From the NCBI GenBank assembly GCA_017935045.1, contig JAGBIJ010000049.1, positions 1 to 60,170 of the forward strand: a stretch of DNA of 60,170 nt, written 5' to 3'. Position 1 is the stretch's first letter. Every line of letters starts with the position of its first letter. Shown piece by piece: positions 1-60,170 of this stretch. The notes beneath the pieces were generated by a model. It was not told the origin of the DNA, ran no database searches, and saw only the letters and a list, made by a program, of their open reading frames with translations. The translations under genes were made by a program, and so were the position numbers. The stretch comes from Muribaculaceae bacterium. GTDB lineage: Bacteria; Bacteroidota; Bacteroidia; Bacteroidales; Muribaculaceae.

Positions 1-122
1 TACGCCCTTTTTCCGAACTGACAAAATATTTCTGTGAAAAAATTACAGAAAAATTACAGCCATACCGCCAATACTCTGTAAACCATACAAATACAGAAGT
101 GTTAAAATATGTAAAAACATGC

Positions 123-153
123 GCCGCCATCGAACTTTTTCATTCATGGCGGC
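123..153 (-). terminator. Hairpin after the cca gene
   Basis: An 8-bp inverted repeat (GCCGCCAT at 123-130, ATGGCGGC at 146-153) with a 15-nt loop lies about 70 nt beyond the stop of the CCA-transferase gene. On the minus strand it is followed by a short T-rich stretch. It probably ends the long minus-strand operon. The T-run is weak, so it could instead be only a 3'-end stabilising hairpin. Confidence 0.5.
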
Positions 154-224
154 CAACAATCCGGGATAGGTGGATTAATCAGACGAGGCAAAATCTTCTG
201 ACACCACCAGATTTCTTGTATACC

Positions 225-1655
225 TCATACATGCTTGACAGGAACCAAACCATAGTCCACAGCAAACTCAATGAGGAGGGCTCTGGCTGCATCATGGTCG
301 TTGGGTATGCGACCATCAAGTATAGCTTCCTTGATACGGTCTTTAAGCTGGCCAATAACATTACATGGCTCTATGCCGAAAATGGCCATAATTTCTCGAC
401 CGTCGACCGGAGGCTGAAAATTGCGAATACGATCTTTCTCTTCCACCTCCACCATACGCCGACGCACCATCCCGAAATTCTGAAGGATTTTGCGCACTTT
501 GACAGGATTCTTGGATGTAATGTCCGCTTCGGCCAATATCATAAGGTCCTCGGAGTCGGCACCGGCCTCAAAAAGCATGCGCCGGATAGCGGAATCAGTC
601 ACACCCTCCTCCCCTACCGATTGCGGACGCATGTGCAACCCTACGAGTTTGGCTACATATTTCATGTGTTCGTTAAGGGGCATTTTCATCCGTGAAAAAA
701 TCTTAGGTATCATCTTTTCGCCGATGAAATTATGATTATGAAAAGTCCACCCGAGCTTTTCATCATAATGCTTAGTGACAGGCTTGGCTATATCGTGCAA
801 AAGCGCAGCCCAACGTAGCCAAATATTGTCAGATACACGCGCTACGTTGTCAAGCACCTGGAGCGTATGCTGAAAATTGTCCTTATGGCCGCGGCCATCG
901 ACCGTTTCCACACCGCTGAGAGCCTCAAGCTCAGGCAGGATATAATGCAACAATCCTGTCTGATGAAGCAGATGCCAGCCGATAGACGGGCGCCTCGAAG
1001 CCATAATCTTCATCAGCTCTGTATTGATACGCTCTTTGGTAATGATGCGTATACGCGCAGCATTGCGTGAAATAGCCTCAAAAGTTTTTTCCTCTATATA
1101 AAAATCAAGCTGGGTTGCAAAACGGACCGCTCGCATCATACGCAAAGGATCATCGCTGAATGTGGTGTCCGGATCCAGAGGCGTGCGGATAAGTGAATGA
1201 TGCAAGTCTACAATACCGTTGAACGGGTCGAGCAATTCGCCAAATGTACCTGCATTCACACTGATTGCCATGGCGTTGATGGTAAAATCACGCCTGGCAA
1301 GATCCTCGTCGAGCGTACCTGCCGACACTTCCGGATTACGTGACTCAGGCGTATACGATTCCTTACGCGCACCTACGAACTCAAGCTCTATGCCTCTTGT
1401 TTTGATTTGAGCTGTGCCGTAAGTGCGAAAAATATTGACGCGCGTGTTGCGCCCCATCGAGGAAGCTACTGCCCGAGCCAGCGCAATACCATCGCCGACA
1501 GCTACAAAATCAATATCTTTCGACGGTCTTTCAAGAAATAAATCACGCACATAGCCACCGACAATATATGCCGGCAGCTTGAGCGTATCTGCCGCATGTC
1601 CGACCTTACGCACATACGGCAAATCTATATCATCCTTAAGATTCATCTGAATCAC
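225..1655 (-). CDS. cca: CCA tRNA nucleotidyltransferase with HD domain
   Basis: A class II nucleotidyltransferase-fold protein of 476 aa, a typical length for the family. It should add or repair the 3' CCA end of tRNAs in the cytoplasm. The N-terminal head has GGYVRD at 33-38 and the metal-binding pair D47/D49 (DID), followed by RRDFTINAMA at 121-130. An HD-type phosphohydrolase domain (HTLQVLDN... and LLHDIAKP) lies in the second half. The first codon is GTG at 1655, overlapping the stop of the upstream peptidase gene (GTGA); an in-frame ATG three codons in is an alternative. Last gene of the minus-strand operon. The family also contains poly(A) polymerases; the HD domain and the Bacteroidota context favour CCA addition. 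Confidence 0.9.
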   Translation of the reverse strand: MIQMNLKDDIDLPYVRKVGHAADTLKLPAYIVGGYVRDLFLERPSKDIDFVAVGDGIALARAVASSMGRNTRVNIFRTYGTAQIKTRGIELEFVGARKESYTPESRNPEVSAGTLDEDLARRDFTINAMAISVNAGTFGELLDPFNGIVDLHHSLIRTPLDPDTTFSDDPLRMMRAVRFATQLDFYIEEKTFEAISRNAARIRIITKERINTELMKIMASRRPSIGWHLLHQTGLLHYILPELEALSGVETVDGRGHKDNFQHTLQVLDNVARVSDNIWLRWAALLHDIAKPVTKHYDEKLGWTFHNHNFIGEKMIPKIFSRMKMPLNEHMKYVAKLVGLHMRPQSVGEEGVTDSAIRRMLFEAGADSEDLMILAEADITSKNPVKVRKILQNFGMVRRRMVEVEEKDRIRNFQPPVDGREIMAIFGIEPCNVIGQLKDRIKEAILDGRIPNDHDAARALLIEFAVDYGLVPVKHV

Positions 1656-2827
1656 AATAAATTAGCGATTTCTTCCGGGAACGGTGTAAGACATTCAAGT
1701 CCGTTGTCAGTGACATGATACGTGTTTTCAACTCCAACGGCACCTACACCGGGAATGACGAATTTCGGCTCCAATGCGATAACCATGCCGGCAGCCAGCA
1801 CATCCTTGCTACGAGCCGTGACCACAGGCCACTCATTAAGCTGTATGCCTACACCGTGACCTACAAACAGAGCTTTCTGTCTATGTCCCATAAAATAGTC
1901 CGTCAACCCGGCCTTCGCGGCGATTTCCATCGCTTTTTCATAGAGCGAAGACACCGGGACACCGGGGACCGCCATCTTCTCCAGCTCACGCAAAATATCC
2001 ATAGAAATACGGTGTGCCCGGAGTGCGCGCTCCGGTATGTCGCCTATGCTCCACACGCGGGTCATATCAGACTGGTATCCATTAAAATTGCCACACATAT
2101 CGACCATTACGGTAGTGCCAGGCTTCATGGTACGGCCGTCTGCGCCGACGGGCAACGACATATCAACACCGCCACCTCCCACTGCAAAATCGTATGGCGT
2201 AGGGCAATCAGCATTGTCTCCATTAAGCACACTGCCCATGTTTATCTCCATAAGACGACCCGATGTACGATAGTATCCCAAACATCCCTCGAGCCTCAAC
2301 TGCCGTTCGATTTCGATCTGAAACTCAACATCAGTCATCTCCTCTTTATAAACATGAGGTATCTTTTTATAAGCCGCCGCCTGACGCATACCGTCGGCAT
2401 GAATCAGCCTAACCTCCTCGGCAGTCTTGATCATGCGGGCAGACCTGAGTACCGGAGAGGCATTACGTACCGAGCAATCGCCCATTGCCTTATGCAGACG
2501 CACCACATCGCTATAAGACAAATCATCCATTTCCAGACCCAGCACGGCAGGCTGACTATATCCGCGTTCGGCGAGCAAAGCAGGAATCTGCTCTGGCTTG
2601 CGCAGCGATACCACATCATCGCCAAGCAGATCTATAGGCCTGATTACAAAACATAAGGGTCGGCCTTCGGCCGGAATATAGATGTAACCGCGAAATACCG
2701 CGAAACAAATATAATAGAGATTGGCATTGTCGGCTATCAACACGGCATCAATTCCTTCTTCGCGCATGCGGGCGCGAACCTTTTCTATATGGAGATGCGA
2801 TTCTTCAGTGAGATTTAAGATTGCCAT
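1652..2827 (-). CDS. M24 family aminopeptidase (Xaa-Pro type)
   Basis: A cytoplasmic metalloaminopeptidase of 391 aa with a creatinase-like N-terminal domain and a C-terminal pita-bread domain. The dinuclear metal ligands are visible in order: Asp in MVDMCGNF, Asp in SDMTRVW, His in GHGVG, Glu in ALEPKF and Glu in GVENTY. Members cleave the first residue of peptides with proline in second position; the exact substrate cannot be read from sequence. It starts 9 nt after the gldH stop and overlaps the cca start, so it is co-transcribed with both. A pairing of M24 peptidase with cca is otherwise functionally unexplained. No signal peptide is seen. Confidence 0.88.
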   Translation of the reverse strand: MAILNLTEESHLHIEKVRARMREEGIDAVLIADNANLYYICFAVFRGYIYIPAEGRPLCFVIRPIDLLGDDVVSLRKPEQIPALLAERGYSQPAVLGLEMDDLSYSDVVRLHKAMGDCSVRNASPVLRSARMIKTAEEVRLIHADGMRQAAAYKKIPHVYKEEMTDVEFQIEIERQLRLEGCLGYYRTSGRLMEINMGSVLNGDNADCPTPYDFAVGGGGVDMSLPVGADGRTMKPGTTVMVDMCGNFNGYQSDMTRVWSIGDIPERALRAHRISMDILRELEKMAVPGVPVSSLYEKAMEIAAKAGLTDYFMGHRQKALFVGHGVGIQLNEWPVVTARSKDVLAAGMVIALEPKFVIPGVGAVGVENTYHVTDNGLECLTPFPEEIANLL

Positions 2828-2836
2828 GACTATTTT

Positions 2837-3358
2837 TCATTTTGATTTTTCAATTATAAGACCTATGCCCAGCAGTCCCTCGATGACCGGAACAGACATG
2901 TCTGGTCTGAGTCTCAGGTCATACAATTCCGGAACCTCCACACCACGCGCCACCGTATCGGTATACATATATATGCCTTTGGCACTGCGTCCCCGCCAAG
3001 AGCCGGAAGGGTCTGCAAGAGTCAGGTGTATTGTATCCGGCAATTCAGCGACACGCCGCTCATCCTGCTGTGTGAGCAACCATAAGTCGGAAAACGGATA
3101 ACGTTCCGTATGACGTACTGCCAGAATCAGATCATACCGTGCAGTCTTGTCCACAAACAGTGTGGAATCCAACTGAGCGGTCGGGAAGTCGCAATATTCA
3201 TCAGTCGCCCACCCCTGCGCAGGTATATCGACAAACGAGGAGTACACAACATCAGACCGCGAGCAAGAAATCAAAACGGCGCAAAACACCGTCATGACTC
3301 CAGCGAGCCATGTACGGGGATGCTTTGCTCCGCTAAATTTCAAGCCCTCACTTCTCAT
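2837..3358 (-). CDS. gldH: GldH-like lipoprotein
   Basis: A lipoprotein of 173 aa resembling the gliding-motility protein GldH. The start at 3358 is chosen because the long upstream extension in this frame lies wholly inside the ricT gene. From this start there is a short basic segment, a hydrophobic stretch and a lipobox ending at Cys32 (VLISC), so the protein should be lipidated and face the periplasm. The mature part (YSSFVDIPAQGW..., YDLILAVRHTERYPFSDLWL, SAKGIYMYTD) has the character of GldH proteins. In gliding Flavobacteriia GldH is needed for motility, but it also occurs in non-motile gut Bacteroidales where its role is unknown. Its start overlaps the ricT stop by 11 nt. Confidence 0.8.
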   Translation of the reverse strand: MRSEGLKFSGAKHPRTWLAGVMTVFCAVLISCSRSDVVYSSFVDIPAQGWATDEYCDFPTAQLDSTLFVDKTARYDLILAVRHTERYPFSDLWLLTQQDERRVAELPDTIHLTLADPSGSWRGRSAKGIYMYTDTVARGVEVPELYDLRLRPDMSVPVIEGLLGIGLIIEKSK

Positions 3359-4697
3359 TCTTCTGATTCTGCGTATTTTTGTTCTGCTGCTGTTTCTGAG
3401 CCGCGTCCTTAGGTTTGCGAGGCTGACGCTGCCGTCCTTCGCGCTTCGGAGCTCCCTCCTGCCGAGGCTGCTGACGCTCGGCGCGTTGCCGTCCTTCCGC
3501 TTTAGCCTGCCGGTCATGCTGGGGTGTCCCTTGCTGTGACGGCTTCTTCTTGCGCCGCTTGCGCGATTTGTCGAAGCGATTGATATTCTCCTGACCCACC
3601 AGGTCCACAAATTCTTTGCGTGATTCAGATGCAGCTCCGGCATTGGACAGCGCATCTACTTTCTCGCCGTTCTTGTTGAGAGCTATAATCTCAGCCACTC
3701 TGCGCGCCGGGATTGTCACGCAATTTACCGGGACATGTTTGTCTGTAGAATAGGTCATTTCTCCGCTCAGGATGTCAGACTTGAAGTGGTAATAAGTTGC
3801 GTCCTTGGTCTCCAGAGGCACATCGCGCGGAGGCAGCGACTTGGATGCCTCCATATATGTATCCACTTCAAAATTCAGGCAGCACTTCAGCTTGGCACAC
3901 TGACCGGCCAGCTTCTGCGGATTCATCGACAGATCCTGAAAGCGGGCCGCACTCGTTGCGACCGAGACAAATCCGGTCATCCACGATGAGCAACACAGCG
4001 GCCTGCCACACGGGCCTATGCCGCCGATACGGCCAGCCTCCTGCCGCGCACCTATCTGCTTCATCTCTATCCGGACATGGAAAGTGTCGGCCAGAACCCT
4101 GATCAACTTGCGGAAATCCACGCGTTCATCGGCGATATAATAGAAGATTGCCTTGGCGCCATCCCCCTGATATTCGACATCGCCTATTTTCATATTCAGA
4201 TTCAATTCCTCCGCTATCTTACGCGAGCGAATCATAGTCTCCTGCTCGCGTGCCTTGGCCTGTGCGAATTTTTCCAGGTCAGAAGGGCGCGCAATACGAA
4301 AAATGCGCTTGAACTCATGGTCGGGCTTAAGGTTAGCCTTGCGTATCTGCAACCCTACCAACTTGCCCACCATAGTCACTTCGCCCACATCATGGCCCGG
4401 ACTCGCCTCTACTGCCACCATGTCGCCCAAATGCAGATCCAGATGCGAGGAATTGCGATAATACCCCTTACGGGTATTTTTGAACTGCACTTCCACCATC
4501 TCATAATCAGAGGCGTCGGATATGCCGTCAAGCCAGTTAGTGGCATAGAGCTTGCCTCGGGGCGGCTCATGGCATGCGCGGGCACAGGAGGCGCAGCCGC
4601 CTTCCTCACACGTCCCTTCCGCCCCCTTCGGGCACTCCAGACAACGCGAGGCTATCTCGTCAGGCAGATTCCGGCTGTCGGTATTATTGTCAACCAT
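3348..4697 (-). CDS. ricT: PSP1-domain RicT/YaaT family protein
   Basis: A cytoplasmic protein of 449 aa. The central PSP1-type domain carries the cysteine motifs CGRPLCC (C230, C235, C236) and QCAKLKCCLNFE (C267, C272, C273). In Bacillus subtilis RicT acts with RicA and RicF in an iron-sulfur complex that influences RNase Y; here the gene lies 11 nt downstream of rny, which supports a similar link. Two features go beyond the core: an N-terminal cluster of six cysteines (C19, C22, C30, C35, C38, C42) that could bind a metal or Fe-S centre, and a low-complexity tail of about 70 residues rich in Lys, Arg and Gln that looks suited to nucleic-acid binding. No RicA or RicF homologue is in the window. 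Confidence 0.88.
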   Translation of the reverse strand: MVDNNTDSRNLPDEIASRCLECPKGAEGTCEEGGCASCARACHEPPRGKLYATNWLDGISDASDYEMVEVQFKNTRKGYYRNSSHLDLHLGDMVAVEASPGHDVGEVTMVGKLVGLQIRKANLKPDHEFKRIFRIARPSDLEKFAQAKAREQETMIRSRKIAEELNLNMKIGDVEYQGDGAKAIFYYIADERVDFRKLIRVLADTFHVRIEMKQIGARQEAGRIGGIGPCGRPLCCSSWMTGFVSVATSAARFQDLSMNPQKLAGQCAKLKCCLNFEVDTYMEASKSLPPRDVPLETKDATYYHFKSDILSGEMTYSTDKHVPVNCVTIPARRVAEIIALNKNGEKVDALSNAGAASESRKEFVDLVGQENINRFDKSRKRRKKKPSQQGTPQHDRQAKAEGRQRAERQQPRQEGAPKREGRQRQPRKPKDAAQKQQQNKNTQNQKNEK

Positions 4698-4708
4698 ACA
4701 GTCCTCCC

Positions 4709-6256
4709 TTACTTAGCGAAACTTACGGCGCGCGTCTCGCGGATTACAGTAATCTTGACCTGACCGGGATAAGTCATTTCATCCTGTATCTTACGGGCAA
4801 TCTCTGCCGACAGCTTCTCGGTCTCTACATCGCTGATCTTCTCAGCGCCGACGATGACTCGCAATTCACGGCCGGCCTGGATAGCATAAGTCTTGATCAC
4901 ACCCGGATAAGACAGAGCCAACTGCTCCAAGTCATTCAGGCGCTTGATATACGCCTCTACAATCTCACGACGCGCTCCGGGGCGGGCTCCGGAAATGGCA
5001 TCGCAGACCTGGACTATGGGAGCCAGCAGCGATGTCTGCTCCACTTCATCGTGATGGGCGCCTATGGCATTGCATATCTCAGGTTTCTCTTTGAACTTCT
5101 CAGCCAGTTTCATACCAAGAAGTGCGTGCGGCAGCTCGGGCTCGTCGTCGGGCACCTTGCCTATATCATGCAACAGACCTGCGCGACGCGCCTTTTTGGG
5201 ATTGAGGCCAAGCTCACTGGCCATCACGGCACACAGATTGGCCGTCTCACGTGAGTGCTGCAGCAGGTTCTGGCCGTAGCTGGAACGATATTTCATACGT
5301 CCCACCATACGTATTAGCTCCGGATGCAGTCCATGTATACCAAGGTCGATGGCTGTACGCTTGCCAGTCTCGATAATTTCTTCTTCCACCTGCTTACGAA
5401 CCTTGGCAACGACCTCCTCGATACGGGCCGGATGTATACGGCCGTCAGCTACGAGCTGATGCAGAGCCAGACGGGCTATCTCGCGGCGCACCGGATCGAA
5501 GCCGGAAAGCACGATTGCCTCAGGAGTATCATCGACTATGATCTCAATGCCGGTGGCCGCCTCCAAAGCACGTATATTGCGGCCCTCACGGCCGATGATA
5601 CGGCCCTTGACCTCATCGGAATCGATATGGAATACCGTCACGCTGTTCTCCACAGCTGTCTCCGTAGCCACTCGCTGTATGCTTTGCACCACTATGCGCT
5701 TAGCCTCCTTAGAGGCAGTCATGCGGGCATCATCCATAATATCGTTGATATACGAAGCCGCGGCCGTCTTGGCCTCGTCTTTCAGGCTCTCTATCAGGCG
5801 CTCCCGGGCTTCCTCGACCGACAGGCCGGAGATATGCTCCAGATTTTCCATAGCCTGCCGGTGCATATTCTCAACGTCCGCTTCGCGCACCACCAGCGCC
5901 TCTTTCTGCTTCTCTACCGCAGACCGCTGATTGTCAAGCTCGTTTTTGCGTTTGGCAAGTTCGCTCTGCTGCTGGTTGAGCTGTATCTCTTTCTGTTTGG
6001 CCCGTGCCTCCGAAGCCTGTATTTTCTGCAGCTTCTGGTTGGCCTGACGCTCTGCCTCGTTTTTGATTTTCAGCTCCTGCTCCTTTGCCTCAAGCAGCTT
6101 TTTTTCCTTGATTACCTCACCCTCGCGCCGGGCCTCGTCCACTATTATGTTGGCCTGCGAGCGGGCATTCTTCTTACTGCGTGAGGAGGCATACATATAG
6201 CCGGCTATCAAGCCTACTATAGCAACCGCCACACATGATATTATTGTTATTTCCAT
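4709..6256 (-). CDS. rny: Ribonuclease Y
   Basis: A membrane-anchored endoribonuclease of 515 aa that initiates mRNA decay. The architecture is complete: one N-terminal membrane helix (about residues 4-22), a long charged coiled coil (about 30-190), a KH RNA-binding domain with the loop [12 protein letters not shown], and an HD domain with [15 protein letters not shown] and [12 protein letters not shown] providing metal-binding His/Asp. Length is normal for the family. It sits between zapA and ricT on the minus strand, with a 105-nt gap after zapA that may hold an internal control site, though I see no promoter consensus there. Confidence 0.95.
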
Positions 6257-6361
6257 GACTATAGAATGATTGATAATTCACATTCAACACATGGAAACGA
6301 CATGAGTCAGAAATCCGGGATATTGAAATAAAAAGACAAACGGGGAGTGTCTGCGATTATA

Positions 6362-6655
6362 TCAGCGAGTATCGATTAAGACGCGGTCAAGCGTTTTCTC
6401 AAAATCGAGCAACTCGCGGGCCGTCTGCTCCGAACGTCGGGTCAGGGCGAGATAATAGGAGGCATACTGATAAGTCATCATGGCCAGCAACTCCTCATCC
6501 GACTTGGTCGGGAACATGTTCCGCCAGTTGGCATACAGCTCGGCGATGCGGCTTTCCGTCTCACGCACATGGTCTTGCTCAGCGAAGTCTACCGTAAGAG
6601 GGATAGACATCCCGACAATTTTGATGCGCATCTTTATTTTATCAGTGTCCTTCAT
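6362..6655 (-). CDS. zapA: Cell division protein ZapA
   Basis: A small protein of 97 aa matching the ZapA family. It has an N-terminal beta segment (KMRIKIVGMSIPLTVDFAEQ), a short helix with the conserved VRETESRIAELYANWR, and a C-terminal helix around MMTYQYASYYLALTRR that in the family forms the coiled-coil dimer. ZapA binds and bundles FtsZ at the division ring. It lies 30 nt downstream of a small coiled-coil gene, the same arrangement as zapB-like/zapA pairs in other bacteria, and directly upstream of rny. Confidence 0.88.
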   Translation of the reverse strand: MKDTDKIKMRIKIVGMSIPLTVDFAEQDHVRETESRIAELYANWRNMFPTKSDEELLAMMTYQYASYYLALTRRSEQTARELLDFEKTLDRVLIDTR

Positions 6656-6685
6656 CGCTATATATAGGTTGGAAGCGTCCGGAGG

Positions 6686-6982
6686 TCAGTCCTCGCGCAA
6701 CTGCGATATACACTTGTCAATCTTTTTAATCAATCCGGCAATGACATCCTGGCTTTCCCTGGTATCGTCAGCGGAAGGGGCTATTTTGTGAGAAATACGC
6801 AAATACTCATTTTCAGTTTGCGATTTTTGCAAGGCCGCGCTTACAGACTCCAGTCTGTCCGTCAACTCCCTGCATTGCTCAAGCGCCTCATCCCGTTGAT
6901 TTTTCACAGCCTCGTAGCGCTGGGTCAGAACTTCGACCTTGGCTTTGAGGCGCGAGAGAATTTCAGAAATATTGGCTGCCAT
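6686..6982 (-). CDS. Small coiled-coil protein, ZapB-like
   Basis: A 98-aa protein that is almost entirely predicted coiled coil from residue 5 to about 65 (ISEILSRLKAKVEVLTQRYE, then RDEALEQCRELTDRLES), followed by a polar tail. No enzyme motif and no signal peptide are present. Size, coiled-coil content and position as the gene just before zapA suggest a division-ring accessory protein comparable to ZapB, but sequence alone does not prove it. It is the first gene of the operon, reading from a consensus promoter about 20 nt upstream. Confidence 0.75.
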   Translation of the reverse strand: MAANISEILSRLKAKVEVLTQRYEAVKNQRDEALEQCRELTDRLESVSAALQKSQTENEYLRISHKIAPSADDTRESQDVIAGLIKKIDKCISQLRED

Positions 6983-7000
6983 GTCATTTCCAAATTTTTA

Positions 7001-7031
7001 CAAAATTAAGAAAAAAATCCGAGAGCGCAAA
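7001..7031 (-). promoter_or_regulatory. Promoter of the zapB-like/zapA/rny operon
   Basis: On the minus strand a -33 TTTG (7031-7028) and a -7 TAATTTTG (7008-7001) are separated by 19 nt, matching the Bacteroidota primary sigma consensus. Transcription should start near 6994, giving a 5' leader of only about 12 nt. Confidence 0.7.
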
Positions 7032-7274
7032 ATTTTCAGATTTCTTTGATAGAAAAGCTGGAACAAGTCAAATGAACTAATTGCGCTTGTTATAAGCATG
7101 ATAGCCGTTATCAATGTTGTGATAATTTTCCTGCTTTTGACCCTATTTTCTCAAAAAGCACTCCTTTTGTACCCCGGATTCTATATCCTGGGAGTGAGTG
7201 AACTGGTAAGGTCTGTGTCTGTAACCGGCAATTTTCAGATTATTATACCCCGGATTATCTTTGCGCAAAGTTTA

Positions 7275-7595
7275 GAGGCTGTTTAATAACAAATATGAAT
7301 TATGGGGTCGAAATCGCAACTTGGATTTTGTCATGCAGGCGAAGTAGCATAGCGGGCTATGCGACTGAGACAAAGGGCAAAATACATTTGCGATTTCGAG
7401 ACCGCGCAATAATAACTGAATTGAATAATGTTACACACAATGATAAACAATAAGGATAATTTGCATTGTCCGCCGGATTTTCGTCAGAATCCGGCCGCGC
7501 CTCAGTCGCATAGCCCGCTATGCTCCTTCCACTTAACCGTATTCTGCCTGAAAATCCGCCGCCCCATAATTCACATTTGTTTTTTAAACAACCTC
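7275..7595. repeat. MITE-like inverted-repeat element, 321 bp
   Basis: A non-coding element bounded by terminal inverted repeats of about 34 bp (7273-7306 and 7562-7598; roughly 31 positions match, one indel) that begin GAGG and end CCTC. It is flanked by a possible 3-bp target duplication TTA. Inside, a perfect 24-bp inverted repeat pairs 7346-7369 with 7501-7524, and each arm is itself a hairpin (GCATAGC-GG-GCTATGC). A further 11-bp inverted repeat pairs 7309-7319 with 7388-7398. No transposase is encoded. It resembles a miniature mobile element moved in trans; presence of further copies in the genome would settle this. Confidence 0.7.
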
Positions 7596-7642
7596 TTAGA
7601 TTTATGGCAAAATTAGAAAAATCGCAAGAAGCAGAATCCCAC

Positions 7643-7868
7643 GCTCCGACAGTCAGAGTTGAGCGATGGACGTGCCAGCCTCTACCTTGAGTATTATCTC
7701 GGCAGAACTGAAACGCCTCTCCTTGACGAGGACAGCAATCAGGTGTTGTACGCCGAAGGTGCGATGGCGGGTAAAACCGAAATACAAAATCAAACACCCA
7801 CACAAGAAAGAGAACCTCAATCTGTATATTTGGCTTCATCCCCGCAAAATGCTTTCAAAATTGTAATT
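7643..7868 (+). pseudogene. Remnant of tyrosine integrase N-terminus
   Basis: Two overlapping reading frames together resemble the N-terminal arm-binding part of Bacteroidales phage/ICE tyrosine integrases: RASLYLEYYLGRTETP followed by a YAEG-like segment in one frame, then KPKYKIKHPHKKENLNLYI in another frame. A frameshift near 7765 separates them, and the catalytic C-terminal domain is missing. The fragment sits just right of the inverted-repeat element at the left edge of the AT-rich island, as expected for a scar of a former mobile element. Identification rests on remembered family character and is moderate. Confidence 0.5.
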
Positions 7869-7924
7869 CGGTTAATACACATTGTTTCAGATAATTGCTT
7901 ATCGAAGCCTTGATTGCAAAGATG

Positions 7925-8095
7925 CTGTTAGTACGTATTGACGTATGAACACCTGAAAGTATGAACATCTGAAAGTATGGATGTAGATACGTATGAACAG
8001 ATGACTGAATGAACTTATGAGCAGATGGATGTCACGCCTTATGGATGAATGACAGGAAGGATTGCCGTTTGAATGTATCACCTATTTGTCATTCA
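7925..8095. repeat. Degenerate short repeats (ATGAACA/GATG type)
   Basis: About 170 bp of imperfect repeats of a motif close to GTATGAACANNTGAAA and ATGAACAGATG (for example around 7943, 7961, 7990, 8009). No credible protein is encoded on either strand. It looks like non-coding repetitive spacer at the edge of the island. Confidence 0.4.
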
Positions 8096-8148
8096 GATGA
8101 CCGACTGACTTGCCATCTGACCGATTGTTACACAGGTATCTTAGAATG

Positions 8149-8243
8149 AAAACGGTCGGATTATGCCTGATTAACGCACATCCGACCGAAATTTCGGTCG
8201 GATACGATAAAAACGGTCGGATTATGCCTGGTTTCGGTCGGAT
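8149..8243. repeat. Direct and palindromic repeats with core CGGTCGGAT
   Basis: A 21-bp sequence containing CGGTCGGATTATGCCTG occurs twice exactly (8149-8169 and 8210-8230). Between them lies a perfect 24-bp palindrome (8180-8203, half-site ATCCGACCGAAA), and a further TTTCGGTCGGAT follows at 8232-8243. The right part overlaps the end of the broken gene at 8222. It could be a protein-binding array, a recombination site or the residue of a deletion. Confidence 0.6.
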
Positions 8244-8680
8244 GGACTTGAAAGCAACCATCTAAGCCCGATACATTCAATTGTCCCTTCTTCATTCATT
8301 TCAACAAGATGCCTCCCCAAATATCGAAGCTGTTGCTCCTGTGACTTATTAGATGGCAACAAGTCCTTAAGGTAATCATATATGATCTCTCGGCGAGCGC
8401 CTTCTTTTCCTGCATTCTGCAATAATTGCAGAACCATCTGTTTTAATATGGCTTTATCTAAACCTTTTGCTTTCGTATATTGCGGGAGCTGTCTGGAAGC
8501 TTTAGCTACACCAAGGGATATGGTGTAGTTCGGGGCTTCTCCCTCAATCAGACCGCGCTGAATCATGTCCTGCGCGACTGTTTCGTCTATACGATGTCCC
8601 TTTGGATGGCGTCAAGCGAGATAGCCCTTAAATGTGCGAATGGTGCAACGCCGAAGCGACAAGTCAATATACCACAAGAC
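8222..8680 (-). pseudogene. Remnant of AlbA_2-type ATP-binding/HTH protein
   Basis: The open part (8222-8566, 114 codons) resembles the C-terminal winged-helix region of Bacteroidales proteins with an AlbA_2/Schlafen-like N-terminus: MIQRGLIEGEAPNYTISLGV, then YTKAKGLDKAILKQMVLQLL and an HTH-like segment. Upstream the similarity continues in a second frame (FAHLRAISLDAIQRDIV), so a frameshift lies near 8590 and the rest of the gene is missing. It has no proper start and is most likely dead. It lies between the repeat array and the HIRAN gene on the same strand. Confidence 0.5.
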
Positions 8681-8716
8681 ATTTCTGAGGTGTCTAAAGG
8701 GTCTTAACTCTTTATA

Positions 8717-9391
8717 TCAGTATACTACCTTTACATATAATTTGGGGTATACCGCATTATTTACAACTTTGTGAACTGTTAATTTAATGCCATTTTTTCG
8801 TCCTTTGAATAGATAGTTATGTCCTCTTTTAATCCAACCAATAGGATTACCATCATACAATACTATAATGGCAAAGGGATCTTTAATATTATCAGGTTGT
8901 TTCTCAAATTGAAGTCTACCACCAGGCTTAAGTGCGGAAATATCATATTTGGTAATTGTAAGACCGGCAATATCTGTAATAAAGGCTTGTTTATTTTTAC
9001 TTTCTCGTTGAAACGAGGGTACAAATTCAAACATATCAGACATTGACATTCCCTGAGTCATGGCCAACAGCATAATAGGGTCCGAAGCCAAGTTGTCATC
9101 TAAAAGCCAAAAGTCTAAGAGTTCTTTGCGGTCTTCACGCTCTAAATTTATTAGACGTAAAGCAAATAAACTTTTGAGATAATCCGAATCTTCTATAGGA
9201 GACTCAGAAAATGGTATACCCGGGTAACCTGAAAATTCAGGAGATTTTCGTTTTGCTTCTTGAAAGCCTTCTTTATCATATAAGAATGAAATGTTGCCAT
9301 TACCCGACACAGTAATATGCCCAATGGAAACTCGACTTTCTCCTCTTGAAGAACGCCACATAACCGATATTTTCTTAAAAGGATATTTCAT
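8717..9391 (-). CDS. HIRAN-domain protein with HipA-N-like front half
   Basis: A cytoplasmic protein of 224 aa. Residues about 136-215 fit the HIRAN domain: FITDIAGL, GGRLQFEKQPDN, DPFAIIVLYDGNPIGWIKRG. HIRAN domains bind DNA ends or damaged DNA in eukaryotic helicases and occur alone or in defence-type loci in bacteria. The first 60 residues (VMWRSSRG...VSIGHITV...ISFLYDKEGFQ) resemble the small N-terminal subdomain of HipA kinases, so the protein may be the detached N-part of a split HipA. Its ATG overlaps the stop of the HipA-like gene by 4 nt (ATGA), implying coupled translation. Base composition is AT-rich like the restriction-modification genes upstream. Confidence 0.65.
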   Translation of the reverse strand: MKYPFKKISVMWRSSRGESRVSIGHITVSGNGNISFLYDKEGFQEAKRKSPEFSGYPGIPFSESPIEDSDYLKSLFALRLINLEREDRKELLDFWLLDDNLASDPIMLLAMTQGMSMSDMFEFVPSFQRESKNKQAFITDIAGLTITKYDISALKPGGRLQFEKQPDNIKDPFAIIVLYDGNPIGWIKRGHNYLFKGRKNGIKLTVHKVVNNAVYPKLYVKVVY

Positions 9392-10500
9392 ATTGGTATA
9401 TTGTTGTATATGTGAGTAATTCGTGCATCTATAATTTTAACAATTAATCGTTTGCGAAGTTCAGAGAGCCTATAGCTCTCAAAACCTGTTGGTGGCAAAG
9501 AACAATCAATGTTATTGACTATTCTGGTAAATTTCTCCTTATTATATCTATTCAAATGATTAGATAAAAAGTGAGCGCATTCTTCTGGATAATTCTCTAA
9601 TAAATATACAATAGTATCATTGAAAGTCGTTTTTCGTTCAGATACCCGAATATCTGGGCAGCCATTAGAAAAATATTTTTCAAAACTTCTTGAATTATCT
9701 TGAAGCATAACTTGTAAACGGTCTTCTGATATTTCTCGTCCTAAACTACTGCCATTGTCAAAAAATGGTGCAAATTCATATGTATTATCATGAATTAATC
9801 TAATTGTTTCCTTCCGAGTGAGATTAAATTCACGGTTAAAATATGCAAAGAATAGTCTTCTATTTCTTCTAAACTCAAGCCATTCATTACGTAATTCTTT
9901 ATTGATTAGTAATTCTAAAAACTCTTTGAATGAAAGTTTTCTTGTTATTGCATCATCAAGTTTTAATAATGTCTTGTTCTTTTTTATTAAAGCCCAATTC
10001 TCAGAATGTCTATCCGTATTACCAATGATACAATCAAATAAGAGCATCTCGATAGCAATTCTCTTAAATTTGCTGATTCCTATTCGGGCTAAACTTTTTT
10101 GGACTAAATCTAAAAAATGCTTTTGCTTGTAATCTGGATCCACGGGGAAAGAAGGCATTACATTGGCGATGATGCGAACACCTTCAGTTATTTCTTCATC
10201 ATCTTTCGCCATGTTCTTTGATATGCACCCTAAAACATTTTTGTAAGCAGCGATGTCATAACGAAGAACAGGCAATTTAAGCATCGCACCTAATTGATAG
10301 GCTACAATTTCCGACCAAAACTCTGATGGAAACTCTTTGACGACTTTGCCATCAACGATTTTTTTTTATGATGTTTTGAAATAGTAAGATTCATTATTGG
10401 GACTTAACACAACAAATTTACTTCGTGTACCCGAAGTGTTCATTTCATATAGTCTTTCCCAATCATCTATTACAAATAATCGAGGATATGAATCAGCCAT
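9388..10500 (-). pseudogene. HipA-like kinase interrupted by an in-frame stop
   Basis: Read from ATG at 10500 the frame gives 370 codons of a HipA-like Ser/Thr kinase with a TAA at codon 45 (10368-10366), directly before a run of nine A in the coding strand. The frame is the same on both sides, so a single base change would restore the protein. Before the stop it reads KFVVLSPNNESYYFKTS; after it KIVDGKVVKEFPSEFWSEIV, both typical of the ATP-binding lobe. The catalytic loop GNTDRHSENW is at about 160-169 and the metal-binding APFFDNGSSLGRE follows after an unusually long insert of roughly 70 residues. The part from ATG 10284 (298 aa) could be translated alone but would lack the nucleotide-binding strands. 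It lies downstream of the restriction endonuclease and overlaps the HIRAN gene. Confidence 0.7.
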
Positions 10501-10541
10501 CTAATATTGTTAAAATCAGGGGTTAGTAAAGGAACGAAAAC

Positions 10542-11831
10542 TTATTTTGCCAATGATAATAGTATTTCCTTAAGGTCGTTTAGCCATTCTTCGCAAGGTT
10601 CATCTAATGGCGCTATGTCAATTCTCTTTCGAGAAAATGTTTCAACAACAGCTTTAAGCCACTCGGAGGCAACTTTTGATTGTTGTTTTTTAGATAAATC
10701 TTCCGTTTCAAATTTAACCCAGTCAATGAATTCCATTAATTGAATGGAAACACCAGTTAAAATAGAATATTCCTTTTGACGCTCGACAACTTCTTTTTTG
10801 AGCATTAAGTTTGAGTCTACAATAAAGCCTGCAGTTTGAACTCCGGGATTAAATTCTAATTTATCCTTGAGTTCTGATAATTCTTCATAGAGATATGGTT
10901 TCCCATATTTTGCGTCCCACGACTCAACTATGATTTTACCATCGCGAAGTTCTATGTCACCAACATTGCCATGCTTCTTGTTAGCAGATCGCATTTGAGA
11001 AAGCGGTACCAAATCTAATTCAACAATATGTTCAGAACAAAGAGCCTGCATCAAACTATGTATGACAACTTCAAAAGCACGAGCGGAATACTGAGTCTGA
11101 TTGAAAAAATTAGATAAAATTGAAGTTGTTTCGTCTATGGAAAGAGCAGGCAATTTTGGTAAAATTGCACAGGTCTCATCCGCTAAAATTTCAAATTTGT
11201 TAGAACGATTTATAAGCAAGGATAAGAAGTAATGTAAAGCCGGCAATGGCTCAATACTACCATCTTCAAGTGCATCCACTACTGAAATCCATTCAGCAAA
11301 AGGACCCCTCATATCTGCTTTATAGAGTTGCGAGTAGGGATAATTTTCAGCTAATGAACGAGTCATCATTACACCATCCTTGTTAATATTAAGCAGTCCT
11401 TTCTCTCGCAAAAAAGGAGTATTATAGGTATTGTCTAAAACTCGCATTGGAATACCATCGACCCATGAAAATCCGTTACGACGATTTGAACCTTTATGCA
11501 GACGAATTGATTGCGAAGGTGTCAAACTTTTTATAGTGATTTGCAGAAAAGCTAATCCTACTAATGCGCGACCTGTTTCGCTCGTTATTCCATTGACAAG
11601 TTTATCGAGCAATATTTTGGTTTCTGGAGAAACCTTTGAAAAATCATAAGTAGTGATGTTACTATACAATTTTTCAAGGAATCCATTATCCAATTGCTGT
11701 CTTATGAATGAGTATCTCTTATTGGCATCCTCGTTTGTTTGACCTTCATAGAAAACAACGGCATTATTATCGTAGTGAAGCTCACTGCGATTTTTATAAA
11801 CATCTAAATGTATTTCGTGTTTCTTTTTCAT
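10542..11831 (-). CDS. Type II restriction endonuclease (putative)
   Basis: A 429-aa protein whose start overlaps the stop of the C5-methyltransferase gene by one base (TAATG). This is the classic layout of a type II restriction-modification pair. A PD-(D/E)XK-like nuclease motif can be seen late in the protein: GDIEL...KIIVESWDAKYGKPYLYEEL, where D in GDIEL, E in VES and K in DAK would be the active-site residues. The rest is not recognisable, as is usual for restriction enzymes. The target should be the site methylated by the partner, which cannot be read from sequence. AT-rich composition indicates acquisition by transfer. Confidence 0.72.
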   Translation of the reverse strand: MKKKHEIHLDVYKNRSELHYDNNAVVFYEGQTNEDANKRYSFIRQQLDNGFLEKLYSNITTYDFSKVSPETKILLDKLVNGITSETGRALVGLAFLQITIKSLTPSQSIRLHKGSNRRNGFSWVDGIPMRVLDNTYNTPFLREKGLLNINKDGVMMTRSLAENYPYSQLYKADMRGPFAEWISVVDALEDGSIEPLPALHYFLSLLINRSNKFEILADETCAILPKLPALSIDETTSILSNFFNQTQYSARAFEVVIHSLMQALCSEHIVELDLVPLSQMRSANKKHGNVGDIELRDGKIIVESWDAKYGKPYLYEELSELKDKLEFNPGVQTAGFIVDSNLMLKKEVVERQKEYSILTGVSIQLMEFIDWVKFETEDLSKKQQSKVASEWLKAVVETFSRKRIDIAPLDEPCEEWLNDLKEILLSLAK

Positions 11832-13834
11832 TAAACCAAAGTCTTGTTGAGTTGGACACTTTCAGGTAAAAGTGTAGGAAATTTATACGGTAATAACCAT
11901 TCATTTTCTTTCATTTGAGGATTGGTGACATTATTGCGAATCTCAAAAGCAAGAGAACGAAGAAGTTGAGCCGTATTAAGAACGCTGTTTTCGCTAATTC
12001 TCCAAATAGAAGCGAGCGTTTGTGTAGACAAGTTTCTCCCAACGCACATTCCGGAAATTATAGGTTCAAAAATATTACGATTGGGAAGTGTCGTATCTAA
12101 AAGCTCGCAAATTATGTTAGATGGATACTGATAGTATCCATTCAATTGTACGAGGTCGGCTTTTATCGCATTAGTTATGAGTTCTCGGTCTAAAACTTTC
12201 CATGCCATCGTAACACCCTTCCAGTCAGAAGAAGTTATAATAAGCATAATCTGGGAAGCCGGAACATCCCAAGAAGATTTGGGAGTTACTTTAATCGTAG
12301 TGTCGAAAAGTAAGGCTTCGGACTCCTCTTTAACACTAATCACAAGAATACCGGACCAAGTTACACAAATGTTAAATTTTCCGTTTTCGTCATTTTCTAC
12401 ATACTTAAACCGATCAGACAAAGAAGCCTTGAAAGACCGATCAGCGCATTTGGGAACTGATGAAATAGAAAGTTGTTTAATAGCTTCTGCCGCTTTCTTG
12501 CGGTATGAAGCAGTTAAATCTCTTTTTCTTTTTCTGAAAGATAGTGTCGCACCTGATTGAAGCAACTCAAGTTCAAATGGAAAATGAGTGTCAAAAACTT
12601 GTATGCGAATCGCTAATGCAAGCATACGAGCAAGTTGTGGTGGAACGGAATTACCGATTTGGTGAATAGCAACTAATCTCGAACCATTAATAACATAGTC
12701 ATCCGGGAATGTCTGTAAACGCTTATATTCAGCACAAGAGAAATATCTGCTATCCCAATGTAGGGGACCAGTATACTGTCCCCCCTGTGCTTTAATGGTG
12801 CGCACGGGTTCTTCGGGATCCGCCTTATACATAAAATCAGAAAACTTAGATCTCCATGCGAAAATCGGATTCGGGTGACCCATTTCAGAAGTATAGAAAC
12901 TATAATTTAGTCCCGGTGGAATATCATTAATTAGATGGCCGAAACGACCATTTATTCCGGTTTTCTTTTCTTCGTCAGATAAAACAACATTTGTAACTGC
13001 ACAACCAGCACTATAAAATGGAATATTACGAGAATCAGGTCCATGTGTGGGGCGAGGAAATCTAAAAGAACCTTCTTTAAGACCCACTATAATTAATCTT
13101 TCTCTATGTTGTGGAACGCCGTAGTCCGCAGCATCTAATATCATATAATGCAAAGAATATCCCACTTCACGGAAGCTTTGCTTAATTTCCTCCCATGCTG
13201 TTCCATTTTGAGCGCCTACGATACCATAGACATTTTCAAACAGGAAACCTCTGGGTTGTAGCTTAACAAGAAGCCGAACATACTCACGGAATAGGACACC
13301 ACGAGCATCAGAGGTACCCAATACACCAGAGGCACGACGCCCTGCAGCACTGAATGTTTGACATGGAGGGCCACCAATAATAAAGTCAATTTCGCCGATA
13401 TTGTCAGCAGTGTATTCCCTAATGTCAATGCAGTTTACTTTGCTATTCTCGAATTTTTTTCCTCCGCCTGAATTGATTCTTAAGGTCTCAGCAAATTTTG
13501 ACTCAATTTCAACAGATTCGATTATATCAAATCCAAGATCATGAAACCCAATATCCAAACCACCCGCCCCAGAGAACAGGCTAAGAGTTCGAATTGGTTT
13601 GATATCGTTTACCGTTAAAAAAGTTGATAAAGCCCTACCAAATGAGTCAGGCCACCCCGGAGTATTGCACTCGCATCCTAAGGATTGACATATCTGGAAT
13701 ATATCCATCCCTTGAGGTTCTTCATCATCAAACAGGCTCTTCATTCGTTGTACAATACAATTGGAACTTCCGAGTAGGCTGACAGGCGACCAAACCTTTA
13801 TGCGGCTACAAAGAAGTTCCGTAATATGTGGCAT
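11831..13834 (-). CDS. DNA cytosine-5 methyltransferase with C-terminal extension
   Basis: A 667-aa C5-cytosine methyltransferase. Catalytic motifs are complete and in order: SAM site LSLFSGAGGLDIGF, catalytic GGPPCQTFS with the nucleophile Cys, FENV, QHRERLIIVG, a target-recognition region around RTIKAQGGQYTGPLHW, and the final HQIGNSVPP. It should protect the site cut by the adjacent endonuclease. The protein is longer than the usual 300-450 aa: about 80 residues precede motif I and about 240 follow the last motif. The extension (GKFNICVTWSGILVISVK..., later STQTLASIWRISENSV) is not recognised; the latter part could be a helix-turn-helix. The start at 13834 fits the promoter; an ATG at codon 32 is an alternative. 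Confidence 0.93.
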   Translation of the reverse strand: MPHITELLCSRIKVWSPVSLLGSSNCIVQRMKSLFDDEEPQGMDIFQICQSLGCECNTPGWPDSFGRALSTFLTVNDIKPIRTLSLFSGAGGLDIGFHDLGFDIIESVEIESKFAETLRINSGGGKKFENSKVNCIDIREYTADNIGEIDFIIGGPPCQTFSAAGRRASGVLGTSDARGVLFREYVRLLVKLQPRGFLFENVYGIVGAQNGTAWEEIKQSFREVGYSLHYMILDAADYGVPQHRERLIIVGLKEGSFRFPRPTHGPDSRNIPFYSAGCAVTNVVLSDEEKKTGINGRFGHLINDIPPGLNYSFYTSEMGHPNPIFAWRSKFSDFMYKADPEEPVRTIKAQGGQYTGPLHWDSRYFSCAEYKRLQTFPDDYVINGSRLVAIHQIGNSVPPQLARMLALAIRIQVFDTHFPFELELLQSGATLSFRKRKRDLTASYRKKAAEAIKQLSISSVPKCADRSFKASLSDRFKYVENDENGKFNICVTWSGILVISVKEESEALLFDTTIKVTPKSSWDVPASQIMLIITSSDWKGVTMAWKVLDRELITNAIKADLVQLNGYYQYPSNIICELLDTTLPNRNIFEPIISGMCVGRNLSTQTLASIWRISENSVLNTAQLLRSLAFEIRNNVTNPQMKENEWLLPYKFPTLLPESVQLNKTLV

Positions 13835-13888
13835 AAGAAATGTTTCTTACATGGATGGTCTTCGTCAGCGCAAGCGCAGATTAGATTG

Positions 13889-13896
13889 CAAAGTTA
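13889..13896 (-). promoter_or_regulatory. Promoter of the restriction-modification operon
   Basis: TAACTTTG on the minus strand (13896-13889) matches the -7 consensus. Upstream only a weak -33-like sequence is present near 13917-13920. Transcription should start near 13882, about 48 nt before the methyltransferase start. Confidence 0.55.
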
Positions 13897-14327
13897 ACAT
13901 TTTTTTTCGAAACTTCCTGCATCCGATGCGGTTGCCCTGTCATAAAAACTTTGAGTCTCTCTGTTGATACAAACTTTAGTATGCCTCCCAAATAGCACAC
14001 ACATCAAACGGCTTGTTGGGTGCTTCAATGATGTTTATTTGAGAGGACTTCAAATGATGTCGATGGGATATATACCCAGTGAAGAAGCGCAAATCAACAG
14101 AGTTAAAAATCTATAACGGATGACAATTATTTCAAATCCATTTGCTCCGGCTTGCCGCCATCTTTCCCAAAAGTACACTATTAGTACACTGCAATCCGTA
14201 GATAGTGCTGATAATCAGGATAATTATGGATGTATATAGAAAATTTCCGGGAATTTTCGCTCTGATACAGAGCGGAAAATATGCGGCAATCTTAAAAAAG
14301 ACGGTACAAAAGCATTGAAACTCAATA
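13897..14327. other. Non-coding right edge of the AT-rich island
   Basis: About 430 bp without a credible gene. It holds a small hairpin CGCTCTG-ATA-CAGAGCG near 14260-14276 and a direct repeat of GTACACT near 14173 and 14186. Composition changes from AT-rich on the left to the more balanced host composition after 14430. No clear attachment-site duplication with the left edge was found by eye. Confidence 0.5.
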
Positions 14328-14335
14328 TAATTTGC

Positions 14336-14343
14336 TAATTTTG
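14336..14343 (+). promoter_or_regulatory. Promoter of the secreted protein at 14428
   Basis: TAATTTTG fits the -7 consensus, and a TTG at 14315-14317 lies at -33 spacing. The leader would be about 78 nt. Confidence 0.6.
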
Positions 14344-14427
14344 CGGAAATAGCCGGTTTAGCGCTCTACCGAACGCATGCCAACTCGGCGACTACATTAT
14401 AAACGAATCTGCTAAAAATCCCATTGT

Positions 14428-16902
14428 ATGAAAAAGCTCCTGCTGCTATTATTATGTCTATTCAATGTCTGCGCACTCCGTGCAGCTGAGGAAGCAATAA
14501 TGTTCAGCGTCTCCGATTCAGAATATAAATCTAAAACAAATCTCAAAAACATCGAGGTGTCGACTGATGAGGAATTCGACTTCTATCTCACTGACATCAA
14601 TGGCAAGACGTACGATTTTATCGGCAACATGGTGTGGTGGGCACCGAACACAGTAAACAGCTACATCGCTTTTGCCAAAGACGAGGCAGGTGCCGGATAT
14701 ATTGTTTTGCCTTCATTTGAGAAACCCATACAATCAATCTCCATCTTGCCTTCGGCAGACAATTACACTAATATTAAATTTATTCTTTGCACTATAGACT
14801 CAGATGAAGCCCTCTACACATTCTCATACAAAAATTCCCAAGCCGTCAAATTTACCCCTGAGATTCCTCTGAAAGCCGGCGTCCGGTACAAAATAATGAG
14901 CGCCAACACAAAGAACAAGCTCGGACTCAGAAATATCCGCATTACTTTCGCCGAATCTGCAATAGAGCCGGCTGCAGTCAGCAAACCGGCCTTCACTCCG
15001 GCAGGTGGCAACATATCTACTACAGACGAAATCACACTCAACTGCGCGACTGAGGGTGCGACCATAAAGTATCAGATAGACGGAGGCGCGGAAAATACGT
15101 ATCAGACAGCTTTCAGTCTTGCTGCGGGCGAACACATCGTAAAGGCATGGGCGACAAAAACTGGAATGACAGCAAGCGAGACAGCCGAGGCTACATTTAC
15201 AGTTTCCGAACCTGTTACCCCGACTCCGGACAATGGCCGGAAATTCCGCCTGATTACATCTGCAGATCATCTTATCGAAGGAAAAAGCTATTTATTCGCG
15301 GCAAGAGGCGCGAGCGCGACATGCGTTATGGGCAAGCCTAAAAATGCAAGCGCCATAAATATACAGAAAGCTGAGACAAGTTTCGACCTCAACGCTTCTG
15401 AAATCAAGATTGCCAATGACGCGACCGAATTTTCGATTCTCACACTCGGCAAAGGCCCGGATACCGCGACAGGCAGCAGTCAATATTATTTCACTGACGG
15501 CAGCACTTCCGGAAATATCAAATACCTGAATCCCGGAACTTCAACTACTACCAACGAATTATTTCTCACTGCTCTGTCAGCGACCAAAGTCAAGCAAGCA
15601 TATTGTACTATTGAATTTACGGGCTCAACCCCTGCAATCATATTCACATGCAAAACCTCAAGAAACGAAATGGCTTATCAGAAATCAGCCAATTATTTCT
15701 CGTGTTTTAACAGTGCTTATGTTACCGACTACTGCACTCCTATACTGTTATTTGAGGAAGTGCCTGTTGAAAGCTCAGAGAAAAAGGACGCAGGATTAGC
15801 TTTCACTCCTGAAACTGCCGAGATATTTATTGATGACACAGCCGCTTTCAATGCGCCGATTCTGAGCAATCCTAATAATCTGCCGATAGACTATACCTCG
15901 CTTGACGAGACAGTAGCTATCGTTGACAAAACCACAGGCAATGTCACTATTAAAGGAGACGGCACAACTGAGATTCACGCCGTTTTCGATGGCGATGACG
16001 AATACAAGGCAGCCGATGTCTTCTATACTCTGACTGTCAAAGACCCCTACGCCGGCTCTTACACTTTTGATTTCATCACTAAAGACTATGGCCTGCCCCG
16101 CTCCCCGGACTCTCAGGAGACGGTATACAATCCGGATATCACGATAATAAATAACGACACGAACCCTGACATCAAGATTACTGTGACCAATATTACCGGG
16201 AACAATTACCTCAGCAATCGAGGATGGGACTTCAGCGAAGGGACATACTCAATAGAAGTCGAGATGCCTGCAGGCATACAGATGCAGGAAATAACATTCG
16301 ACACATCTGAAGCGTTAAGTGACATCTCCAGTACATCAGGCGCTGCTAACGGCAACGTATGGAAAGGAGAAAGCCGCAAGGAAACCATTACATTCAGCGC
16401 CACAAACATCGTAACCCTTGCTTCGCTTAGTGTGAAGTACACAGTGCTGGAGGTAGAGGAGCCTCAGGCTTACTGCTACTCGGAGGAAGTAAGCCAAGGA
16501 CAGACCGCCAAGGAGGGCGACATCCGTTTCTCGACCGCCGAAGGGGCTGAAATATATATCTGCTTTGAGCCGATCGCATCAGCCGATGCCGTGCGGCGCG
16601 CGGCTACGGATTATACTCCCGACGAGACTCTGACAGCTGATGGCAAGACATTCACGCGCTTTACCGAGCCACTGTATCAGGCGCAGGAAAAAGGCACGCT
16701 GCACTACATAGCGGCTCGCCACGGCCGCCTGAGCAACATAAAGACCCTGTATATCGACACTCTTACCGGCGTGGACAAGACCGGAGTATCCACGCCGGGA
16801 ATCCGCTGGTTCGACCTGCAGGGACGCTCCGTGGCCAATCCTGTCCGGGGGATTTACATCAAAGTTGCGGGCGACAGGCATGAAAAGACAGTAATCCGCT
16901 AA
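14428..16902 (+). CDS. Secreted multidomain protein with T9SS-like tail
   Basis: An 824-aa exported protein of unknown function. It begins with a signal peptide (KKLLLLLLCLFNVCALRA). Residues about 185-265 form a chitobiase/hexosaminidase C-terminal-like repeat (PAFTPAGG...ATIKYQIDGG...HIVKAWATKTGM), and about 455-545 an Ig-like Big_2-type repeat (LAFTPETAEIFIDDTAAF...IKGDGTTEIHAVFDG). The protein ends with a 'GIRWFDLQGRSV...RGIYIKVAGD' segment, the form of C-terminal sorting domain common in Muribaculaceae secreted proteins. Jelly-roll-like stretches in between suggest binding of carbohydrate or protein, but no catalytic motif is seen. It stands alone behind its own promoter, at the right margin of the AT-rich island. 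Confidence 0.8.
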   Translation: MKKLLLLLLCLFNVCALRAAEEAIMFSVSDSEYKSKTNLKNIEVSTDEEFDFYLTDINGKTYDFIGNMVWWAPNTVNSYIAFAKDEAGAGYIVLPSFEKPIQSISILPSADNYTNIKFILCTIDSDEALYTFSYKNSQAVKFTPEIPLKAGVRYKIMSANTKNKLGLRNIRITFAESAIEPAAVSKPAFTPAGGNISTTDEITLNCATEGATIKYQIDGGAENTYQTAFSLAAGEHIVKAWATKTGMTASETAEATFTVSEPVTPTPDNGRKFRLITSADHLIEGKSYLFAARGASATCVMGKPKNASAINIQKAETSFDLNASEIKIANDATEFSILTLGKGPDTATGSSQYYFTDGSTSGNIKYLNPGTSTTTNELFLTALSATKVKQAYCTIEFTGSTPAIIFTCKTSRNEMAYQKSANYFSCFNSAYVTDYCTPILLFEEVPVESSEKKDAGLAFTPETAEIFIDDTAAFNAPILSNPNNLPIDYTSLDETVAIVDKTTGNVTIKGDGTTEIHAVFDGDDEYKAADVFYTLTVKDPYAGSYTFDFITKDYGLPRSPDSQETVYNPDITIINNDTNPDIKITVTNITGNNYLSNRGWDFSEGTYSIEVEMPAGIQMQEITFDTSEALSDISSTSGAANGNVWKGESRKETITFSATNIVTLASLSVKYTVLEVEEPQAYCYSEEVSQGQTAKEGDIRFSTAEGAEIYICFEPIASADAVRRAATDYTPDETLTADGKTFTRFTEPLYQAQEKGTLHYIAARHGRLSNIKTLYIDTLTGVDKTGVSTPGIRWFDLQGRSVANPVRGIYIKVAGDRHEKTVIR

Positions 16903-16943
16903 CACATTATCACTTATAGTTTATCTACGCGGGTCCGAGACGG

Positions 16944-16977
16944 CAAAGTCCCGGGCCCGCAGCTGTCGGAAGCAGGT
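16944..16977 (+). terminator. Hairpin after the secreted protein gene
   Basis: GCGGGTCC near 16950 can pair with GGGCCCGC near 16967 (with G-U pairs), about 45 nt after the stop. No T-run follows directly, so the terminator call is weak. Confidence 0.3.
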
Positions 16978-17039
16978 AAATCACGGTCGTGTTAAAGGAT
17001 TTTAATACTTTTCTTAATTGCCGTATGCTGAAAATTCTT

Positions 17040-17047
17040 TAATTTTG
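17040..17047 (+). promoter_or_regulatory. Promoter of lptD
   Basis: TAATTTTG matches the -7 consensus and places the transcript start near 17054. This argues against translation starting at the TTG at 17052 and for the GTG at 17109. Confidence 0.6.
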
Positions 17048-17108
17048 CAGCTTGAAAGTGCCTCTACCGCATCCTGCAGGGACTGCGGCGGCTCTCTACA
17101 AAACAGGT

Positions 17109-19970
17109 GTGAGACAAGCCTTGCTCTACATATTCGCATTGTTTGTAGCCGTAGCTCTGGCTGTCGGCGCATCGGAAAAACCGCAGTCGGCGGCGCGCGT
17201 GCGCCACGAGCCGGTAGTCCGTGCGCCGCATGACAGCGTGTCCTCCGACTCTACAGCCTCGATCGTGGCAGCTCTGACTGACACGGCCGCCGTGCAGGTG
17301 GAGCAGGGAGCGAAGGCTCTGCCGGACTCCGCGGTAAGCGACACGGGCCGCCACCGGGTAAGCCCCTTTGTAATGCAGAAGGTAGACCTGGACCAGCCCG
17401 TGAATTTCTCAGCCAAAGACTCCCTGGTTCTCATAGGCGACAATCAGGCCTACATGTATGGCAACAGTACCATCAAATACGGCGAAGTAGACCTCAACGC
17501 AGGCCGCATAAAGATGGATATGGATTCCTCGACCGTCTTCGCGTCGGCTTCCATGCCGGATTCGGTGCTGAAAGCCGTTCCGGCCAAAGGGGAGAAAGCT
17601 CCGGAACCTGACTATCCCGTCTTTTCCGACGGTTCAGGAGAATACCAGAGCAAGACGATGCGCTACAATTTCAAGACCGAACGCGGCTACATTACCGACG
17701 TTGTAACACAGCAAGGAGAAGGATACCTGACCGGAGCCGTCACTAAAAAGATGGAAGACGGCACATTCAATCTTGAGGGTGGACGCTATACCACATGCGA
17801 CAACCACGAGCATCCCCACTTCTATTTCCAGGTAACCAAGGGCAAGATGCGCCCCAAGAAGAATATCGTGACCGGCCCGGTATATATGGTGCTGGCCGAC
17901 GTGCCGCTGCCGCTCGCTCTGCCATTCGGCTTCTTCCCGTTCAACAAGAGCTATTCGAGCGGTATAATCGTGCCCTCGTTCGGCGAGGACTACAACCGTG
18001 GCTTCTATCTGCGCGACGGCGGATACTATTTCGCCATCAACGATTACGTGGATCTGGCGCTCAGGGGCGAAATCTATACCAGAGGGTCGTGGGGACTATC
18101 GGCCCGGTCCAACTATGCCAAACGCTATAAGTACAAAGGCTCGTTTGACATATCTTATCTCAATACCATCAACGGCGACAAAGGGGATCCGGACTATATG
18201 TCGATGAAAAACTTCCGAGTGACCTGGAACCACTCGCAGGATGCCAAAGCCAACCCTAACCTCAGCTTCTCGGCCGCGGTAAACTTTGCGACCTCGGGTT
18301 ACACGCGCAACGATCTCAACTCTTACTATAACAATTCATTTACGGAGAACACCAAAAGCTCCACAGTGAACCTCACATACCGTTTCCCCCAGTCCAAGTG
18401 GAGCGTTTCGGCTACCGCCAATATAGCCCAGCGCACCCAGGACAGCACTCTGACGGTATCGTTCCCGAATTTCACGGTAACACTCTCGCAAATCGCGCCC
18501 TTCAAGCGCAAACGCGCAATAGGCGGTGAAAAATGGTATGAAAAAATCAGACTGTCGTACAGCGGCCAGTTTCAGAACTCACTGACAGCACAGCAAGACG
18601 TCTTCTTCAAGAAAAACCTGATCAAAGACTGGCGCAACGCCATGAAGCACAGCGTGCCGGTAACCGCAACCTTCTCAGTACTCAAATATCTGAATATATC
18701 GCCGTCTCTTTCGCTCAACGACCGCATGTATTTCAACAAGATACGCCGCAGCTGGGATCCGATGGCCGGCACAGCGGGAGAGGTGGTAAATGACACCACC
18801 TACGGCTTCTACAACGTATTCGACTTCAATGCCTCGCTCTCGTTCGACACCAAAATCTACGGTTTCTACCGTCCCGCCAAGTTCTGGGGCGACAAGATAC
18901 AGATGGTACGCCATGTCATCACGCCCACGCTGACTGTGAGCGGCGCTCCTGACTTCGGAGCCTCGATGTGGGGATACTATGGTTCTTACGAGCGTCCGGG
19001 AATCAACGGCGGCGACCCGGTGCGCACCACATACTCGTATTTTGACCACGGCCTTTTCGGAGTGCCGGGACGCGGGCGTCAGGGCATTGTATCGCTCTCC
19101 ATAGCCAACAATCTGGAAATGAAGGTCAAGAGCGACGCTGACTCCACAGGCATGAAGAAAATCTCACTGATTGAGAATTTCACTATCGCCCAGAGCTACA
19201 ATATGGCGGCCGACTCGCTGAACTGGAGTAATCTGGAGACATCGCTGCTGCTTCGACTGACCAAAAACTTCAACCTGAACCTGAGCGCGGCATGGGATCC
19301 TTATTGCTACGGTCTCAACGAGATGGGCACCCCCGTGAAAATCAACAAACTGCGTATCAGCGCAGGCAAGGGCTGGGCGCGTCTGGCCCGGACCGGCACA
19401 TCATTCTCCTACACCATAAACCAGGACACTTTCCGCAAGAGGAAAGGCAACGATACATCTTCAGACAACGACGATCTTACCGACCCATCCGACGAGGATG
19501 AAGATGACGAGCCGCAATACGCCTCTTTCGCCGACAAGGCGGCTGCCGCGCGCAAGCGCAACAGCAAAACTACAGAAGACAATTCGGACAGCGACGGATA
19601 CGAGCCGTGGACAGTCCCCTGGTCACTGTCGTTCAATTATTCGCTCTCCTATGCCTACGGCGAGTTTGACTACAATAAGATGGACTACAAGGGCAAGTGG
19701 ACACAAAATCTGTCGCTCTCCGGCAATCTGCGCCCTACTCCGAACTGGAACTTCAGCTTCTCAGCCTCTTATAACTTCGACCTGCACAAGATAGCGTATA
19801 TGAACTGTTCGGTGTCGAGAGACCTGCACTGCTTCACGCTTACAGCTTCGTTCGTTCCGGTCGGCCCCTATAAGAGCTACAGCTTCCGCGTGGCAGTCAA
19901 GAGCAGTATCCTCAAGGATCTGAAATACGACAAACGTTCGTCATCTTCCAACGGAGTCTCCTGGTACTAA
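17109..19970 (+). CDS. lptD: LPS-assembly outer membrane protein LptD
   Basis: A large outer-membrane beta-barrel protein of about 953 aa in the Bacteroidota LptD-like family, which inserts lipopolysaccharide into the outer leaflet. After a signal segment (LLYIFALFVAVALAVGA) and a linker, an OstA-like beta-jellyroll part begins (VNFSAKDSLVLIGDNQAYMY, NSTIKYGEVDLNAGRIKMDM), followed by the barrel with many alternating strands up to the C-terminus. The start is uncertain: the frame is open from a TTG at 17052, but the promoter at 17040 would make that almost leaderless, so GTG 17109 is preferred. A highly acidic, Asp/Ser-rich loop near the C-terminal end (coded by about 19440-19620) is an insert within the barrel. 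It is monocistronic. Confidence 0.88.
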   Translation: MRQALLYIFALFVAVALAVGASEKPQSAARVRHEPVVRAPHDSVSSDSTASIVAALTDTAAVQVEQGAKALPDSAVSDTGRHRVSPFVMQKVDLDQPVNFSAKDSLVLIGDNQAYMYGNSTIKYGEVDLNAGRIKMDMDSSTVFASASMPDSVLKAVPAKGEKAPEPDYPVFSDGSGEYQSKTMRYNFKTERGYITDVVTQQGEGYLTGAVTKKMEDGTFNLEGGRYTTCDNHEHPHFYFQVTKGKMRPKKNIVTGPVYMVLADVPLPLALPFGFFPFNKSYSSGIIVPSFGEDYNRGFYLRDGGYYFAINDYVDLALRGEIYTRGSWGLSARSNYAKRYKYKGSFDISYLNTINGDKGDPDYMSMKNFRVTWNHSQDAKANPNLSFSAAVNFATSGYTRNDLNSYYNNSFTENTKSSTVNLTYRFPQSKWSVSATANIAQRTQDSTLTVSFPNFTVTLSQIAPFKRKRAIGGEKWYEKIRLSYSGQFQNSLTAQQDVFFKKNLIKDWRNAMKHSVPVTATFSVLKYLNISPSLSLNDRMYFNKIRRSWDPMAGTAGEVVNDTTYGFYNVFDFNASLSFDTKIYGFYRPAKFWGDKIQMVRHVITPTLTVSGAPDFGASMWGYYGSYERPGINGGDPVRTTYSYFDHGLFGVPGRGRQGIVSLSIANNLEMKVKSDADSTGMKKISLIENFTIAQSYNMAADSLNWSNLETSLLLRLTKNFNLNLSAAWDPYCYGLNEMGTPVKINKLRISAGKGWARLARTGTSFSYTINQDTFRKRKGNDTSSDNDDLTDPSDEDEDDEPQYASFADKAAAARKRNSKTTEDNSDSDGYEPWTVPWSLSFNYSLSYAYGEFDYNKMDYKGKWTQNLSLSGNLRPTPNWNFSFSASYNFDLHKIAYMNCSVSRDLHCFTLTASFVPVGPYKSYSFRVAVKSSILKDLKYDKRSSSSNGVSWY

Positions 19971-20318
19971 CCGTCCTCAACTCCTGGTATGCCTCTCCTT
20001 GCATAGCCGTTATGCGTTGCAGCGGTTGAAAGTCGCAAAATATCGCATCTCGACTGCCTGATATTCAAATAATTACAAATCAATAAACTTCGCGCTTCAT
20101 TCTGCGGGTTCTGCAACACCCTCGATAGACACAGTATGCAAAGCCGCGAAGTTTTACAATCACTGCAACGTTTTGCTTTTTGCTTGACCTGGGGCAGACG
20201 GCAGCTCTGTAACCGCGCCCCTTTACCCTTTCCCCGGTGTGACGAAGCTGCCCCGCCTGGGTAATTCCCAATATTTCAAGAAATATCCCTGCGGGGCAGC
20301 TGATTATGATTATTATGC
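19971..20318. other. Non-coding gap with two long hairpins
   Basis: No gene is supported here. A 9-bp inverted repeat AACTTCGCG/CGCGAAGTT spans 20086-20153 with a smaller GGGT/ACCC hairpin inside. A second nested structure lies at 20246-20301 and is listed separately. No promoter consensus was found for an RNA gene. Confidence 0.4.
20246..20301 (-). terminator. Nested hairpin after the lipoprotein gene
   Basis: An outer 11-bp inverted repeat (AGCTGCCCCGC at 20246-20256, GCGGGGCAGCT at 20291-20301) encloses an inner ATATTTC-AA-GAAATAT hairpin (20271-20286). It begins 18 nt after the stop of the minus-strand lipoprotein gene and probably forms its 3' end, though no T-run follows. Confidence 0.45.
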
Positions 20319-20927
20319 TCAGTAGTTGGTTGCGACGTATTCTGACCTCATTTTAGCCTCCTCTTCCGGGGTAGCCACGCGCAATACTTCAACCACATAG
20401 CTCTTGGCGCTCTCTTCTTTTGGCATACCGTATTCGCGATGCCATCCGAAGTGTGTATGAACTACCATTTCGTCATCGCTGAGCGAGACGATATATTTAG
20501 TATAATAATCCCATCTGATTGTTGGAATTTCCGCAGATTCGAACCATTGACCAGATACCTCGTCGTAGCAATACGGAATGTTCTTGCTCAACTTGTTGGT
20601 ATCGTATTCCGAGGATAACGGATAGATATAAAATAGCGTTAATACGCCCTCTTTTGTGAAATAATATCCTGTTACCGGACCATCGCCAATAGGTATAAGC
20701 TCATATTCGTCGTCGCGCAATACCGAGCCGTCGCTTTTAAACCATGTGGAGCTCTTTCCAATCCAGAGCTTTCCCGTGGCTTTTTCCATAAACTCCTGAT
20801 GGGTAACGGGAGCGTTGACTTTATCGGGGTCGGGCACATCCGGCCCGTCGTCATCGTTGCAAGAAACCATCAAACCAAACAACAGCAGCACGCTCAGCCC
20901 GCATACTATTCTTCTAAATGTTTTCAT
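20319..20927 (-). CDS. Hypothetical lipoprotein
   Basis: A 202-aa lipoprotein of unknown function. The N-terminus has a signal peptide with lipobox VSC (Cys23), followed by Asp-rich residues DDDGPDVPDPD. An acidic stretch after the lipidated Cys is reminiscent of the surface-export signal of Bacteroidota lipoproteins, so the protein may be surface exposed. The mature part (KLWIGKSSTWFKSDGSVL, GPVTGYYFTKEGVLTLFYIY) suggests a small beta-rich fold. It is transcribed alone from a good consensus promoter about 90 nt upstream. Confidence 0.75.
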   Translation of the reverse strand: MKTFRRIVCGLSVLLLFGLMVSCNDDDGPDVPDPDKVNAPVTHQEFMEKATGKLWIGKSSTWFKSDGSVLRDDEYELIPIGDGPVTGYYFTKEGVLTLFYIYPLSSEYDTNKLSKNIPYCYDEVSGQWFESAEIPTIRWDYYTKYIVSLSDDEMVVHTHFGWHREYGMPKEESAKSYVVEVLRVATPEEEAKMRSEYVATNY

Positions 20928-21013
20928 AACCTTATCTTAGCTTATTATTTATTTGATCGGAATTATTTGATCGGAATAAAACCGGGAAATTAGTGAATAT
21001 TTTTTCTTTCCGG

Positions 21014-21045
21014 CAAATTTATAATCAATTTTTTAAGTTTGCAAA
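21014..21045 (-). promoter_or_regulatory. Promoter of the lipoprotein at 20927
   Basis: On the minus strand TTTG (21045-21042) and TAAATTTG (21021-21014) are spaced by 20 nt, a close match to the Bacteroidota consensus. The expected start is near 21007, giving an 80-nt leader. Confidence 0.7.
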
Positions 21046-21164
21046 TTATAAAATATGTTATAAAACATATTTTTAAGAAAAAATAAATTAAACCAACAAA
21101 AAAACAGGAATACTCCATGAAGCTTACTAAAGACAGATGTTGTGCAGACGTAGTGTCGTTTATT

Positions 21165-21719
21165 TCAAAATGGGAGGAAAGAGCCGAACTCGGCGTGCAT
21201 CGAGAGGAAACGCGCGTATGCCTCCTGGCCGTGAGCCTGCATTTGCGCCATAATTTTTTCTACAGGTTTGGCCGCCCGCAGGTCGCGGCTTTTTGAGAAG
21301 AATTTGTCAGCGTAGCATATCAGCCGTTCCTCGGTGCTGAGGGGAATCATGTCGCGGTGCGGCAGCGGCAGATTTTGCCCCATTATCTGCTTGACCGACA
21401 AGCCGGAACCGGTATGCCGCTCGCATACAAACGCATGACGGGGCAAACCCTCGGCATCAAGTATGGCACGTCCCTCCACGCCGTGGCGAATATACGGTTC
21501 CGGACCGAAACAGCAGATGGAAGGCGCGTCGACACGCGCCACGCCTATGTCGTGGAGCATGGAGGCTTCCTCCACAAACTGCATATCCACACCGCCGCCC
21601 ATTCCTCGGGCAATGCGCAAAGCCAGGTCGCGGACTGCTCCGCTGTGACCGGTAAGAATCCTGTACAGACAGGCGTTGCCTTCTGTATATTTCCGTAAAA
21701 GCGCGTCAGTATCAATCAT
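21165..21719 (-). CDS. HD-domain phosphohydrolase
   Basis: A soluble 184-aa protein of the HD superfamily. The metal-binding residues are visible as His in GHSGAVRDLALRIA, the HD pair in ASMLHDIGVARVDAP, His in RHGVEGRAIL and His in CERHTGSGLSV, followed by Asp in YADKFFSKSRD. This pattern is that of small stand-alone HD phosphohydrolases (HDIG-type) that act on nucleotides or phosphorylated metabolites; the substrate is unknown. It lies 72 nt downstream of nothing but the ilvE stop region on the same strand, so it may share the ilvE transcript. Confidence 0.8.
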   Translation of the reverse strand: MIDTDALLRKYTEGNACLYRILTGHSGAVRDLALRIARGMGGGVDMQFVEEASMLHDIGVARVDAPSICCFGPEPYIRHGVEGRAILDAEGLPRHAFVCERHTGSGLSVKQIMGQNLPLPHRDMIPLSTEERLICYADKFFSKSRDLRAAKPVEKIMAQMQAHGQEAYARFLSMHAEFGSFLPF

Positions 21720-21791
21720 ATACGTATAAACGAGCCGTCGGCAAGCCCGGCGGGGCCTGCCGACGGCAGATTCCTTAAAATTATGAAAATA

Positions 21792-22820
21792 TCAGTCCTC
21801 TACGATGTCGCACCAGCCGTGTACATCTTCAATCTCACCGTACTGGATACCGCGCAGATGATTGTACAGCTTAGTGGTCACTTCGCCAGCCTCGCCGGGC
21901 TTGCCATAAGTGTAGACCTTGCCGTTGTCAAGGTCATCTATCTGGCCTATAGGCGAGCAGACAGCGGCGGTGCCGCAGGCGGCCACCTCGCTGAATGTCT
22001 CCAGTTCCTCTACGGGGATGTGGCGGCGCTCCACCTTCATGCCGAGGTCTTCGGCTATCTGGCGCAGACTCATATTGGTAATCGAGGGAAGAATAGAGGG
22101 GCTCTCGGGAGTGACGTAAGTATTGTCCTTGACGCCGAAGAAGTTGGCGGCGCCGCACTCGTCAAGATATTTCTTCTCCTTAGGATCGATATAGAGCATC
22201 ACAGAGTATCCGAGCTGATGCGCCTTCTCGCCGGCCACAAGCGACGCGGCATAGTTGCCGCCTACCTTGATGGAGCCGGTGCCCTTGGGAGCCACACGGT
22301 CATACTCGCGGCTCATACATACCTTGGTGGGCTTGAAGCCATCCTTGAAATAAGGGCCGACGGGAGTCACGAGCATGATGACCATATATTCATCGGCAGG
22401 CTTGACGCCGACGCGGGCGCTGATACCGATCTCAAGCGGACGTATATAGAGAGATGCACCGGTGCCGTAAGGGGGGATGAAGCGCTTATTGAGTTCCACG
22501 ACCTTGCGTACCATCTTGCAGAACAGTTCTACGGGCATGGGCTGCATGCTGATTCCCTCTGCGCTGCGGATGAAGCGCTTGGCGTTTTCCTCCATGCGGA
22601 AGATACGGATCTTGCCGTCCTTGCCGCGGAAAGCCTTCAGACCCTCGAAGCTCTCCTGACCGTAGTGCAGGCAGGAAGCCGCGATGTGCATAGGCACGTA
22701 TTCAGAATCGGAAACCTCAATCTCGCCCCACTTGCCGTCTTTGTAAGTGCAGCGTACATTGTAGTCAGTCTTCATGTAGGAGAACGTAAGGTTCGCCCAA
22801 TCGATGTTTGTCTCTTCCAT
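21792..22820 (-). CDS. ilvE: Branched-chain amino acid aminotransferase
   Basis: A PLP enzyme of 342 aa, class IV aminotransferase, of the length of the BCAT-2-like subgroup. It interconverts leucine, isoleucine and valine with their 2-oxo acids using glutamate/2-oxoglutarate. The PLP-binding lysine should be the one in GSIKVGGNYAASL. Other family features are QESFEGLKAFRG near the start, the phosphate-binding IRPLEIGIS region and CGTAAVCSPIG toward the end. No other branched-chain biosynthesis gene is nearby. The start ATG at 22820 is the only sensible one. Confidence 0.93.
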   Translation of the reverse strand: MEETNIDWANLTFSYMKTDYNVRCTYKDGKWGEIEVSDSEYVPMHIAASCLHYGQESFEGLKAFRGKDGKIRIFRMEENAKRFIRSAEGISMQPMPVELFCKMVRKVVELNKRFIPPYGTGASLYIRPLEIGISARVGVKPADEYMVIMLVTPVGPYFKDGFKPTKVCMSREYDRVAPKGTGSIKVGGNYAASLVAGEKAHQLGYSVMLYIDPKEKKYLDECGAANFFGVKDNTYVTPESPSILPSITNMSLRQIAEDLGMKVERRHIPVEELETFSEVAACGTAAVCSPIGQIDDLDNGKVYTYGKPGEAGEVTTKLYNHLRGIQYGEIEDVHGWCDIVED

Positions 22821-22871
22821 TACATTAGATTTTAGATAAGGGCCTTATAACTAACTATTGCTCCTGCCATG

Positions 22872-22894
22872 TCAATGCCGGGATGGTATTGACC
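22872..22894 (-). terminator. Small hairpin upstream of ilvE
   Basis: GTCAAT-CC and GG-ATTGAC form a short stem around 22871-22893 (one mismatch) between the small secreted-protein gene and ilvE. It may end the upstream transcript or lie in the ilvE leader; the evidence is slight. Confidence 0.3.
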
Positions 22895-22974
22895 TGCATG
22901 CACGGAACTATATGTCTGTTAAACTGTCCCTGATATATATAGTTTAAAGTATAATTTCTAAGGGCAAGTATCCG

Positions 22975-23307
22975 TCAGAGCGCTACTTTGCAGGTCATGT
23001 CACCGATTTTTACGATAAACAGGCCGTGGGTGCCAAGCGACAGCTGCGACACGCCGGCCGGCAAATTCTCCTGAGAGACAAGCTGTCCGAGGATGCTGAA
23101 GACCTTTACCTGCACCGGACGGCTCGTATAAACCAGGATTGCGCCGCTGGCCGTACGTACCTCCAGATCTGAGGTGCGCGACACGACGCGGGCTTCGCTC
23201 AGTCGCTCAGAGCGCACCGTCTCCCAGCCGCGCGCCGAGTAGGCAGCGACAGGCAGCGACATACAAATAGCGCTAATTAACAATATTTTAGTAAAAAACT
23301 TTCTCAT
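22975..23307 (-). CDS. Small secreted protein consisting of a sorting-type tail
   Basis: A 110-aa protein with a signal peptide (KILLISAICMSLPVAAYSA) and, after a short linker, almost only a C-terminal sorting-like domain: EVRTASGAILVYTSRPVQVK, VFSILGQLVSQENL, GLFIVKIG. This is the pattern of T9SS type A domains, here without a passenger. It may be a decoy, a degraded gene or a minimal surface protein. A consensus promoter lies 29 nt upstream, so it is likely expressed. Confidence 0.65.
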   Translation of the reverse strand: MRKFFTKILLISAICMSLPVAAYSARGWETVRSERLSEARVVSRTSDLEVRTASGAILVYTSRPVQVKVFSILGQLVSQENLPAGVSQLSLGTHGLFIVKIGDMTCKVAL

Positions 23308-23335
23308 TATCTCCAGCAGATACTGCTTTGCAGGG

Positions 23336-23343
23336 CAAAGTTA
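23336..23343 (-). promoter_or_regulatory. Promoter of the small secreted protein
   Basis: TAACTTTG on the minus strand is the -7 element. The surrounding 21 bp (23333-23353) is identical, in opposite orientation, to the promoter of the structured RNA at 23595-23615. Confidence 0.6.
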
Positions 23344-23465
23344 CAAATAATTTTTCAATTCCGCCCTATCCCGCTATGACAATTCTGATACCGGGACTAA
23401 AAATACCCTCTTATACCCCTTAGACCGCGCCGCTGCCCTGAGGTTTAACCCGCCCCTCCCCGTAA

Positions 23466-23501
23466 AGTCAGACCAGTCGGACAAATCAGACCCGTCAGAC
23501 C
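23466..23501. repeat. Four tandem 9-bp repeats
   Basis: Units AGTCAGACC, AGTCGGACA, AATCAGACC and CGTCAGACC follow one another without spacing. They lie between the divergent promoters of the small secreted protein and the structured RNA and could bind a regulator or simply be slippage-generated. Confidence 0.55.
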
Positions 23502-23580
23502 AACCGAAGACCTGCCGCAATACATAAGTAATCGTATTTCCGACAATATATAGGCACAATTTTTAAGCGTCATTAATTTT

Positions 23581-23612
23581 TTTGGAATAACGAGAAATTA
23601 TTTGTAACTTTG
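23581..23612 (+). promoter_or_regulatory. Strong promoter of the structured RNA / RiPP leader
   Basis: A -33 TTTG at 23581-23584 and a -7 TAACTTTG at 23605-23612 are separated by 20 nt, an ideal match to the Bacteroidota consensus. Transcription should start near 23619. Confidence 0.75.
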
Positions 23613-23618
23613 CCCGTG

Positions 23619-23925
23619 CATATCGCTCGCGGAGCCTCGATATGGGCTAAGTTGGCGGGTGCAGACATAATAAGAGCGTTTATCCGACGCTCGTTCTTGG
23701 CTTACAGAAATCTGGCAGTTTCACAATCCAAGTCAAGAATGAGACAACGATAGGCGTCTTTCGGGTATGATATACCTTCATCCCAGGGGTCGGCAAAAGT
23801 CGACTCCGTTGGGGCATATCATACAGCGTGAGACTCCGCGTTGCTCGTTCTACTTGGATGGGCACATGCCAGAGCCTCTGTAAGCGGGACGAGTCAACAG
23901 ATACAGACTCTCACGCTCTTTTTTT
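23619..23925 (+). ncRNA. Long rod-shaped structured RNA, 6S-like or RiPP leader
   Basis: About 300 nt with successive long-range pairings that stack into one rod: AAGAGCGT (23672-23679) with ACGCTCTT (23913-23920); CTCGTTC (about 23690) with GGACGAG (about 23886); GCTTACAG with CTGTAAGC; CTGGCA with TGCCAG; CCAAGT with ACTTGG; CAACG with CGTTG; and an apical GTATGATAT (23765-23773) with ATATCATAC (23816-23824) enclosing GGGGTCG/CGACTCC. Upstream CATATCG/CGATATG forms a separate hairpin. The closing stem is followed by seven T, as in an intrinsic terminator. The rod with bulges recalls 6S RNA, but it is longer than usual; the alternative is an attenuating leader of the RiPP operon 48 nt downstream, for which no other promoter was seen. 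Confidence 0.6.
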
Positions 23926-23972
23926 ATACCTAAACCTGAATCCGGGGAGTCTATAGGGATGATAGACAAATC

Positions 23973-24230
23973 ATGAAACAAGACAAGAAAGAAGAGCTTC
24001 AGTCACGCCGTCAGTTCTTCAAGAAAGCCGCCAAGTCAGCGCTGCCGATCCTCGGTTTGGCAGTTTTAGCCAGTAATCCGCTGATCAGTAAAGCAACAAC
24101 AGCAATGGGATGCAGAATAGACGCATGTACCGGCACATGCACCGGTAGTTGTTCTGGTACCTGTAGCAGTTGTTCTGCAGGTTGTTCCCGCTCTTGCATG
24201 AGCGGATGCTATGGCAAAAATCGATATTAA
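23973..24230 (+). CDS. CXXX-repeat RiPP precursor with Tat signal leader
   Basis: An 85-aa precursor of a ribosomally made, post-translationally modified peptide. The leader carries a textbook twin-arginine motif SRRQFFK (residues 11-17), a moderately hydrophobic stretch (ALPILGLAVLASNPLI) and a likely cleavage site after ISKA (residue 41), so it should be exported folded by the Tat pathway. The core has nine cysteines at 47, 52, 56, 60, 64, 67, 71, 75 and 79, mostly spaced by four (C-T-G-T, C-T-G-S, C-S-G-T and so on), with small Ser, Thr and Gly between. This spacing marks the target of the CXXX-repeat radical SAM maturase family. The next genes encode that maturase and TatA/TatC. The modification (probably thioether links from Cys) is inferred. 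Confidence 0.88.
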   Translation: MKQDKKEELQSRRQFFKKAAKSALPILGLAVLASNPLISKATTAMGCRIDACTGTCTGSCSGTCSSCSAGCSRSCMSGCYGKNRY

Positions 24231-24250
24231 TTGGGTATAAGTATGTGCAA

Positions 24251-24298
24251 ATTCTATGGTGGCTGAGTTGACTTGTCTTCTTAAAGCCACCATAGAAT
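24251..24298 (+). promoter_or_regulatory. 14-bp hairpin between precursor and maturase
   Basis: A perfect 14-bp inverted repeat (24251-24264 with 24285-24298) and a 20-nt loop lie in the 93-nt gap after the precursor gene. No T-run follows. It probably acts as a partial terminator or mRNA stabiliser that yields more precursor than enzyme. Confidence 0.65.
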
Positions 24299-24323
24299 AG
24301 AGCTTCTTAGATAGTCGAATCTC

Positions 24324-25547
24324 ATGGATGGGATTAAAAGCAATAAAGTTATTTGGAAAGATGGAACGGCGAAGAACATTACGTTCATCGTTACGAAAGA
24401 TTGCCAGCTTGCATGCAAATACTGCTATTTAGTCGGGAAGAACGAAAAGGAACGTATGTCATGGCAGGTTGCAAAATCTGCCATAGACTATATTCTTGAC
24501 CATAAAAGTGATTTTAATGAGGAGTCAGTCATTTGGGATTTTATCGGTGGAGAACCTTTTTTGGAGATTGACCTGATAGACCAAATCTGTGATTATATAA
24601 AGAAGGAACTATATATCCGTGGTCATCATTGGTTTAATTCATATCGGTTCAATTTTTCCACAAACGGCATCAACTACGATTCCGAAAAGGTACAACAATT
24701 TATAGCCAAAAACCGCGAACATCTGTCAATCGGCATAACCATAGACGGCACCAGACGCAAGCACGATCTGAACCGAATATGGAAAGGCGACGGACCGGAA
24801 AAGGGCTCGTATGATGACGTTGTGCGCAATATTCCTCTGTGGCTTAAGCAATTCCCGCACGGTGGAACGAAAGTGACCATCAGCTCGGCAGATATTCCTT
24901 ATATAAAGGAAAGCGTGCTACATCTCTATTCCCTCGGCATACACGAAGTGAATATCAACGCAGTGTTTGAGGATGTGTGGAAAGAAGGCGATGACGATCT
25001 GTTTGAACAGCAGCTTACGGAACTTGCCGACGCTATAATAGACGGCGGATGGTACGAGGATTATGCTTGCTCTTTTTACTCTGAAAATATAGGCAAACCG
25101 TTGGACCCGGTATATGACAATACCAACTGGTGCGGCGCCGGACGTATGCTGGCTGTTGACGCAGCCGGGAATTTCTATCCCTGCACCCGATTTGCAGCCT
25201 ATTCGCTGAGAAGCAAGAAGCCCCTGATTATCGGTAATGTGCATGACGGCATAGACCGGGATAAGTTGCGCCCGTTTCTGACTCTTGACCGCACCACTCA
25301 ATCGCCGCAGAACTGTATCGACTGCGAGGTGGCAAGCGGATGCGCATGGTGTCAGGGAGAAAACTATGACGCAGCCGAATCTCCGACCATCTATCAGCGT
25401 GCCACAGCTATATGCAAGATGCACAAGGCTCGCGTCCGCGCCAACAACTACTACTGGAACAAGCTGTTTCGCAAGCTGGAGCTGGAAGGCAGACGCGAGG
25501 AATACGAAGCAAACAGGAAAACGTCAAACCCGATATTGCCATGCTGA
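24324..25547 (+). CDS. Radical SAM/SPASM peptide maturase, CXXX-repeat target family
   Basis: A 407-aa radical SAM enzyme. The SAM-cleaving [4Fe-4S] cluster is bound by C27, C31 and C34 (CQLACKYC) near the N-terminus; a Gly-rich IGGEPFLE follows. The C-terminal SPASM domain has cysteines at 270, 287, 331, 334, 340 and 343 (WCGAGRM, YPCTRF, CIDCEVASGCAWC) for auxiliary clusters. Such enzymes make carbon-sulfur bonds at cysteines of peptide substrates; the neighbouring Cys-rich precursor is the obvious target. An LNRIWKG...GSYDDVVRNI region resembles the (beta/alpha) barrel end. Its stop overlaps the next gene by 7 nt. Confidence 0.9.
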   Translation: MDGIKSNKVIWKDGTAKNITFIVTKDCQLACKYCYLVGKNEKERMSWQVAKSAIDYILDHKSDFNEESVIWDFIGGEPFLEIDLIDQICDYIKKELYIRGHHWFNSYRFNFSTNGINYDSEKVQQFIAKNREHLSIGITIDGTRRKHDLNRIWKGDGPEKGSYDDVVRNIPLWLKQFPHGGTKVTISSADIPYIKESVLHLYSLGIHEVNINAVFEDVWKEGDDDLFEQQLTELADAIIDGGWYEDYACSFYSENIGKPLDPVYDNTNWCGAGRMLAVDAAGNFYPCTRFAAYSLRSKKPLIIGNVHDGIDRDKLRPFLTLDRTTQSPQNCIDCEVASGCAWCQGENYDAAESPTIYQRATAICKMHKARVRANNYYWNKLFRKLELEGRREEYEANRKTSNPILPC

Positions 25548-26467
25548 AATATCTGATAGTGATGCTTGACCGGGCATCGGTGCCTTTCTGCCACCATGAA
25601 CCGGCTGAAAAGAATGAAGGGCTGATTAGCGCCGCTGACCTCAAGAACGCGATACGCTTCGGAATGAAAGAGAATCTGGTCATACAATTCGTTTATCCCG
25701 ACCGCGCGATTCCGGCAGAGCTGGAAAATATAATCGAAACCATCGACCATGTAAAAATCAAGCCCTACCCTTCCGGCAAGGATGACGTGCTTGTCGCAGA
25801 CATTGGGGCAATTCCGCAAAAGGCTGAGAACGAGACACTGGTCATCCGCGCTTCTATACAAGAGCTTGCGGAAAAGGTAAGCGAAGTAGAGAACGCGATT
25901 TACCGCTTCAAGCGTGTGAACATCATACTCAAAGAGCCTGATTCTATAAGCGAAGAAGATGCCGGGGCTTACAAGTTGTTTCTTGACCGTCTTACATATT
26001 ATATAGCCGGGCAGACAGCAAGCGGCAAAGAGCTGCCGCAGTTCAATCTCCTCACAGATCGCATTTTGCTCGACAAGATGAATAATTGCGGCGCTGGCGA
26101 CGAGTCTATTACCATCGCTCCTGACGGAAAGATGTATGTCTGCCCCGCCTTTTATTATGACGGCGACGCGCCTGTGGAGTGGGATAAAGAGGAAGGCTTG
26201 CAACTCCCCAACGCGCAGCTTTATCGGCTGGACCACGCCCCTATATGCCGCGCTTGCGATGCTTTCCAGTGTCATCGCTGCGTATGGCTCAATAGGAGGC
26301 GTACGCTTGAGGTCAATACCCCCGGACACACACAATGCATACTTTCCCACCATGAACGCAATGCCTCACGCAATCTGCTCGGCAGACTCCGCGAAGCCGG
26401 CATAGCCGCCACCCTCAAAGATATACCTGAATTAGATTACCTCGACCCATTTGAAATAGTCAAATAA
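25541..26467 (+). CDS. CXXX-repeat peptide maturase partner with SPASM-type cysteines
   Basis: A 308-aa protein starting at ATG 25541 inside the end of the radical SAM gene. There is no CX3CX2C motif, so it cannot be a radical SAM enzyme itself. The C-terminal part nonetheless repeats the SPASM layout of its neighbour: C183 (NNCGAGDESITIAPDGKMY), C201 (VCPAFYY), then C236, C239, C244 and C247 (CRACDAFQCHRC). It thus looks like a catalytically inactive relative that may bind Fe-S clusters, the precursor, or both, forming a complex with the maturase. The N-terminal 170 residues are not recognised beyond matching the general CXXX-repeat maturase family. Confidence 0.78.
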   Translation: MLKYLIVMLDRASVPFCHHEPAEKNEGLISAADLKNAIRFGMKENLVIQFVYPDRAIPAELENIIETIDHVKIKPYPSGKDDVLVADIGAIPQKAENETLVIRASIQELAEKVSEVENAIYRFKRVNIILKEPDSISEEDAGAYKLFLDRLTYYIAGQTASGKELPQFNLLTDRILLDKMNNCGAGDESITIAPDGKMYVCPAFYYDGDAPVEWDKEEGLQLPNAQLYRLDHAPICRACDAFQCHRCVWLNRRRTLEVNTPGHTQCILSHHERNASRNLLGRLREAGIAATLKDIPELDYLDPFEIVK

Positions 26468-26742
26468 TGAAGAAAGAAATAGGAACGGTCAGCGCCGACG
26501 AGCGCGACGAGATACAGAAGCTGTTTGAGCGCCGCAACGGACTCAACGAGCTGGCGAAGATACTCACGCCTTCGGATGAAGAGCTGTATGAGAAGTTAGT
26601 GAAGGACCTGGGCGAAACTTCGGTAAAGTTTCAGAACTGGTGGGACCGCATGGCTGCAAACTACAGCTGGGAAGGCAGCGAGGACGGACATTGGGAGATA
26701 AATTTCGATACATGTGCCATTTACTTAGTGACTGAAAAATGA
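26467..26742 (+). CDS. CXXX-repeat peptide modification system small protein
   Basis: A soluble 91-aa protein of the small accessory family found in CXXX-repeat RiPP loci. It has a charged helical first half ([20 protein letters not shown]) and a C-terminal [15 protein letters not shown] segment. A role in binding or presenting the precursor is plausible but not shown. Its ATG shares one base with the upstream stop (TAATG), and its own stop overlaps tatA (ATGA), so translation of the whole set is coupled. Confidence 0.7.
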
Positions 26743-27014
26743 TAATCTGCATGATAGGCGCGACGGAGATAATCCTGATAGGCGCGGTGGTTTTGCTCAT
26801 CTTCGGCGGCAAGAAGCTGCCGGAGATGATGCGCGGCATGGGCAAGGGCGTGAAGAGCTTCAAAGAGGGGATGAACGAGCCTACCGAGGAAGAAATAAAC
26901 CGGCGCGTGGAGGAGGAGATACAACGCCGTGCCGACGAACGGACTGCCGCCATGGTGGCCGCGCATGACGACACCGCGAAGTCTGAGGAAAATAACGACG
27001 AACGCAGTGAGTGA
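26739..27014 (+). CDS. tatA: Twin-arginine translocase subunit TatA
   Basis: A 91-aa TatA/E-type protein. An N-terminal membrane helix ([18 protein letters not shown]) is followed by the hinge [15 protein letters not shown] and an amphipathic helix, then a charged tail. In the Tat system TatA oligomers form the path for folded proteins. Translation may start at ATG 26739 or at ATG 26751. It overlaps the upstream RiPP gene by 4 nt and the tatC start by 8 nt. No TatB is present, as expected for minimal TatAC systems. Confidence 0.92.
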
Positions 27015-27822
27015 GGATGAAAACAGCGGATTGCTGTCTTTCGGAGGGCACCTCGAGGTTCTCCGGAAGATGCTGATCCGTATCGTGGCGCTCATTATAG
27101 CTTTAGCCTGCGTGATATTCTGTTTCAAGGACGAGACATTTCATCTGCTGCTCGCGCCCAAAAGCTCTGATTTCTGTACCTTTACGCTACTGGAACGACT
27201 GCTGCGCTCCCTGGGTATTCCGTTTTCGATGGGAAGCTACGACGTGCCGCTGATCAGTACCGAGCTCTCCTCGCAGTTTATGAACCATATCACTGTTTCG
27301 TGTATTCTGGCGTTGCTCCTTGCGTCGCCATACATACTGTGCGAGCTTTTCCGATTCATATCTCCGGCGCTGTATGAGAATGAAAAACGATATTCATATA
27401 TCGTGGCGGCCATAGTCTACACTCTTTTCCTTCTGGGCCTGCTGATGAGCTATTTTATCCTGTTCCCGATTTCGTTCCGCTTTTTGGCTACCTATCAGGT
27501 GGACGGAAGTATCAGCAGCATGATTACACTCGACTCCTATATCTCTACGTTCGCTATGCTGACTTTTATGATGGGGGTGGTATTCCAGCTTCCGGTCATA
27601 GTGTACATTCTGGGCAAAATGGGAATCATAGACTCGGAGCTGATGGTAAAATACCGGCCATACGCGCTTGTTATAATCATGGTAGTCGCAGCCATCATCA
27701 CGCCGCCGGATCTGTTTACACTTGTGCTGGTAACGATACCTATATACGGTCTGTATGAAGTCGGCATACTTGTACTCAGACGCCAGCAGCGCAAACACCT
27801 GATTTCAGACAGCAAAGGCTAA
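27007..27822 (+). CDS. tatC: Twin-arginine translocase subunit TatC
   Basis: A polytopic inner-membrane protein of about 271 aa starting at GTG 27007, inside the end of tatA. It has the six-helix TatC pattern. Recognisable elements are [15 protein letters not shown] at the N-terminus (signal-recognition region), [13 protein letters not shown] before the third helix, and the [11 protein letters not shown] segment near the end. TatC recognises the twin-arginine motif; the most obvious substrate nearby is the RiPP precursor. Downstream is a bidirectional terminator. Confidence 0.93.
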
Positions 27823-27927
27823 AGCCGACCCATATCCTCCATGATATCCCGCTTCGCGCTCAGACGCCGTGTCGATATCGCGCCACAGCTGCGGGCTGAC
27901 TGCGGGCTGGAATCATCAAGACAAAAA

Positions 27928-27950
27928 AAGCGCCTTACGGCGCTTCTTTT
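27928..27950. terminator. Bidirectional terminator
   Basis: AAGCGCC-TTAC-GGCGCTT with an A-run before and T-run after serves tatC on the plus strand and the small lipoprotein on the minus strand. Confidence 0.85.
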
Positions 27951-27970
27951 ATTTGTGTGCAGGGGATATC

Positions 27971-28210
27971 TCAATTCTGAGCGGCGGAGCCGGCGGTATC
28001 CACTGCCTCTACGGCTACAGCCTCTCCTGTTGCGACGACATTGGTGTCGCTGCTTCCTTCGGCGGGCATTTCAAGCACTTCGCCTACGGCTATCTCAGTT
28101 TCGCCTACGACCTCCTGATTGGCATCTTTTTTGGAACATGAACTCATGGCCACCAGTACGGCAGCTGCGGCGAAACTTAAAATCACTGTCTTTTTCATAA
28201 TTTTCTTCAA
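27971..28210 (-). CDS. Small hypothetical lipoprotein
   Basis: A 79-aa protein with a signal peptide ending in a lipobox (AMSSC, Cys25), followed by a short, acidic, low-complexity mature part rich in Ala, Glu and Val. The first codon may be ATG 28210 or the second Met five codons in. No domain is recognisable. Small lipoproteins of this type are frequent in Bacteroidales; the role is unknown. Confidence 0.65.
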   Translation of the reverse strand: MKKIMKKTVILSFAAAAVLVAMSSCSKKDANQEVVGETEIAVGEVLEMPAEGSSDTNVVATGEAVAVEAVDTAGSAAQN

Positions 28211-28264
28211 TTAATCATCTGTATTGGGAACACCTGTCTCAATAAAAAGTTCAATACCGCATGT

Positions 28265-28301
28265 ATAAAAGAGGCCGGAGACACACATTGTATCTCCGGC
28301 C
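28265..28301 (-). terminator. Terminator of the small transcription unit
   Basis: GGCCGGAGA (28273-28281) pairs with TCTCCGGCC (28293-28301); on the minus strand a TCTTTTAT tail follows. It fits the end of a transcript starting near 28653. Confidence 0.75.
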
Positions 28302-28391
28302 ATTTGTATCTTGCGTGAGAATTAAAGGGGTGCGAAACTGTTTGCGGAGGCTGCGTTTGTGTTTTGGTATTAGAATTATGGTGTTGACTGT

Positions 28392-28553
28392 TCAGGATAG
28401 CAGGGCAATATCGACATCGCCCGTAATAACCTTCTTAGCAAGTCTATTAATAGCAGTTTTCCAAGTTTCCCGTGGTATTAGTTTCAAAGATAGAGTTTTA
28501 GTTTTACGCAAATATTGATGGTTGCGAGCCACCGGATCCAAACTGCTCCGCAT
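28392..28553 (-). CDS. Small protein of 53 aa, unknown
   Basis: A short frame (ATG at 28553, TGA at 28394-28392) encoding a basic peptide that starts MRSSLDPVARNHQYLRK and continues with a protein-like LIPRETWKTAINRLAKKV and GDVDIALLS. It lies within a transcription unit that has a perfect promoter and a terminator, about 100 nt after the expected transcript start. Its start lies inside the folded leader, suggesting translational control. It matches nothing I recognise; it could be a real small protein, the end of a decayed gene, or a chance frame in a non-coding RNA. Confidence 0.4.
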   Translation of the reverse strand: MRSSLDPVARNHQYLRKTKTLSLKLIPRETWKTAINRLAKKVITGDVDIALLS

Positions 28554-28653
28554 CCCTTAATTCAATTCATGGCCGCCCGGTCTTTCGCATGGAGTGCCGT
28601 GTGGACTCAAATCGCCCTACCTCGGCTGGGCGGCCAACCACTCTCTCGTGATT
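28517..28653 (-). ncRNA. Structured leader or small RNA
   Basis: From the expected start at 28653 the minus-strand RNA folds into a compact domain: GA-TGGTTG near 28643-28635 with CAACCATC near 28524-28517 as closing stem, and GGCCGCCC/GGGCGGCC (28635-28628 with 28578-28571) as an inner 8-bp stem enclosing about 49 nt. None of the riboswitch classes I know matches, nor do RNase P, tmRNA or SRP RNA signatures. It may be the leader of the 53-aa frame or part of a roughly 390-nt RNA ending at 28265. Confidence 0.5.
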
Positions 28654-28659
28654 ACATGG

Positions 28660-28691
28660 CAAAATTACATACTATTTTTAAGTCCGCCAAA
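28660..28691 (-). promoter_or_regulatory. Promoter of the small transcription unit
   Basis: On the minus strand TTTG (28691-28688), a 20-nt spacer and TAATTTTG (28667-28660) form an ideal Bacteroidota promoter. Confidence 0.75.
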
Positions 28692-28910
28692 TTTTTCAGC
28701 AATTATTTTTGACAATTTGCTATAAAACATATTTTCAAAATCCTCTATTCAGAATTACATGTTTTATATTTATGCTGTACAACATGTTTCCGCTTTCACT
28801 TTGTAAGTATTGAGGGTTACGGGGCATTTCCGCTCCTGAACCGACGCACGGATGTGAGTGTTGATAGAACATAAATCAATCAAAAGAATAAAACAATCCA
28901 AACAGTAATT

Positions 28911-29291
28911 ATGGTACAATATCAAGTCAGCTTCGGTCAGGCCATAAGCCGTGCCTTTTTGAGATATTTCAATTTTTCTGCCCGCGCTTCGCGGTCCGAA
29001 TATTGGTTTTTCGTGCTGTTCAATTTCATAGTAGGAGGTATATTCTCCGGATTCGCTTATTTCAGCACCGATGCCGGAGAAATAGTTACCTCAATCTACT
29101 CCATTGCAGTGATTATTCCGGGATTGGCATTGGCAGTGCGCAGACTCCACGATACGGGACGAGGCGGCGGATGGATTTTCATCGGGCTTATACCGCTGGT
29201 GGGCACAATAATTCTGATTATATTTTTCTGTCAGCAGAGCGAACCGACACCCAATCGCTTCGGACCGGTACCCAATCTTGTAGAACGGTGA
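28911..29291 (+). CDS. DUF805 membrane protein
   Basis: A 126-aa inner-membrane protein of the DUF805 family. The conserved start FLRYFNFSARASRSEYWFF is followed by three or four membrane helices, the conserved VRRLHDTGRGGGWI and a closing GPVPN segment. The function of the family is unknown. It is transcribed alone on the plus strand and ends before a terminator shared with pepD. Confidence 0.9.
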   Translation: MVQYQVSFGQAISRAFLRYFNFSARASRSEYWFFVLFNFIVGGIFSGFAYFSTDAGEIVTSIYSIAVIIPGLALAVRRLHDTGRGGGWIFIGLIPLVGTIILIIFFCQQSEPTPNRFGPVPNLVER

Positions 29292-29314
29292 CCATCTGCT
29301 GACAAAAGAATGTA

Positions 29315-29346
29315 GAGAGACACTCCGCCGCGGAAGTATCTCTCTC
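29315..29346. terminator. Terminator between DUF805 gene and pepD
   Basis: GAGAGA and TCTCTC enclose further partial pairing (ACT/AGT, CG/CG) between two convergent genes. The stem has mismatches and no long T-run. Confidence 0.5.
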
Positions 29347-29369
29347 CATCTAATTATATATGGTATGGG

Positions 29370-30824
29370 TCAGGCGAGGCGGCGAAGCAGGTCTGTCAGG
29401 AACTGCCAGAATTTTTCTACCGAAGGGATATTGGCCTTCTCGCCGGGGGAATGGATGTCTTTCAGAGTCGGACCGAAGGAAATCATGTCCATGCCAGGCA
29501 TCTTATCCAGGAATATGCCGCACTCCAGACCGGCATGCAGGGCTTCGACACGCGGCTTCTCTCCAAACAGGCTCTCAAAGCTTTCTACAGCCTTGTGCAG
29601 CAGCTCGGAATCAGGATTGGGAGCCCATCCTACACTCGGATCAGCACATTCTACGAAGCAGCCGATATTCTCATACAGAGCCTTGATTTTGTCCGAAATT
29701 TCATCGCGGCGGCTGTCTACCGACGAACGCTGGTGGGTGGTTATGAGGAATTTGCCGCCGTCCTCTTTCTTCACGCTGGCCAGATTGGTCGATGTCTCCA
29801 CCAGTCCGGGCACGGCCAGCGACATGCCCTGCACTCCATTAGGGGTGCCGAACAGAGTGGAAATCAATGCAAAGGCATCTGCGTCGCGGAGTACCTGAGC
29901 CGGAGCCTCGACAGCATCGAGAGTGAAAGTGAAGTCTGCGCCCTCAGCCAGCAGATACTCGGCGTGAATCATATCCGAGAACTCGCGGGCATAAGCCTCA
30001 AGCTCGGCGCACTTGGCGGCCGGTACGCCAAAGACAGCCTGACACTCGCGCGGAATGGCATTAGGCAGACCGCCGCCGCAGATATCGGCCAGCTGCAGAC
30101 CGAAGCGAGCCTCGGATTCCCAGAGGAAACGGGCTATCTGCTGGTTGGCATTGCCGCGGCCCAGATGTATCTCCATACCGGAGTGGCCGCCTTTCAGATG
30201 ATTGATATGTACCTTATAGAATTTGTATGCCGGATCGGCATCCTCCACAGTGTAGGGGAAATGACACAGCGTAGCCTTGGAGCCGGCGCAGCCGATGACT
30301 ATCTGGCCGTGCTCCTCGCTGTCAAGGTTCAGAAGCACCTTGCCGGTAATCATGCCCGGCTCAAGCCCGTTGGCGCCGATAAGGCCCTGCTCCTCGTCTA
30401 CGGTAAACAGGACCTCTATGGGGCCGTGGACCAGAGAGTCGTCGAGCAACACAGCCATGCCTGCGGCGCAGCCCATGCCATTGTCAGCGCCTAATGTGGT
30501 GCCGTTGGCACGCACCCAGTCGCCATCCACGATGGTCTCGATCGGATCAGTCATGAAATCATGCTTCGAATCATTGCGCTTTTCGGCCACCATGTCCTGA
30601 TGTCCCTGAAGCACTACTGTAGGAGCATTTTCATGACCGGGAGTAGCCGGCTTGGTCATCACGACATTGCCCACGGCATCTGTCTTTACCGGTATATTGT
30701 GTTTTGTAGCCCAATCTACCAGAAACTGCTTCATCTTTTCCAGATGATGGGTAGGACGGGGTACCTTGGTTATCTCGTCGAAGCACTGCCAGAGCAGCGC
30801 CGGCTTAAGATCTGTGATTTTCAT
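29370..30824 (-). CDS. pepD: Aminoacyl-histidine dipeptidase (PepD)
   Basis: A 484-aa M20 family zinc peptidase that cleaves dipeptides such as Xaa-His. Metal-site motifs are VVLQGHQDMVAEK (His, Asp), TTLGADNGMGCA (Asp), TVDEEQGLIGANGL (Glu-Glu, the general base) and LEC...HAGLECG near the C-terminus. A second copy lies 1 kb upstream on the same strand (31760-33217) and is clearly a paralogue, beginning with nearly the same KPALIWQCFDEITKVPRPS-type segment. Both are cytoplasmic. This copy ends the operon, 63 nt after a muramidase-like gene. Confidence 0.92.
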   Translation of the reverse strand: MKITDLKPALLWQCFDEITKVPRPTHHLEKMKQFLVDWATKHNIPVKTDAVGNVVMTKPATPGHENAPTVVLQGHQDMVAEKRNDSKHDFMTDPIETIVDGDWVRANGTTLGADNGMGCAAGMAVLLDDSLVHGPIEVLFTVDEEQGLIGANGLEPGMITGKVLLNLDSEEHGQIVIGCAGSKATLCHFPYTVEDADPAYKFYKVHINHLKGGHSGMEIHLGRGNANQQIARFLWESEARFGLQLADICGGGLPNAIPRECQAVFGVPAAKCAELEAYAREFSDMIHAEYLLAEGADFTFTLDAVEAPAQVLRDADAFALISTLFGTPNGVQGMSLAVPGLVETSTNLASVKKEDGGKFLITTHQRSSVDSRRDEISDKIKALYENIGCFVECADPSVGWAPNPDSELLHKAVESFESLFGEKPRVEALHAGLECGIFLDKMPGMDMISFGPTLKDIHSPGEKANIPSVEKFWQFLTDLLRRLA

Positions 30825-30887
30825 GATTTTCTGAAATAATTATTGTGAAAAACCGGAGCGCCCCGGCTGGCGGCGCGCTTCGGCTGG

Positions 30888-31763
30888 TTATTGTTCTTCT
30901 TGCTCCGGCTGTTCAGCAGCAGGCTTGTCCGCCGGAGTGGCGAAATCGCTGCGGAACTTGGCGTATGCATTGGCCATGCGGGTGTGATAGCCGCGTGCTG
31001 CGTAGCTGTTGCCGTTATATTTGCGTGCGAAGCCGCTCCAGTTCTTATTGCGCAAGTCTTCAAGCATACCGGAGTTGGTAATGAAATTGGCAAAGAGCTG
31101 CAGCTGCTCAAACTCGGAGTAACACATGCGGTCTACCATTTCCTGCACGGAAGCGCATCCACACAGCTTATAGTTGAATCCGCCAATCTGGAACATACCC
31201 CAGAATGTGCCCATATCCGCTTTCTCACGATTGACCTTGCGGGCCGCTATCAGCTGCCCCCATTCCGCGCGGGCATGGGCATTGGATATGCCGGCCGGCA
31301 CATGCGACGAGGCCGGAGCCTTGGCGTTGCTCGTGGGGCGGCATTTGTTATAGACCGACCGGTCGAAGTTGACTACCGGCACGCCCGGCGCCACGAAGCC
31401 CTGCATTGCCGCTCCCGCCTCTATGCGGGCTACAGCCTTCATGGCTGCCGGCTCCACTCCGAGCTCGTCGGCCACTACGCGGTAGTCGTCGTCCGTAAGC
31501 GCTGAGTAGCGGTTGAGCGAGTCGCGGGCGACCATGGCCGCGCCTTCGGCGCGCCATCCGCCGGAGCGGACGGCTCCCGGAGACAGAGGTATGGTGTCGT
31601 AGCGCACCTCGCCCCAGGGTAGCATCACAGTGTCTATCCTCACATCCGGATGCCGCAGTGTCGCGGAAGCCACGGAACCTCCGTCCGGATACAGGCACGC
31701 GCTTGCCACGGCAAGCGCGGCAAGCGTAGTGCATGTCAGGACGGCACGGAGCTTTCGGCTCAT
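30888..31763 (-). CDS. N-acetylmuramidase-domain (DUF3380-like) exported protein
   Basis: A 291-aa exported protein with a hydrophobic leader ending in AVASAC (possible lipobox). The central and C-terminal part fits the N-acetylmuramidase/DUF3380 fold known from phage endolysins: VEPAAMKAVARIEAGAAMQGF carrying the probable catalytic Glu, VVNFDRSVYNK, the GTFWGMFQIGGFNYKLCG helix, EFEQLQLFANFI, and WSGFARKYNGNSYAARGYH. It should cut glycan strands of peptidoglycan in the periplasm. Its ATG overlaps the stop of the upstream pepD copy by 4 nt, so it is translated together with the two peptidases. Confidence 0.8.
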   Translation of the reverse strand: MSRKLRAVLTCTTLAALAVASACLYPDGGSVASATLRHPDVRIDTVMLPWGEVRYDTIPLSPGAVRSGGWRAEGAAMVARDSLNRYSALTDDDYRVVADELGVEPAAMKAVARIEAGAAMQGFVAPGVPVVNFDRSVYNKCRPTSNAKAPASSHVPAGISNAHARAEWGQLIAARKVNREKADMGTFWGMFQIGGFNYKLCGCASVQEMVDRMCYSEFEQLQLFANFITNSGMLEDLRNKNWSGFARKYNGNSYAARGYHTRMANAYAKFRSDFATPADKPAAEQPEQEEQ

Positions 31764-33217
31764 GCCTCGGCCACCTTTTTCAGCGTCAGTGCCAGATGGC
31801 GCCAGAATTTTTCTACCGTAGGAATATTGAGTTGCTCGTCGGGAGAATGGACGCCGGTCATTGTCGGACCGAACGATACCATGTCAAGCTCGGGATTGTT
31901 TTCCAGGAACAGGCCACATTCCAGTCCGGCGTGGATAGCCTTGATGGCGGGTTTCACACCGAAGAGCTCCTCGTAAGCCTCGGCGGAAATCTTCATAATC
32001 GGACTGTTCATATTAGGAGCCCAGCCCGGATATCCGTCGGAGTGAGATACTTCGGCTCCGGCGAGCAGGAAGTGAGCCTCTACCTGACCGGCGATATCGT
32101 TCTTGCGGCTCTCCACACTTGAGCGCTGCGAGGTAGTGATCTTTATCTTGTCATCGCCCTCCATCTTGACAGCGGCCAGATTGGTAGAGGTCTCCACCAG
32201 ACCGGGAATATCGCGGCTCATGGAGAAGACTCCGTGGGGCGCGCTGTAGATAGCGCGGATAAGAGCGACGGAAGTCTCCGAGTCTATGCAGAAGCCGGGA
32301 CGCTCCACATCTTCGATGGCAAACTTCATGGAAGGCTCGATACCGGCGTATTCGCGGGTAATCTCGGCGGCATACTTTTCAAGCGAGTCGGCCACGCAGT
32401 CCTTCTTGTCACAGTGGATACCGAATACGGCGTATGCCTCGCGGGGGATGGCGTTGCGCAGGTTGCCGCCGCAGAACTCGCTGACGGCTATCTCGTTCTC
32501 GCGCGAGCAGTTGAACAGGAAGCGGGCCACCAGTTTATTGGCATTGGCGCGACCCAGATGTATGTCGCCGCCGGAGTGGCCTCCGAGCAGGCCGGACACG
32601 CTGACCTTCATATAGCGGAAATGCTCGGGAGCGACCGAACGACGGTAAGTGAATACAGCTGTGGTGTCAATACCGCCGGCGCAGCCCACGAAAATCTCGC
32701 CGTCATCCTCGGAGTCGAGGTTAATCAGGATTTTGCCCTGAATCATCCCCTCGCCTAAGTTGATAGCTCCCTCAAGGCCTATCTCCTCGTTGACTGTGAA
32801 GAGACATTCGATCGGGCCATGTACCAGATCCGGATCTATCAGCGCGGCCAGACAGGCGGCCATGCCTATGCCGTTGTCAGCGCCCAGAGTAGTGCCCTTT
32901 GCCTTTACCCAGTCGCCGTCGATGTAAGTCTGAATAGGATCTTTAAGGAAATCATGTTCCACATCACTGTTCTTTTCGGCTACCATATCCATGTGAGCCT
33001 GAAGCACTACGATGGGGGCGTTCTCATGTCCCGGAGTGGCCGGCTTAGTCATTACCACATTTCCGACTTTATCAGTCTTGACGCTGATATCGTGCTTGGC
33101 TGCGAAGTTGAGCAGAAACTCGCGTATCTGCTCCTCGTGACGCGAGGGGCGGGGTACTTTGGTAATCTCATCAAAGCATTGCCAGATCAGGGCAGGTTTA
33201 AGGTCTTTAACTTCCAT
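31760..33217 (-). CDS. pepD: Aminoacyl-histidine dipeptidase, second copy
   Basis: A 485-aa M20 peptidase paralogous to the gene at 29370. It keeps all metal-site motifs: VVLQAHMDMVAEK, TTLGADNGIGMA, TVNEEIGLEGAINL and HAGLECG. It leads a three-gene minus-strand operon (pepD, muramidase, pepD) from a consensus promoter at 33296-33326. Sequence identity between the two copies is high at the N-terminus but lower in the middle, so they may differ in dipeptide preference. Confidence 0.92.
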   Translation of the reverse strand: MEVKDLKPALIWQCFDEITKVPRPSRHEEQIREFLLNFAAKHDISVKTDKVGNVVMTKPATPGHENAPIVVLQAHMDMVAEKNSDVEHDFLKDPIQTYIDGDWVKAKGTTLGADNGIGMAACLAALIDPDLVHGPIECLFTVNEEIGLEGAINLGEGMIQGKILINLDSEDDGEIFVGCAGGIDTTAVFTYRRSVAPEHFRYMKVSVSGLLGGHSGGDIHLGRANANKLVARFLFNCSRENEIAVSEFCGGNLRNAIPREAYAVFGIHCDKKDCVADSLEKYAAEITREYAGIEPSMKFAIEDVERPGFCIDSETSVALIRAIYSAPHGVFSMSRDIPGLVETSTNLAAVKMEGDDKIKITTSQRSSVESRKNDIAGQVEAHFLLAGAEVSHSDGYPGWAPNMNSPIMKISAEAYEELFGVKPAIKAIHAGLECGLFLENNPELDMVSFGPTMTGVHSPDEQLNIPTVEKFWRHLALTLKKVAEA

Positions 33218-33295
33218 GTATGAATTATCTTTATAATTATTGAGTTATTTTACATGTCAAACGAGGCGCACGAATATGTCGCCGTTTCCGAGACA

Positions 33296-33326
33296 CAAAG
33301 ATACGCATTTTTGGCCGAAGCGCAAA
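33296..33326 (-). promoter_or_regulatory. Promoter of the pepD operon
   Basis: TTTG (33326-33323) and TATCTTTG (33303-33296) on the minus strand are 19 nt apart; the leader would be about 72 nt. Confidence 0.7.
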
Positions 33327-33377
33327 AAGTTTTCGCCAAAATTTCATTCCGCACGCCGCTATCTCAGAAAATTTGCG

Positions 33378-33385
33378 TAAATTTG
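33378..33385 (+). promoter_or_regulatory. Promoter of the OmpH-like gene
   Basis: TAAATTTG fits the -7 consensus, 55 nt before the start codon. A good -33 box was not seen. Confidence 0.5.
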
Positions 33386-33439
33386 CAGCGTAAATATCTG
33401 CGGCCGGGAAGTTCCGGCCCAAAACATGAATCCAAGTCA

Positions 33440-34054
33440 ATGAAAAAAATCTGCCATACTATCTCCTGCGTGGCTCTTGCTCTGGCCGTAAGCGCCTCTT
33501 TCGCAAGCTGCGGCAAATCAGACAACAAGGACGGCGATCAGGCCAAGACTACAGTGAAGACCAAGACCAAAAAGGCCGACCCCGGCACGCTGCCCAACTA
33601 CCGGTATGTGGACTCTGATTCAATCCTGGCAAAATACAATCTGGCCAAGGATTACAACGAGGAGATGCTGCGTCTGCAGAATAATTACGAAAATACCGAG
33701 CGCCAGCGCCAGTCTGCTCTTGAAGGACTCGCACGCCAGTATCAGCAAAAGATGCAGAACAACGGCTATATGAACCAGCAGGCTTACGAGGCCGACATGA
33801 AGAATCTGCAGCAGCGTCAGCAGTCCGCACAAAACGAATTGGGACAGATGCAGATGAACATGCAGAATCAGGCTCTTGAGGCTCAGAAGACTGTCCAGGA
33901 CTCGATTCTGAACTACATCAACGAATACAACAAGTCACACAACTATGACGCTATCTTAATGAAAGCGGCCACCGTGTACATCAACCCTGACCTTGACATT
34001 ACCGATGAAATAATCGAAGGGCTGAACGAACGCTACAACAAGGTCAAAAAGTAA
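33440..34054 (+). CDS. OmpH/Skp-like lipoprotein
   Basis: A 204-aa exported protein. The start at 33440 is chosen because it is followed at once by a signal peptide with lipobox SFASC (Cys24); the frame is open further upstream but crosses the promoter. After a Lys/Thr-rich linker the protein reads YRYVDSDSILAKYNLAKDYNEE, then a long Gln-rich coiled coil (about 75-160), and ends with YDAILMKAATVYINPDLDIT. This is the Skp/OmpH pattern, a periplasmic holdase for outer-membrane proteins, here apparently lipid-anchored. It is monocistronic. Confidence 0.82.
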   Translation: MKKICHTISCVALALAVSASFASCGKSDNKDGDQAKTTVKTKTKKADPGTLPNYRYVDSDSILAKYNLAKDYNEEMLRLQNNYENTERQRQSALEGLARQYQQKMQNNGYMNQQAYEADMKNLQQRQQSAQNELGQMQMNMQNQALEAQKTVQDSILNYINEYNKSHNYDAILMKAATVYINPDLDITDEIIEGLNERYNKVKK

Positions 34055-34153
34055 TTTCCGTCACTGCCGACATCCACGGGGTTCGCCGCTACAAACAGCG
34101 GACCCCGTTTTATTGTTTAAGAGGGTGTATAAACCAAGAAGCCATTTGACACT

Positions 34154-35386
34154 ATGATTGAAGACAACATAATCAGCACCGAGGCCAACGAGCGCACCGT
34201 ACTCGTCGGCCTGATTACCCAGCGGCAAAGCGAGCAAAAGACGCTGGAGTATCTCGACGAACTGGCGTTTCTGGCCGAAACCGCCGGAGCGCAGCCGGTC
34301 AAGACTTTCCTCCAGAAACTTGACTATCCCAATCCGCGCACTTACGTAGGCAGTGGTAAACTGGAGGAAATACGCGCATACGTGGAACAGGAGGAAATCG
34401 GTATGGTAATCTTCGACGACGACCTCTCGACCAAGCAGGTTACCAATATCGAGAGGGAGCTGAAAGTCAAAATTCTGGACCGCACAAGCCTCATCCTCGA
34501 CATTTTCGCACGCCGCGCCCAGACTGCTACAGCACGCACGCAAGTGGAGCTGGCTCAGTACCAGTATCTGCTGCCCCGTCTTACACGTATGTGGACCCAC
34601 CTTGAACGCCAGCGAGGCGGCATAGGCATGCGTGGTCCGGGCGAGACGCAGATAGAGACTGACCGACGCATTATCCTCGACAAGATTTCGCGTCTCAAGG
34701 AGGAGCTGCGTCACATAGACAGGCAGAAGGCCATACAGCGCAAAAACCGAGGCAAGCTGACGCGTGTGGCGCTGGTAGGCTACACCAATGTGGGCAAATC
34801 CACAATAATGAATCTGCTGAGCAAGAGCGACGTTTTTGCTGAAAACAAGCTTTTCGCCACGCTCGACACAACGGTGCGCAAAGTTACCATCGACAATCTT
34901 CCTTTCCTGCTTACCGACACCGTAGGATTCATACGCAAGCTGCCGACCCACCTGGTCGACAGTTTCAAGTCTACGCTTGACGAGGTACGCGAGGCTGACC
35001 TGCTGCTTCACGTCGTAGACGTAAGCCATCCACAGTTTGAGGAACAGATAGAGGTGGTCAACCGTACTCTCAGCGAGGTATGCGGTGCCGGAGAGAAACC
35101 GATGATTATGGTATTCAACAAAATAGATGCCTTTACATATACACCCAAGGATGCCGATGACCTCACGCCGCGTACACGCGAGAACATACCGCTGGAAGAA
35201 TTTGAGCGTACATGGATGGCCCGTACTTCCGGCAACTGTGTGTTTATTTCGGCAAAGAAAAAAATAAATATCGAAGCGCTCAAACAGATGCTTTACGAAA
35301 AAGCCCGTGAGATTCATGCCGAACGCTTCCCTTACAACGATTTCCTTTATCAGAAATACGATGACCTCGATGATTCCGAAAACTGA
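34154..35386 (+). CDS. hflX: GTPase HflX
   Basis: A 410-aa ribosome-associated GTPase that splits stalled ribosomes. The N-terminal HflX domain (VLVGLITQRQSE..., NPRTYVGSGKLEEI, VIFDDDLSTKQVTNIE) is followed by a helical linker with GGIGMRGPGETQIETDRR and the GTPase domain: G1 GYTNVGKST, G3 DTVGF, G4 NKID. The C-terminus runs into the next gene, whose start lies inside the last codons of hflX. Confidence 0.95.
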   Translation: MIEDNIISTEANERTVLVGLITQRQSEQKTLEYLDELAFLAETAGAQPVKTFLQKLDYPNPRTYVGSGKLEEIRAYVEQEEIGMVIFDDDLSTKQVTNIERELKVKILDRTSLILDIFARRAQTATARTQVELAQYQYLLPRLTRMWTHLERQRGGIGMRGPGETQIETDRRIILDKISRLKEELRHIDRQKAIQRKNRGKLTRVALVGYTNVGKSTIMNLLSKSDVFAENKLFATLDTTVRKVTIDNLPFLLTDTVGFIRKLPTHLVDSFKSTLDEVREADLLLHVVDVSHPQFEEQIEVVNRTLSEVCGAGEKPMIMVFNKIDAFTYTPKDADDLTPRTRENIPLEEFERTWMARTSGNCVFISAKKKINIEALKQMLYEKAREIHAERFPYNDFLYQKYDDLDDSEN

Positions 35387-37130
35387 TTTTCCTCCCGTAG
35401 ATGCCGGCGGCGTGTCGCGCCTTGAGGCGCAGGGATGCAGGGCTGCCGATTGGAGCCGTGTGCGCATTTCCCCTGATACAGACCTGACACTGATACAGGG
35501 ATGCCGCTTCTATGGCGATGTAAATATCGGTACACTCCGTACTGACGATGACAATCCGCAGGGTCTGTACGATGCCGTGATACGGGATTGCAGTTTCGGC
35601 AACAATGTCTATATTTCCGGAGTGACAGGCCACTTGCGCGGTCTGACCGTAGGCGACAACGCATATATAGAGAACGCAGGTGTAATCGAAGCCGAACCGG
35701 GCGCTCAGTTTGGCGCGGGTACCGAGGTAGCTGTTCTCGACGAGACCGGGTCGCGTCCTGTGGTCATTTTTCCAGGTCTGACTGCCCAGCTCGCGGTATT
35801 GATGGCCCGACGCCCGCGCTGGGCCGAACGGCACCTGCGCCCTATGCTTGAGGAGGCTCTGACAATATCTGACAAACCTGTAATCGGCGCCGGAGCGCGT
35901 ATAACGGGCGTGCGTCTGATGCGCAACGTGCGTGTGGACCGCGGAGTCTGCGTTGACTATGCCTCGAGACTTGTGGACGGAGATATAATCAGCAATGCGC
36001 CGGGAAACGCGGCTGCATACGTAGGCGCCGATGTCGACGCCGAACACTTCATAATAGAAGACGGGCGCGTAGACTCGGGGACTCTGCTCCGTAATTGCTA
36101 TGTCGGCCAGGGAGCTTCGCTCGACAAGCGGTTTTGCGCCCACGATTCGCTATTCTTCGCCAACTGTGCCTGCGAGTGCGGCGAGGCCTGCGCCATTATT
36201 GCCGGTCCCTATACCGTCAGCATGCACAAGTCGTCGCTTCTCATAGGTGGCCAGTACTCTTTTTTCAACGCCGGCTCCGGCACCAATTCCTCTAATCACA
36301 AATACAAGCTCGGCCCCGTACACTGGGGCGTAATGGACAGAGGGGTAAAGACTTCGTCCGATTCATACATAATGTGGGGGGGACATATCGGCGCTTTCTC
36401 TCTGCTGATGGGAAGCCACAAGCAGCATCCCGACACGTCTGCGCTGCCTTTCTCATATCTGTTCGGCACACAGGAAGGCCACACCGTGGCCTGCCCGGGA
36501 CTGATGCTCTCCAGCTGCGGCCTGATGCGCGACGAGCTGAAGTGGCCCAAGCGCGACGCACGCGTCAAGGCGCGTCTGCCGCTGCATGACAACATAACGT
36601 TTGATGTATTCAATCCCCTTACCGTGCAGGCAATGATGCGGGCCGTCACTCTGCTGGCGGAGCTGAAAAACACATCTGTCAGTTCTCAGGGATACCATAT
36701 TTACCAAGGCATACGCATTACTCCCAAAGCCTGCGACAGAGCAATAAAGTATTACTGTCTCGCCATCGCAAAATATATCTGCGGACACCGGACCGCAGAG
36801 GAAACAGACGACACCTTCATAAGCGTGACCTCTCAGAATCCCGCAGACTACGAATGGCGCGATGTAGGAGGACAGCTGATGCCTCTCGATGTCATCGACA
36901 ATCTATGCCTGGCTGAGTCCCCGGCGGCTCTGAAAGAGGGCCTGGACAGGGCTTTCGCAGAGTATCGCGCTATGGAGCGCGCCTGGATAAAGGCAGCAGT
37001 TACCCCCGCTCTGCTGGAAAAACTGGGTGATCTGGACAAAGCTGCAGCCCGGCTTGATAAACTGACGACTCAGGATAGGGAGACGTATCTCGAAACCCTC
37101 GGTCGACACAATACCGGGCTTGAACTCTGA
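35370..37130 (+). CDS. DUF4954 left-handed beta-helix protein
   Basis: A 587-aa cytoplasmic protein of the Bacteroidota DUF4954 family. Hexapeptide-type repeats forming a left-handed beta helix run through much of the first 330 residues (for example VYISGVTGHLRGLTVGDNAY and VRVDRGVCVDYASRLVDGDI), including a Cys-rich stretch FFANCACECGEACAIIAG. A helical C-terminal part follows. The fold is shared with acyl- and nucleotidyltransferases; the reaction is unknown. The start is ATG 35370 or 35361, in either case overlapping hflX, so the two are translationally coupled. Confidence 0.85.
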   Translation: MIPKTDFPPVDAGGVSRLEAQGCRAADWSRVRISPDTDLTLIQGCRFYGDVNIGTLRTDDDNPQGLYDAVIRDCSFGNNVYISGVTGHLRGLTVGDNAYIENAGVIEAEPGAQFGAGTEVAVLDETGSRPVVIFPGLTAQLAVLMARRPRWAERHLRPMLEEALTISDKPVIGAGARITGVRLMRNVRVDRGVCVDYASRLVDGDIISNAPGNAAAYVGADVDAEHFIIEDGRVDSGTLLRNCYVGQGASLDKRFCAHDSLFFANCACECGEACAIIAGPYTVSMHKSSLLIGGQYSFFNAGSGTNSSNHKYKLGPVHWGVMDRGVKTSSDSYIMWGGHIGAFSLLMGSHKQHPDTSALPFSYLFGTQEGHTVACPGLMLSSCGLMRDELKWPKRDARVKARLPLHDNITFDVFNPLTVQAMMRAVTLLAELKNTSVSSQGYHIYQGIRITPKACDRAIKYYCLAIAKYICGHRTAEETDDTFISVTSQNPADYEWRDVGGQLMPLDVIDNLCLAESPAALKEGLDRAFAEYRAMERAWIKAAVTPALLEKLGDLDKAAARLDKLTTQDRETYLETLGRHNTGLEL

Positions 37131-37136
37131 TTCCTT

Positions 37137-37670
37137 TCAGCGTAAAGGTCTGTATGCTACAGCTACAGGCATACCTACCACACCCGCAGGATACCTGACG
37201 GCAAATTCACGGGCCGAAGCAGCTATGGTATCCAGATTGTCGCTGCGGCGTGCCACCACCAGATAATCTGGCGCGCCGCCGCTGCGCATTACCACGCATG
37301 GCCATCCGTCGGCCGCCAGATTTTCTGCATGCGCCTTGGCATTGGTAAGCATGCGGTATGTGCCGACCGTAAGATTATAAATCTTTGGATCGGCGCGTCG
37401 CCCCGAGTCCACAGCCTGCGGAGACCACTGCCACATCATAGGCACGGATTTCACGCGAACGCTGTCGACTGTGCCCCGTACGTAGGGAGGCAACTGCTCC
37501 TGTACCATCATTGCATATTCCTCGTCGTCGAGACCCTCGCGCGCACGCTGCTGCGCTCTCTCGTAAGCGAGCCGATAATTTTTCTCGGTGGTCTTGCAAC
37601 CACCGAGAAATATCGCTGCGAGAGCCACCGACAATATACATATTACCGATTTTCTCATCATATTAATCAA
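37137..37670 (-). CDS. SPOR-domain lipoprotein
   Basis: A 177-aa lipoprotein. The signal peptide ends in a lipobox FLGGC (Cys25). A helical charged part follows (AYERAQQRAREGLDDEEYAM), then a C-terminal domain of about 80 residues resembling SPOR (IYNLTVGTYRMLTNAKAHAE, ...YLVVARRSDNLDTIAASARE). SPOR domains bind denuded peptidoglycan at division sites. The gene overlaps the stop of the upstream amylase by 4 nt. Confidence 0.75.
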   Translation of the reverse strand: MINMMRKSVICILSVALAAIFLGGCKTTEKNYRLAYERAQQRAREGLDDEEYAMMVQEQLPPYVRGTVDSVRVKSVPMMWQWSPQAVDSGRRADPKIYNLTVGTYRMLTNAKAHAENLAADGWPCVVMRSGGAPDYLVVARRSDNLDTIAASAREFAVRYPAGVVGMPVAVAYRPLR

Positions 37671-39547
37671 TCTATGGGTTCAAGCACCATAATCTCACGA
37701 GGGCGGAATCTATATGTGCCGCTTTCATTCAATGGTACAATCTTGCGGCCGGTAAGCACGTCACGATAAGCGGCCCCTTTAGCCAGCGCCTCGGCATAGC
37801 GCGACATGTCAACATCAAGCTCATTGTCCTGACCGTTGAGTATGACTGTCACTTCGTCTCCCTCCGGAGTGAAGCGTTTGTAGAGATATATGCCGTTGGT
37901 CGGCATGAAGTGAGTCATCTTGCCTTCCGACAGAGCTTTCTTGCCCTTGCGCCACTGAAGCAATGTGCTGAGGAAATCGTATGCTTCGTTCTGCTTGTCA
38001 GTGCGTCCCGACGGGAGGAAATTGTTGACCTTATCTCCGGGGAAACCACCGGGGACATCGCGGCGCACGTTACCGTCGCCAGGCTTGCGGTCGCCGGCCA
38101 TAAGCAATTCCGTGCCATAATAAATCTGAGGAATACCGGGCAATGTGAGCAGCATGGTCACGGCCTGCTTCCATGCATTCAGATTTTCCGGTTCTTCGAG
38201 TATCACGCGTTCGGTGTCATGGTTGTCCAGGAAGCGCAGCACATTCAGCGGTTCGGGATAAATATAGTCCAGAGCTATGTGGTCATAGATTTTGTTAAGA
38301 CCATTCCAGGGATCGGTCTGCTCCTTATAGGGAGCCAGGTCACGACTGAGTATCATCAGCGGGAAGTCCATCACTACAGGCAGACGGGTGTCTCCCTCGT
38401 TTCCGGCCAGCCTGGAACCCTTCTGCCAGTAAGCCTCGCCGGCAGGCGTACCGAACCAGCACTCGCCCACTATATTGAAATCGGGATACTCGGCAAGCAC
38501 GGCATCACACCAGTCGCCCATTGCATCTTTATCGGCATACGGATAGGTGTCCATACGTATACCGTCGATTTCCGCCTCCTCTACCCACCAGATGGAATTC
38601 TGGACCAGATACTTCATCAGATGCGGATTGCGCTGATTGAGATCAGGCATCTCTTTCACAAACCAGCCGTCCACCGAGAGCTTGCGGTCATAGTCGGAGG
38701 CATACGGATCAGTAATGGTCGACAACCGGTAATTGGTCTGCCGGTAGCCGTCGGAGAAATTAAACCAGTCTGACGACGGACGCTCCCGGAACCAGATATG
38801 CTCCGAGCCACAATGATTGAAAATCATATCCATTACCGTCTTTATACCTCGGTCGTGAAGCGATGAAATAAGGCGTGCATAGTCTGCGTTAGTGCCGAAA
38901 CGCGGGTCTACCTTATAATAGTCGGTAGTCGCATAGCCATGATATGAACCGCCGGGCATATCATTCTCCAAAACGGGATTCAGCCATAAGGCCGTGACGC
39001 CGAGACTGTCGATATAATCGAGATGCTGCTCTATGCCTTTGAGATCGCCACCGTGGCGCACATTCAGATCCGAGCGGTCGGCGCCTACGGGGAAACGCAT
39101 GGATTTGACGGAATTGTTGCGCGAATCGCCGTCGGCAAAACGGTCAGGCATGACCATATACAGGACATCGCCTGCATCAAACCCGGCTGCGCCGCGGTTG
39201 GCATGACGCTGACGCAAGGTATAGTCATAATCTTTCTTTTTCTTTCCGTCCGTAAAGGTAAACCGGAGCTGGCCGGGCTTGGCCTCAGGACTGACGGTAA
39301 GATAGATGAACATATAATTGTCACTGCCGTCCAGGCGCGCCACGCTGTCTATGGAGACACCCGGATAGGGGGCGAGACGCACCTCGTCTTTCTTGATGTC
39401 TTTTCCGTACACCTGTATCTGAAGCGATGTGTCACGCATGCCAGCCCACCAATGGGGCGGATCGAACCTCTGCACGTCGACAGAGGCTTGAAGACCTGTC
39501 GACATAGCCGCCATAGCGGCCACAAAAATAAAGTTAAGCTTTTTCAT
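37667..39547 (-). CDS. GH13 alpha-amylase/neopullulanase, SusA-like
   Basis: A 626-aa exported glycoside hydrolase of family 13 with a signal peptide (KKLNFIFVAAMAAMSTGLQA). An N-terminal beta-domain of cyclomaltodextrinase type precedes the catalytic barrel. Conserved regions are visible: VTALWLNPVLEN, VMDMIFNHCG, DGIRMDTYPYAD with the nucleophile Asp, NIVGECWFG with the acid Glu, and RFLDNHDTER with the third acid. A C-terminal beta-domain follows. It should cut alpha-1,4 (and perhaps 1,6) glucans such as maltooligosaccharides in the periplasm, like SusA of Bacteroides. No SusC/D or SusR is in the window, so it stands outside a complete starch locus. Confidence 0.9.
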   Translation of the reverse strand: MKKLNFIFVAAMAAMSTGLQASVDVQRFDPPHWWAGMRDTSLQIQVYGKDIKKDEVRLAPYPGVSIDSVARLDGSDNYMFIYLTVSPEAKPGQLRFTFTDGKKKKDYDYTLRQRHANRGAAGFDAGDVLYMVMPDRFADGDSRNNSVKSMRFPVGADRSDLNVRHGGDLKGIEQHLDYIDSLGVTALWLNPVLENDMPGGSYHGYATTDYYKVDPRFGTNADYARLISSLHDRGIKTVMDMIFNHCGSEHIWFRERPSSDWFNFSDGYRQTNYRLSTITDPYASDYDRKLSVDGWFVKEMPDLNQRNPHLMKYLVQNSIWWVEEAEIDGIRMDTYPYADKDAMGDWCDAVLAEYPDFNIVGECWFGTPAGEAYWQKGSRLAGNEGDTRLPVVMDFPLMILSRDLAPYKEQTDPWNGLNKIYDHIALDYIYPEPLNVLRFLDNHDTERVILEEPENLNAWKQAVTMLLTLPGIPQIYYGTELLMAGDRKPGDGNVRRDVPGGFPGDKVNNFLPSGRTDKQNEAYDFLSTLLQWRKGKKALSEGKMTHFMPTNGIYLYKRFTPEGDEVTVILNGQDNELDVDMSRYAEALAKGAAYRDVLTGRKIVPLNESGTYRFRPREIMVLEPID

Positions 39548-39569
39548 GATAAGTAATGTTAGTCAAAAA

Positions 39570-39612
39570 AACTGCAGACCGCCTTGCGCCCGGGCGCAAG
39601 ACAGTCTGTCTG
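39570..39612 (-). terminator. Terminator of the coiled-coil lipoprotein gene
   Basis: A perfect 18-bp palindrome (CTTGCGCCC at 39583-39591 and its complement to 39600) is flanked by additional GTCT/AGAC pairing. On the minus strand a run of seven T follows. It is strong for the gene ending at 39641. Confidence 0.85.
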
Positions 39613-39640
39613 TGTTATGGATTTCTTCTGTTCCGTCTCA

Positions 39641-40516
39641 TCATCCTACCTGTATTACCAGGAAGTTGGTAGTGCCCCAGAAGCGGGCGGCATTGGTAAT
39701 GACGATGCTCTTCATTCCGTCTGCCGTAGTCTCGATGCGATAAGAGTCGGCCGGCTGACCGGTAAGAACCTTTACTTTCTTGTTATAGCAGGGTATTACC
39801 TGAAGCGAACGCTTGTCGGAAGCCTTGAAATAATTGGAATTATATTCTTTCTGCAGCACTTTCTTCTTGTGCAGGATATTGTTCTTCTCAAGCTCTTTCT
39901 TGGTGCCGATAGCATAGAACACACGGTTTGCGTCGTTCACGAGTTTCTGATTGACAGCGGCGGCGGAATCAGCCTTGGCTATAGCCACCTCTTTTGCAGC
40001 CGACTCGGTCTTGACCTGTTCCTCAGTCACGGTTACCTTTTCGTTGAGCGCTGTAATCTCCTGCTTCGCATTCTGAAGCTGGTTGGTCAGCTCAGTGATT
40101 TTAGCCTCCTTCTGGCTGATGACTGTCTTCAGGCGGGCTACCTCCTTGGCCAGCTGGCCGTTTTTATCATTGGTAGCGTTAAACTGCTGTGTCAGTTGAT
40201 CGAGACGAGCCTGCTTGGCCTGCAGCTCAGACTTGATACGGCTCAGATTGTCTATGATTTCGGCACGCTGGGCTCCGTCTTCCGAACCGCGGAGATTGTA
40301 GAGCAACCCTTCCTGCACATTGATTTCCTCAATGCCGGAATATATGTCGCTCATAAGGAATATCAGCGAATCCTTGCTGTCCTGAGCCATCTCAAGACGC
40401 TCGTTGAGAACCACGGCCTGCTGCTGGAGTGTATCCTGCGCATTGTTTTCCTTCTCCTTGCTGCACGCTGTAATCAGCAATGTGGGGAGAGCGATAGCTA
40501 ACAAAATTTTCTTCAT
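39641..40516 (-). CDS. Coiled-coil lipoprotein, unknown
   Basis: A 291-aa lipoprotein with signal peptide and lipobox LITAC (Cys18). A long coiled coil covers about residues 25-190 (ALNEKVTVTEEQVKTESAAK is typical), then a conserved globular end NRVFYAIGTKKELEKNNILH and RFWGTTNFLVIQVG. Proteins of this plan are common in Bacteroidales; the role is unknown, possibly an envelope spacer. It starts 24 nt after the rsmI stop on the same strand, so it may share its transcript, and ends at a strong terminator. Confidence 0.72.
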   Translation of the reverse strand: MKKILLAIALPTLLITACSKEKENNAQDTLQQQAVVLNERLEMAQDSKDSLIFLMSDIYSGIEEINVQEGLLYNLRGSEDGAQRAEIIDNLSRIKSELQAKQARLDQLTQQFNATNDKNGQLAKEVARLKTVISQKEAKITELTNQLQNAKQEITALNEKVTVTEEQVKTESAAKEVAIAKADSAAAVNQKLVNDANRVFYAIGTKKELEKNNILHKKKVLQKEYNSNYFKASDKRSLQVIPCYNKKVKVLTGQPADSYRIETTADGMKSIVITNAARFWGTTNFLVIQVG

Positions 40517-40540
40517 AGTAGAAAGTATGTTTGTTTTAAT

Positions 40541-41260
40541 TTATAATTCAGTGTCGGAGCCTGTACAGTCGTCCGGCCTGCGACGGTCTTCTGCTCCGGA
40601 TATGACTATAACAATCTCCCCTTTCGGATTGTTCTCGGCAAAATAAGCGGCAAGCTCTCCAAGAGTGCCTTTGTGGATAGTCTCGTGAAGTTTAGAAATC
40701 TCGCGGCATACCGCCGCACCACGGTTTTCGCCAAATGCGTCTGCCAGCTGGCGCAGGGTGCGCGGAAGGCGTTTCGGCGATTCGTATATGACGCAAGTGC
40801 GATTGTCTGCCGCAAGCAAAGCCAGACGTGTAACCCTGCCCTTCTTTGGCGGGAGAAAGCCTTCGAAGACAAATCTGTCGCACGGCAGGCCGGAAGCTAC
40901 CAGCGCCGGAACAAACGCTGTGGCGCCAGGCAGACATTCCACATCAATCCCGGCTCTGCGACACTCACGCGAAAGCATGAAACCGGGGTCGGAGATACCC
41001 GGTGTACCGGCATCGGAGACAAGAGCCACATTCATGCCACCCTCTATCTGAGCCACTATCTGACGCACCGAGTCATGCTCATTATATTTATGATGGCTGC
41101 GCATGGGCGTATGCACATCGAAATGCTTCATCAGTATTCCGCTCGTACGCGTATCTTCTGCAAGAATCAGGTCGGCTTCTTTGAGGACTCTGATCGCGCG
41201 GAACGTCATATCCTCCATATTGCCCACCGGCGTCGGCACAATATACAGCTTTCCGGCCAT
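40541..41260 (-). CDS. rsmI: 16S rRNA (cytidine1402-2'-O)-methyltransferase RsmI
   Basis: A 239-aa SAM-dependent methyltransferase of the tetrapyrrole-methylase fold that modifies C1402 in the ribosomal decoding centre. Family motifs: LYIVPTPVGNMEDMTFRA at the N-terminus, ILAEDTRTSGILMKHFDV, VALVSDAGTPGISDPGF and FVFEGFLPPKKG. The C-terminal third fits (ESPKRLPRTLRQLADAFG, GEIVIVISG). It follows a short gene by 3 nt and lies in an operon with a PBP4-type peptidase. Confidence 0.95.
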   Translation of the reverse strand: MAGKLYIVPTPVGNMEDMTFRAIRVLKEADLILAEDTRTSGILMKHFDVHTPMRSHHKYNEHDSVRQIVAQIEGGMNVALVSDAGTPGISDPGFMLSRECRRAGIDVECLPGATAFVPALVASGLPCDRFVFEGFLPPKKGRVTRLALLAADNRTCVIYESPKRLPRTLRQLADAFGENRGAAVCREISKLHETIHKGTLGELAAYFAENNPKGEIVIVISGAEDRRRPDDCTGSDTEL

Positions 41261-41263
41261 GTC

Positions 41264-41887
41264 TCAGCGTCCGTTGTCGTTAAGATAGCGTTCTACAAAC
41301 GCCGCAAACTCCTGTACCTCCACACTGTCGGGGTTCCACTGAAGCTCATTGAAGATGTAGTCGTTTACCTCATCCATGTCCTCCATGGTCTCGATCAGAG
41401 CCAGCGCATCGCGGAAATCCATGTCATTGTTGCCAAAGAGCTCGCGGCGGAAACGAAACTTGTCGTTGACTGTCATATACTTCGACAATGATTTTCTTGC
41501 GAAGTCAGCCCGGCTTACAGGCTCAGGCTCAGATATATCTTCTGCCGGTTCAGCCTCAGTGGCGTGCTCCTCGAAGATTGAGGCATCAGTCTCGTCATGA
41601 ATCTCCGGCGTCTCTATGGCGGGCAGCACCTCGTCCACAAACACCTTTTCCACATCTTCATGCTCCTGGACCGCTACGACGGCTTCATCCGCAGCAGCAT
41701 CTTCCGATACCTCTGCGGCAGGCATATCCAAAGCGGCAGCCAGATCGGCCACTACATAACATTTCCTCACAGCCAGCTCAGCTACAGCCTGCCGGTGGCC
41801 GGCATCACGGCGCAGAGCCAGTTCCACCAATCCTTCGGCTTCATACAGGCTATTGAGTATCTCGCGTAATTTTTCTTCCATAACCAT
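41264..41887 (-). CDS. Hypothetical acidic protein
   Basis: A 207-aa cytoplasmic protein with no recognised function. The N-terminal helices (EEKLREILNSLYEAEGLVEL) and the C-terminal part (KYMTVNDKFRFRRELFGNND, EVQEFAAFVERYLND) are well ordered; between them is an acidic, Ala/Val/Glu-rich linker of about 70 residues. The C-terminal block is of a kind seen next to rsmI in Bacteroidales. It is 9 nt from the upstream peptidase gene and 3 nt from rsmI. Confidence 0.75.
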   Translation of the reverse strand: MVMEEKLREILNSLYEAEGLVELALRRDAGHRQAVAELAVRKCYVVADLAAALDMPAAEVSEDAAADEAVVAVQEHEDVEKVFVDEVLPAIETPEIHDETDASIFEEHATEAEPAEDISEPEPVSRADFARKSLSKYMTVNDKFRFRRELFGNNDMDFRDALALIETMEDMDEVNDYIFNELQWNPDSVEVQEFAAFVERYLNDNGR

Positions 41888-41896
41888 TCTTGTTTA

Positions 41897-43102
41897 TCAG
41901 CGCCTGAAGGTGTCGAGCAACATCTTCTCAGCACGTTTGCGTACGTTTGCACGCACGCCAGGAAAATCATTTATCATAATTACCACCACATGTGTGGGGG
42001 CGTAATTGTCATCAAGCAGATAGCCGGCATAACACTGGACACCATTCATAGAGCCGGTCTTCATAGCGATATATCCCTCCAGCTCCGTGCCTTTGAGAAA
42101 CGATGCGAGCGTGCCCTCCATACCGGCCAAAGGAAAAAACGACACAAAGTCCACATTGTACGCCATCTTGGCGAGGACATCGGCCAGGAAGCGGGCTGTA
42201 AGACGGTTCTGACGCGAAAGGCCGGAGCCGTCGACTATCCATACGCCGGCCATGTCGGCGCCTTTGTACTTCCAGGTGTCCATCTCTATTTCCGCGCCGG
42301 CCTTTGTGTCGCCCGGCTTGCCGCTGAGCAGCGCGAGAGTACGCAGAAACGCCTCGGCATAGAGATTGTCACTGCGCTTCATGCAAGAGCGCATGATGTC
42401 GTCGATAGGCGGCGACAGATGGTCAAGTATAGGCTTGCCGCGGTCGGTATCCTCGTCATAATCGCCGTCGGCTACTGTTATGCCCTTGGCAGCGAGAGCC
42501 GAAGTCAGCTGTCTGACAAACGAGGCCTGCGGATTGTAGACAGCCTTCTTGCCGCTCGCGTTACGCTGATAATTGAATCCGTGACAACCGGTGCCATAGT
42601 AAGTGGAAAGGTCTCCTTTTGACCATGACGGAGGTGTGGCGGGCTCAGTAAAGATACTGCTGTCCACAATTATTCTGCCGCCGATGGCAGACACTTTGCG
42701 TTTGCGCAAAACCTCGCATATCTCGGATATTATGTCGGTGCCTTTGGGTTCTACATTGGCGCCCAGCGAGGGGTCTCCGCCCCCCTCCACCAGCAGATTG
42801 CCCTCCAGTATTCCGTCTTTTATCGGCCCGCATGCATAAACTTTTGTATGATAGCGGAATTTCACGCCGCTTTTTTCCACCGTGGAAGCTATAGTGACGG
42901 CTTTGGTAACCGATGCCGGAAGCAGAGGAGCGTTTTCATTGTGAGAGTCCACGACCTTGCCGTTATTCAGATCTACAATCAGTACCGCGCATCTGTCTGA
43001 CCGCAGATCGGCTGATGCGGCGAACTCCGCTGCCGGCGACTGGGCAAACAGCGCGAGGGCGATTGCAAGAAATATAATCAGGAAGGTAAATCTATTTTTC
43101 AT
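41897..43102 (-). CDS. dacB: D-alanyl-D-alanine carboxypeptidase/endopeptidase (PBP4, S13)
   Basis: A 401-aa periplasmic penicillin-binding protein of family S13. It has a signal peptide (FLIIFLAIALALFAQSPA) and the three active-site motifs: SVTK with the nucleophile Ser (in LPASVTKAVTIAS), SDN (KRSDNLYAEAF) and KTG (MKTGSMNGVQ). It trims or cuts peptidoglycan cross-links. It leads the operon with the acidic protein and rsmI from a promoter at 43126-43133. Confidence 0.92.
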   Translation of the reverse strand: MKNRFTFLIIFLAIALALFAQSPAAEFAASADLRSDRCAVLIVDLNNGKVVDSHNENAPLLPASVTKAVTIASTVEKSGVKFRYHTKVYACGPIKDGILEGNLLVEGGGDPSLGANVEPKGTDIISEICEVLRKRKVSAIGGRIIVDSSIFTEPATPPSWSKGDLSTYYGTGCHGFNYQRNASGKKAVYNPQASFVRQLTSALAAKGITVADGDYDEDTDRGKPILDHLSPPIDDIMRSCMKRSDNLYAEAFLRTLALLSGKPGDTKAGAEIEMDTWKYKGADMAGVWIVDGSGLSRQNRLTARFLADVLAKMAYNVDFVSFFPLAGMEGTLASFLKGTELEGYIAMKTGSMNGVQCYAGYLLDDNYAPTHVVVIMINDFPGVRANVRKRAEKMLLDTFRR

Positions 43103-43125
43103 CTGATAGCAGGGTTACAAGTCAC

Positions 43126-43133
43126 AAAGGTAA
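43126..43133 (-). promoter_or_regulatory. Promoter of the dacB operon
   Basis: TACCTTTG on the minus strand is the -7 element, 24 nt before the dacB start. Confidence 0.55.
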
Positions 43134-43173
43134 TACTTTTTACTGACATTTCCGAAAAATTCGCCACGCAGGC

Positions 43174-43204
43174 TTGCCTGTTAAACAATTTTTTTGTAAT
43201 TTTG
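43174..43204 (+). promoter_or_regulatory. Promoter of the permease/tdk operon
   Basis: TTG at 43174-43176 and TAATTTTG at 43197-43204 are 20 nt apart, with a leader of about 40 nt. It is divergent from the dacB promoter. Confidence 0.65.
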
Positions 43205-43249
43205 ACATCGTTATACACTTGTTCTCTCCATCTAATCAACTAACTTATA

Positions 43250-44395
43250 ATGACATACCCGCGACGCCCTTATACATTCGACCGAGTGGTACGCATACTT
43301 TTCTCCGTGCTGGCGATTTTGGGGATTCTATATGTCCTGAATCTCCTCAAAGGCGTGTTGCTGCCGTTTCTTGTAGCCTGCCTCATAGCCTATACGCTTG
43401 AGCCGGTCGTGAAATGGAACATGAAGATACTGCATCTGCGCAACCGCTTTGTGCCGGTCATCCTGACACTGCTGGAGTTTACGGCCGCAGTGTCCACTCT
43501 GGCCTTTATACTCGTACCCTACATCGCTGCGGAATGTGAGGAGATGGGCGTATTGCTCCGGCGTTACGCCTCGACTACTATCACGACTCCGTACCTGCCT
43601 TCCGAAATCCATGAGTTTCTGCGCGAGAACCTGGATGTCAACTCTTTTACCGAAATTATGAGCCGAGACGAATGGAAAGACCTGATAAAGCAGGCCATAT
43701 CGTCGTCATGGTCATTCCTCAGCTCCGGTCTCAGCTTCATAATCGGACTGTTCAGCTGGATCATAGTCTTTTTATACGTCATATTCATAATGATCGACTA
43801 TGAGAAACTGATGCTTTCGTTCCGTCAGCTCGTCCCGCAGACCCACCGCCGTCAGGTGCTCGGAGTCTTCCGCGACGTGCGCAACGCCATGAACTGCTAC
43901 TTCCGCGGACAGGCGCTGATAGCGGCCATCGTGGGTCTGCTGTTCGCCTTGGGATTCTGGATCGTCGGGCTGCCCATGGGCGTACTGCTCGGACTGGCCA
44001 TCGGCGTGATGAATCTGGTGCCGTACCTGCAACTTATCTCGCTGCCCGTCACGGCGGTGCTGTGCCTGGTGGCATCGGTCGACGGCGCCACTGACTTCTG
44101 GACCATCTTCTGGGAAAGCATGGCCGTCTACGTCGTCGTGCAGTGCATCCAGGATCTGTTTCTTACCCCGCGCATCATGGGCAAAGCCATGGGACTGAAT
44201 CCGGCAATCATTCTCCTGTCACTCTCGATATGGGGATGCCTGCTCGGTTTCCTCGGCCTTATCATAGCATTGCCTCTGACCACCCTGATACTCTCATATT
44301 ACGACCGCTTTGTCGTCCAGCCATACGTCAGACACAATGACCCTGACGACAAACCCAAGATACCGGCATCAACTCTCGACGCACCCTTCGACTGA
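43250..44395 (+). CDS. AI-2E family (PerM-type) membrane permease
   Basis: A 381-aa polytopic inner-membrane protein of the AI-2E/PerM family. Features are the first helices (ILFSVLAILGILYVLNLL), the periplasmic domain, and the C-terminal helices with the conserved VPYLQLISLPVT and LFLTPRIMGKAMGLNPAIIL segments. Members transport varied small molecules or ions; a link to autoinducer-2 is not general, so the substrate is unknown. It is the first gene of a plus-strand operon, with tdk 13 nt downstream. Confidence 0.85.
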   Translation: MTYPRRPYTFDRVVRILFSVLAILGILYVLNLLKGVLLPFLVACLIAYTLEPVVKWNMKILHLRNRFVPVILTLLEFTAAVSTLAFILVPYIAAECEEMGVLLRRYASTTITTPYLPSEIHEFLRENLDVNSFTEIMSRDEWKDLIKQAISSSWSFLSSGLSFIIGLFSWIIVFLYVIFIMIDYEKLMLSFRQLVPQTHRRQVLGVFRDVRNAMNCYFRGQALIAAIVGLLFALGFWIVGLPMGVLLGLAIGVMNLVPYLQLISLPVTAVLCLVASVDGATDFWTIFWESMAVYVVVQCIQDLFLTPRIMGKAMGLNPAIILLSLSIWGCLLGFLGLIIALPLTTLILSYYDRFVVQPYVRHNDPDDKPKIPASTLDAPFD

Positions 44396-44408
44396 CTAAA
44401 CAATCGGC

Positions 44409-45044
44409 ATGAAACGAATCGGCAAACTATATTTCCGCTATGGCACCATGGGGTCGGCAAAGACAGCCATGCTGCTTACTCAGGCATATAATTTTGAGGA
44501 ACGGCAGATGGACTATCTCTGCTTCAAGCCCGTAATCGACACCCGCGAACAGAAAAACGTGATCCGCTCCCGCATAGGCATAGAGCGCGAGTGCCGCTGG
44601 ATATACAATGACACCAACCTGTACGAATACATGCGTCAGATATTCGAGCAGACTCTCTCGCTCCCCTCATGGCTGCTGATAGACGAAGCTCAGTTCCTGA
44701 CGCCGGAACAGGTGGATCAGCTGGCCCGGGTCGTCGACGACTTCGGGTGTAACGTGATGTGCTACGGACTGCGTACCGATTTCCGCACAAAGCTTTTTCC
44801 CGGTTCCATGCGCCTGTTTGAGATTGCCGACAGCATCGAGGAGATAAAAAGCACCTGCTCGTGCGGACGCAAAACCATAGTCAACGCCCGCATAGACTCA
44901 GCCGGCAACATCATAACCCAGGGAGAGCAGGTGGAAATCGGCGGCAACGACAAATACATGGCTGTATGCCGCAAATGCTGGACCAACAAACGCATAGAGA
45001 AAGCCCGGAGCAACACTCTCCCCTTCCATGAAGGCGAAATCTGA
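44409..45044 (+). CDS. tdk: Thymidine kinase
   Basis: A 211-aa type II thymidine kinase of the pyrimidine salvage pathway, which phosphorylates thymidine to dTMP with ATP. The P-loop region reads FRYGTMGSAKTAML; here Gly-Ser-Ala-Lys-Thr corresponds to the usual GSGKS/T type. Walker B is LLIDEAQFL. The lid/zinc region has the pairs CSCGRK and CRKC. The start at 44409 gives the usual length. Confidence 0.93.
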   Translation: MKRIGKLYFRYGTMGSAKTAMLLTQAYNFEERQMDYLCFKPVIDTREQKNVIRSRIGIERECRWIYNDTNLYEYMRQIFEQTLSLPSWLLIDEAQFLTPEQVDQLARVVDDFGCNVMCYGLRTDFRTKLFPGSMRLFEIADSIEEIKSTCSCGRKTIVNARIDSAGNIITQGEQVEIGGNDKYMAVCRKCWTNKRIEKARSNTLPFHEGEI

Positions 45045-45078
45045 TTGAAATCACAAGACAAATAAACTACACTATACC

Positions 45079-46371
45079 ATGTTAGACAAAGACTCAAGAG
45101 AAGAAATCATAGCCCTGATGCAGCGCGAGGTAGTACCTGCCATGGGCTGTACCGAACCGGCAGCCGTGGCTCTGGCCGTAGCCCGCGCCACCGAGCTGCT
45201 TGACCATAAGCCTGACCGCATCCGGGTAGGCCTGAGCGCCAACGTGCTGAAGAACGCCATGGGCGTCGGAATACCCGGCACCGGCATGATAGGTCTGCCC
45301 ATAGCCATAGCGCTCGGCGCGCTGATAGGCAAGAGTGAATATCAGCTCGAGGTACTGAAAGATGTCACGCCCGAAGCGGTAGAAAAAGCAAAAGCATATA
45401 TCAACGAAGGCCACATTGACATATATCTTGACGAATACGCGCCGGTGGTACTCTACATCGATGTCACGGTCAGCGATACCGAGGGTATGACGGCCAACGC
45501 CGTGATAGCCGGAAGTCACACCCACTTCTCGCGCCTCATAGCCCGCGACGGTGTAATACTCGACACTCTGGCCGAAGACACAGCCGGAAAGACGACCTCC
45601 GCCACACAGGACCGGGAGCTGGACATGCACACCGTATGGGAGTTTGCCACCGAAAGTCCGGTCGAAGAATTGCGCTTCATTCTTGAGGCCAAGCGCCTAA
45701 ACAAAGCCGCCGCGCTCTCGGCGCTTGACGAAGGTTTCGGCCATTCGCTCGGCTATACCATCCGCACCAAAGGCGTGCGCTACTTCGGCGACACCCCGCT
45801 GGAACGAATGATGACATATACCTCCGCAGCATGCGACGCACGCATGGCCGGAGCCGTGATACCGGTAATGTCCAATTCCGGCTCCGGCAACCAGGGCATA
45901 ACCGCCACGATGCCTGTAGTCAGCTTCGCAGAAGACTCCGGCGCCAGCGAAGAACAGCTTATACGCGCCCTTACGCTTTCCCACCTGACCTCCATCTACA
46001 TCAAGCAGAGCCTCGGACGCCTGTCGGCACTGTGCGGATGCGTCGTGGCTTCGACCGCGGCGTCCAGCGGCCTGGTATACCTGATGGGCGGCGACTACGG
46101 CAACGTGTGTGCCGCCATCAAGAATATGATAGCCAATCTTACGGGTATGCTCTGCGATGGAGCCAAGCCATCATGCTCCATGAAGATAGCCAGCGGCGTA
46201 AGCACCGCAATGATGAGCGCGCTGCTCGCCATGAACGGACGCTGCGTGACCTCATCCGAAGGCATCGTGGACGACGACGTGGATGCCACCATCCATAATC
46301 TGACCTCCATCGGACGCGACGCCATGAAGGAGACCGACCGCCTGGTTCTCCGCATTATGACCTCAAAGTAA
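45079..46371 (+). CDS. L-cysteine desulfidase family protein (UPF0597)
   Basis: A 430-aa protein of the UPF0597/CdsB-YhaM family, related to the serine-dehydratase alpha subunit. Conserved features are MGCTEPAAVALAVARATELL near the N-terminus, VMSNSGSGNQGITATMPVV and later cysteines in ALCGCVVAST and GMLCDGAKPSCSMKI that can hold a [4Fe-4S] cluster. Characterised members split L-cysteine into pyruvate, ammonia and sulfide. It is the last gene of the operon with the permease and tdk and ends at a bidirectional terminator. Confidence 0.88.
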   Translation: MLDKDSREEIIALMQREVVPAMGCTEPAAVALAVARATELLDHKPDRIRVGLSANVLKNAMGVGIPGTGMIGLPIAIALGALIGKSEYQLEVLKDVTPEAVEKAKAYINEGHIDIYLDEYAPVVLYIDVTVSDTEGMTANAVIAGSHTHFSRLIARDGVILDTLAEDTAGKTTSATQDRELDMHTVWEFATESPVEELRFILEAKRLNKAAALSALDEGFGHSLGYTIRTKGVRYFGDTPLERMMTYTSAACDARMAGAVIPVMSNSGSGNQGITATMPVVSFAEDSGASEEQLIRALTLSHLTSIYIKQSLGRLSALCGCVVASTAASSGLVYLMGGDYGNVCAAIKNMIANLTGMLCDGAKPSCSMKIASGVSTAMMSALLAMNGRCVTSSEGIVDDDVDATIHNLTSIGRDAMKETDRLVLRIMTSK

Positions 46372-46422
46372 CTGCCGAAATATAATTTTTATAAATCGTA
46401 TAAAATTTATAAATCTTACCGC

Positions 46423-46464
46423 AAAAAGAGAGCGCCCCGGTTTTTGCCGGCACGCTCTCTTTTT
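46423..46464. terminator. Bidirectional terminator
   Basis: AAAAGAGAGCG pairs with CGCTCTCTTTT around an inner CCGG-TTTTTG-CCGG hairpin, between convergent genes. Confidence 0.85.
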
Positions 46465-46477
46465 CTGTCAGCGCTTA

Positions 46478-48889
46478 TCAGCGCAGGAACTTGACTATGG
46501 CGTTGCCCTCAGTCGTGCCTATGACGGCGATATAGTAGCCGGGCGCAAGGTCGGTCACATCTATCACGCTGCCATTGCCACCCAGAGCCTTGGCGCCGTC
46601 GAGGGTGTAGACAGTAACAGCGCTCTGTCCTTCGCAGCCCTCTATCAGCAGTTTGTCTCCCTGCACCTTGGCGGTCACGATCTTCGGCACATAGACCTCG
46701 CTGACGCCGGTGTCGGAATCGCCCAGGACAAAGAAAGCCGCGCCTTCCACCTGCTTGCCGCCGGCAAACAGGACTATAGCGTAGGTCTGCCCTATCTGGC
46801 CGCCGGTAAAGGCTGCTTTCATCTTAAATGACTGCGATTCGCCGGCACCCAGGAAGCAGTCTACAGAGCCGACATTAGCCAGCGCGGCTCCGCCGGCGGC
46901 AGGAAAAATAAAGGCGTTGACGCTACCTGCATAATAGCCGGACTTGCAGCTCAGCACACCCTCCAATACGATATTGTCATACGGTACAGTGGGCTCGGCC
47001 GCTTCGTTGCCGCTCGTCACGCGCATATCGGCTGCAAGCTCGGCCGCCTCGGAAGGAGCCGATGTGATTCTTACCTCGACAGGCTCGCTCACAATCTGTC
47101 CCGCCGTATTGACAAACAGGAAATAGTAATCGCCGTCAGCAGGCTTCTCCGTAAACTTCGACACATAGTCGAGCGACATGCTCTCGCCGCCGAGCAAATC
47201 TATTGAAGCGACATCCGCCTGTGCTATCACGTTGTACTGCCCGTCTATCAGCACACCTCCCACGAAACCCAGATATTCAGCGGTACCGTTGTTGGCAACA
47301 GTAGCCGTGACGCGGAACGGAGCGTCGGAATACATAGGCGAAACCAGCTTCACATCGCTCACTTCTATATTGGACTGCACCGGATCAGCCGTGAATTTCA
47401 GCATGTCACTGCTGCACTCTACGGTCACTGACTGCTGCGAGTCGATGCGTACGGGTATATCTACCCATTTTCCATCGGAGCAGAGGATAGCCGGCGTGAC
47501 CGTATAAGTGCCTTCGTCCGGGAAACCGGACGCGGCCACAGAGTATGATGTGGTAAAATAATTGGGCTGCAGCGATACCCTGGAAGTACCGGCCACATAT
47601 ATAGGCTCGCCGTGACCTGCGGTCAGCTTTACGCCTAAAGTGCCGTTGACGCTCACTATACTGCGGTTCAGAAATGCTGGCGACGAAAAACCTACTGTGC
47701 CGGCTTTGGTACAGCTTTCTGTAGTCGTGACGAAAGCGCCGTTACACAATATCTGGATGTAAGGCTGCGAATCTGCCTGCGGGCGGGTCATGCCGACCGT
47801 TATGCTCTGCTGCAGATTGAAGCCTCCGGTGCTTCCGCCTATGCCCTGAATCTCGGGATTGAGAGCCGATAGACGGAAATAGCCGTCGCTCATGCCTCCC
47901 CAGCCCCAGTTGATATGGAAATAGCGGTCAGACGAATAACCGTCGCAGACAAAGCAATGCCCGCCCTGGTTGCTCGCGCCCGAATAAATTACCGGACGCC
48001 CGGCGGCAAGCTCGCCATAGACTATATCTTCCCAGTCCAGCAGCTGATAATAGTTGCGCTCCAGATTGTGGGTAGCCTGGTCATAATTGAAATTTTCAAC
48101 GAGCGCCCGGGGTATGAGCGCCGATGACGCGCCACTCGATTGCAGGGAGTAAGTCATCTTCACGCTGTAGCCGCAATCCCTCATCAGGGTAGCCACGGCT
48201 TTGCGCTGGGCGGCAGCAGCATCGGAGCCATATTCGTCGAGCATGGATAACCAATCGTATGTGGATTGCGCAAGATTCAGGCTCAGGGTCTGGCCGTTGA
48301 ATGTGGCGGTGCCCGTGCCGGCGCCCTGGCCGGGCCACTGATGTACGTTCATGGCCTGCGCCATGGCTGTGGCTACGCAACCTGTGACGGCATGGTTATC
48401 GCCCTGCTGCGGACACAGGTCGTTGTAAGGAGCGTTCTGATTCCACAGAGTCTTGACTATAGGGGCTATAGCCTTTTTCTCGGCGGCTGCCCTGACAGGG
48501 ACTCTGACAGTACGGCCTGAACGCATCATCTCGATTTCGGCGGCATACGTATCGAGCCAGTAACGCAGAGCGGGAGGCAGCTCGGCAACGCTCTCCGCGC
48601 CGCAGTCGGCATAACCGAGTACCGGGGTGCATCCGCTTTCGGCGGGAGCCACAATCAGCCCCTTGCCATCAGCTCCGGTAAAGAGATACAACGCCGGCTC
48701 CGCAGCGGCTGTGCGGAGCGTGGAGACCAGCCTCATGCCAGAGGCATCGGCCACGGGGGGAGCCTTGACCATTCCCTTAGAGATATATGCGCGGGCGGCA
48801 TCACGCGCTTCACCAGGCGTCAGCTGCCGTGCCTGCACAGGAAGCGCTGCCAGCAGCATCAAGCCCATAATGCTGTAGAAATGTTTCAT
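46478..48889 (-). CDS. Secreted C10 family cysteine protease
   Basis: An 803-aa exported peptidase of the streptopain family (C10). It has a signal peptide (IMGLMLLAALPVQA) and a Spi-like propeptide (GEARDAARAYISKGM...). The catalytic domain begins at about residue 145 with LWNQNAPYNDLCPQ; the nucleophile is the Cys of VTGCVATAMAQAMN and the catalytic His is in GGHCFVCDGY; HINWGWGG follows. Then come several Ig/beta-sandwich modules and a C-terminal sorting-like end (VTVYTLDGAKALGG...APGYYIAVIG). Family members degrade host or food proteins; activation by cleavage of the propeptide is expected. Confidence 0.9.
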   Translation of the reverse strand: MKHFYSIMGLMLLAALPVQARQLTPGEARDAARAYISKGMVKAPPVADASGMRLVSTLRTAAAEPALYLFTGADGKGLIVAPAESGCTPVLGYADCGAESVAELPPALRYWLDTYAAEIEMMRSGRTVRVPVRAAAEKKAIAPIVKTLWNQNAPYNDLCPQQGDNHAVTGCVATAMAQAMNVHQWPGQGAGTGTATFNGQTLSLNLAQSTYDWLSMLDEYGSDAAAAQRKAVATLMRDCGYSVKMTYSLQSSGASSALIPRALVENFNYDQATHNLERNYYQLLDWEDIVYGELAAGRPVIYSGASNQGGHCFVCDGYSSDRYFHINWGWGGMSDGYFRLSALNPEIQGIGGSTGGFNLQQSITVGMTRPQADSQPYIQILCNGAFVTTTESCTKAGTVGFSSPAFLNRSIVSVNGTLGVKLTAGHGEPIYVAGTSRVSLQPNYFTTSYSVAASGFPDEGTYTVTPAILCSDGKWVDIPVRIDSQQSVTVECSSDMLKFTADPVQSNIEVSDVKLVSPMYSDAPFRVTATVANNGTAEYLGFVGGVLIDGQYNVIAQADVASIDLLGGESMSLDYVSKFTEKPADGDYYFLFVNTAGQIVSEPVEVRITSAPSEAAELAADMRVTSGNEAAEPTVPYDNIVLEGVLSCKSGYYAGSVNAFIFPAAGGAALANVGSVDCFLGAGESQSFKMKAAFTGGQIGQTYAIVLFAGGKQVEGAAFFVLGDSDTGVSEVYVPKIVTAKVQGDKLLIEGCEGQSAVTVYTLDGAKALGGNGSVIDVTDLAPGYYIAVIGTTEGNAIVKFLR

Positions 48890-48907
48890 ATAGTGGTATT
48901 TTAGATA

Positions 48908-49432
48908 TCATTTAAGAGTTCGGCAACCGGGCAGTCCCGCCCTTATCAAGCGGTTTACCGCCGCCGTATCGGACGCGGCCTCGGTCTGAGACATAGGAAG
49001 CGCCACAACCTGAGTTACCCGGCAGTCCGGACTGATATGGGAACGAAGCTCGGCCGGCGAGGGAGGAGCCGACAGTGCGCCATACTGCGCATAAGTGTAT
49101 GTAGTCAGCACCGTAGACGGCCCTACGCCCCGCCGGTCAAGATACCAGCTGTCTGCCAAAGGCAGCGGCTTCTGACTGTCATTCAGATCCGAAGGCGCCG
49201 GATAGGAAAGAATATCCCCCTTGGCGTCAAGGTTTATAGGCACAAGCTCGGCACAGGCGCCGCTCATCCGGTAAATGCGGGCCTGCGGAATCGCCCTCAC
49301 TGGGCCGCCTATTATCCGGTCTTCCACAGGCATACCGGTCTCCACCGGCGCCACGCTTTTGCGCGACGGCCCGCAGGCACTTATGCCGCAGGCCAAAACA
49401 GTCGTGAAAATCAATGCTAATCCAACTTTCAT
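48908..49432 (-). CDS. Hypothetical lipoprotein
   Basis: A 174-aa protein with a signal peptide and lipobox GISAC (Cys20). The mature part holds no domain I recognise; elements such as QARIYRMSGACAELVPINLD and ILSYPAPSDLNDSQKPLPLA suggest a small beta-rich fold. It lies between the C10 protease and the choloylglycine-hydrolase-like gene on the same strand, 18 nt before the former, so they may share a transcript. Function unknown. Confidence 0.7.
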   Translation of the reverse strand: MKVGLALIFTTVLACGISACGPSRKSVAPVETGMPVEDRIIGGPVRAIPQARIYRMSGACAELVPINLDAKGDILSYPAPSDLNDSQKPLPLADSWYLDRRGVGPSTVLTTYTYAQYGALSAPPSPAELRSHISPDCRVTQVVALPMSQTEAASDTAAVNRLIRAGLPGCRTLK

Positions 49433-49488
49433 TTACATACATTTAATAAATATCGCGTAATAAATATCGCGCGGAGCCGGAGCCGACA

Positions 49489-50538
49489 TCAGTACATCGG
49501 CTGGAACGGCTCGCTCTTTTTCAGATGGCTGTTGATTTCTCCCGTACATCGGGCTACTGCAGCCACCTCTAATTTCATAACGGGCGCACCCGGCTTAAGA
49601 TTGCATTTGTTCAGATCCACATAATATAGTCCCAGACTCGTGATAGGATGGAAATAATACCGCTTGTCCCTGATATTGGCAAAACTTATCCATTGCGTAG
49701 AGCTGACATTAGGCTCATCCTCCACAGTATAAGAGTATGGCACACAGGCTGTGCGCAGCACAGACTCCGTGATGCTTACAGCCAGGTCCGGATCGGCGGT
49801 CTTCTCGACATGGCGGATGTAATAATCGGCTCTGACGAACCTGTCCGGGCTTTTCACGGTACCGGGAAGCATGTCTTTGCCCTTTACCTTCTTCCAATAG
49901 TCGTTTATGGCCTGCATGGCGGGCCACTGCGGGTCATTGGTAAGCGTGCGTATGTCCTTGCCCTGATATATCTTGATGTCGCCGTTGTCAAACTCCAGAA
50001 TAGCGGTATTGCCGCCGGCGTCGGTTATGCCCCAATGCAGAGTCGATACCGTACCGCCGTCAAACGTAGCGCCGCTGATGTCGAAATCGTGCTTCTGCAG
50101 CGCAGCCACACACTCGTCGGTCGTGGCGAAATTGTCGAGCATCCAGGCCACGAATACAGCCAAAGACATAGGAGACCGGTCGGCGGTCTGCGGATTGCTG
50201 TAGACGGTACCCTTGCAGAAAAGGCCATTGACAGTCAGTCCCTTCTCATTCATTCCCTCGGTAATTCCGGCATCATAGCCGACGGCGTAGACCGCGCCGT
50301 ATTTCGAGACCCACTTCACGGAATTCTCCTGTACATTACCCTGCTTCGCCATCCCTGCGGGATATATATACACATTAGTAGGAATCGGTGTTTTCCAGTC
50401 AAGCGAGCGTCCTACCACATACAGGTCGCCGTCGCCTTCATACAGGACGCGGGTACAGGCGCCGGCTTCCGGCGACTGATGCAGCAGACACGGCGCCATC
50501 ATGGCCAGCGCCGCGATACATCTTGTGTTCATCTTCAT
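49489..50538 (-). CDS. Choloylglycine hydrolase / penicillin acylase family enzyme
   Basis: A 349-aa exported Ntn-hydrolase with linear-amide C-N hydrolase activity. After a signal peptide (CIAALAMMAPCLLHQS) the mature protein should begin with the nucleophile C28 (GACTRVLY). Further family residues are Arg and Asp of GRSLDW, Asn in TVNGLF, and STLHWGITDAGGNTAILEF. Such enzymes cleave bile-salt amides, penicillin V or N-acyl homoserine lactones; the sequence does not tell which. The export signal is typical of Bacteroidota members. Confidence 0.88.
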   Translation of the reverse strand: MKMNTRCIAALAMMAPCLLHQSPEAGACTRVLYEGDGDLYVVGRSLDWKTPIPTNVYIYPAGMAKQGNVQENSVKWVSKYGAVYAVGYDAGITEGMNEKGLTVNGLFCKGTVYSNPQTADRSPMSLAVFVAWMLDNFATTDECVAALQKHDFDISGATFDGGTVSTLHWGITDAGGNTAILEFDNGDIKIYQGKDIRTLTNDPQWPAMQAINDYWKKVKGKDMLPGTVKSPDRFVRADYYIRHVEKTADPDLAVSITESVLRTACVPYSYTVEDEPNVSSTQWISFANIRDKRYYFHPITSLGLYYVDLNKCNLKPGAPVMKLEVAAVARCTGEINSHLKKSEPFQPMY

Positions 50539-50645
50539 AGTTTCAAGTCCTTTAGAGTCCGCAGCCCATTGCTCCGGCCGTTGTTTAATATGCCTTTATA
50601 ACCAAGTTTTAAGGTTAAAAGTTTCGCAATTATGATATTTTTCAT

Positions 50646-50653
50646 TAACTTTG
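50646..50653 (+). promoter_or_regulatory. Promoter of the DUF4199/GT2 operon
   Basis: TAACTTTG is the -7 element, 23 nt before the start codon; the -33 region TTTCG at 50622-50626 is only a partial match. Confidence 0.55.
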
Positions 50654-50675
50654 CGAACTCAAACCCACTCTTGGC

Positions 50676-51230
50676 ATGGACTATAGAGCTACCGAATCCC
50701 GGCCCAAATCCGTCTACCGCCACAGTTCCGAACTCGGGCTGTGGATGGGGTTGTATCTGTTTCTTATGTCGGCCTGCCTGCTGGGCAGCATAAGGTTCCA
50801 GCCGCTTGTGCTGCTGATCTTCCCGCTGGGGCTGGGCGCTCCGGTAATGCTCTATTTCCTGCTGCGTCGTGTCTGGCGCCAGGATCCGTCGCTCCACACC
50901 TTCGGCGCCGTCTGGCTGGCCGGTATATGGACATTCATCTTCGGGTCGCTGATATGCGCCATACTGACAGCCGGGTGGATACTGCTGCTGGAGCCGGACT
51001 TCGTCAGCGCATACGCAGCACAGAGTCTGGCCACCATAGAGGGCAGCCCTCTTGCCGGACAATACGCCGCCGAGACCGCGCGGATGCGCTCCATGATACA
51101 GTCCGGAGCGCTCCCCTCCCCTATGCAGTTCATCTTTACGATGATATGGTCCACAGCCTTTTTCGGTTCGATTATATCATTGTTTATAGCCCTGATATTC
51201 AAGGCAAAAGAATTTAAAGTCAAAAACTAA
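50676..51230 (+). CDS. DUF4199 membrane protein
   Basis: A 184-aa inner-membrane protein with four hydrophobic helices (for example GLWMGLYLFLMSACLLGSI and TFIFGSLICAILTAGWILLL), matching the DUF4199 family of Bacteroidota. Function unknown. Its stop codon shares a base with the ATG of the following glycosyltransferase (TAATG), a constant pairing in this phylum that suggests the two proteins work together at the membrane. Confidence 0.82.
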   Translation: MDYRATESRPKSVYRHSSELGLWMGLYLFLMSACLLGSIRFQPLVLLIFPLGLGAPVMLYFLLRRVWRQDPSLHTFGAVWLAGIWTFIFGSLICAILTAGWILLLEPDFVSAYAAQSLATIEGSPLAGQYAAETARMRSMIQSGALPSPMQFIFTMIWSTAFFGSIISLFIALIFKAKEFKVKN

Positions 51231-52180
51231 TGGACATTTCCGTAGTAATACCATTGTATAATGAGGCGGAGTCGCTGCCCGAGCTTACGGCCTGGATTCA
51301 GCGCGTGATGCGGGACAACGGCTTCTCCTACGAGATAATCTTCGTCAACGACGGCAGCACAGACAGCTCCTGGGAGACTATTACCCGCCTGCAAGCCTCC
51401 GACCCCGCCATCCACGGCATCTGCTTCGCCCGCAACTACGGCAAGAGTCCCGCGCTCAACACCGGATTCCGCCGCGTACAGGGCGATGTCGTCATCACTA
51501 TGGACGCCGACCTCCAGGACTCCCCGGACGAGATTCCCGAACTGTACCGGATGATTACCGAGGATGGATACGACCTGGTCAGCGGCTGGAAAAAGAAGCG
51601 CTACGACCCGTTGTCGAAGACCATACCCACCAAGCTCTTCAACGCCACGGCGCGCCGCGTCTCCGGTATCAAGAACCTGCATGACTTCAACTGCGGCCTC
51701 AAAGCATACCGCAACAAGGTGGTAAAACACATAGAAGTCTACGGCGACATGCACCGCTACATCCCCTATCTGGCCAAGAACGCCGGATTCACGCGCATCG
51801 GAGAGAAGGTGGTACAGCACCGCGCCCGCAAATATGGCAAGACCAAATTCGGCCTGGACCGCTTCGTCAACGGATATCTGGACCTCGGCACCCTATGGTT
51901 CCAGAGCCGATTCGGCATCAAGCCCATGCATATCTTCGGTCTGCTCGGCTCGCTGATGTTTTTCCTCGGATTCCTGGCCACTATCGTCATACTGATACTG
52001 AAAGTCATAGCGATGTGTTCCGACTCCTACGACTTCTATGTGACCAATTCCGTCTACTTCTACCTGGGGCTGACGGCCATAGTGACCGGCACGCAGTTCT
52101 TCATGGCTGGCTTCATAGGCGAGCTTATCACTCGCAATTCCGCCGAGCGCAATTCTTACCAGATAGCCGAAGAGTTCTGA
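51230..52180 (+). CDS. GT2 family glycosyltransferase, DPM/ArnC type
   Basis: A 316-aa membrane-bound glycosyltransferase of family 2. The GT-A domain starts ISVVIPLYNEAESLPELTAW; the nucleotide-binding and metal motifs are FVNDGSTDSSWE, NYGKSPALNTGF and ITMDADLQDSP (DxD). Two membrane helices follow (ILGLLGSLMFFLGFLATIVI region and about 270-300). This layout is that of polyprenyl-phosphate sugar transferases, which charge a lipid carrier with a sugar on the inner face. The acceptor pathway is unknown. Confidence 0.92.
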   Translation: MDISVVIPLYNEAESLPELTAWIQRVMRDNGFSYEIIFVNDGSTDSSWETITRLQASDPAIHGICFARNYGKSPALNTGFRRVQGDVVITMDADLQDSPDEIPELYRMITEDGYDLVSGWKKKRYDPLSKTIPTKLFNATARRVSGIKNLHDFNCGLKAYRNKVVKHIEVYGDMHRYIPYLAKNAGFTRIGEKVVQHRARKYGKTKFGLDRFVNGYLDLGTLWFQSRFGIKPMHIFGLLGSLMFFLGFLATIVILILKVIAMCSDSYDFYVTNSVYFYLGLTAIVTGTQFFMAGFIGELITRNSAERNSYQIAEEF

Positions 52181-52689
52181 TGTCACGCTCCGCTCTAATA
52201 TCGGTCACAGCCTTACTGGGAGCGCTGCTCGCCTCCTGTGCCAACTCCGACTGCCAGGACTACCGCACTACCCTGCCGCTGGCCAGCTTCTACACCGACA
52301 CCGGATCCGGAGCGCCGCAACAGGTGGCGTTTGACTCCATCACTGTCGCGGGCGTCGGCGTGCCCTCGGACTCACTGCTGCTGGACAACGCCCGCCAGGC
52401 CTCCGAGACATTTCTGCCTCTTGACCCTGCGCGCCGCAGCTGCTCCTTTGCCCTGATCTACTCCATGCGGCCCCTGATGGCCGACACTGTCACGATAGCA
52501 TATACTCCGCGGCCACATTTCGCATCGGCCGAGTGCGGGGTAGTATATTACTACGACATCGAGGCCCTTGACCACACCTCGCTGCTCATCGACTCCGTCA
52601 GCTGCCTGACCGACCCGGTTACCAACCGCCCCGTAGAGAATTTCCGCATCTATTTCCACTACAATCCGGCTCCCGACCCACTGCCATGA
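52180..52689 (+). CDS. DUF6452 family lipoprotein
   Basis: A 169-aa exported protein beginning at ATG 52180, which shares a base with the glycosyltransferase stop (TGATG). The frame is open far upstream but that part is antiparallel to nothing and lies inside the glycosyltransferase. The signal peptide ends at a lipobox LLASC (Cys20). The mature part has CQDYRTTLPLASFYTDTG and the late ECGVVYYYDIEALDHTSLLI, as in DUF6452 proteins, a Bacteroidota family of unknown function. Confidence 0.75.
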   Translation: MSRSALISVTALLGALLASCANSDCQDYRTTLPLASFYTDTGSGAPQQVAFDSITVAGVGVPSDSLLLDNARQASETFLPLDPARRSCSFALIYSMRPLMADTVTIAYTPRPHFASAECGVVYYYDIEALDHTSLLIDSVSCLTDPVTNRPVENFRIYFHYNPAPDPLP

Positions 52690-53531
52690 CCAGACTGACC
52701 GCCCGCTTACTACCCCTTCTTGCCTCTCTCTGCTGCGCCGCCAGTCTCTACGCGCAGCGCGAGGTCACGCCTGTAGAGTCAGACGACAAAAAGCCGGCCG
52801 TACCCGTGCTACACTACTACGACAAGCACGGAAATCCGCTCGACGAGCCGGTATTGTTTCTGGCCACACTCGACACCGTCGCTCCGGCCAAAGTAAACGC
52901 CCGTCCCGTTTACCCCACACTGACCGCCGTAGAGTTCGGCCTGAATTTCTTCGACGCCATCACAGCCATTACCGGACAAAAATACGGCGGAGCCGACCTT
53001 ACCGCCACCCTGTCACTCTGGAACTGGCTCATGCCCGCCGTAGAGCTTGGCCTGGGAGGCGCCGACAATACTCCCAAAGGCAACAACTATACCTATAAGT
53101 CCGGACCCTCGTTCTATATGAAAATAGGCGCCGACTACAATTTCCTGTATAAAAGCAACCCCGACTACCGCCTCATCGCCGGCCTACGGCTCGGCGTCAG
53201 CCCCTTCTCCTACCGGCTGACCGATGTCTCCATATCCCCCGGCTACTGGGGCGACGCCGAGTCCATAAATCTGCCGGCGCAGTCCTCTACCGCACTGTAT
53301 GGCGAAATCCTGCTTGGCCTGCGTGTCAGGATATGGAAAGCCTGGTCCCTGGGATGGTCCATAAGATTCCACCATCTTTTCCACACATCAGGCGGAGATG
53401 CCGGCCAGCCATGGTATATACCGGGCATGGGCGCCAAAGGCTCTAAAATCGGCGCCACCTTCTCCGTGGCATACACGCTTCCGTTGGGAAAACGAACTGA
53501 GGTTCAACACGAAAACACAGAAAAACAGTAG
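52686..53531 (+). CDS. DUF6048 family outer-membrane-like protein
   Basis: A 281-aa exported protein with a signal peptide (LLPLLASLCCAASLYA). Many amphipathic strands (FGLNFFDAITAITGQKYGGA, FYMKIGADYNFLYKSN, ALYGEILLGLRVRIWKAWSL) indicate a small beta barrel in the outer membrane, consistent with DUF6048. It overlaps the DUF6452 gene by 4 nt. Together the four genes from 50676 form one tight operon, so a shared envelope function with the glycosyltransferase is likely but unproven. Confidence 0.78.
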   Translation: MTRLTARLLPLLASLCCAASLYAQREVTPVESDDKKPAVPVLHYYDKHGNPLDEPVLFLATLDTVAPAKVNARPVYPTLTAVEFGLNFFDAITAITGQKYGGADLTATLSLWNWLMPAVELGLGGADNTPKGNNYTYKSGPSFYMKIGADYNFLYKSNPDYRLIAGLRLGVSPFSYRLTDVSISPGYWGDAESINLPAQSSTALYGEILLGLRVRIWKAWSLGWSIRFHHLFHTSGGDAGQPWYIPGMGAKGSKIGATFSVAYTLPLGKRTEVQHENTEKQ

Positions 53532-53601
53532 CCCGAGTCTCCTGATACATTGAATACACGCCCGAATACCCGATTATTTTTTAAAAAAATTTCGCAAAAA
53601 A

Positions 53602-53633
53602 TTTGTACCATTAAAAAAAAGCCCCTATATTTG
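53602..53633 (+). promoter_or_regulatory. Promoter of the secreted protein at 53740
   Basis: TTTG at 53602-53605 and TATATTTG at 53626-53633 with a 20-nt spacer match the consensus exactly. The leader is about 100 nt. Confidence 0.75.
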
Positions 53634-53739
53634 CGGTCGGAAATGTCGCTGACAGCCGATGCCGGACCTGCAGCAGACATTTGAATTTACTACATCTTCT
53701 AAGTATATCGTATCAACTAATTATAAACACAACGAGAAA

Positions 53740-55461
53740 ATGAAAAAATTCTACACCCTTCTCGCCGGATTACTGATGGCCGGTAGCGCATCCGCTATCG
53801 TTACCACTACAGCTACGGTGAAGAACGTCGACATGAGCCAGCTCAAGTCGAAGATTGAGTCCGTAGAGAGATATGGACTCAAAAGTGAGACAGTCGCCCT
53901 GCCCGAAGGCATGCAGCGCGCAGTGGACGCCACCGGCACTCAGTGGTCGGTCATGATATCTTTGCTCGAACCTATGACCGAAGTCTTGCAAGGAATCAAT
54001 GAGTTCCGCGAGTATCCTTTCTATCTGATGTACATGAACGTTCAGTGCATGGACGCTTCCAACAACCGCTTCCCTTTCTATATCTCATGGCCTTCTAAAG
54101 TAGCCGCCAAAGCTCTTGAGTCCGACGCACTGTATAAGGAATTATACAGAGAGATCGAGGGTGGACAGGAAATCATAGAATCAGCAGCTCTCAAGTATTT
54201 TGATACTCTGGAGGACGCCTACGCACCTGCTGACTACGAGGAGGTAGCTAAAGTATTCGAAGACGGAGTGGTACAACTGCAGATGCTGCCCTATGTATAC
54301 TATCGCCCCTTTATTGTTCCGAGCGGTATTTTTGGCGCTAAGTTGAATTGGAACGGCGGCGAATATCTCTGCATGGGCGCTGTAGAGGTCGGAACTGCAG
54401 GTAACTCCCAGCTTGACTATACCAATGCCACCACTATCGAATGGCGCGGACTTGACTCCGAGACCAGCGACATCGAGCTTGACATAAACGCCCCTTACTG
54501 CAAATTCATTCAGCAACCGACCGGTGTGCTTGTTGAAGATGGCGGCCGTGTAGGTATCGCTGCTGTCCAGCTCAGCGGCACAGCTCTGATTTTCGGTTTC
54601 GCCAACCTTACATTTGATCAGATTCAGGAAGTCCACATATTCAACGTAGGCCGCATCACTTACGGTACAAGTCCCGAATCATGGCTCTATCCTACCGCAT
54701 TTGATCCTTTGAACCAATATTTCCTCTGCTGGTGCCATTCCACTATGACTTACATGGCTCGCAATTCATCTACGGAAGAAGAAATGCAGAACTTTACAAA
54801 CAACACTCTTCCTCAGGAAGAGAATTTCGGACTTGGCGCTCCCGGTTGGGCTACAGACGAAAACTACGAACTCACATACATGAAAGCTGCGCTTTGGGCT
54901 CCTGAAAACAGCGAGAATCCTTATGGTCTCTGGAAAATGCCCACAGCGAAGTATGAGACAAACTCCGCAACAGGTTCCATCCGTTACCTGAGCGCTCCTG
55001 CTCCTCACGAGCTTATCCAGCCTCTTAACTGCGATGCCGGTATCCACGACGGATTCTCTGGTATGTACTCCGGCTACCGCGCGGCTGCAGAACCCGAGCG
55101 TTCCTGGATTGGTATCGGTGACAAGAACTATGGCTTCAACTTCAAATACGCTACTGGCCTGACCGGTGATTATTATATTTCCGGCAACTTCAAGGGCAAT
55201 ATCATCTACCACCCCACCCCCAACAAATGGGTAGACGAGATGGTGGCTCTCCCCGCCGTAGGCAATATCGAGGCCGACGCTATCAATCAGGGTGACAACA
55301 GCGGGTCTGTCGAAGGCGTAATCAGCAACTCTCCCGTTGTAAGCTCCACTTACTACAACCTGCAGGGTCAGCGTATCTCCAACGCTCCTGAGAACGGTAT
55401 CTACATCGTCCGCAACGTGAAGGCTGACGGCACTGTAGAAGCTGTAAAGGTCGTAAAGTAA
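53740..55461 (+). CDS. Secreted protein with sorting-type tail, unknown
   Basis: A 573-aa exported protein. The start at 53740 is chosen for its signal peptide (FYTLLAGLLMAGSASA); the frame is open 27 codons further up. The body is beta-rich (PFIVPSGIFGAKLNWNGGEY, GLTGDYYISGNFKGNIIYH) without catalytic motifs I know. The C-terminus YYNLQGQRISNAPENGIYIV is a sorting-type tail shared with the proteins at 14428 and 22975. A perfect promoter, a 100-nt leader and a strong terminator suggest high expression; it may be an abundant surface or vesicle protein. Confidence 0.8.
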   Translation: MKKFYTLLAGLLMAGSASAIVTTTATVKNVDMSQLKSKIESVERYGLKSETVALPEGMQRAVDATGTQWSVMISLLEPMTEVLQGINEFREYPFYLMYMNVQCMDASNNRFPFYISWPSKVAAKALESDALYKELYREIEGGQEIIESAALKYFDTLEDAYAPADYEEVAKVFEDGVVQLQMLPYVYYRPFIVPSGIFGAKLNWNGGEYLCMGAVEVGTAGNSQLDYTNATTIEWRGLDSETSDIELDINAPYCKFIQQPTGVLVEDGGRVGIAAVQLSGTALIFGFANLTFDQIQEVHIFNVGRITYGTSPESWLYPTAFDPLNQYFLCWCHSTMTYMARNSSTEEEMQNFTNNTLPQEENFGLGAPGWATDENYELTYMKAALWAPENSENPYGLWKMPTAKYETNSATGSIRYLSAPAPHELIQPLNCDAGIHDGFSGMYSGYRAAAEPERSWIGIGDKNYGFNFKYATGLTGDYYISGNFKGNIIYHPTPNKWVDEMVALPAVGNIEADAINQGDNSGSVEGVISNSPVVSSTYYNLQGQRISNAPENGIYIVRNVKADGTVEAVKVVK

Positions 55462-55489
55462 TCTGAACGACAACACAACCCCATAACGA

Positions 55490-55520
55490 GGGGCAGACCT
55501 GCCGGGTCTGCCCCTTTTTC
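55490..55520 (+). terminator. Strong intrinsic terminator
   Basis: GGGGCAGACC (55490-55499) pairs with GGTCTGCCCC (55505-55514), followed by five T. Confidence 0.92.
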
Positions 55521-55537
55521 TTTGTCTGAAGCGGGAT

Positions 55538-55568
55538 TTTGCCGCGTCACATCTTTTTAGTAATTTTG
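55538..55568 (+). promoter_or_regulatory. Promoter abutting the TonB receptor start
   Basis: TTTG at 55538-55541 and TAATTTTG at 55561-55568 are 19 nt apart. The expected transcript start (about 55575) falls next to the ATG at 55577, so the mRNA would be leaderless or nearly so. Confidence 0.65.
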
Positions 55569-55576
55569 CCACGTTT

Positions 55577-57688
55577 ATGTACGTATGTCTCCGTCATATA
55601 TGCTTGATCGCGGCGTTCATGGCCTCAGTGTCCGTCCAGGCCTATGGCCACGGTGCGGTATCGCGGCATGCCGCGACACCGGCTGCTTCCTGCTCAATCA
55701 GACCTGACAGCACGGCTACTCTGCCAGAGGCGGAGGTAACGGCGTCGGCTGCCGCCCCCGGCGTTGTCGCGCCCCAGACACTGCATGGAGCGGATCTGGA
55801 GAAACTCAACGCCCACTCCGTGGCCGACGCGCTCCGCTATTTTTCCGGAGTCCAGATAAAGGATTACGGCGGTGTGGGAGGAGTGAAAACCATCGACATA
55901 CGCTCCATGGGCTCGCATCATACCGGAGTGTTTTACGACGGTCTGCAACTCGGCAACGCGCAGAACGGACAGATAGACCTCGGACGCTATTCGCTGGACA
56001 ACATAGAGGAGATAAGTCTGTACAACGGGCAGAAAAGCCGGATATTCCAGCCGGCACGCGACTTCGCAGCCGGGTCGGCCATCTACATACGCAGCCGCCG
56101 TCCACGTTTCGACGCGGGCAGACGCTTCAATCTGACAGCACGATTCCGCACCGGTTCATTCGGCCTGGTCAATCCGGGCTTCAACGCCGACTGGAAGGTC
56201 TCTGACGCGGTCTCGCTGACGGTTTCGGCTGAATATACATACGCCACGGGGCGCTATCGCTTCCGCTACCGCAAGATGTATTCCGACGGCACCGTGGCCT
56301 GGGACACGACGGCTACACGCCGCAACGGCGACATACACGCGCTGCGCCTGGAGGCCGGCGCATACGGAACCATGAACCGGGGGCAATGGCAGGCCAAGGC
56401 TTATTATTATGACTCGGACCGGGGAATACCAGGCGCTATCGTCAACAACGTATGGAAAAATTCACAACGCCAGTGGGACCGCAACTTTTTCGTGCAGGGC
56501 AGCCTGCAGCGGCGCGAATCAGAGCGGTATGAATGGATGGCCAACGCCAAATACGCACGCGACCGCATGCACTATCTGAATCCCGACACCACGCTGATGT
56601 ATATAGACAATACGTTTCATCAGGACGAGCTCTACATATCGACCACCCATAAGCTGACCATTATCCCGGGCTGGGATGCCGCGCTGGCCGCCGACTGGGT
56701 GCATAATTACCTCAGTTCAGACATGACCAATTTCCTCTTTCCGCGCCGCGATATGCTTCTCGGCTCCGTGGCCACATCTCTTGATATGGGCGACTTCAAG
56801 GCTCAGGCCGGATTGTTGATAAACTACGTGCGCGACACGCGGCTGCGCAATCCCGCCGACCGGCATGGGCCGCGCGACCCGAAGAGCTGGCACAGACTGA
56901 CCCCTTCGGTATTCGTCGCATGGGCTCCGGCAGCTTGTCCGGAGCTGTCGCTTCATGCCTTTTTCAAGCAGATATTCCGCATGCCTACGTTCAACGACCT
57001 GTACTATACAGACATCGGCAACGCAGATCTGCGTCCCGAGCGGGCCACGCAGTGGGACCTGGGAGCGGCATGGTCGCGCAGCGGCATCTGCGGGCCGGGA
57101 GAGATACGCGTAAGCGCAGACGGATACTACAATCTGATAAGCGACAAAATCATAGCCGTGCCCAAGGGTACCGGACAATACCGGTGGATGATGATGAACA
57201 TAGGGCGCGTACGTATTCTCGGCGCCGAAGCCAATGCCGATCTTACCGTCTTCCCGCTCCACGCCCTGGACTCGCCGGCAAGCGAACTGCGGCTGCACGG
57301 TCGGTTCAGCTATACCTATCAGCGTGCGCGTGACTACAGCGACCCTGCCGACTGCCTGGACGCCGCCGGCACCTACAAGGGGCAGATAGCCTATATACCG
57401 CTGCACAGCTTCTCGATAGCGGCCGATGCCGAATGGCGCGACCTGCGTCTGAACTACAGCTTCATCTATGCCGGCAAACGATGGCAAAACTCGTCGAACA
57501 TTCCGGAAAATCTGGTTCAGCCCTGGTATACGCACGATATCTCGGCGGCCTACACGCTGAGGCTGAGACACTGCCAGGCCGGCATACAGCTTGAGGTCAA
57601 CAATCTGCTTGACCAGCAGTATGAAGTGATAGCCAACTATCCCATGCCCGGCCGCAATTACCGACTGACCCTTTCATTTATCCTCTGA
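55577..57688 (+). CDS. btuB: TonB-dependent receptor, BtuB-like
   Basis: A 703-aa outer-membrane receptor. A signal peptide (HICLIAAFMASVSVQA) is followed by a plug domain: LPEAEVTASA (TonB-box region), HSVADALRYFSGVQIKDYGG, KTIDIRSMGSHHTGVFYDGL and IEEISLYNGQ. The rest is a 22-strand-type barrel ending in GRNYRLTLSFIL with terminal aromatic/hydrophobic residues. The plug sequence and the downstream BtuG-like lipoprotein, 2 nt away, point to cobalamin or corrinoid uptake. Unlike many B12 transport genes it has no room for a cobalamin riboswitch. A start at ATG 55619 would leave an incomplete signal peptide. Confidence 0.82.
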   Translation: MYVCLRHICLIAAFMASVSVQAYGHGAVSRHAATPAASCSIRPDSTATLPEAEVTASAAAPGVVAPQTLHGADLEKLNAHSVADALRYFSGVQIKDYGGVGGVKTIDIRSMGSHHTGVFYDGLQLGNAQNGQIDLGRYSLDNIEEISLYNGQKSRIFQPARDFAAGSAIYIRSRRPRFDAGRRFNLTARFRTGSFGLVNPGFNADWKVSDAVSLTVSAEYTYATGRYRFRYRKMYSDGTVAWDTTATRRNGDIHALRLEAGAYGTMNRGQWQAKAYYYDSDRGIPGAIVNNVWKNSQRQWDRNFFVQGSLQRRESERYEWMANAKYARDRMHYLNPDTTLMYIDNTFHQDELYISTTHKLTIIPGWDAALAADWVHNYLSSDMTNFLFPRRDMLLGSVATSLDMGDFKAQAGLLINYVRDTRLRNPADRHGPRDPKSWHRLTPSVFVAWAPAACPELSLHAFFKQIFRMPTFNDLYYTDIGNADLRPERATQWDLGAAWSRSGICGPGEIRVSADGYYNLISDKIIAVPKGTGQYRWMMMNIGRVRILGAEANADLTVFPLHALDSPASELRLHGRFSYTYQRARDYSDPADCLDAAGTYKGQIAYIPLHSFSIAADAEWRDLRLNYSFIYAGKRWQNSSNIPENLVQPWYTHDISAAYTLRLRHCQAGIQLEVNNLLDQQYEVIANYPMPGRNYRLTLSFIL

Positions 57689-57690
57689 CC

Positions 57691-58827
57691 ATGAAAAAGC
57701 CGTACATACTGTTACTGAGCATACTCCTGACGCTGCTGACCGCATGCCGGGAAGATGATGTCATATATATCCCGGACCGGATTCCATCAGGCCAGCCGCA
57801 GCTTACTTCCGTAGCCGGCTTCTATCTGCTGAACGAAGGCAATATGGGCACCAACAAGAGTACTCTTGACTTTTACGACATGCAGACAGCCCTATACCAC
57901 CGCAATATCTATGCCTCAATCAATCCTGACGTGCCCAAGGAACTCGGAGACGTAGGCAACGACCTGGAAATCTACGGCTCGCGGCTCTACGCCGTGGTCA
58001 ACTGTTCGAACAAGGTGGAGGTAATGGACGCCGCCACGTGCCGGCGCATAGGCCAGATAGAGATACCCAACTGCCGATATCTGGCTTTCCATGACGGATA
58101 CGCCTATGTGACGTCGTACGCCGGCCCTGTGGAAATACGTCCGGATTATACGCAGCGCGGATTCGTGGCGAAAGTAGACACAGCCACCCTGCAGGTCGTG
58201 GACCGCTGTCTGGTAGGCTTCCAGCCCGACGGCATCGCCGTAAGCGGCGACCGCCTGTATGTATGCAATTCAGGCGGCTACATGACGCCGAACTACGAGA
58301 ATACGGTGTCGGAGATAGACATAGCCACTTTCCGGGAGACACGACGCATACCGATAGCCATCAATCTGAACCAGATAGTGGCCGACCAAAGGGGGCGGCT
58401 GTGGATATCCTCACGAGGCGACTACTTCGACACCGAAGCTGCGCTCTATTGCTACGACACGCGCAAGAACCGCGTGGAGGCCCGGCTGGACCTATGCCCT
58501 TCGTCGCTGTGGCTGGACGGCAGCATGCTGTACGTCACGGGTGTATCCTACGCCGGGGCATCGCTGCAGGCCGAACGCACTTATGCCGTAATCGACACGG
58601 ATACGGGGGAAATCTGCAATCCGATGTTCATAACCGACGGCTCGCAGACCGACATACGCATACCCTACAGCGTGGCGGTCAACCCCGTAAGCAAAGAAAT
58701 ATATGTGACCGACGCACGCACCTACGTCAATCCGGGCTATCTGCACTGCTACAGCCCCCAGGGCGTACGCCAATGGTCGGTACGCACCGGCGACATTCCG
58801 GCCCACTTCGCCTTTCTTCCCCGATAA
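57691..58827 (+). CDS. btuG: BtuG-like surface beta-propeller lipoprotein (DUF5074)
   Basis: A 378-aa lipoprotein with lipobox LLTAC (Cys19) followed by acidic REDD, which fits surface export. The mature protein is a seven-bladed YncE-like propeller; repeated blade motifs include NKVEVMDAATCRRIGQIEI, GFVAKVDTATLQVVDRCLVG, NTVSEIDIATFRETRRIPI and YAVIDTDTG. BtuG proteins of gut Bacteroides capture vitamin B12 with very high affinity and hand it to BtuB. Position 2 nt after the TonB receptor supports this. Binding of B12 itself is inferred. Confidence 0.8.
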   Translation: MKKPYILLLSILLTLLTACREDDVIYIPDRIPSGQPQLTSVAGFYLLNEGNMGTNKSTLDFYDMQTALYHRNIYASINPDVPKELGDVGNDLEIYGSRLYAVVNCSNKVEVMDAATCRRIGQIEIPNCRYLAFHDGYAYVTSYAGPVEIRPDYTQRGFVAKVDTATLQVVDRCLVGFQPDGIAVSGDRLYVCNSGGYMTPNYENTVSEIDIATFRETRRIPIAINLNQIVADQRGRLWISSRGDYFDTEAALYCYDTRKNRVEARLDLCPSSLWLDGSMLYVTGVSYAGASLQAERTYAVIDTDTGEICNPMFITDGSQTDIRIPYSVAVNPVSKEIYVTDARTYVNPGYLHCYSPQGVRQWSVRTGDIPAHFAFLPR

Positions 58828-58841
58828 TCTTATAAAGAAGA

Positions 58842-58869
58842 TACCCGGAGACGCTTCCGCCTCCGGGTA
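58842..58869. terminator. Terminator between btuG-like gene and mdh
   Basis: TACCCGGAG (58842-58850) pairs with CTCCGGGTA (58861-58869) between convergent genes. Confidence 0.75.
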
Positions 58870-58887
58870 CCCGACAGTCAAATTTTC

Positions 58888-59901
58888 TTAACCTACTTTT
58901 TCGTCAAGCCAGGGATTGATGGCCTTCCAGTCAGCCACGGGCGGCATGATGCCCAGCGAGATTACCTCGTCGCGCAGAGCGCACAGGTGCTTGTAGCTGG
59001 CGTCGAGGGCGGCTTCCTCGTCGGGAGTGCCTTTCACGGGCTGGATGACGGCGCCATCTTTTGTAAGCAGCGTCTCCATCGCCATCATTATGTGCGAGAA
59101 GCGGTCGTTGTTGACGTATGTGCCGACAGGCCAGCGGAACGGCTTGCCACCCATAGCGGCGGCTATCATCTCCATGCTCAGATACGCGGGACTCTGGAAA
59201 GAGCTGCGGCCGCGCAGGTCGATGATGTTCTTTCCGCCTTGCACTACACGATGCTTGACCTCGGCCCATGCCTCGTCGGGGAAACGCGGTGTGCCTATCA
59301 GCTCATTGAGCGGCTGGCCGGCAACCATGGCAGTGGAGGCGAAGACCGCCATCTGCTCGCCGTGCCCGCCGTAAGTGCGGCAGCCCGTGATATCGTCGGC
59401 AGGAAGATGGAAATACTTGGCAAGCTCGCTGCGCAGACGAGTGGAGTCGAGCGCCGCCAGGGTAGTGACCTGACCCGGCTTCAGTCCCGAATACAACAGC
59501 GTGATAAGACCGGTAATGTCGGCTGGATTGAAGATGACCACTATGTGCTTCACATCGGGACAATACTTCTTCACATCCTTGCCGAACTGCTCGGCTATGG
59601 CAGCATTGCCCTTGAGCAGATCCTCGCGTGTCATACCGGCCTTACGGGCGGCGCCGCCTGAATTGACTATATATTTGGCGTCTTTCAGGGCGACATCCAC
59701 CTTATCGGTAAAAGTCACTTCAGCACCCTCAAAACCGCAGTGACGCAACTCCTCAGCCACACCTTCAAGGGCCGGAAGGTAAGGGTCGTAAAGGCAGATA
59801 TTGGGGGTCAAATTCATCATCAGCGCTGTCTGCGCCATGTTGCTGCCGATCATGCCGGCCGCGCCGACTATGACCAGCTTCTCTTTCGTAAGATATTCCA
59901 T
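58888..59901 (-). CDS. mdh: Malate dehydrogenase
   Basis: A 337-aa NAD-dependent dehydrogenase of the lactate/malate family, catalysing malate to oxaloacetate. The nucleotide-binding Rossmann start is VIVGAAGMIGSNMAQ; substrate-binding arginines are in SGGAARKAGMTREDLL and DSTRLRSELA, and the catalytic His is in YGGHGEQM. The sequence is of the divergent type found in Bacteroidales rather than the E. coli type. It is transcribed alone. Confidence 0.9.
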   Translation of the reverse strand: MEYLTKEKLVIVGAAGMIGSNMAQTALMMNLTPNICLYDPYLPALEGVAEELRHCGFEGAEVTFTDKVDVALKDAKYIVNSGGAARKAGMTREDLLKGNAAIAEQFGKDVKKYCPDVKHIVVIFNPADITGLITLLYSGLKPGQVTTLAALDSTRLRSELAKYFHLPADDITGCRTYGGHGEQMAVFASTAMVAGQPLNELIGTPRFPDEAWAEVKHRVVQGGKNIIDLRGRSSFQSPAYLSMEMIAAAMGGKPFRWPVGTYVNNDRFSHIMMAMETLLTKDGAVIQPVKGTPDEEAALDASYKHLCALRDEVISLGIMPPVADWKAINPWLDEKVG

Positions 59902-60072
59902 AATATATTCGTTCTAAGATTTATGTGATTATATACATTTTCAACACACTGACGTGCCAAATGTTCATTGCACACGTTCATTCCCCGGCATTATAAACAG
60001 AAAATCTCAATACGCTCACAGACAACATCCACGGCTCTTTCATTTAAACTAAAATAAAGAGCACATCCTCCC

Positions 60073-60104
60073 TTACCCGCTTCAGTCCGGAGCGGGTAAT
60101 TTTT
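60073..60104 (+). terminator. Terminator-like hairpin without a gene in the window
   Basis: TTACCCGCT (60073-60081) pairs with AGCGGGTAA (60091-60099), followed by five T on the plus strand. No plus-strand gene ends here, so it may end a small RNA from the mdh upstream region or act as an isolated barrier. Confidence 0.6.
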
Positions 60105-60170
60105 CTATGTCTGTATGTCAAAAAGTTATCCTGTTATCAAAATCCTGATTTTTTCAGTTTTGGCTTAAAA

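Follow-up and report, generated by a model that had tools for sequence, protein, structure and literature searches.

The window analysed here is a stretch of 60,170 nucleotides from a Muribaculaceae bacterium, a gut-type member of the Bacteroidales (contig JAGBIJ010000049.1, assembly GCA_017935045.1). Within it, the list of open reading frames and the sequence reveal six genes, in the order precursor, radical SAM enzyme, partner, accessory protein, tatA, and tatC, that form a single compact run on the plus strand (23973-27822). The features of the locus are as follows:

23973..24230, plus strand: precursor gene (85 residues), Tat-type leader and Cys-repeat core; TIGR04117, 46 bits, E 4e-12, cut-off 50
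24003..24023, plus strand: twin-arginine (RR) motif SRRQFFK, residues 11-17, read from the sequence
24042..24047, plus strand: conserved Leu-Pro, at RR+12/+13
24111..24209, plus strand: 9-Cys core made up mostly of CXXX repeats, from the sequence and family spacing statistics
24251..24298, plus strand: intercistronic stem-loop in the precursor-maturase gap; 24231-24326 folds with -30 kcal/mol, z -3.7
24324..25547, plus strand: radical SAM/SPASM peptide maturase, TIGR04115, 626 bits (cut-off 350); CxxxCxxC and SPASM-type Cys in the sequence
25541..26467, plus strand: SPASM partner (CXXX repeat peptide maturase, TIGR04119), 203 bits (cut-off 150); invariant Cys, no radical SAM CxxxCxxC
26467..26742, plus strand: small accessory protein, TIGR04116, 91 bits (cut-off 50)
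26739..27014, plus strand: tatA, tatAE model, 67.9 bits (cut-off 53.9)
27007..27822, plus strand: tatC, GTG start, 8-nt overlap with tatA; tatC model, 162.1 bits (cut-off 132.7)
27928..27945, plus strand: terminator-like hairpin about 105 nt past tatC, called from the consensus alone, which matches 7 sites in the region where 3.9 would be expected

The starts of the partner gene and of tatC were chosen by us, the list of open reading frames beginning them upstream, at 25412 and 26929. Given these starts, the overlaps from the maturase/partner junction through tatA/tatC are 7, 1, 4, and 8 nt. A preliminary description of this DNA had reported a six-gene run with an SRRQFFK leader, nine cysteines mostly spaced by four, TatA and TatC, and overlaps of 1-8 nt from the partner onward; all these reading frames were recovered and, with the chosen starts, the overlaps were reproduced. 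A gap of 93 nt holding a strong stem-loop parts the precursor and maturase genes, and z lies below -2 in 20 of 26 such gaps, the query locus being counted among the 26. Since no T-run is present at the query locus, this stem-loop is not called a terminator. Ahead of the operon, matches to a sigma-70-type promoter are at the level of shuffled sequence (7 found, 6.1 expected).

The core proteins are already catalogued by NCBIfam as a predicted RiPP system (TIGR04115, TIGR04116, and TIGR04119). Indeed, the profile search places the maturase, the partner, and the accessory protein above their cut-offs, and the precursor has the Cys-Xaa-Xaa-Xaa core of this CXXX-repeat system (TIGR04114-TIGR04119). 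In contrast, the names of these models are silent on Tat, and the query tatA and tatC match general Tat models only; as both products score above the model cut-offs, they qualify as a minimal TatAC translocase. The precursor scores below the TIGR04117 cut-off and is thus termed a relative, not a member, of that family. The same cut-off is passed by one of the eight other precursors scanned (L163), and the L220 precursor reaches 33.4 bits for TIGR04118, with a cut-off of 35. In the literature covered (full text, partly titles and the beginnings of abstracts, most subscription papers lying outside), no paper was found on the CXXX system, on its Tat link, or on a natural Tat-exported RiPP; Tat for the display of engineered lanthipeptides is a speculation in the accessible portion of one paper (PMC5686179). 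The preliminary description knew of no characterised product of this type; the system is not wholly unknown, its core being catalogued in NCBIfam.

The arrangement of the operon is not due to chance: of the 67 relatives with at least 4 kb of DNA downstream, 57 have the four genes for partner, accessory protein, TatA, and TatC no more than 6 kb from the maturase gene and on its strand, tatA and tatC belonging to the same run. In the family sample, matched by hand, tatC is found within about 5 kb of the radical SAM gene in 27/30 genomes positive for this gene, where chance would give about 1% per genome; tatAC is also linked in 8 of 11 other positive genomes of the order sample. TatC is present in 30/30 positive vs. 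140/168 negative family genomes (Fisher p 0.01, kinship ignored). One positive genome, L065, yielded no TatC, and its precursor ends at a contig edge. Judging by their record titles, many of the loci were sampled from the gut or the rumen. ORFs of at least 90 residues around 80 loci were clustered, and in the 25 largest clusters nothing recurs beyond 6 loci except the operon genes and frames on the opposite strand that apparently overlap them; no constant immunity gene, protease, or regulator was found in this set.

The preliminary description proposed to test whether tatA and tatC always follow the precursor family. They do so in most loci but not in all: adjacent tatAC genes are missing from 10/67 loci, from 3/30 family genomes, and from the groups f114 and f28, so that a private Tat system is common, not required. 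A strict co-occurrence of the radical SAM gene with linked tatAC is ruled out by f28 and f114, whose precursors carry RR and whose TatC is unlinked. The pattern named beforehand as speaking against the proposal, unlinked tatAC and absent RR in relatives, is not the rule, as shown by the linkage above and by RR in 150 of 165 candidate precursors.

These exceptions also bear on another explanation, namely that tatAC is the general Tat system of the cell, which merely came to adjoin the RiPP operon while the peptide exits otherwise. The ten operons devoid of tatAC are in its favor. Moreover, tatAC adjoins other likely Tat substrates in kin, in particular an aldo-keto reductase gene, for which an RR leader can be seen in L121, hence the pairing is not unique to RiPPs. 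Finally, no TatC other than the linked one was found in 9/27 linked family genomes and 3/8 linked order genomes, so that this copy may serve the whole cell. However, 64 of 68 RiPP-linked TatC sequences form one clade, apart from other TatC (support 100/97), with only L097, L098, L109, and L114 outside it, and a match count gives an additional TatC in 18/27 linked family genomes. The precursors moreover carry RR themselves. This explanation is thus unlikely. In the source draft genome, the two TatC genes both lie inside such RiPP operons. A whole-genome search with the Tat-signal model TIGR01409 returned a single match, below cut-off (E 1.27) and elsewhere; because this model missed the precursors too, its lack of matches over cut-off does not show that other Tat substrates are absent.

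The leader of the precursor gives a more direct view of the export route. The query precursor displays the pattern of a Tat substrate, SRRQFFK followed by the uncharged hydrophobic stretch ALPILGLAVLAS. Hydrophobic cores and AxA-like or lipobox sites, as found in these leaders, also occur in Sec signals, and one may ask whether the leader is a Sec signal in which RR is incidental. This is most improbable: the 165 Cys-repeat ORFs were selected blind to RR, 150 of them have RRx[FYVIL], mostly in an SRRxFFK context, and tatAC is adjacent in most loci. Positions RR+11 to RR+23 are uncharged in 143/150 of these precursors. As judged from the aligned sequences, the leader beyond RR is conserved far more than a Tat motif, with Leu at RR+12 in 130/150 and Pro at RR+13 in 136/150, and this Leu-Pro is a probable recognition element for the maturase.

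RiPPs usually leave the cell by ABC exporters. RR is absent from the precursor in four distant relatives, three f19 genomes and L220, and an ABC exporter gene replaces tatAC there; among 103 loci, exactly these four have such a gene within 1.2 kb of the radical SAM gene and on its strand. An in-register alignment of RREFFKKAAKxALP with SRELLHRVSRKTLP, ERERLHRMARKTLP, and AKGLMLRMYKKTLP, from the three f19 relatives, shows that Leu-Pro is kept where RR is lost. The f19 leaders are also uncharged at +11 to +23 and differ only in a lower hydrophobicity. Since three of these four genomes are kin, the tree counts the swap as two events. To our eyes, this natural exchange is the best evidence for Tat as the probable export route, and such a joint change of exporter and leader also argues against a tatAC pair that adjoins the operon by accident. 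Conservation after RR, together with its in-register persistence where RR is lost and an ABC exporter gene is present, supports the view, put forward in the preliminary description, that the Tat signal would double as RiPP leader and export tag. The proposed export by a dedicated TatAC is supported by linkage, RR, and the ABC genes. Because no TIGR04116 accessory turned up in the three f19 genomes, this protein was considered as a Tat proofreading chaperone; this fails, as it occurs in L220 with its non-RR precursor and ABC exporter.

In the query core, six of the eight Cys gaps are exactly 4 residues, one is 5 and one is 3; among 150 family members, 86.5% of gaps equal 4, up to 62 Cys occur in a single ORF, and S, T, G, K, and N predominate between the Cys, with no Asp/Glu acceptor pattern. 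After its own model, the best NCBIfam matches of the maturase are the peptide maturases PapB, CcpM, and SCIFF. The PapB model NF047865 comes second overall (E 2e-57), at 195 bits for a cut-off of 340, and the four-residue Cys periodicity recalls the CX3D pattern of PapA in the accessible part of the corresponding paper (PMC9413430). Unlike the PapA/PapB ranthipeptides, the present system has no Asp/Glu acceptor pattern and possesses a SPASM partner, an accessory protein, and tatAC.

The missing acceptor pattern, a Cys at every fourth residue, and the high Cys counts would also suit a metal or Fe-S binding protein loaded in the cytoplasm, the radical SAM-like pair serving cluster assembly or another modification. 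Tat is known for cofactor-loaded proteins, as set out in the available text of PMC3712460. Export by Tat is compatible with this rival, which overlaps the preferred explanation at that step. The rival is nevertheless doubtful, although less so than an accidental neighborhood of tatAC, given the relationship of the maturase to peptide maturases and the four relatives with an ABC exporter, one of which also has a subtilase. RiPP clusters often carry both of these genes.

Our preferred reading is that the RiPP operon brings along a minimal Tat translocase of its own and that the peptide would be modified in the cytoplasm and then exported by TatAC; we give this a probability of roughly 75%. In the proposed mechanism, the leader would unite two signals in one stretch, RR and the hydrophobic region for Tat and the segment ending in Leu-Pro for the maturation enzymes. 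The CXXX core would be modified in the reducing cytoplasm by the radical SAM/SPASM enzyme, its partner, and the accessory protein, most likely by Cys thioether links, and the compact finished peptide would be passed to TatAC and across the inner membrane. We infer this order of events, as well as recognition by the maturase, from sequence comparison. A twin-arginine signal overlapping a second recognition site is described for NapA/NapD in the accessible portion of PMC3712460, and the cytoplasmic maturation before export proposed here is common to both. In contrast, the substrate here is a short peptide, not a redox enzyme, no NapD-like protein was identified, and the accessory TIGR04116 also occurs in one ABC-type locus.

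After translocation, the query precursor, which in sequence has neither a lipobox nor a LES-type acidic tag, would be freed by signal peptidase I. In other members, lipoprotein processing would free or anchor the product, some having a surface-export tag. Indeed, a lipobox with at least two acidic residues at +2 to +6 occurs in 21/150 precursors, 11 of which have C-x-[KR]-[DE]2; the optimum in Capnocytophaga canimorsus is C-X-K-(D/E)2-X, according to the consulted part of PMC5080379. By motif, these 21 resemble the Bacteroidota surface lipoproteins with LES, unlike the query precursor. The second locus of the source genome has three precursors, one with a lipobox by eye. On balance, and by a modest margin over even odds, we favor a RiPP family with an interchangeable exporter, in which the segment recognized by the maturase stays constant while the precursor is either of RR type, mostly with a dedicated co-inherited TatAC, or of non-RR type with an ABC exporter; Tat would act as a quality gate for the cross-linked product, and some members would be lipidated RiPPs displayed at the surface.

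If true, a RiPP lineage that has a Tat system to itself would mean that a modified natural product can pass through Tat, which may also check its folding or maturation. The natural Tat/ABC swap within one family makes it testable which parts of the leader serve the maturase and which serve the exporter. Finally, in view of the precursors bearing lipoprotein and surface-export tags, Bacteroidales may possess modified peptides that are anchored by a lipid and displayed at the cell surface.

The six genes claimed to run together in the preliminary description were all found where it had placed them. The features concerned are as follows.

23765-23824: possible 5' leader hairpin ahead of the precursor gene, with inverted arms GTATGATAT...ATATCATAC (by eye)
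23973-27822, + strand: operon for a precursor, a radical SAM (rSAM)/SPASM maturase, a SPASM partner, a small accessory protein, TatA and TatC
24251-24298: stem-loop in the gap between the precursor and maturase genes

The precursor and maturase genes are 93 nt apart. With the starts chosen here, the genes then overlap by 7 nt (rSAM/partner), 1 nt (partner/accessory), 4 nt (accessory/tatA) and 8 nt (tatA/tatC). In NCBIfam, the maturase is TIGR04115 (626 bits, cut-off 350), the partner TIGR04119 (203 bits, cut-off 150) and the accessory protein TIGR04116 (91 bits, cut-off 50). Since these three match, the core of the system is already listed among predicted RiPP families, under names that do not mention Tat. 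TatA and TatC match the tatAE (67.9 bits, cut-off 53.9) and tatC (162.1 bits, cut-off 132.7) models, and the precursor scores 46 bits with TIGR04117, below the cut-off of 50. A full-text literature search returned no paper with the family accessions or "CXXX repeat", and no title or abstract start among the literature matches listed was on a natural Tat-exported RiPP. Tat and twin-arginine are absent from a Bacteroidales RiPP survey (term search of the main text; PMC10352776) and from a review (PMC8326336). PapB has the closest chemistry by sequence to the maturase, yet the cut-off of the PapB model is not reached, and the Asp/Glu acceptors of PapA are lacking in the CXXX core, so that links in the product need not be of the PapA type.

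Whether tatA and tatC always follow, as the preliminary description wished to see checked, was examined in the best 80 of 314 maturase relatives from a scan of genome contigs, a set biased by taking the nearest first. In 67 loci the sequence extends 4 kb or more beyond the maturase gene. Of these, 57 carry partner, accessory, tatA and tatC genes on the maturase strand within 6 kb, and the other 10 carry only the partner and accessory genes, without tatA or tatC: linkage thus holds for most loci, not for all. A precursor-like ORF lies upstream in 74/80 loci; of the six that have none, L065, L076, L085 and L099 have a maturase starting less than 600 bases from the locus start, which is not so for L115 and L118. 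Less biased genome samples, each counting the window's own genome, gave TIGR04115 in 6/395 (phylum), 30/198 (family) and 12/393 (order) genomes; in another family, f19, it occurs in 3/81. tatC is close to the maturase gene in 27 of the 30 positive family genomes (positions matched by hand; G559 settled separately), the other three (G410, G436, G440) having one TatC each elsewhere, and tatA and tatC directly follow the accessory gene in 8 of the 11 positive order-sample genomes other than the window's. As results against the proposed reading, RR (twin-arginine) precursors lack adjacent tatAC in f28 (L163, L164) and f114 (L217, L218). Behind the loci without linked tatAC are 11 genomes, ten with TatC elsewhere; none was found in that of L065. 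In L049, L116 and a few others, the operon has as neighbour a gene for an exported protein whose repeats look SH3-like by eye; these proteins fall into two clusters, each with five loci.

Of the 104 TatC sequences placed on a tree, 68 were labelled RiPP-linked, that is, found in an operon locus. Of these 68, 64 form one clade (support 100/97) together with the TatC L159, which belongs to the same genome as L115, an operon that has no tatAC; L098 and the trio L097/L109/L114 fall outside. The labels need 3 changes, vs about 30 after shuffling. Both TatC seen in the window's genome are RiPP-linked, and match counts gave no second TatC in 9/27 linked family genomes and 3/8 linked order genomes; a housekeeping TatC could have been missed, because most of the genomes are drafts (completeness 89.9% for the window's). 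In the family Tat is widespread in any case (TatC in 170/198 genomes), with TatC in 30/30 genomes having the maturase vs 140/168 without (p 0.01, kinship ignored); in the window's own genus the figures are 5/5 vs 4/11 (p 0.03). In three same-genus genomes (L121, L122, L134), whose TatC fall in the group closest to the RiPP-linked clade, tatA-tatC adjoins a gene that by eye resembles aldo-keto reductases, and in L121 a lipoprotein-like leader with twin arginines can be seen beside it. Such pairing of tatAC with another Tat-like-leader gene is not unique to RiPPs and counts against the proposed reading.

Candidate precursors in the 80 loci were picked by number and spacing of Cys, irrespective of RR. 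RRx[FYVIL] occurs in 150 of the 165 candidates, from 78 loci. By eye, the other 15 include ORFs truncated where the contig stops (L065, L099), pieces that are broken or have no leader (L051, L057, L105), L055 with its RR at another place in the leader, and several frames unlike any precursor. Among the 150, two look spurious (CRRQVGC, DRRWLFI) and one has no Cys beyond its RR. The leader consensus is [S/N/T]RR[E/Q/D]FFKKAAK-x-A-LP, with L at RR+12 in 130/150 and P at RR+13 in 136/150, and 2095 Cys gaps (86.5%) are of exactly 4. TIGR01409 detected no Tat leader above cut-off in the window's genome, which counts against, but it missed the operon precursors too. A lipobox followed by at least two acidic residues at +2..+6 is present in 21/150 precursors (20 loci), 11 of them matching C-x-[KR]-[DE]2, close to the C-X-K-(D/E)2-X described in PMC5080379 as the optimal surface-export signal in C. 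canimorsus. Three further precursors are encoded at another locus of the window's genome, on contig C27, and by eye one of them contains a lipobox. L102 and L044 array at least six different precursor genes with one maturase, some in L102 between the partner and accessory genes; the precursors of L163 and L164 have 46 and 36 Cys. An ORF of repeated MNCS/ASCS units lies on contig C118 of G346 (L181); the stretch of that contig inspected around it showed no maturase.

The stem-loop after the precursor gene is strong (z -3.7, no shuffle equally stable). When 26 gaps between precursor and maturase genes (40-300 bases long, the window's included) were folded with 40 shuffles each, z was < -2 in 20/26 (median -3.4), and the seven hairpin sequences compared differ. 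The structure may stabilise the mRNA and raise the precursor level over that of the enzyme.

Four relatives have an ABC exporter instead of TatAC. In L165, L166 and L167 (f19), the operon runs from the precursor through maturase and partner to an ABC exporter and has no tatAC; a search of the three genomes, one of them 77% complete, found no TIGR04116, and each has its single TatC on a different contig from the operon. In L220 (f92), precursor, ABC exporter and subtilase precede a fused maturase-partner (one 721-aa protein) and the accessory protein; its one TatC is on another contig. TonB-receptor-like and lipoprotein-like genes come after this operon (by eye). A role of the accessory protein as a Tat factor is ruled out by its distribution, since it is present in ABC-type L220 and fused to the partner in f28 (TIGR04116 at the C-terminus of the SPASM partner in L163 and L164).

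Three of the four ABC proteins served as phmmer queries (E-value limit 1e-15, minimum ORF length 200 aa) against 103 loci (the 80 best maturase relatives plus 12 and 11 from further sets), some showing the same operon twice and not all having a verified RR precursor. The four loci whose precursors lack RR, and none of the other 99, carry a same-strand ABC gene no more than 1.2 kb from the maturase; in five other loci, one lies 3.7-5.2 kb away. Leaders of the f19 precursors stay in register with Tat leaders, RR being replaced by SR, ER or AK and Leu-Pro kept; the L220 leader has no such in-register match. When 58 selected maturases were placed on a tree, the ABC label required two changes, so that the exporter swap counts as two events, not four; L220 is a long branch of unsure place, and as the tree has no firm root the change could have gone in either direction. 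A precedent for a Tat signal overlapping a maturation-factor site is described for NapA/NapD in PMC3712460. The strongest argument that RR stands for export by Tat, with the remaining leader serving maturation, is this co-variation of leader and exporter.
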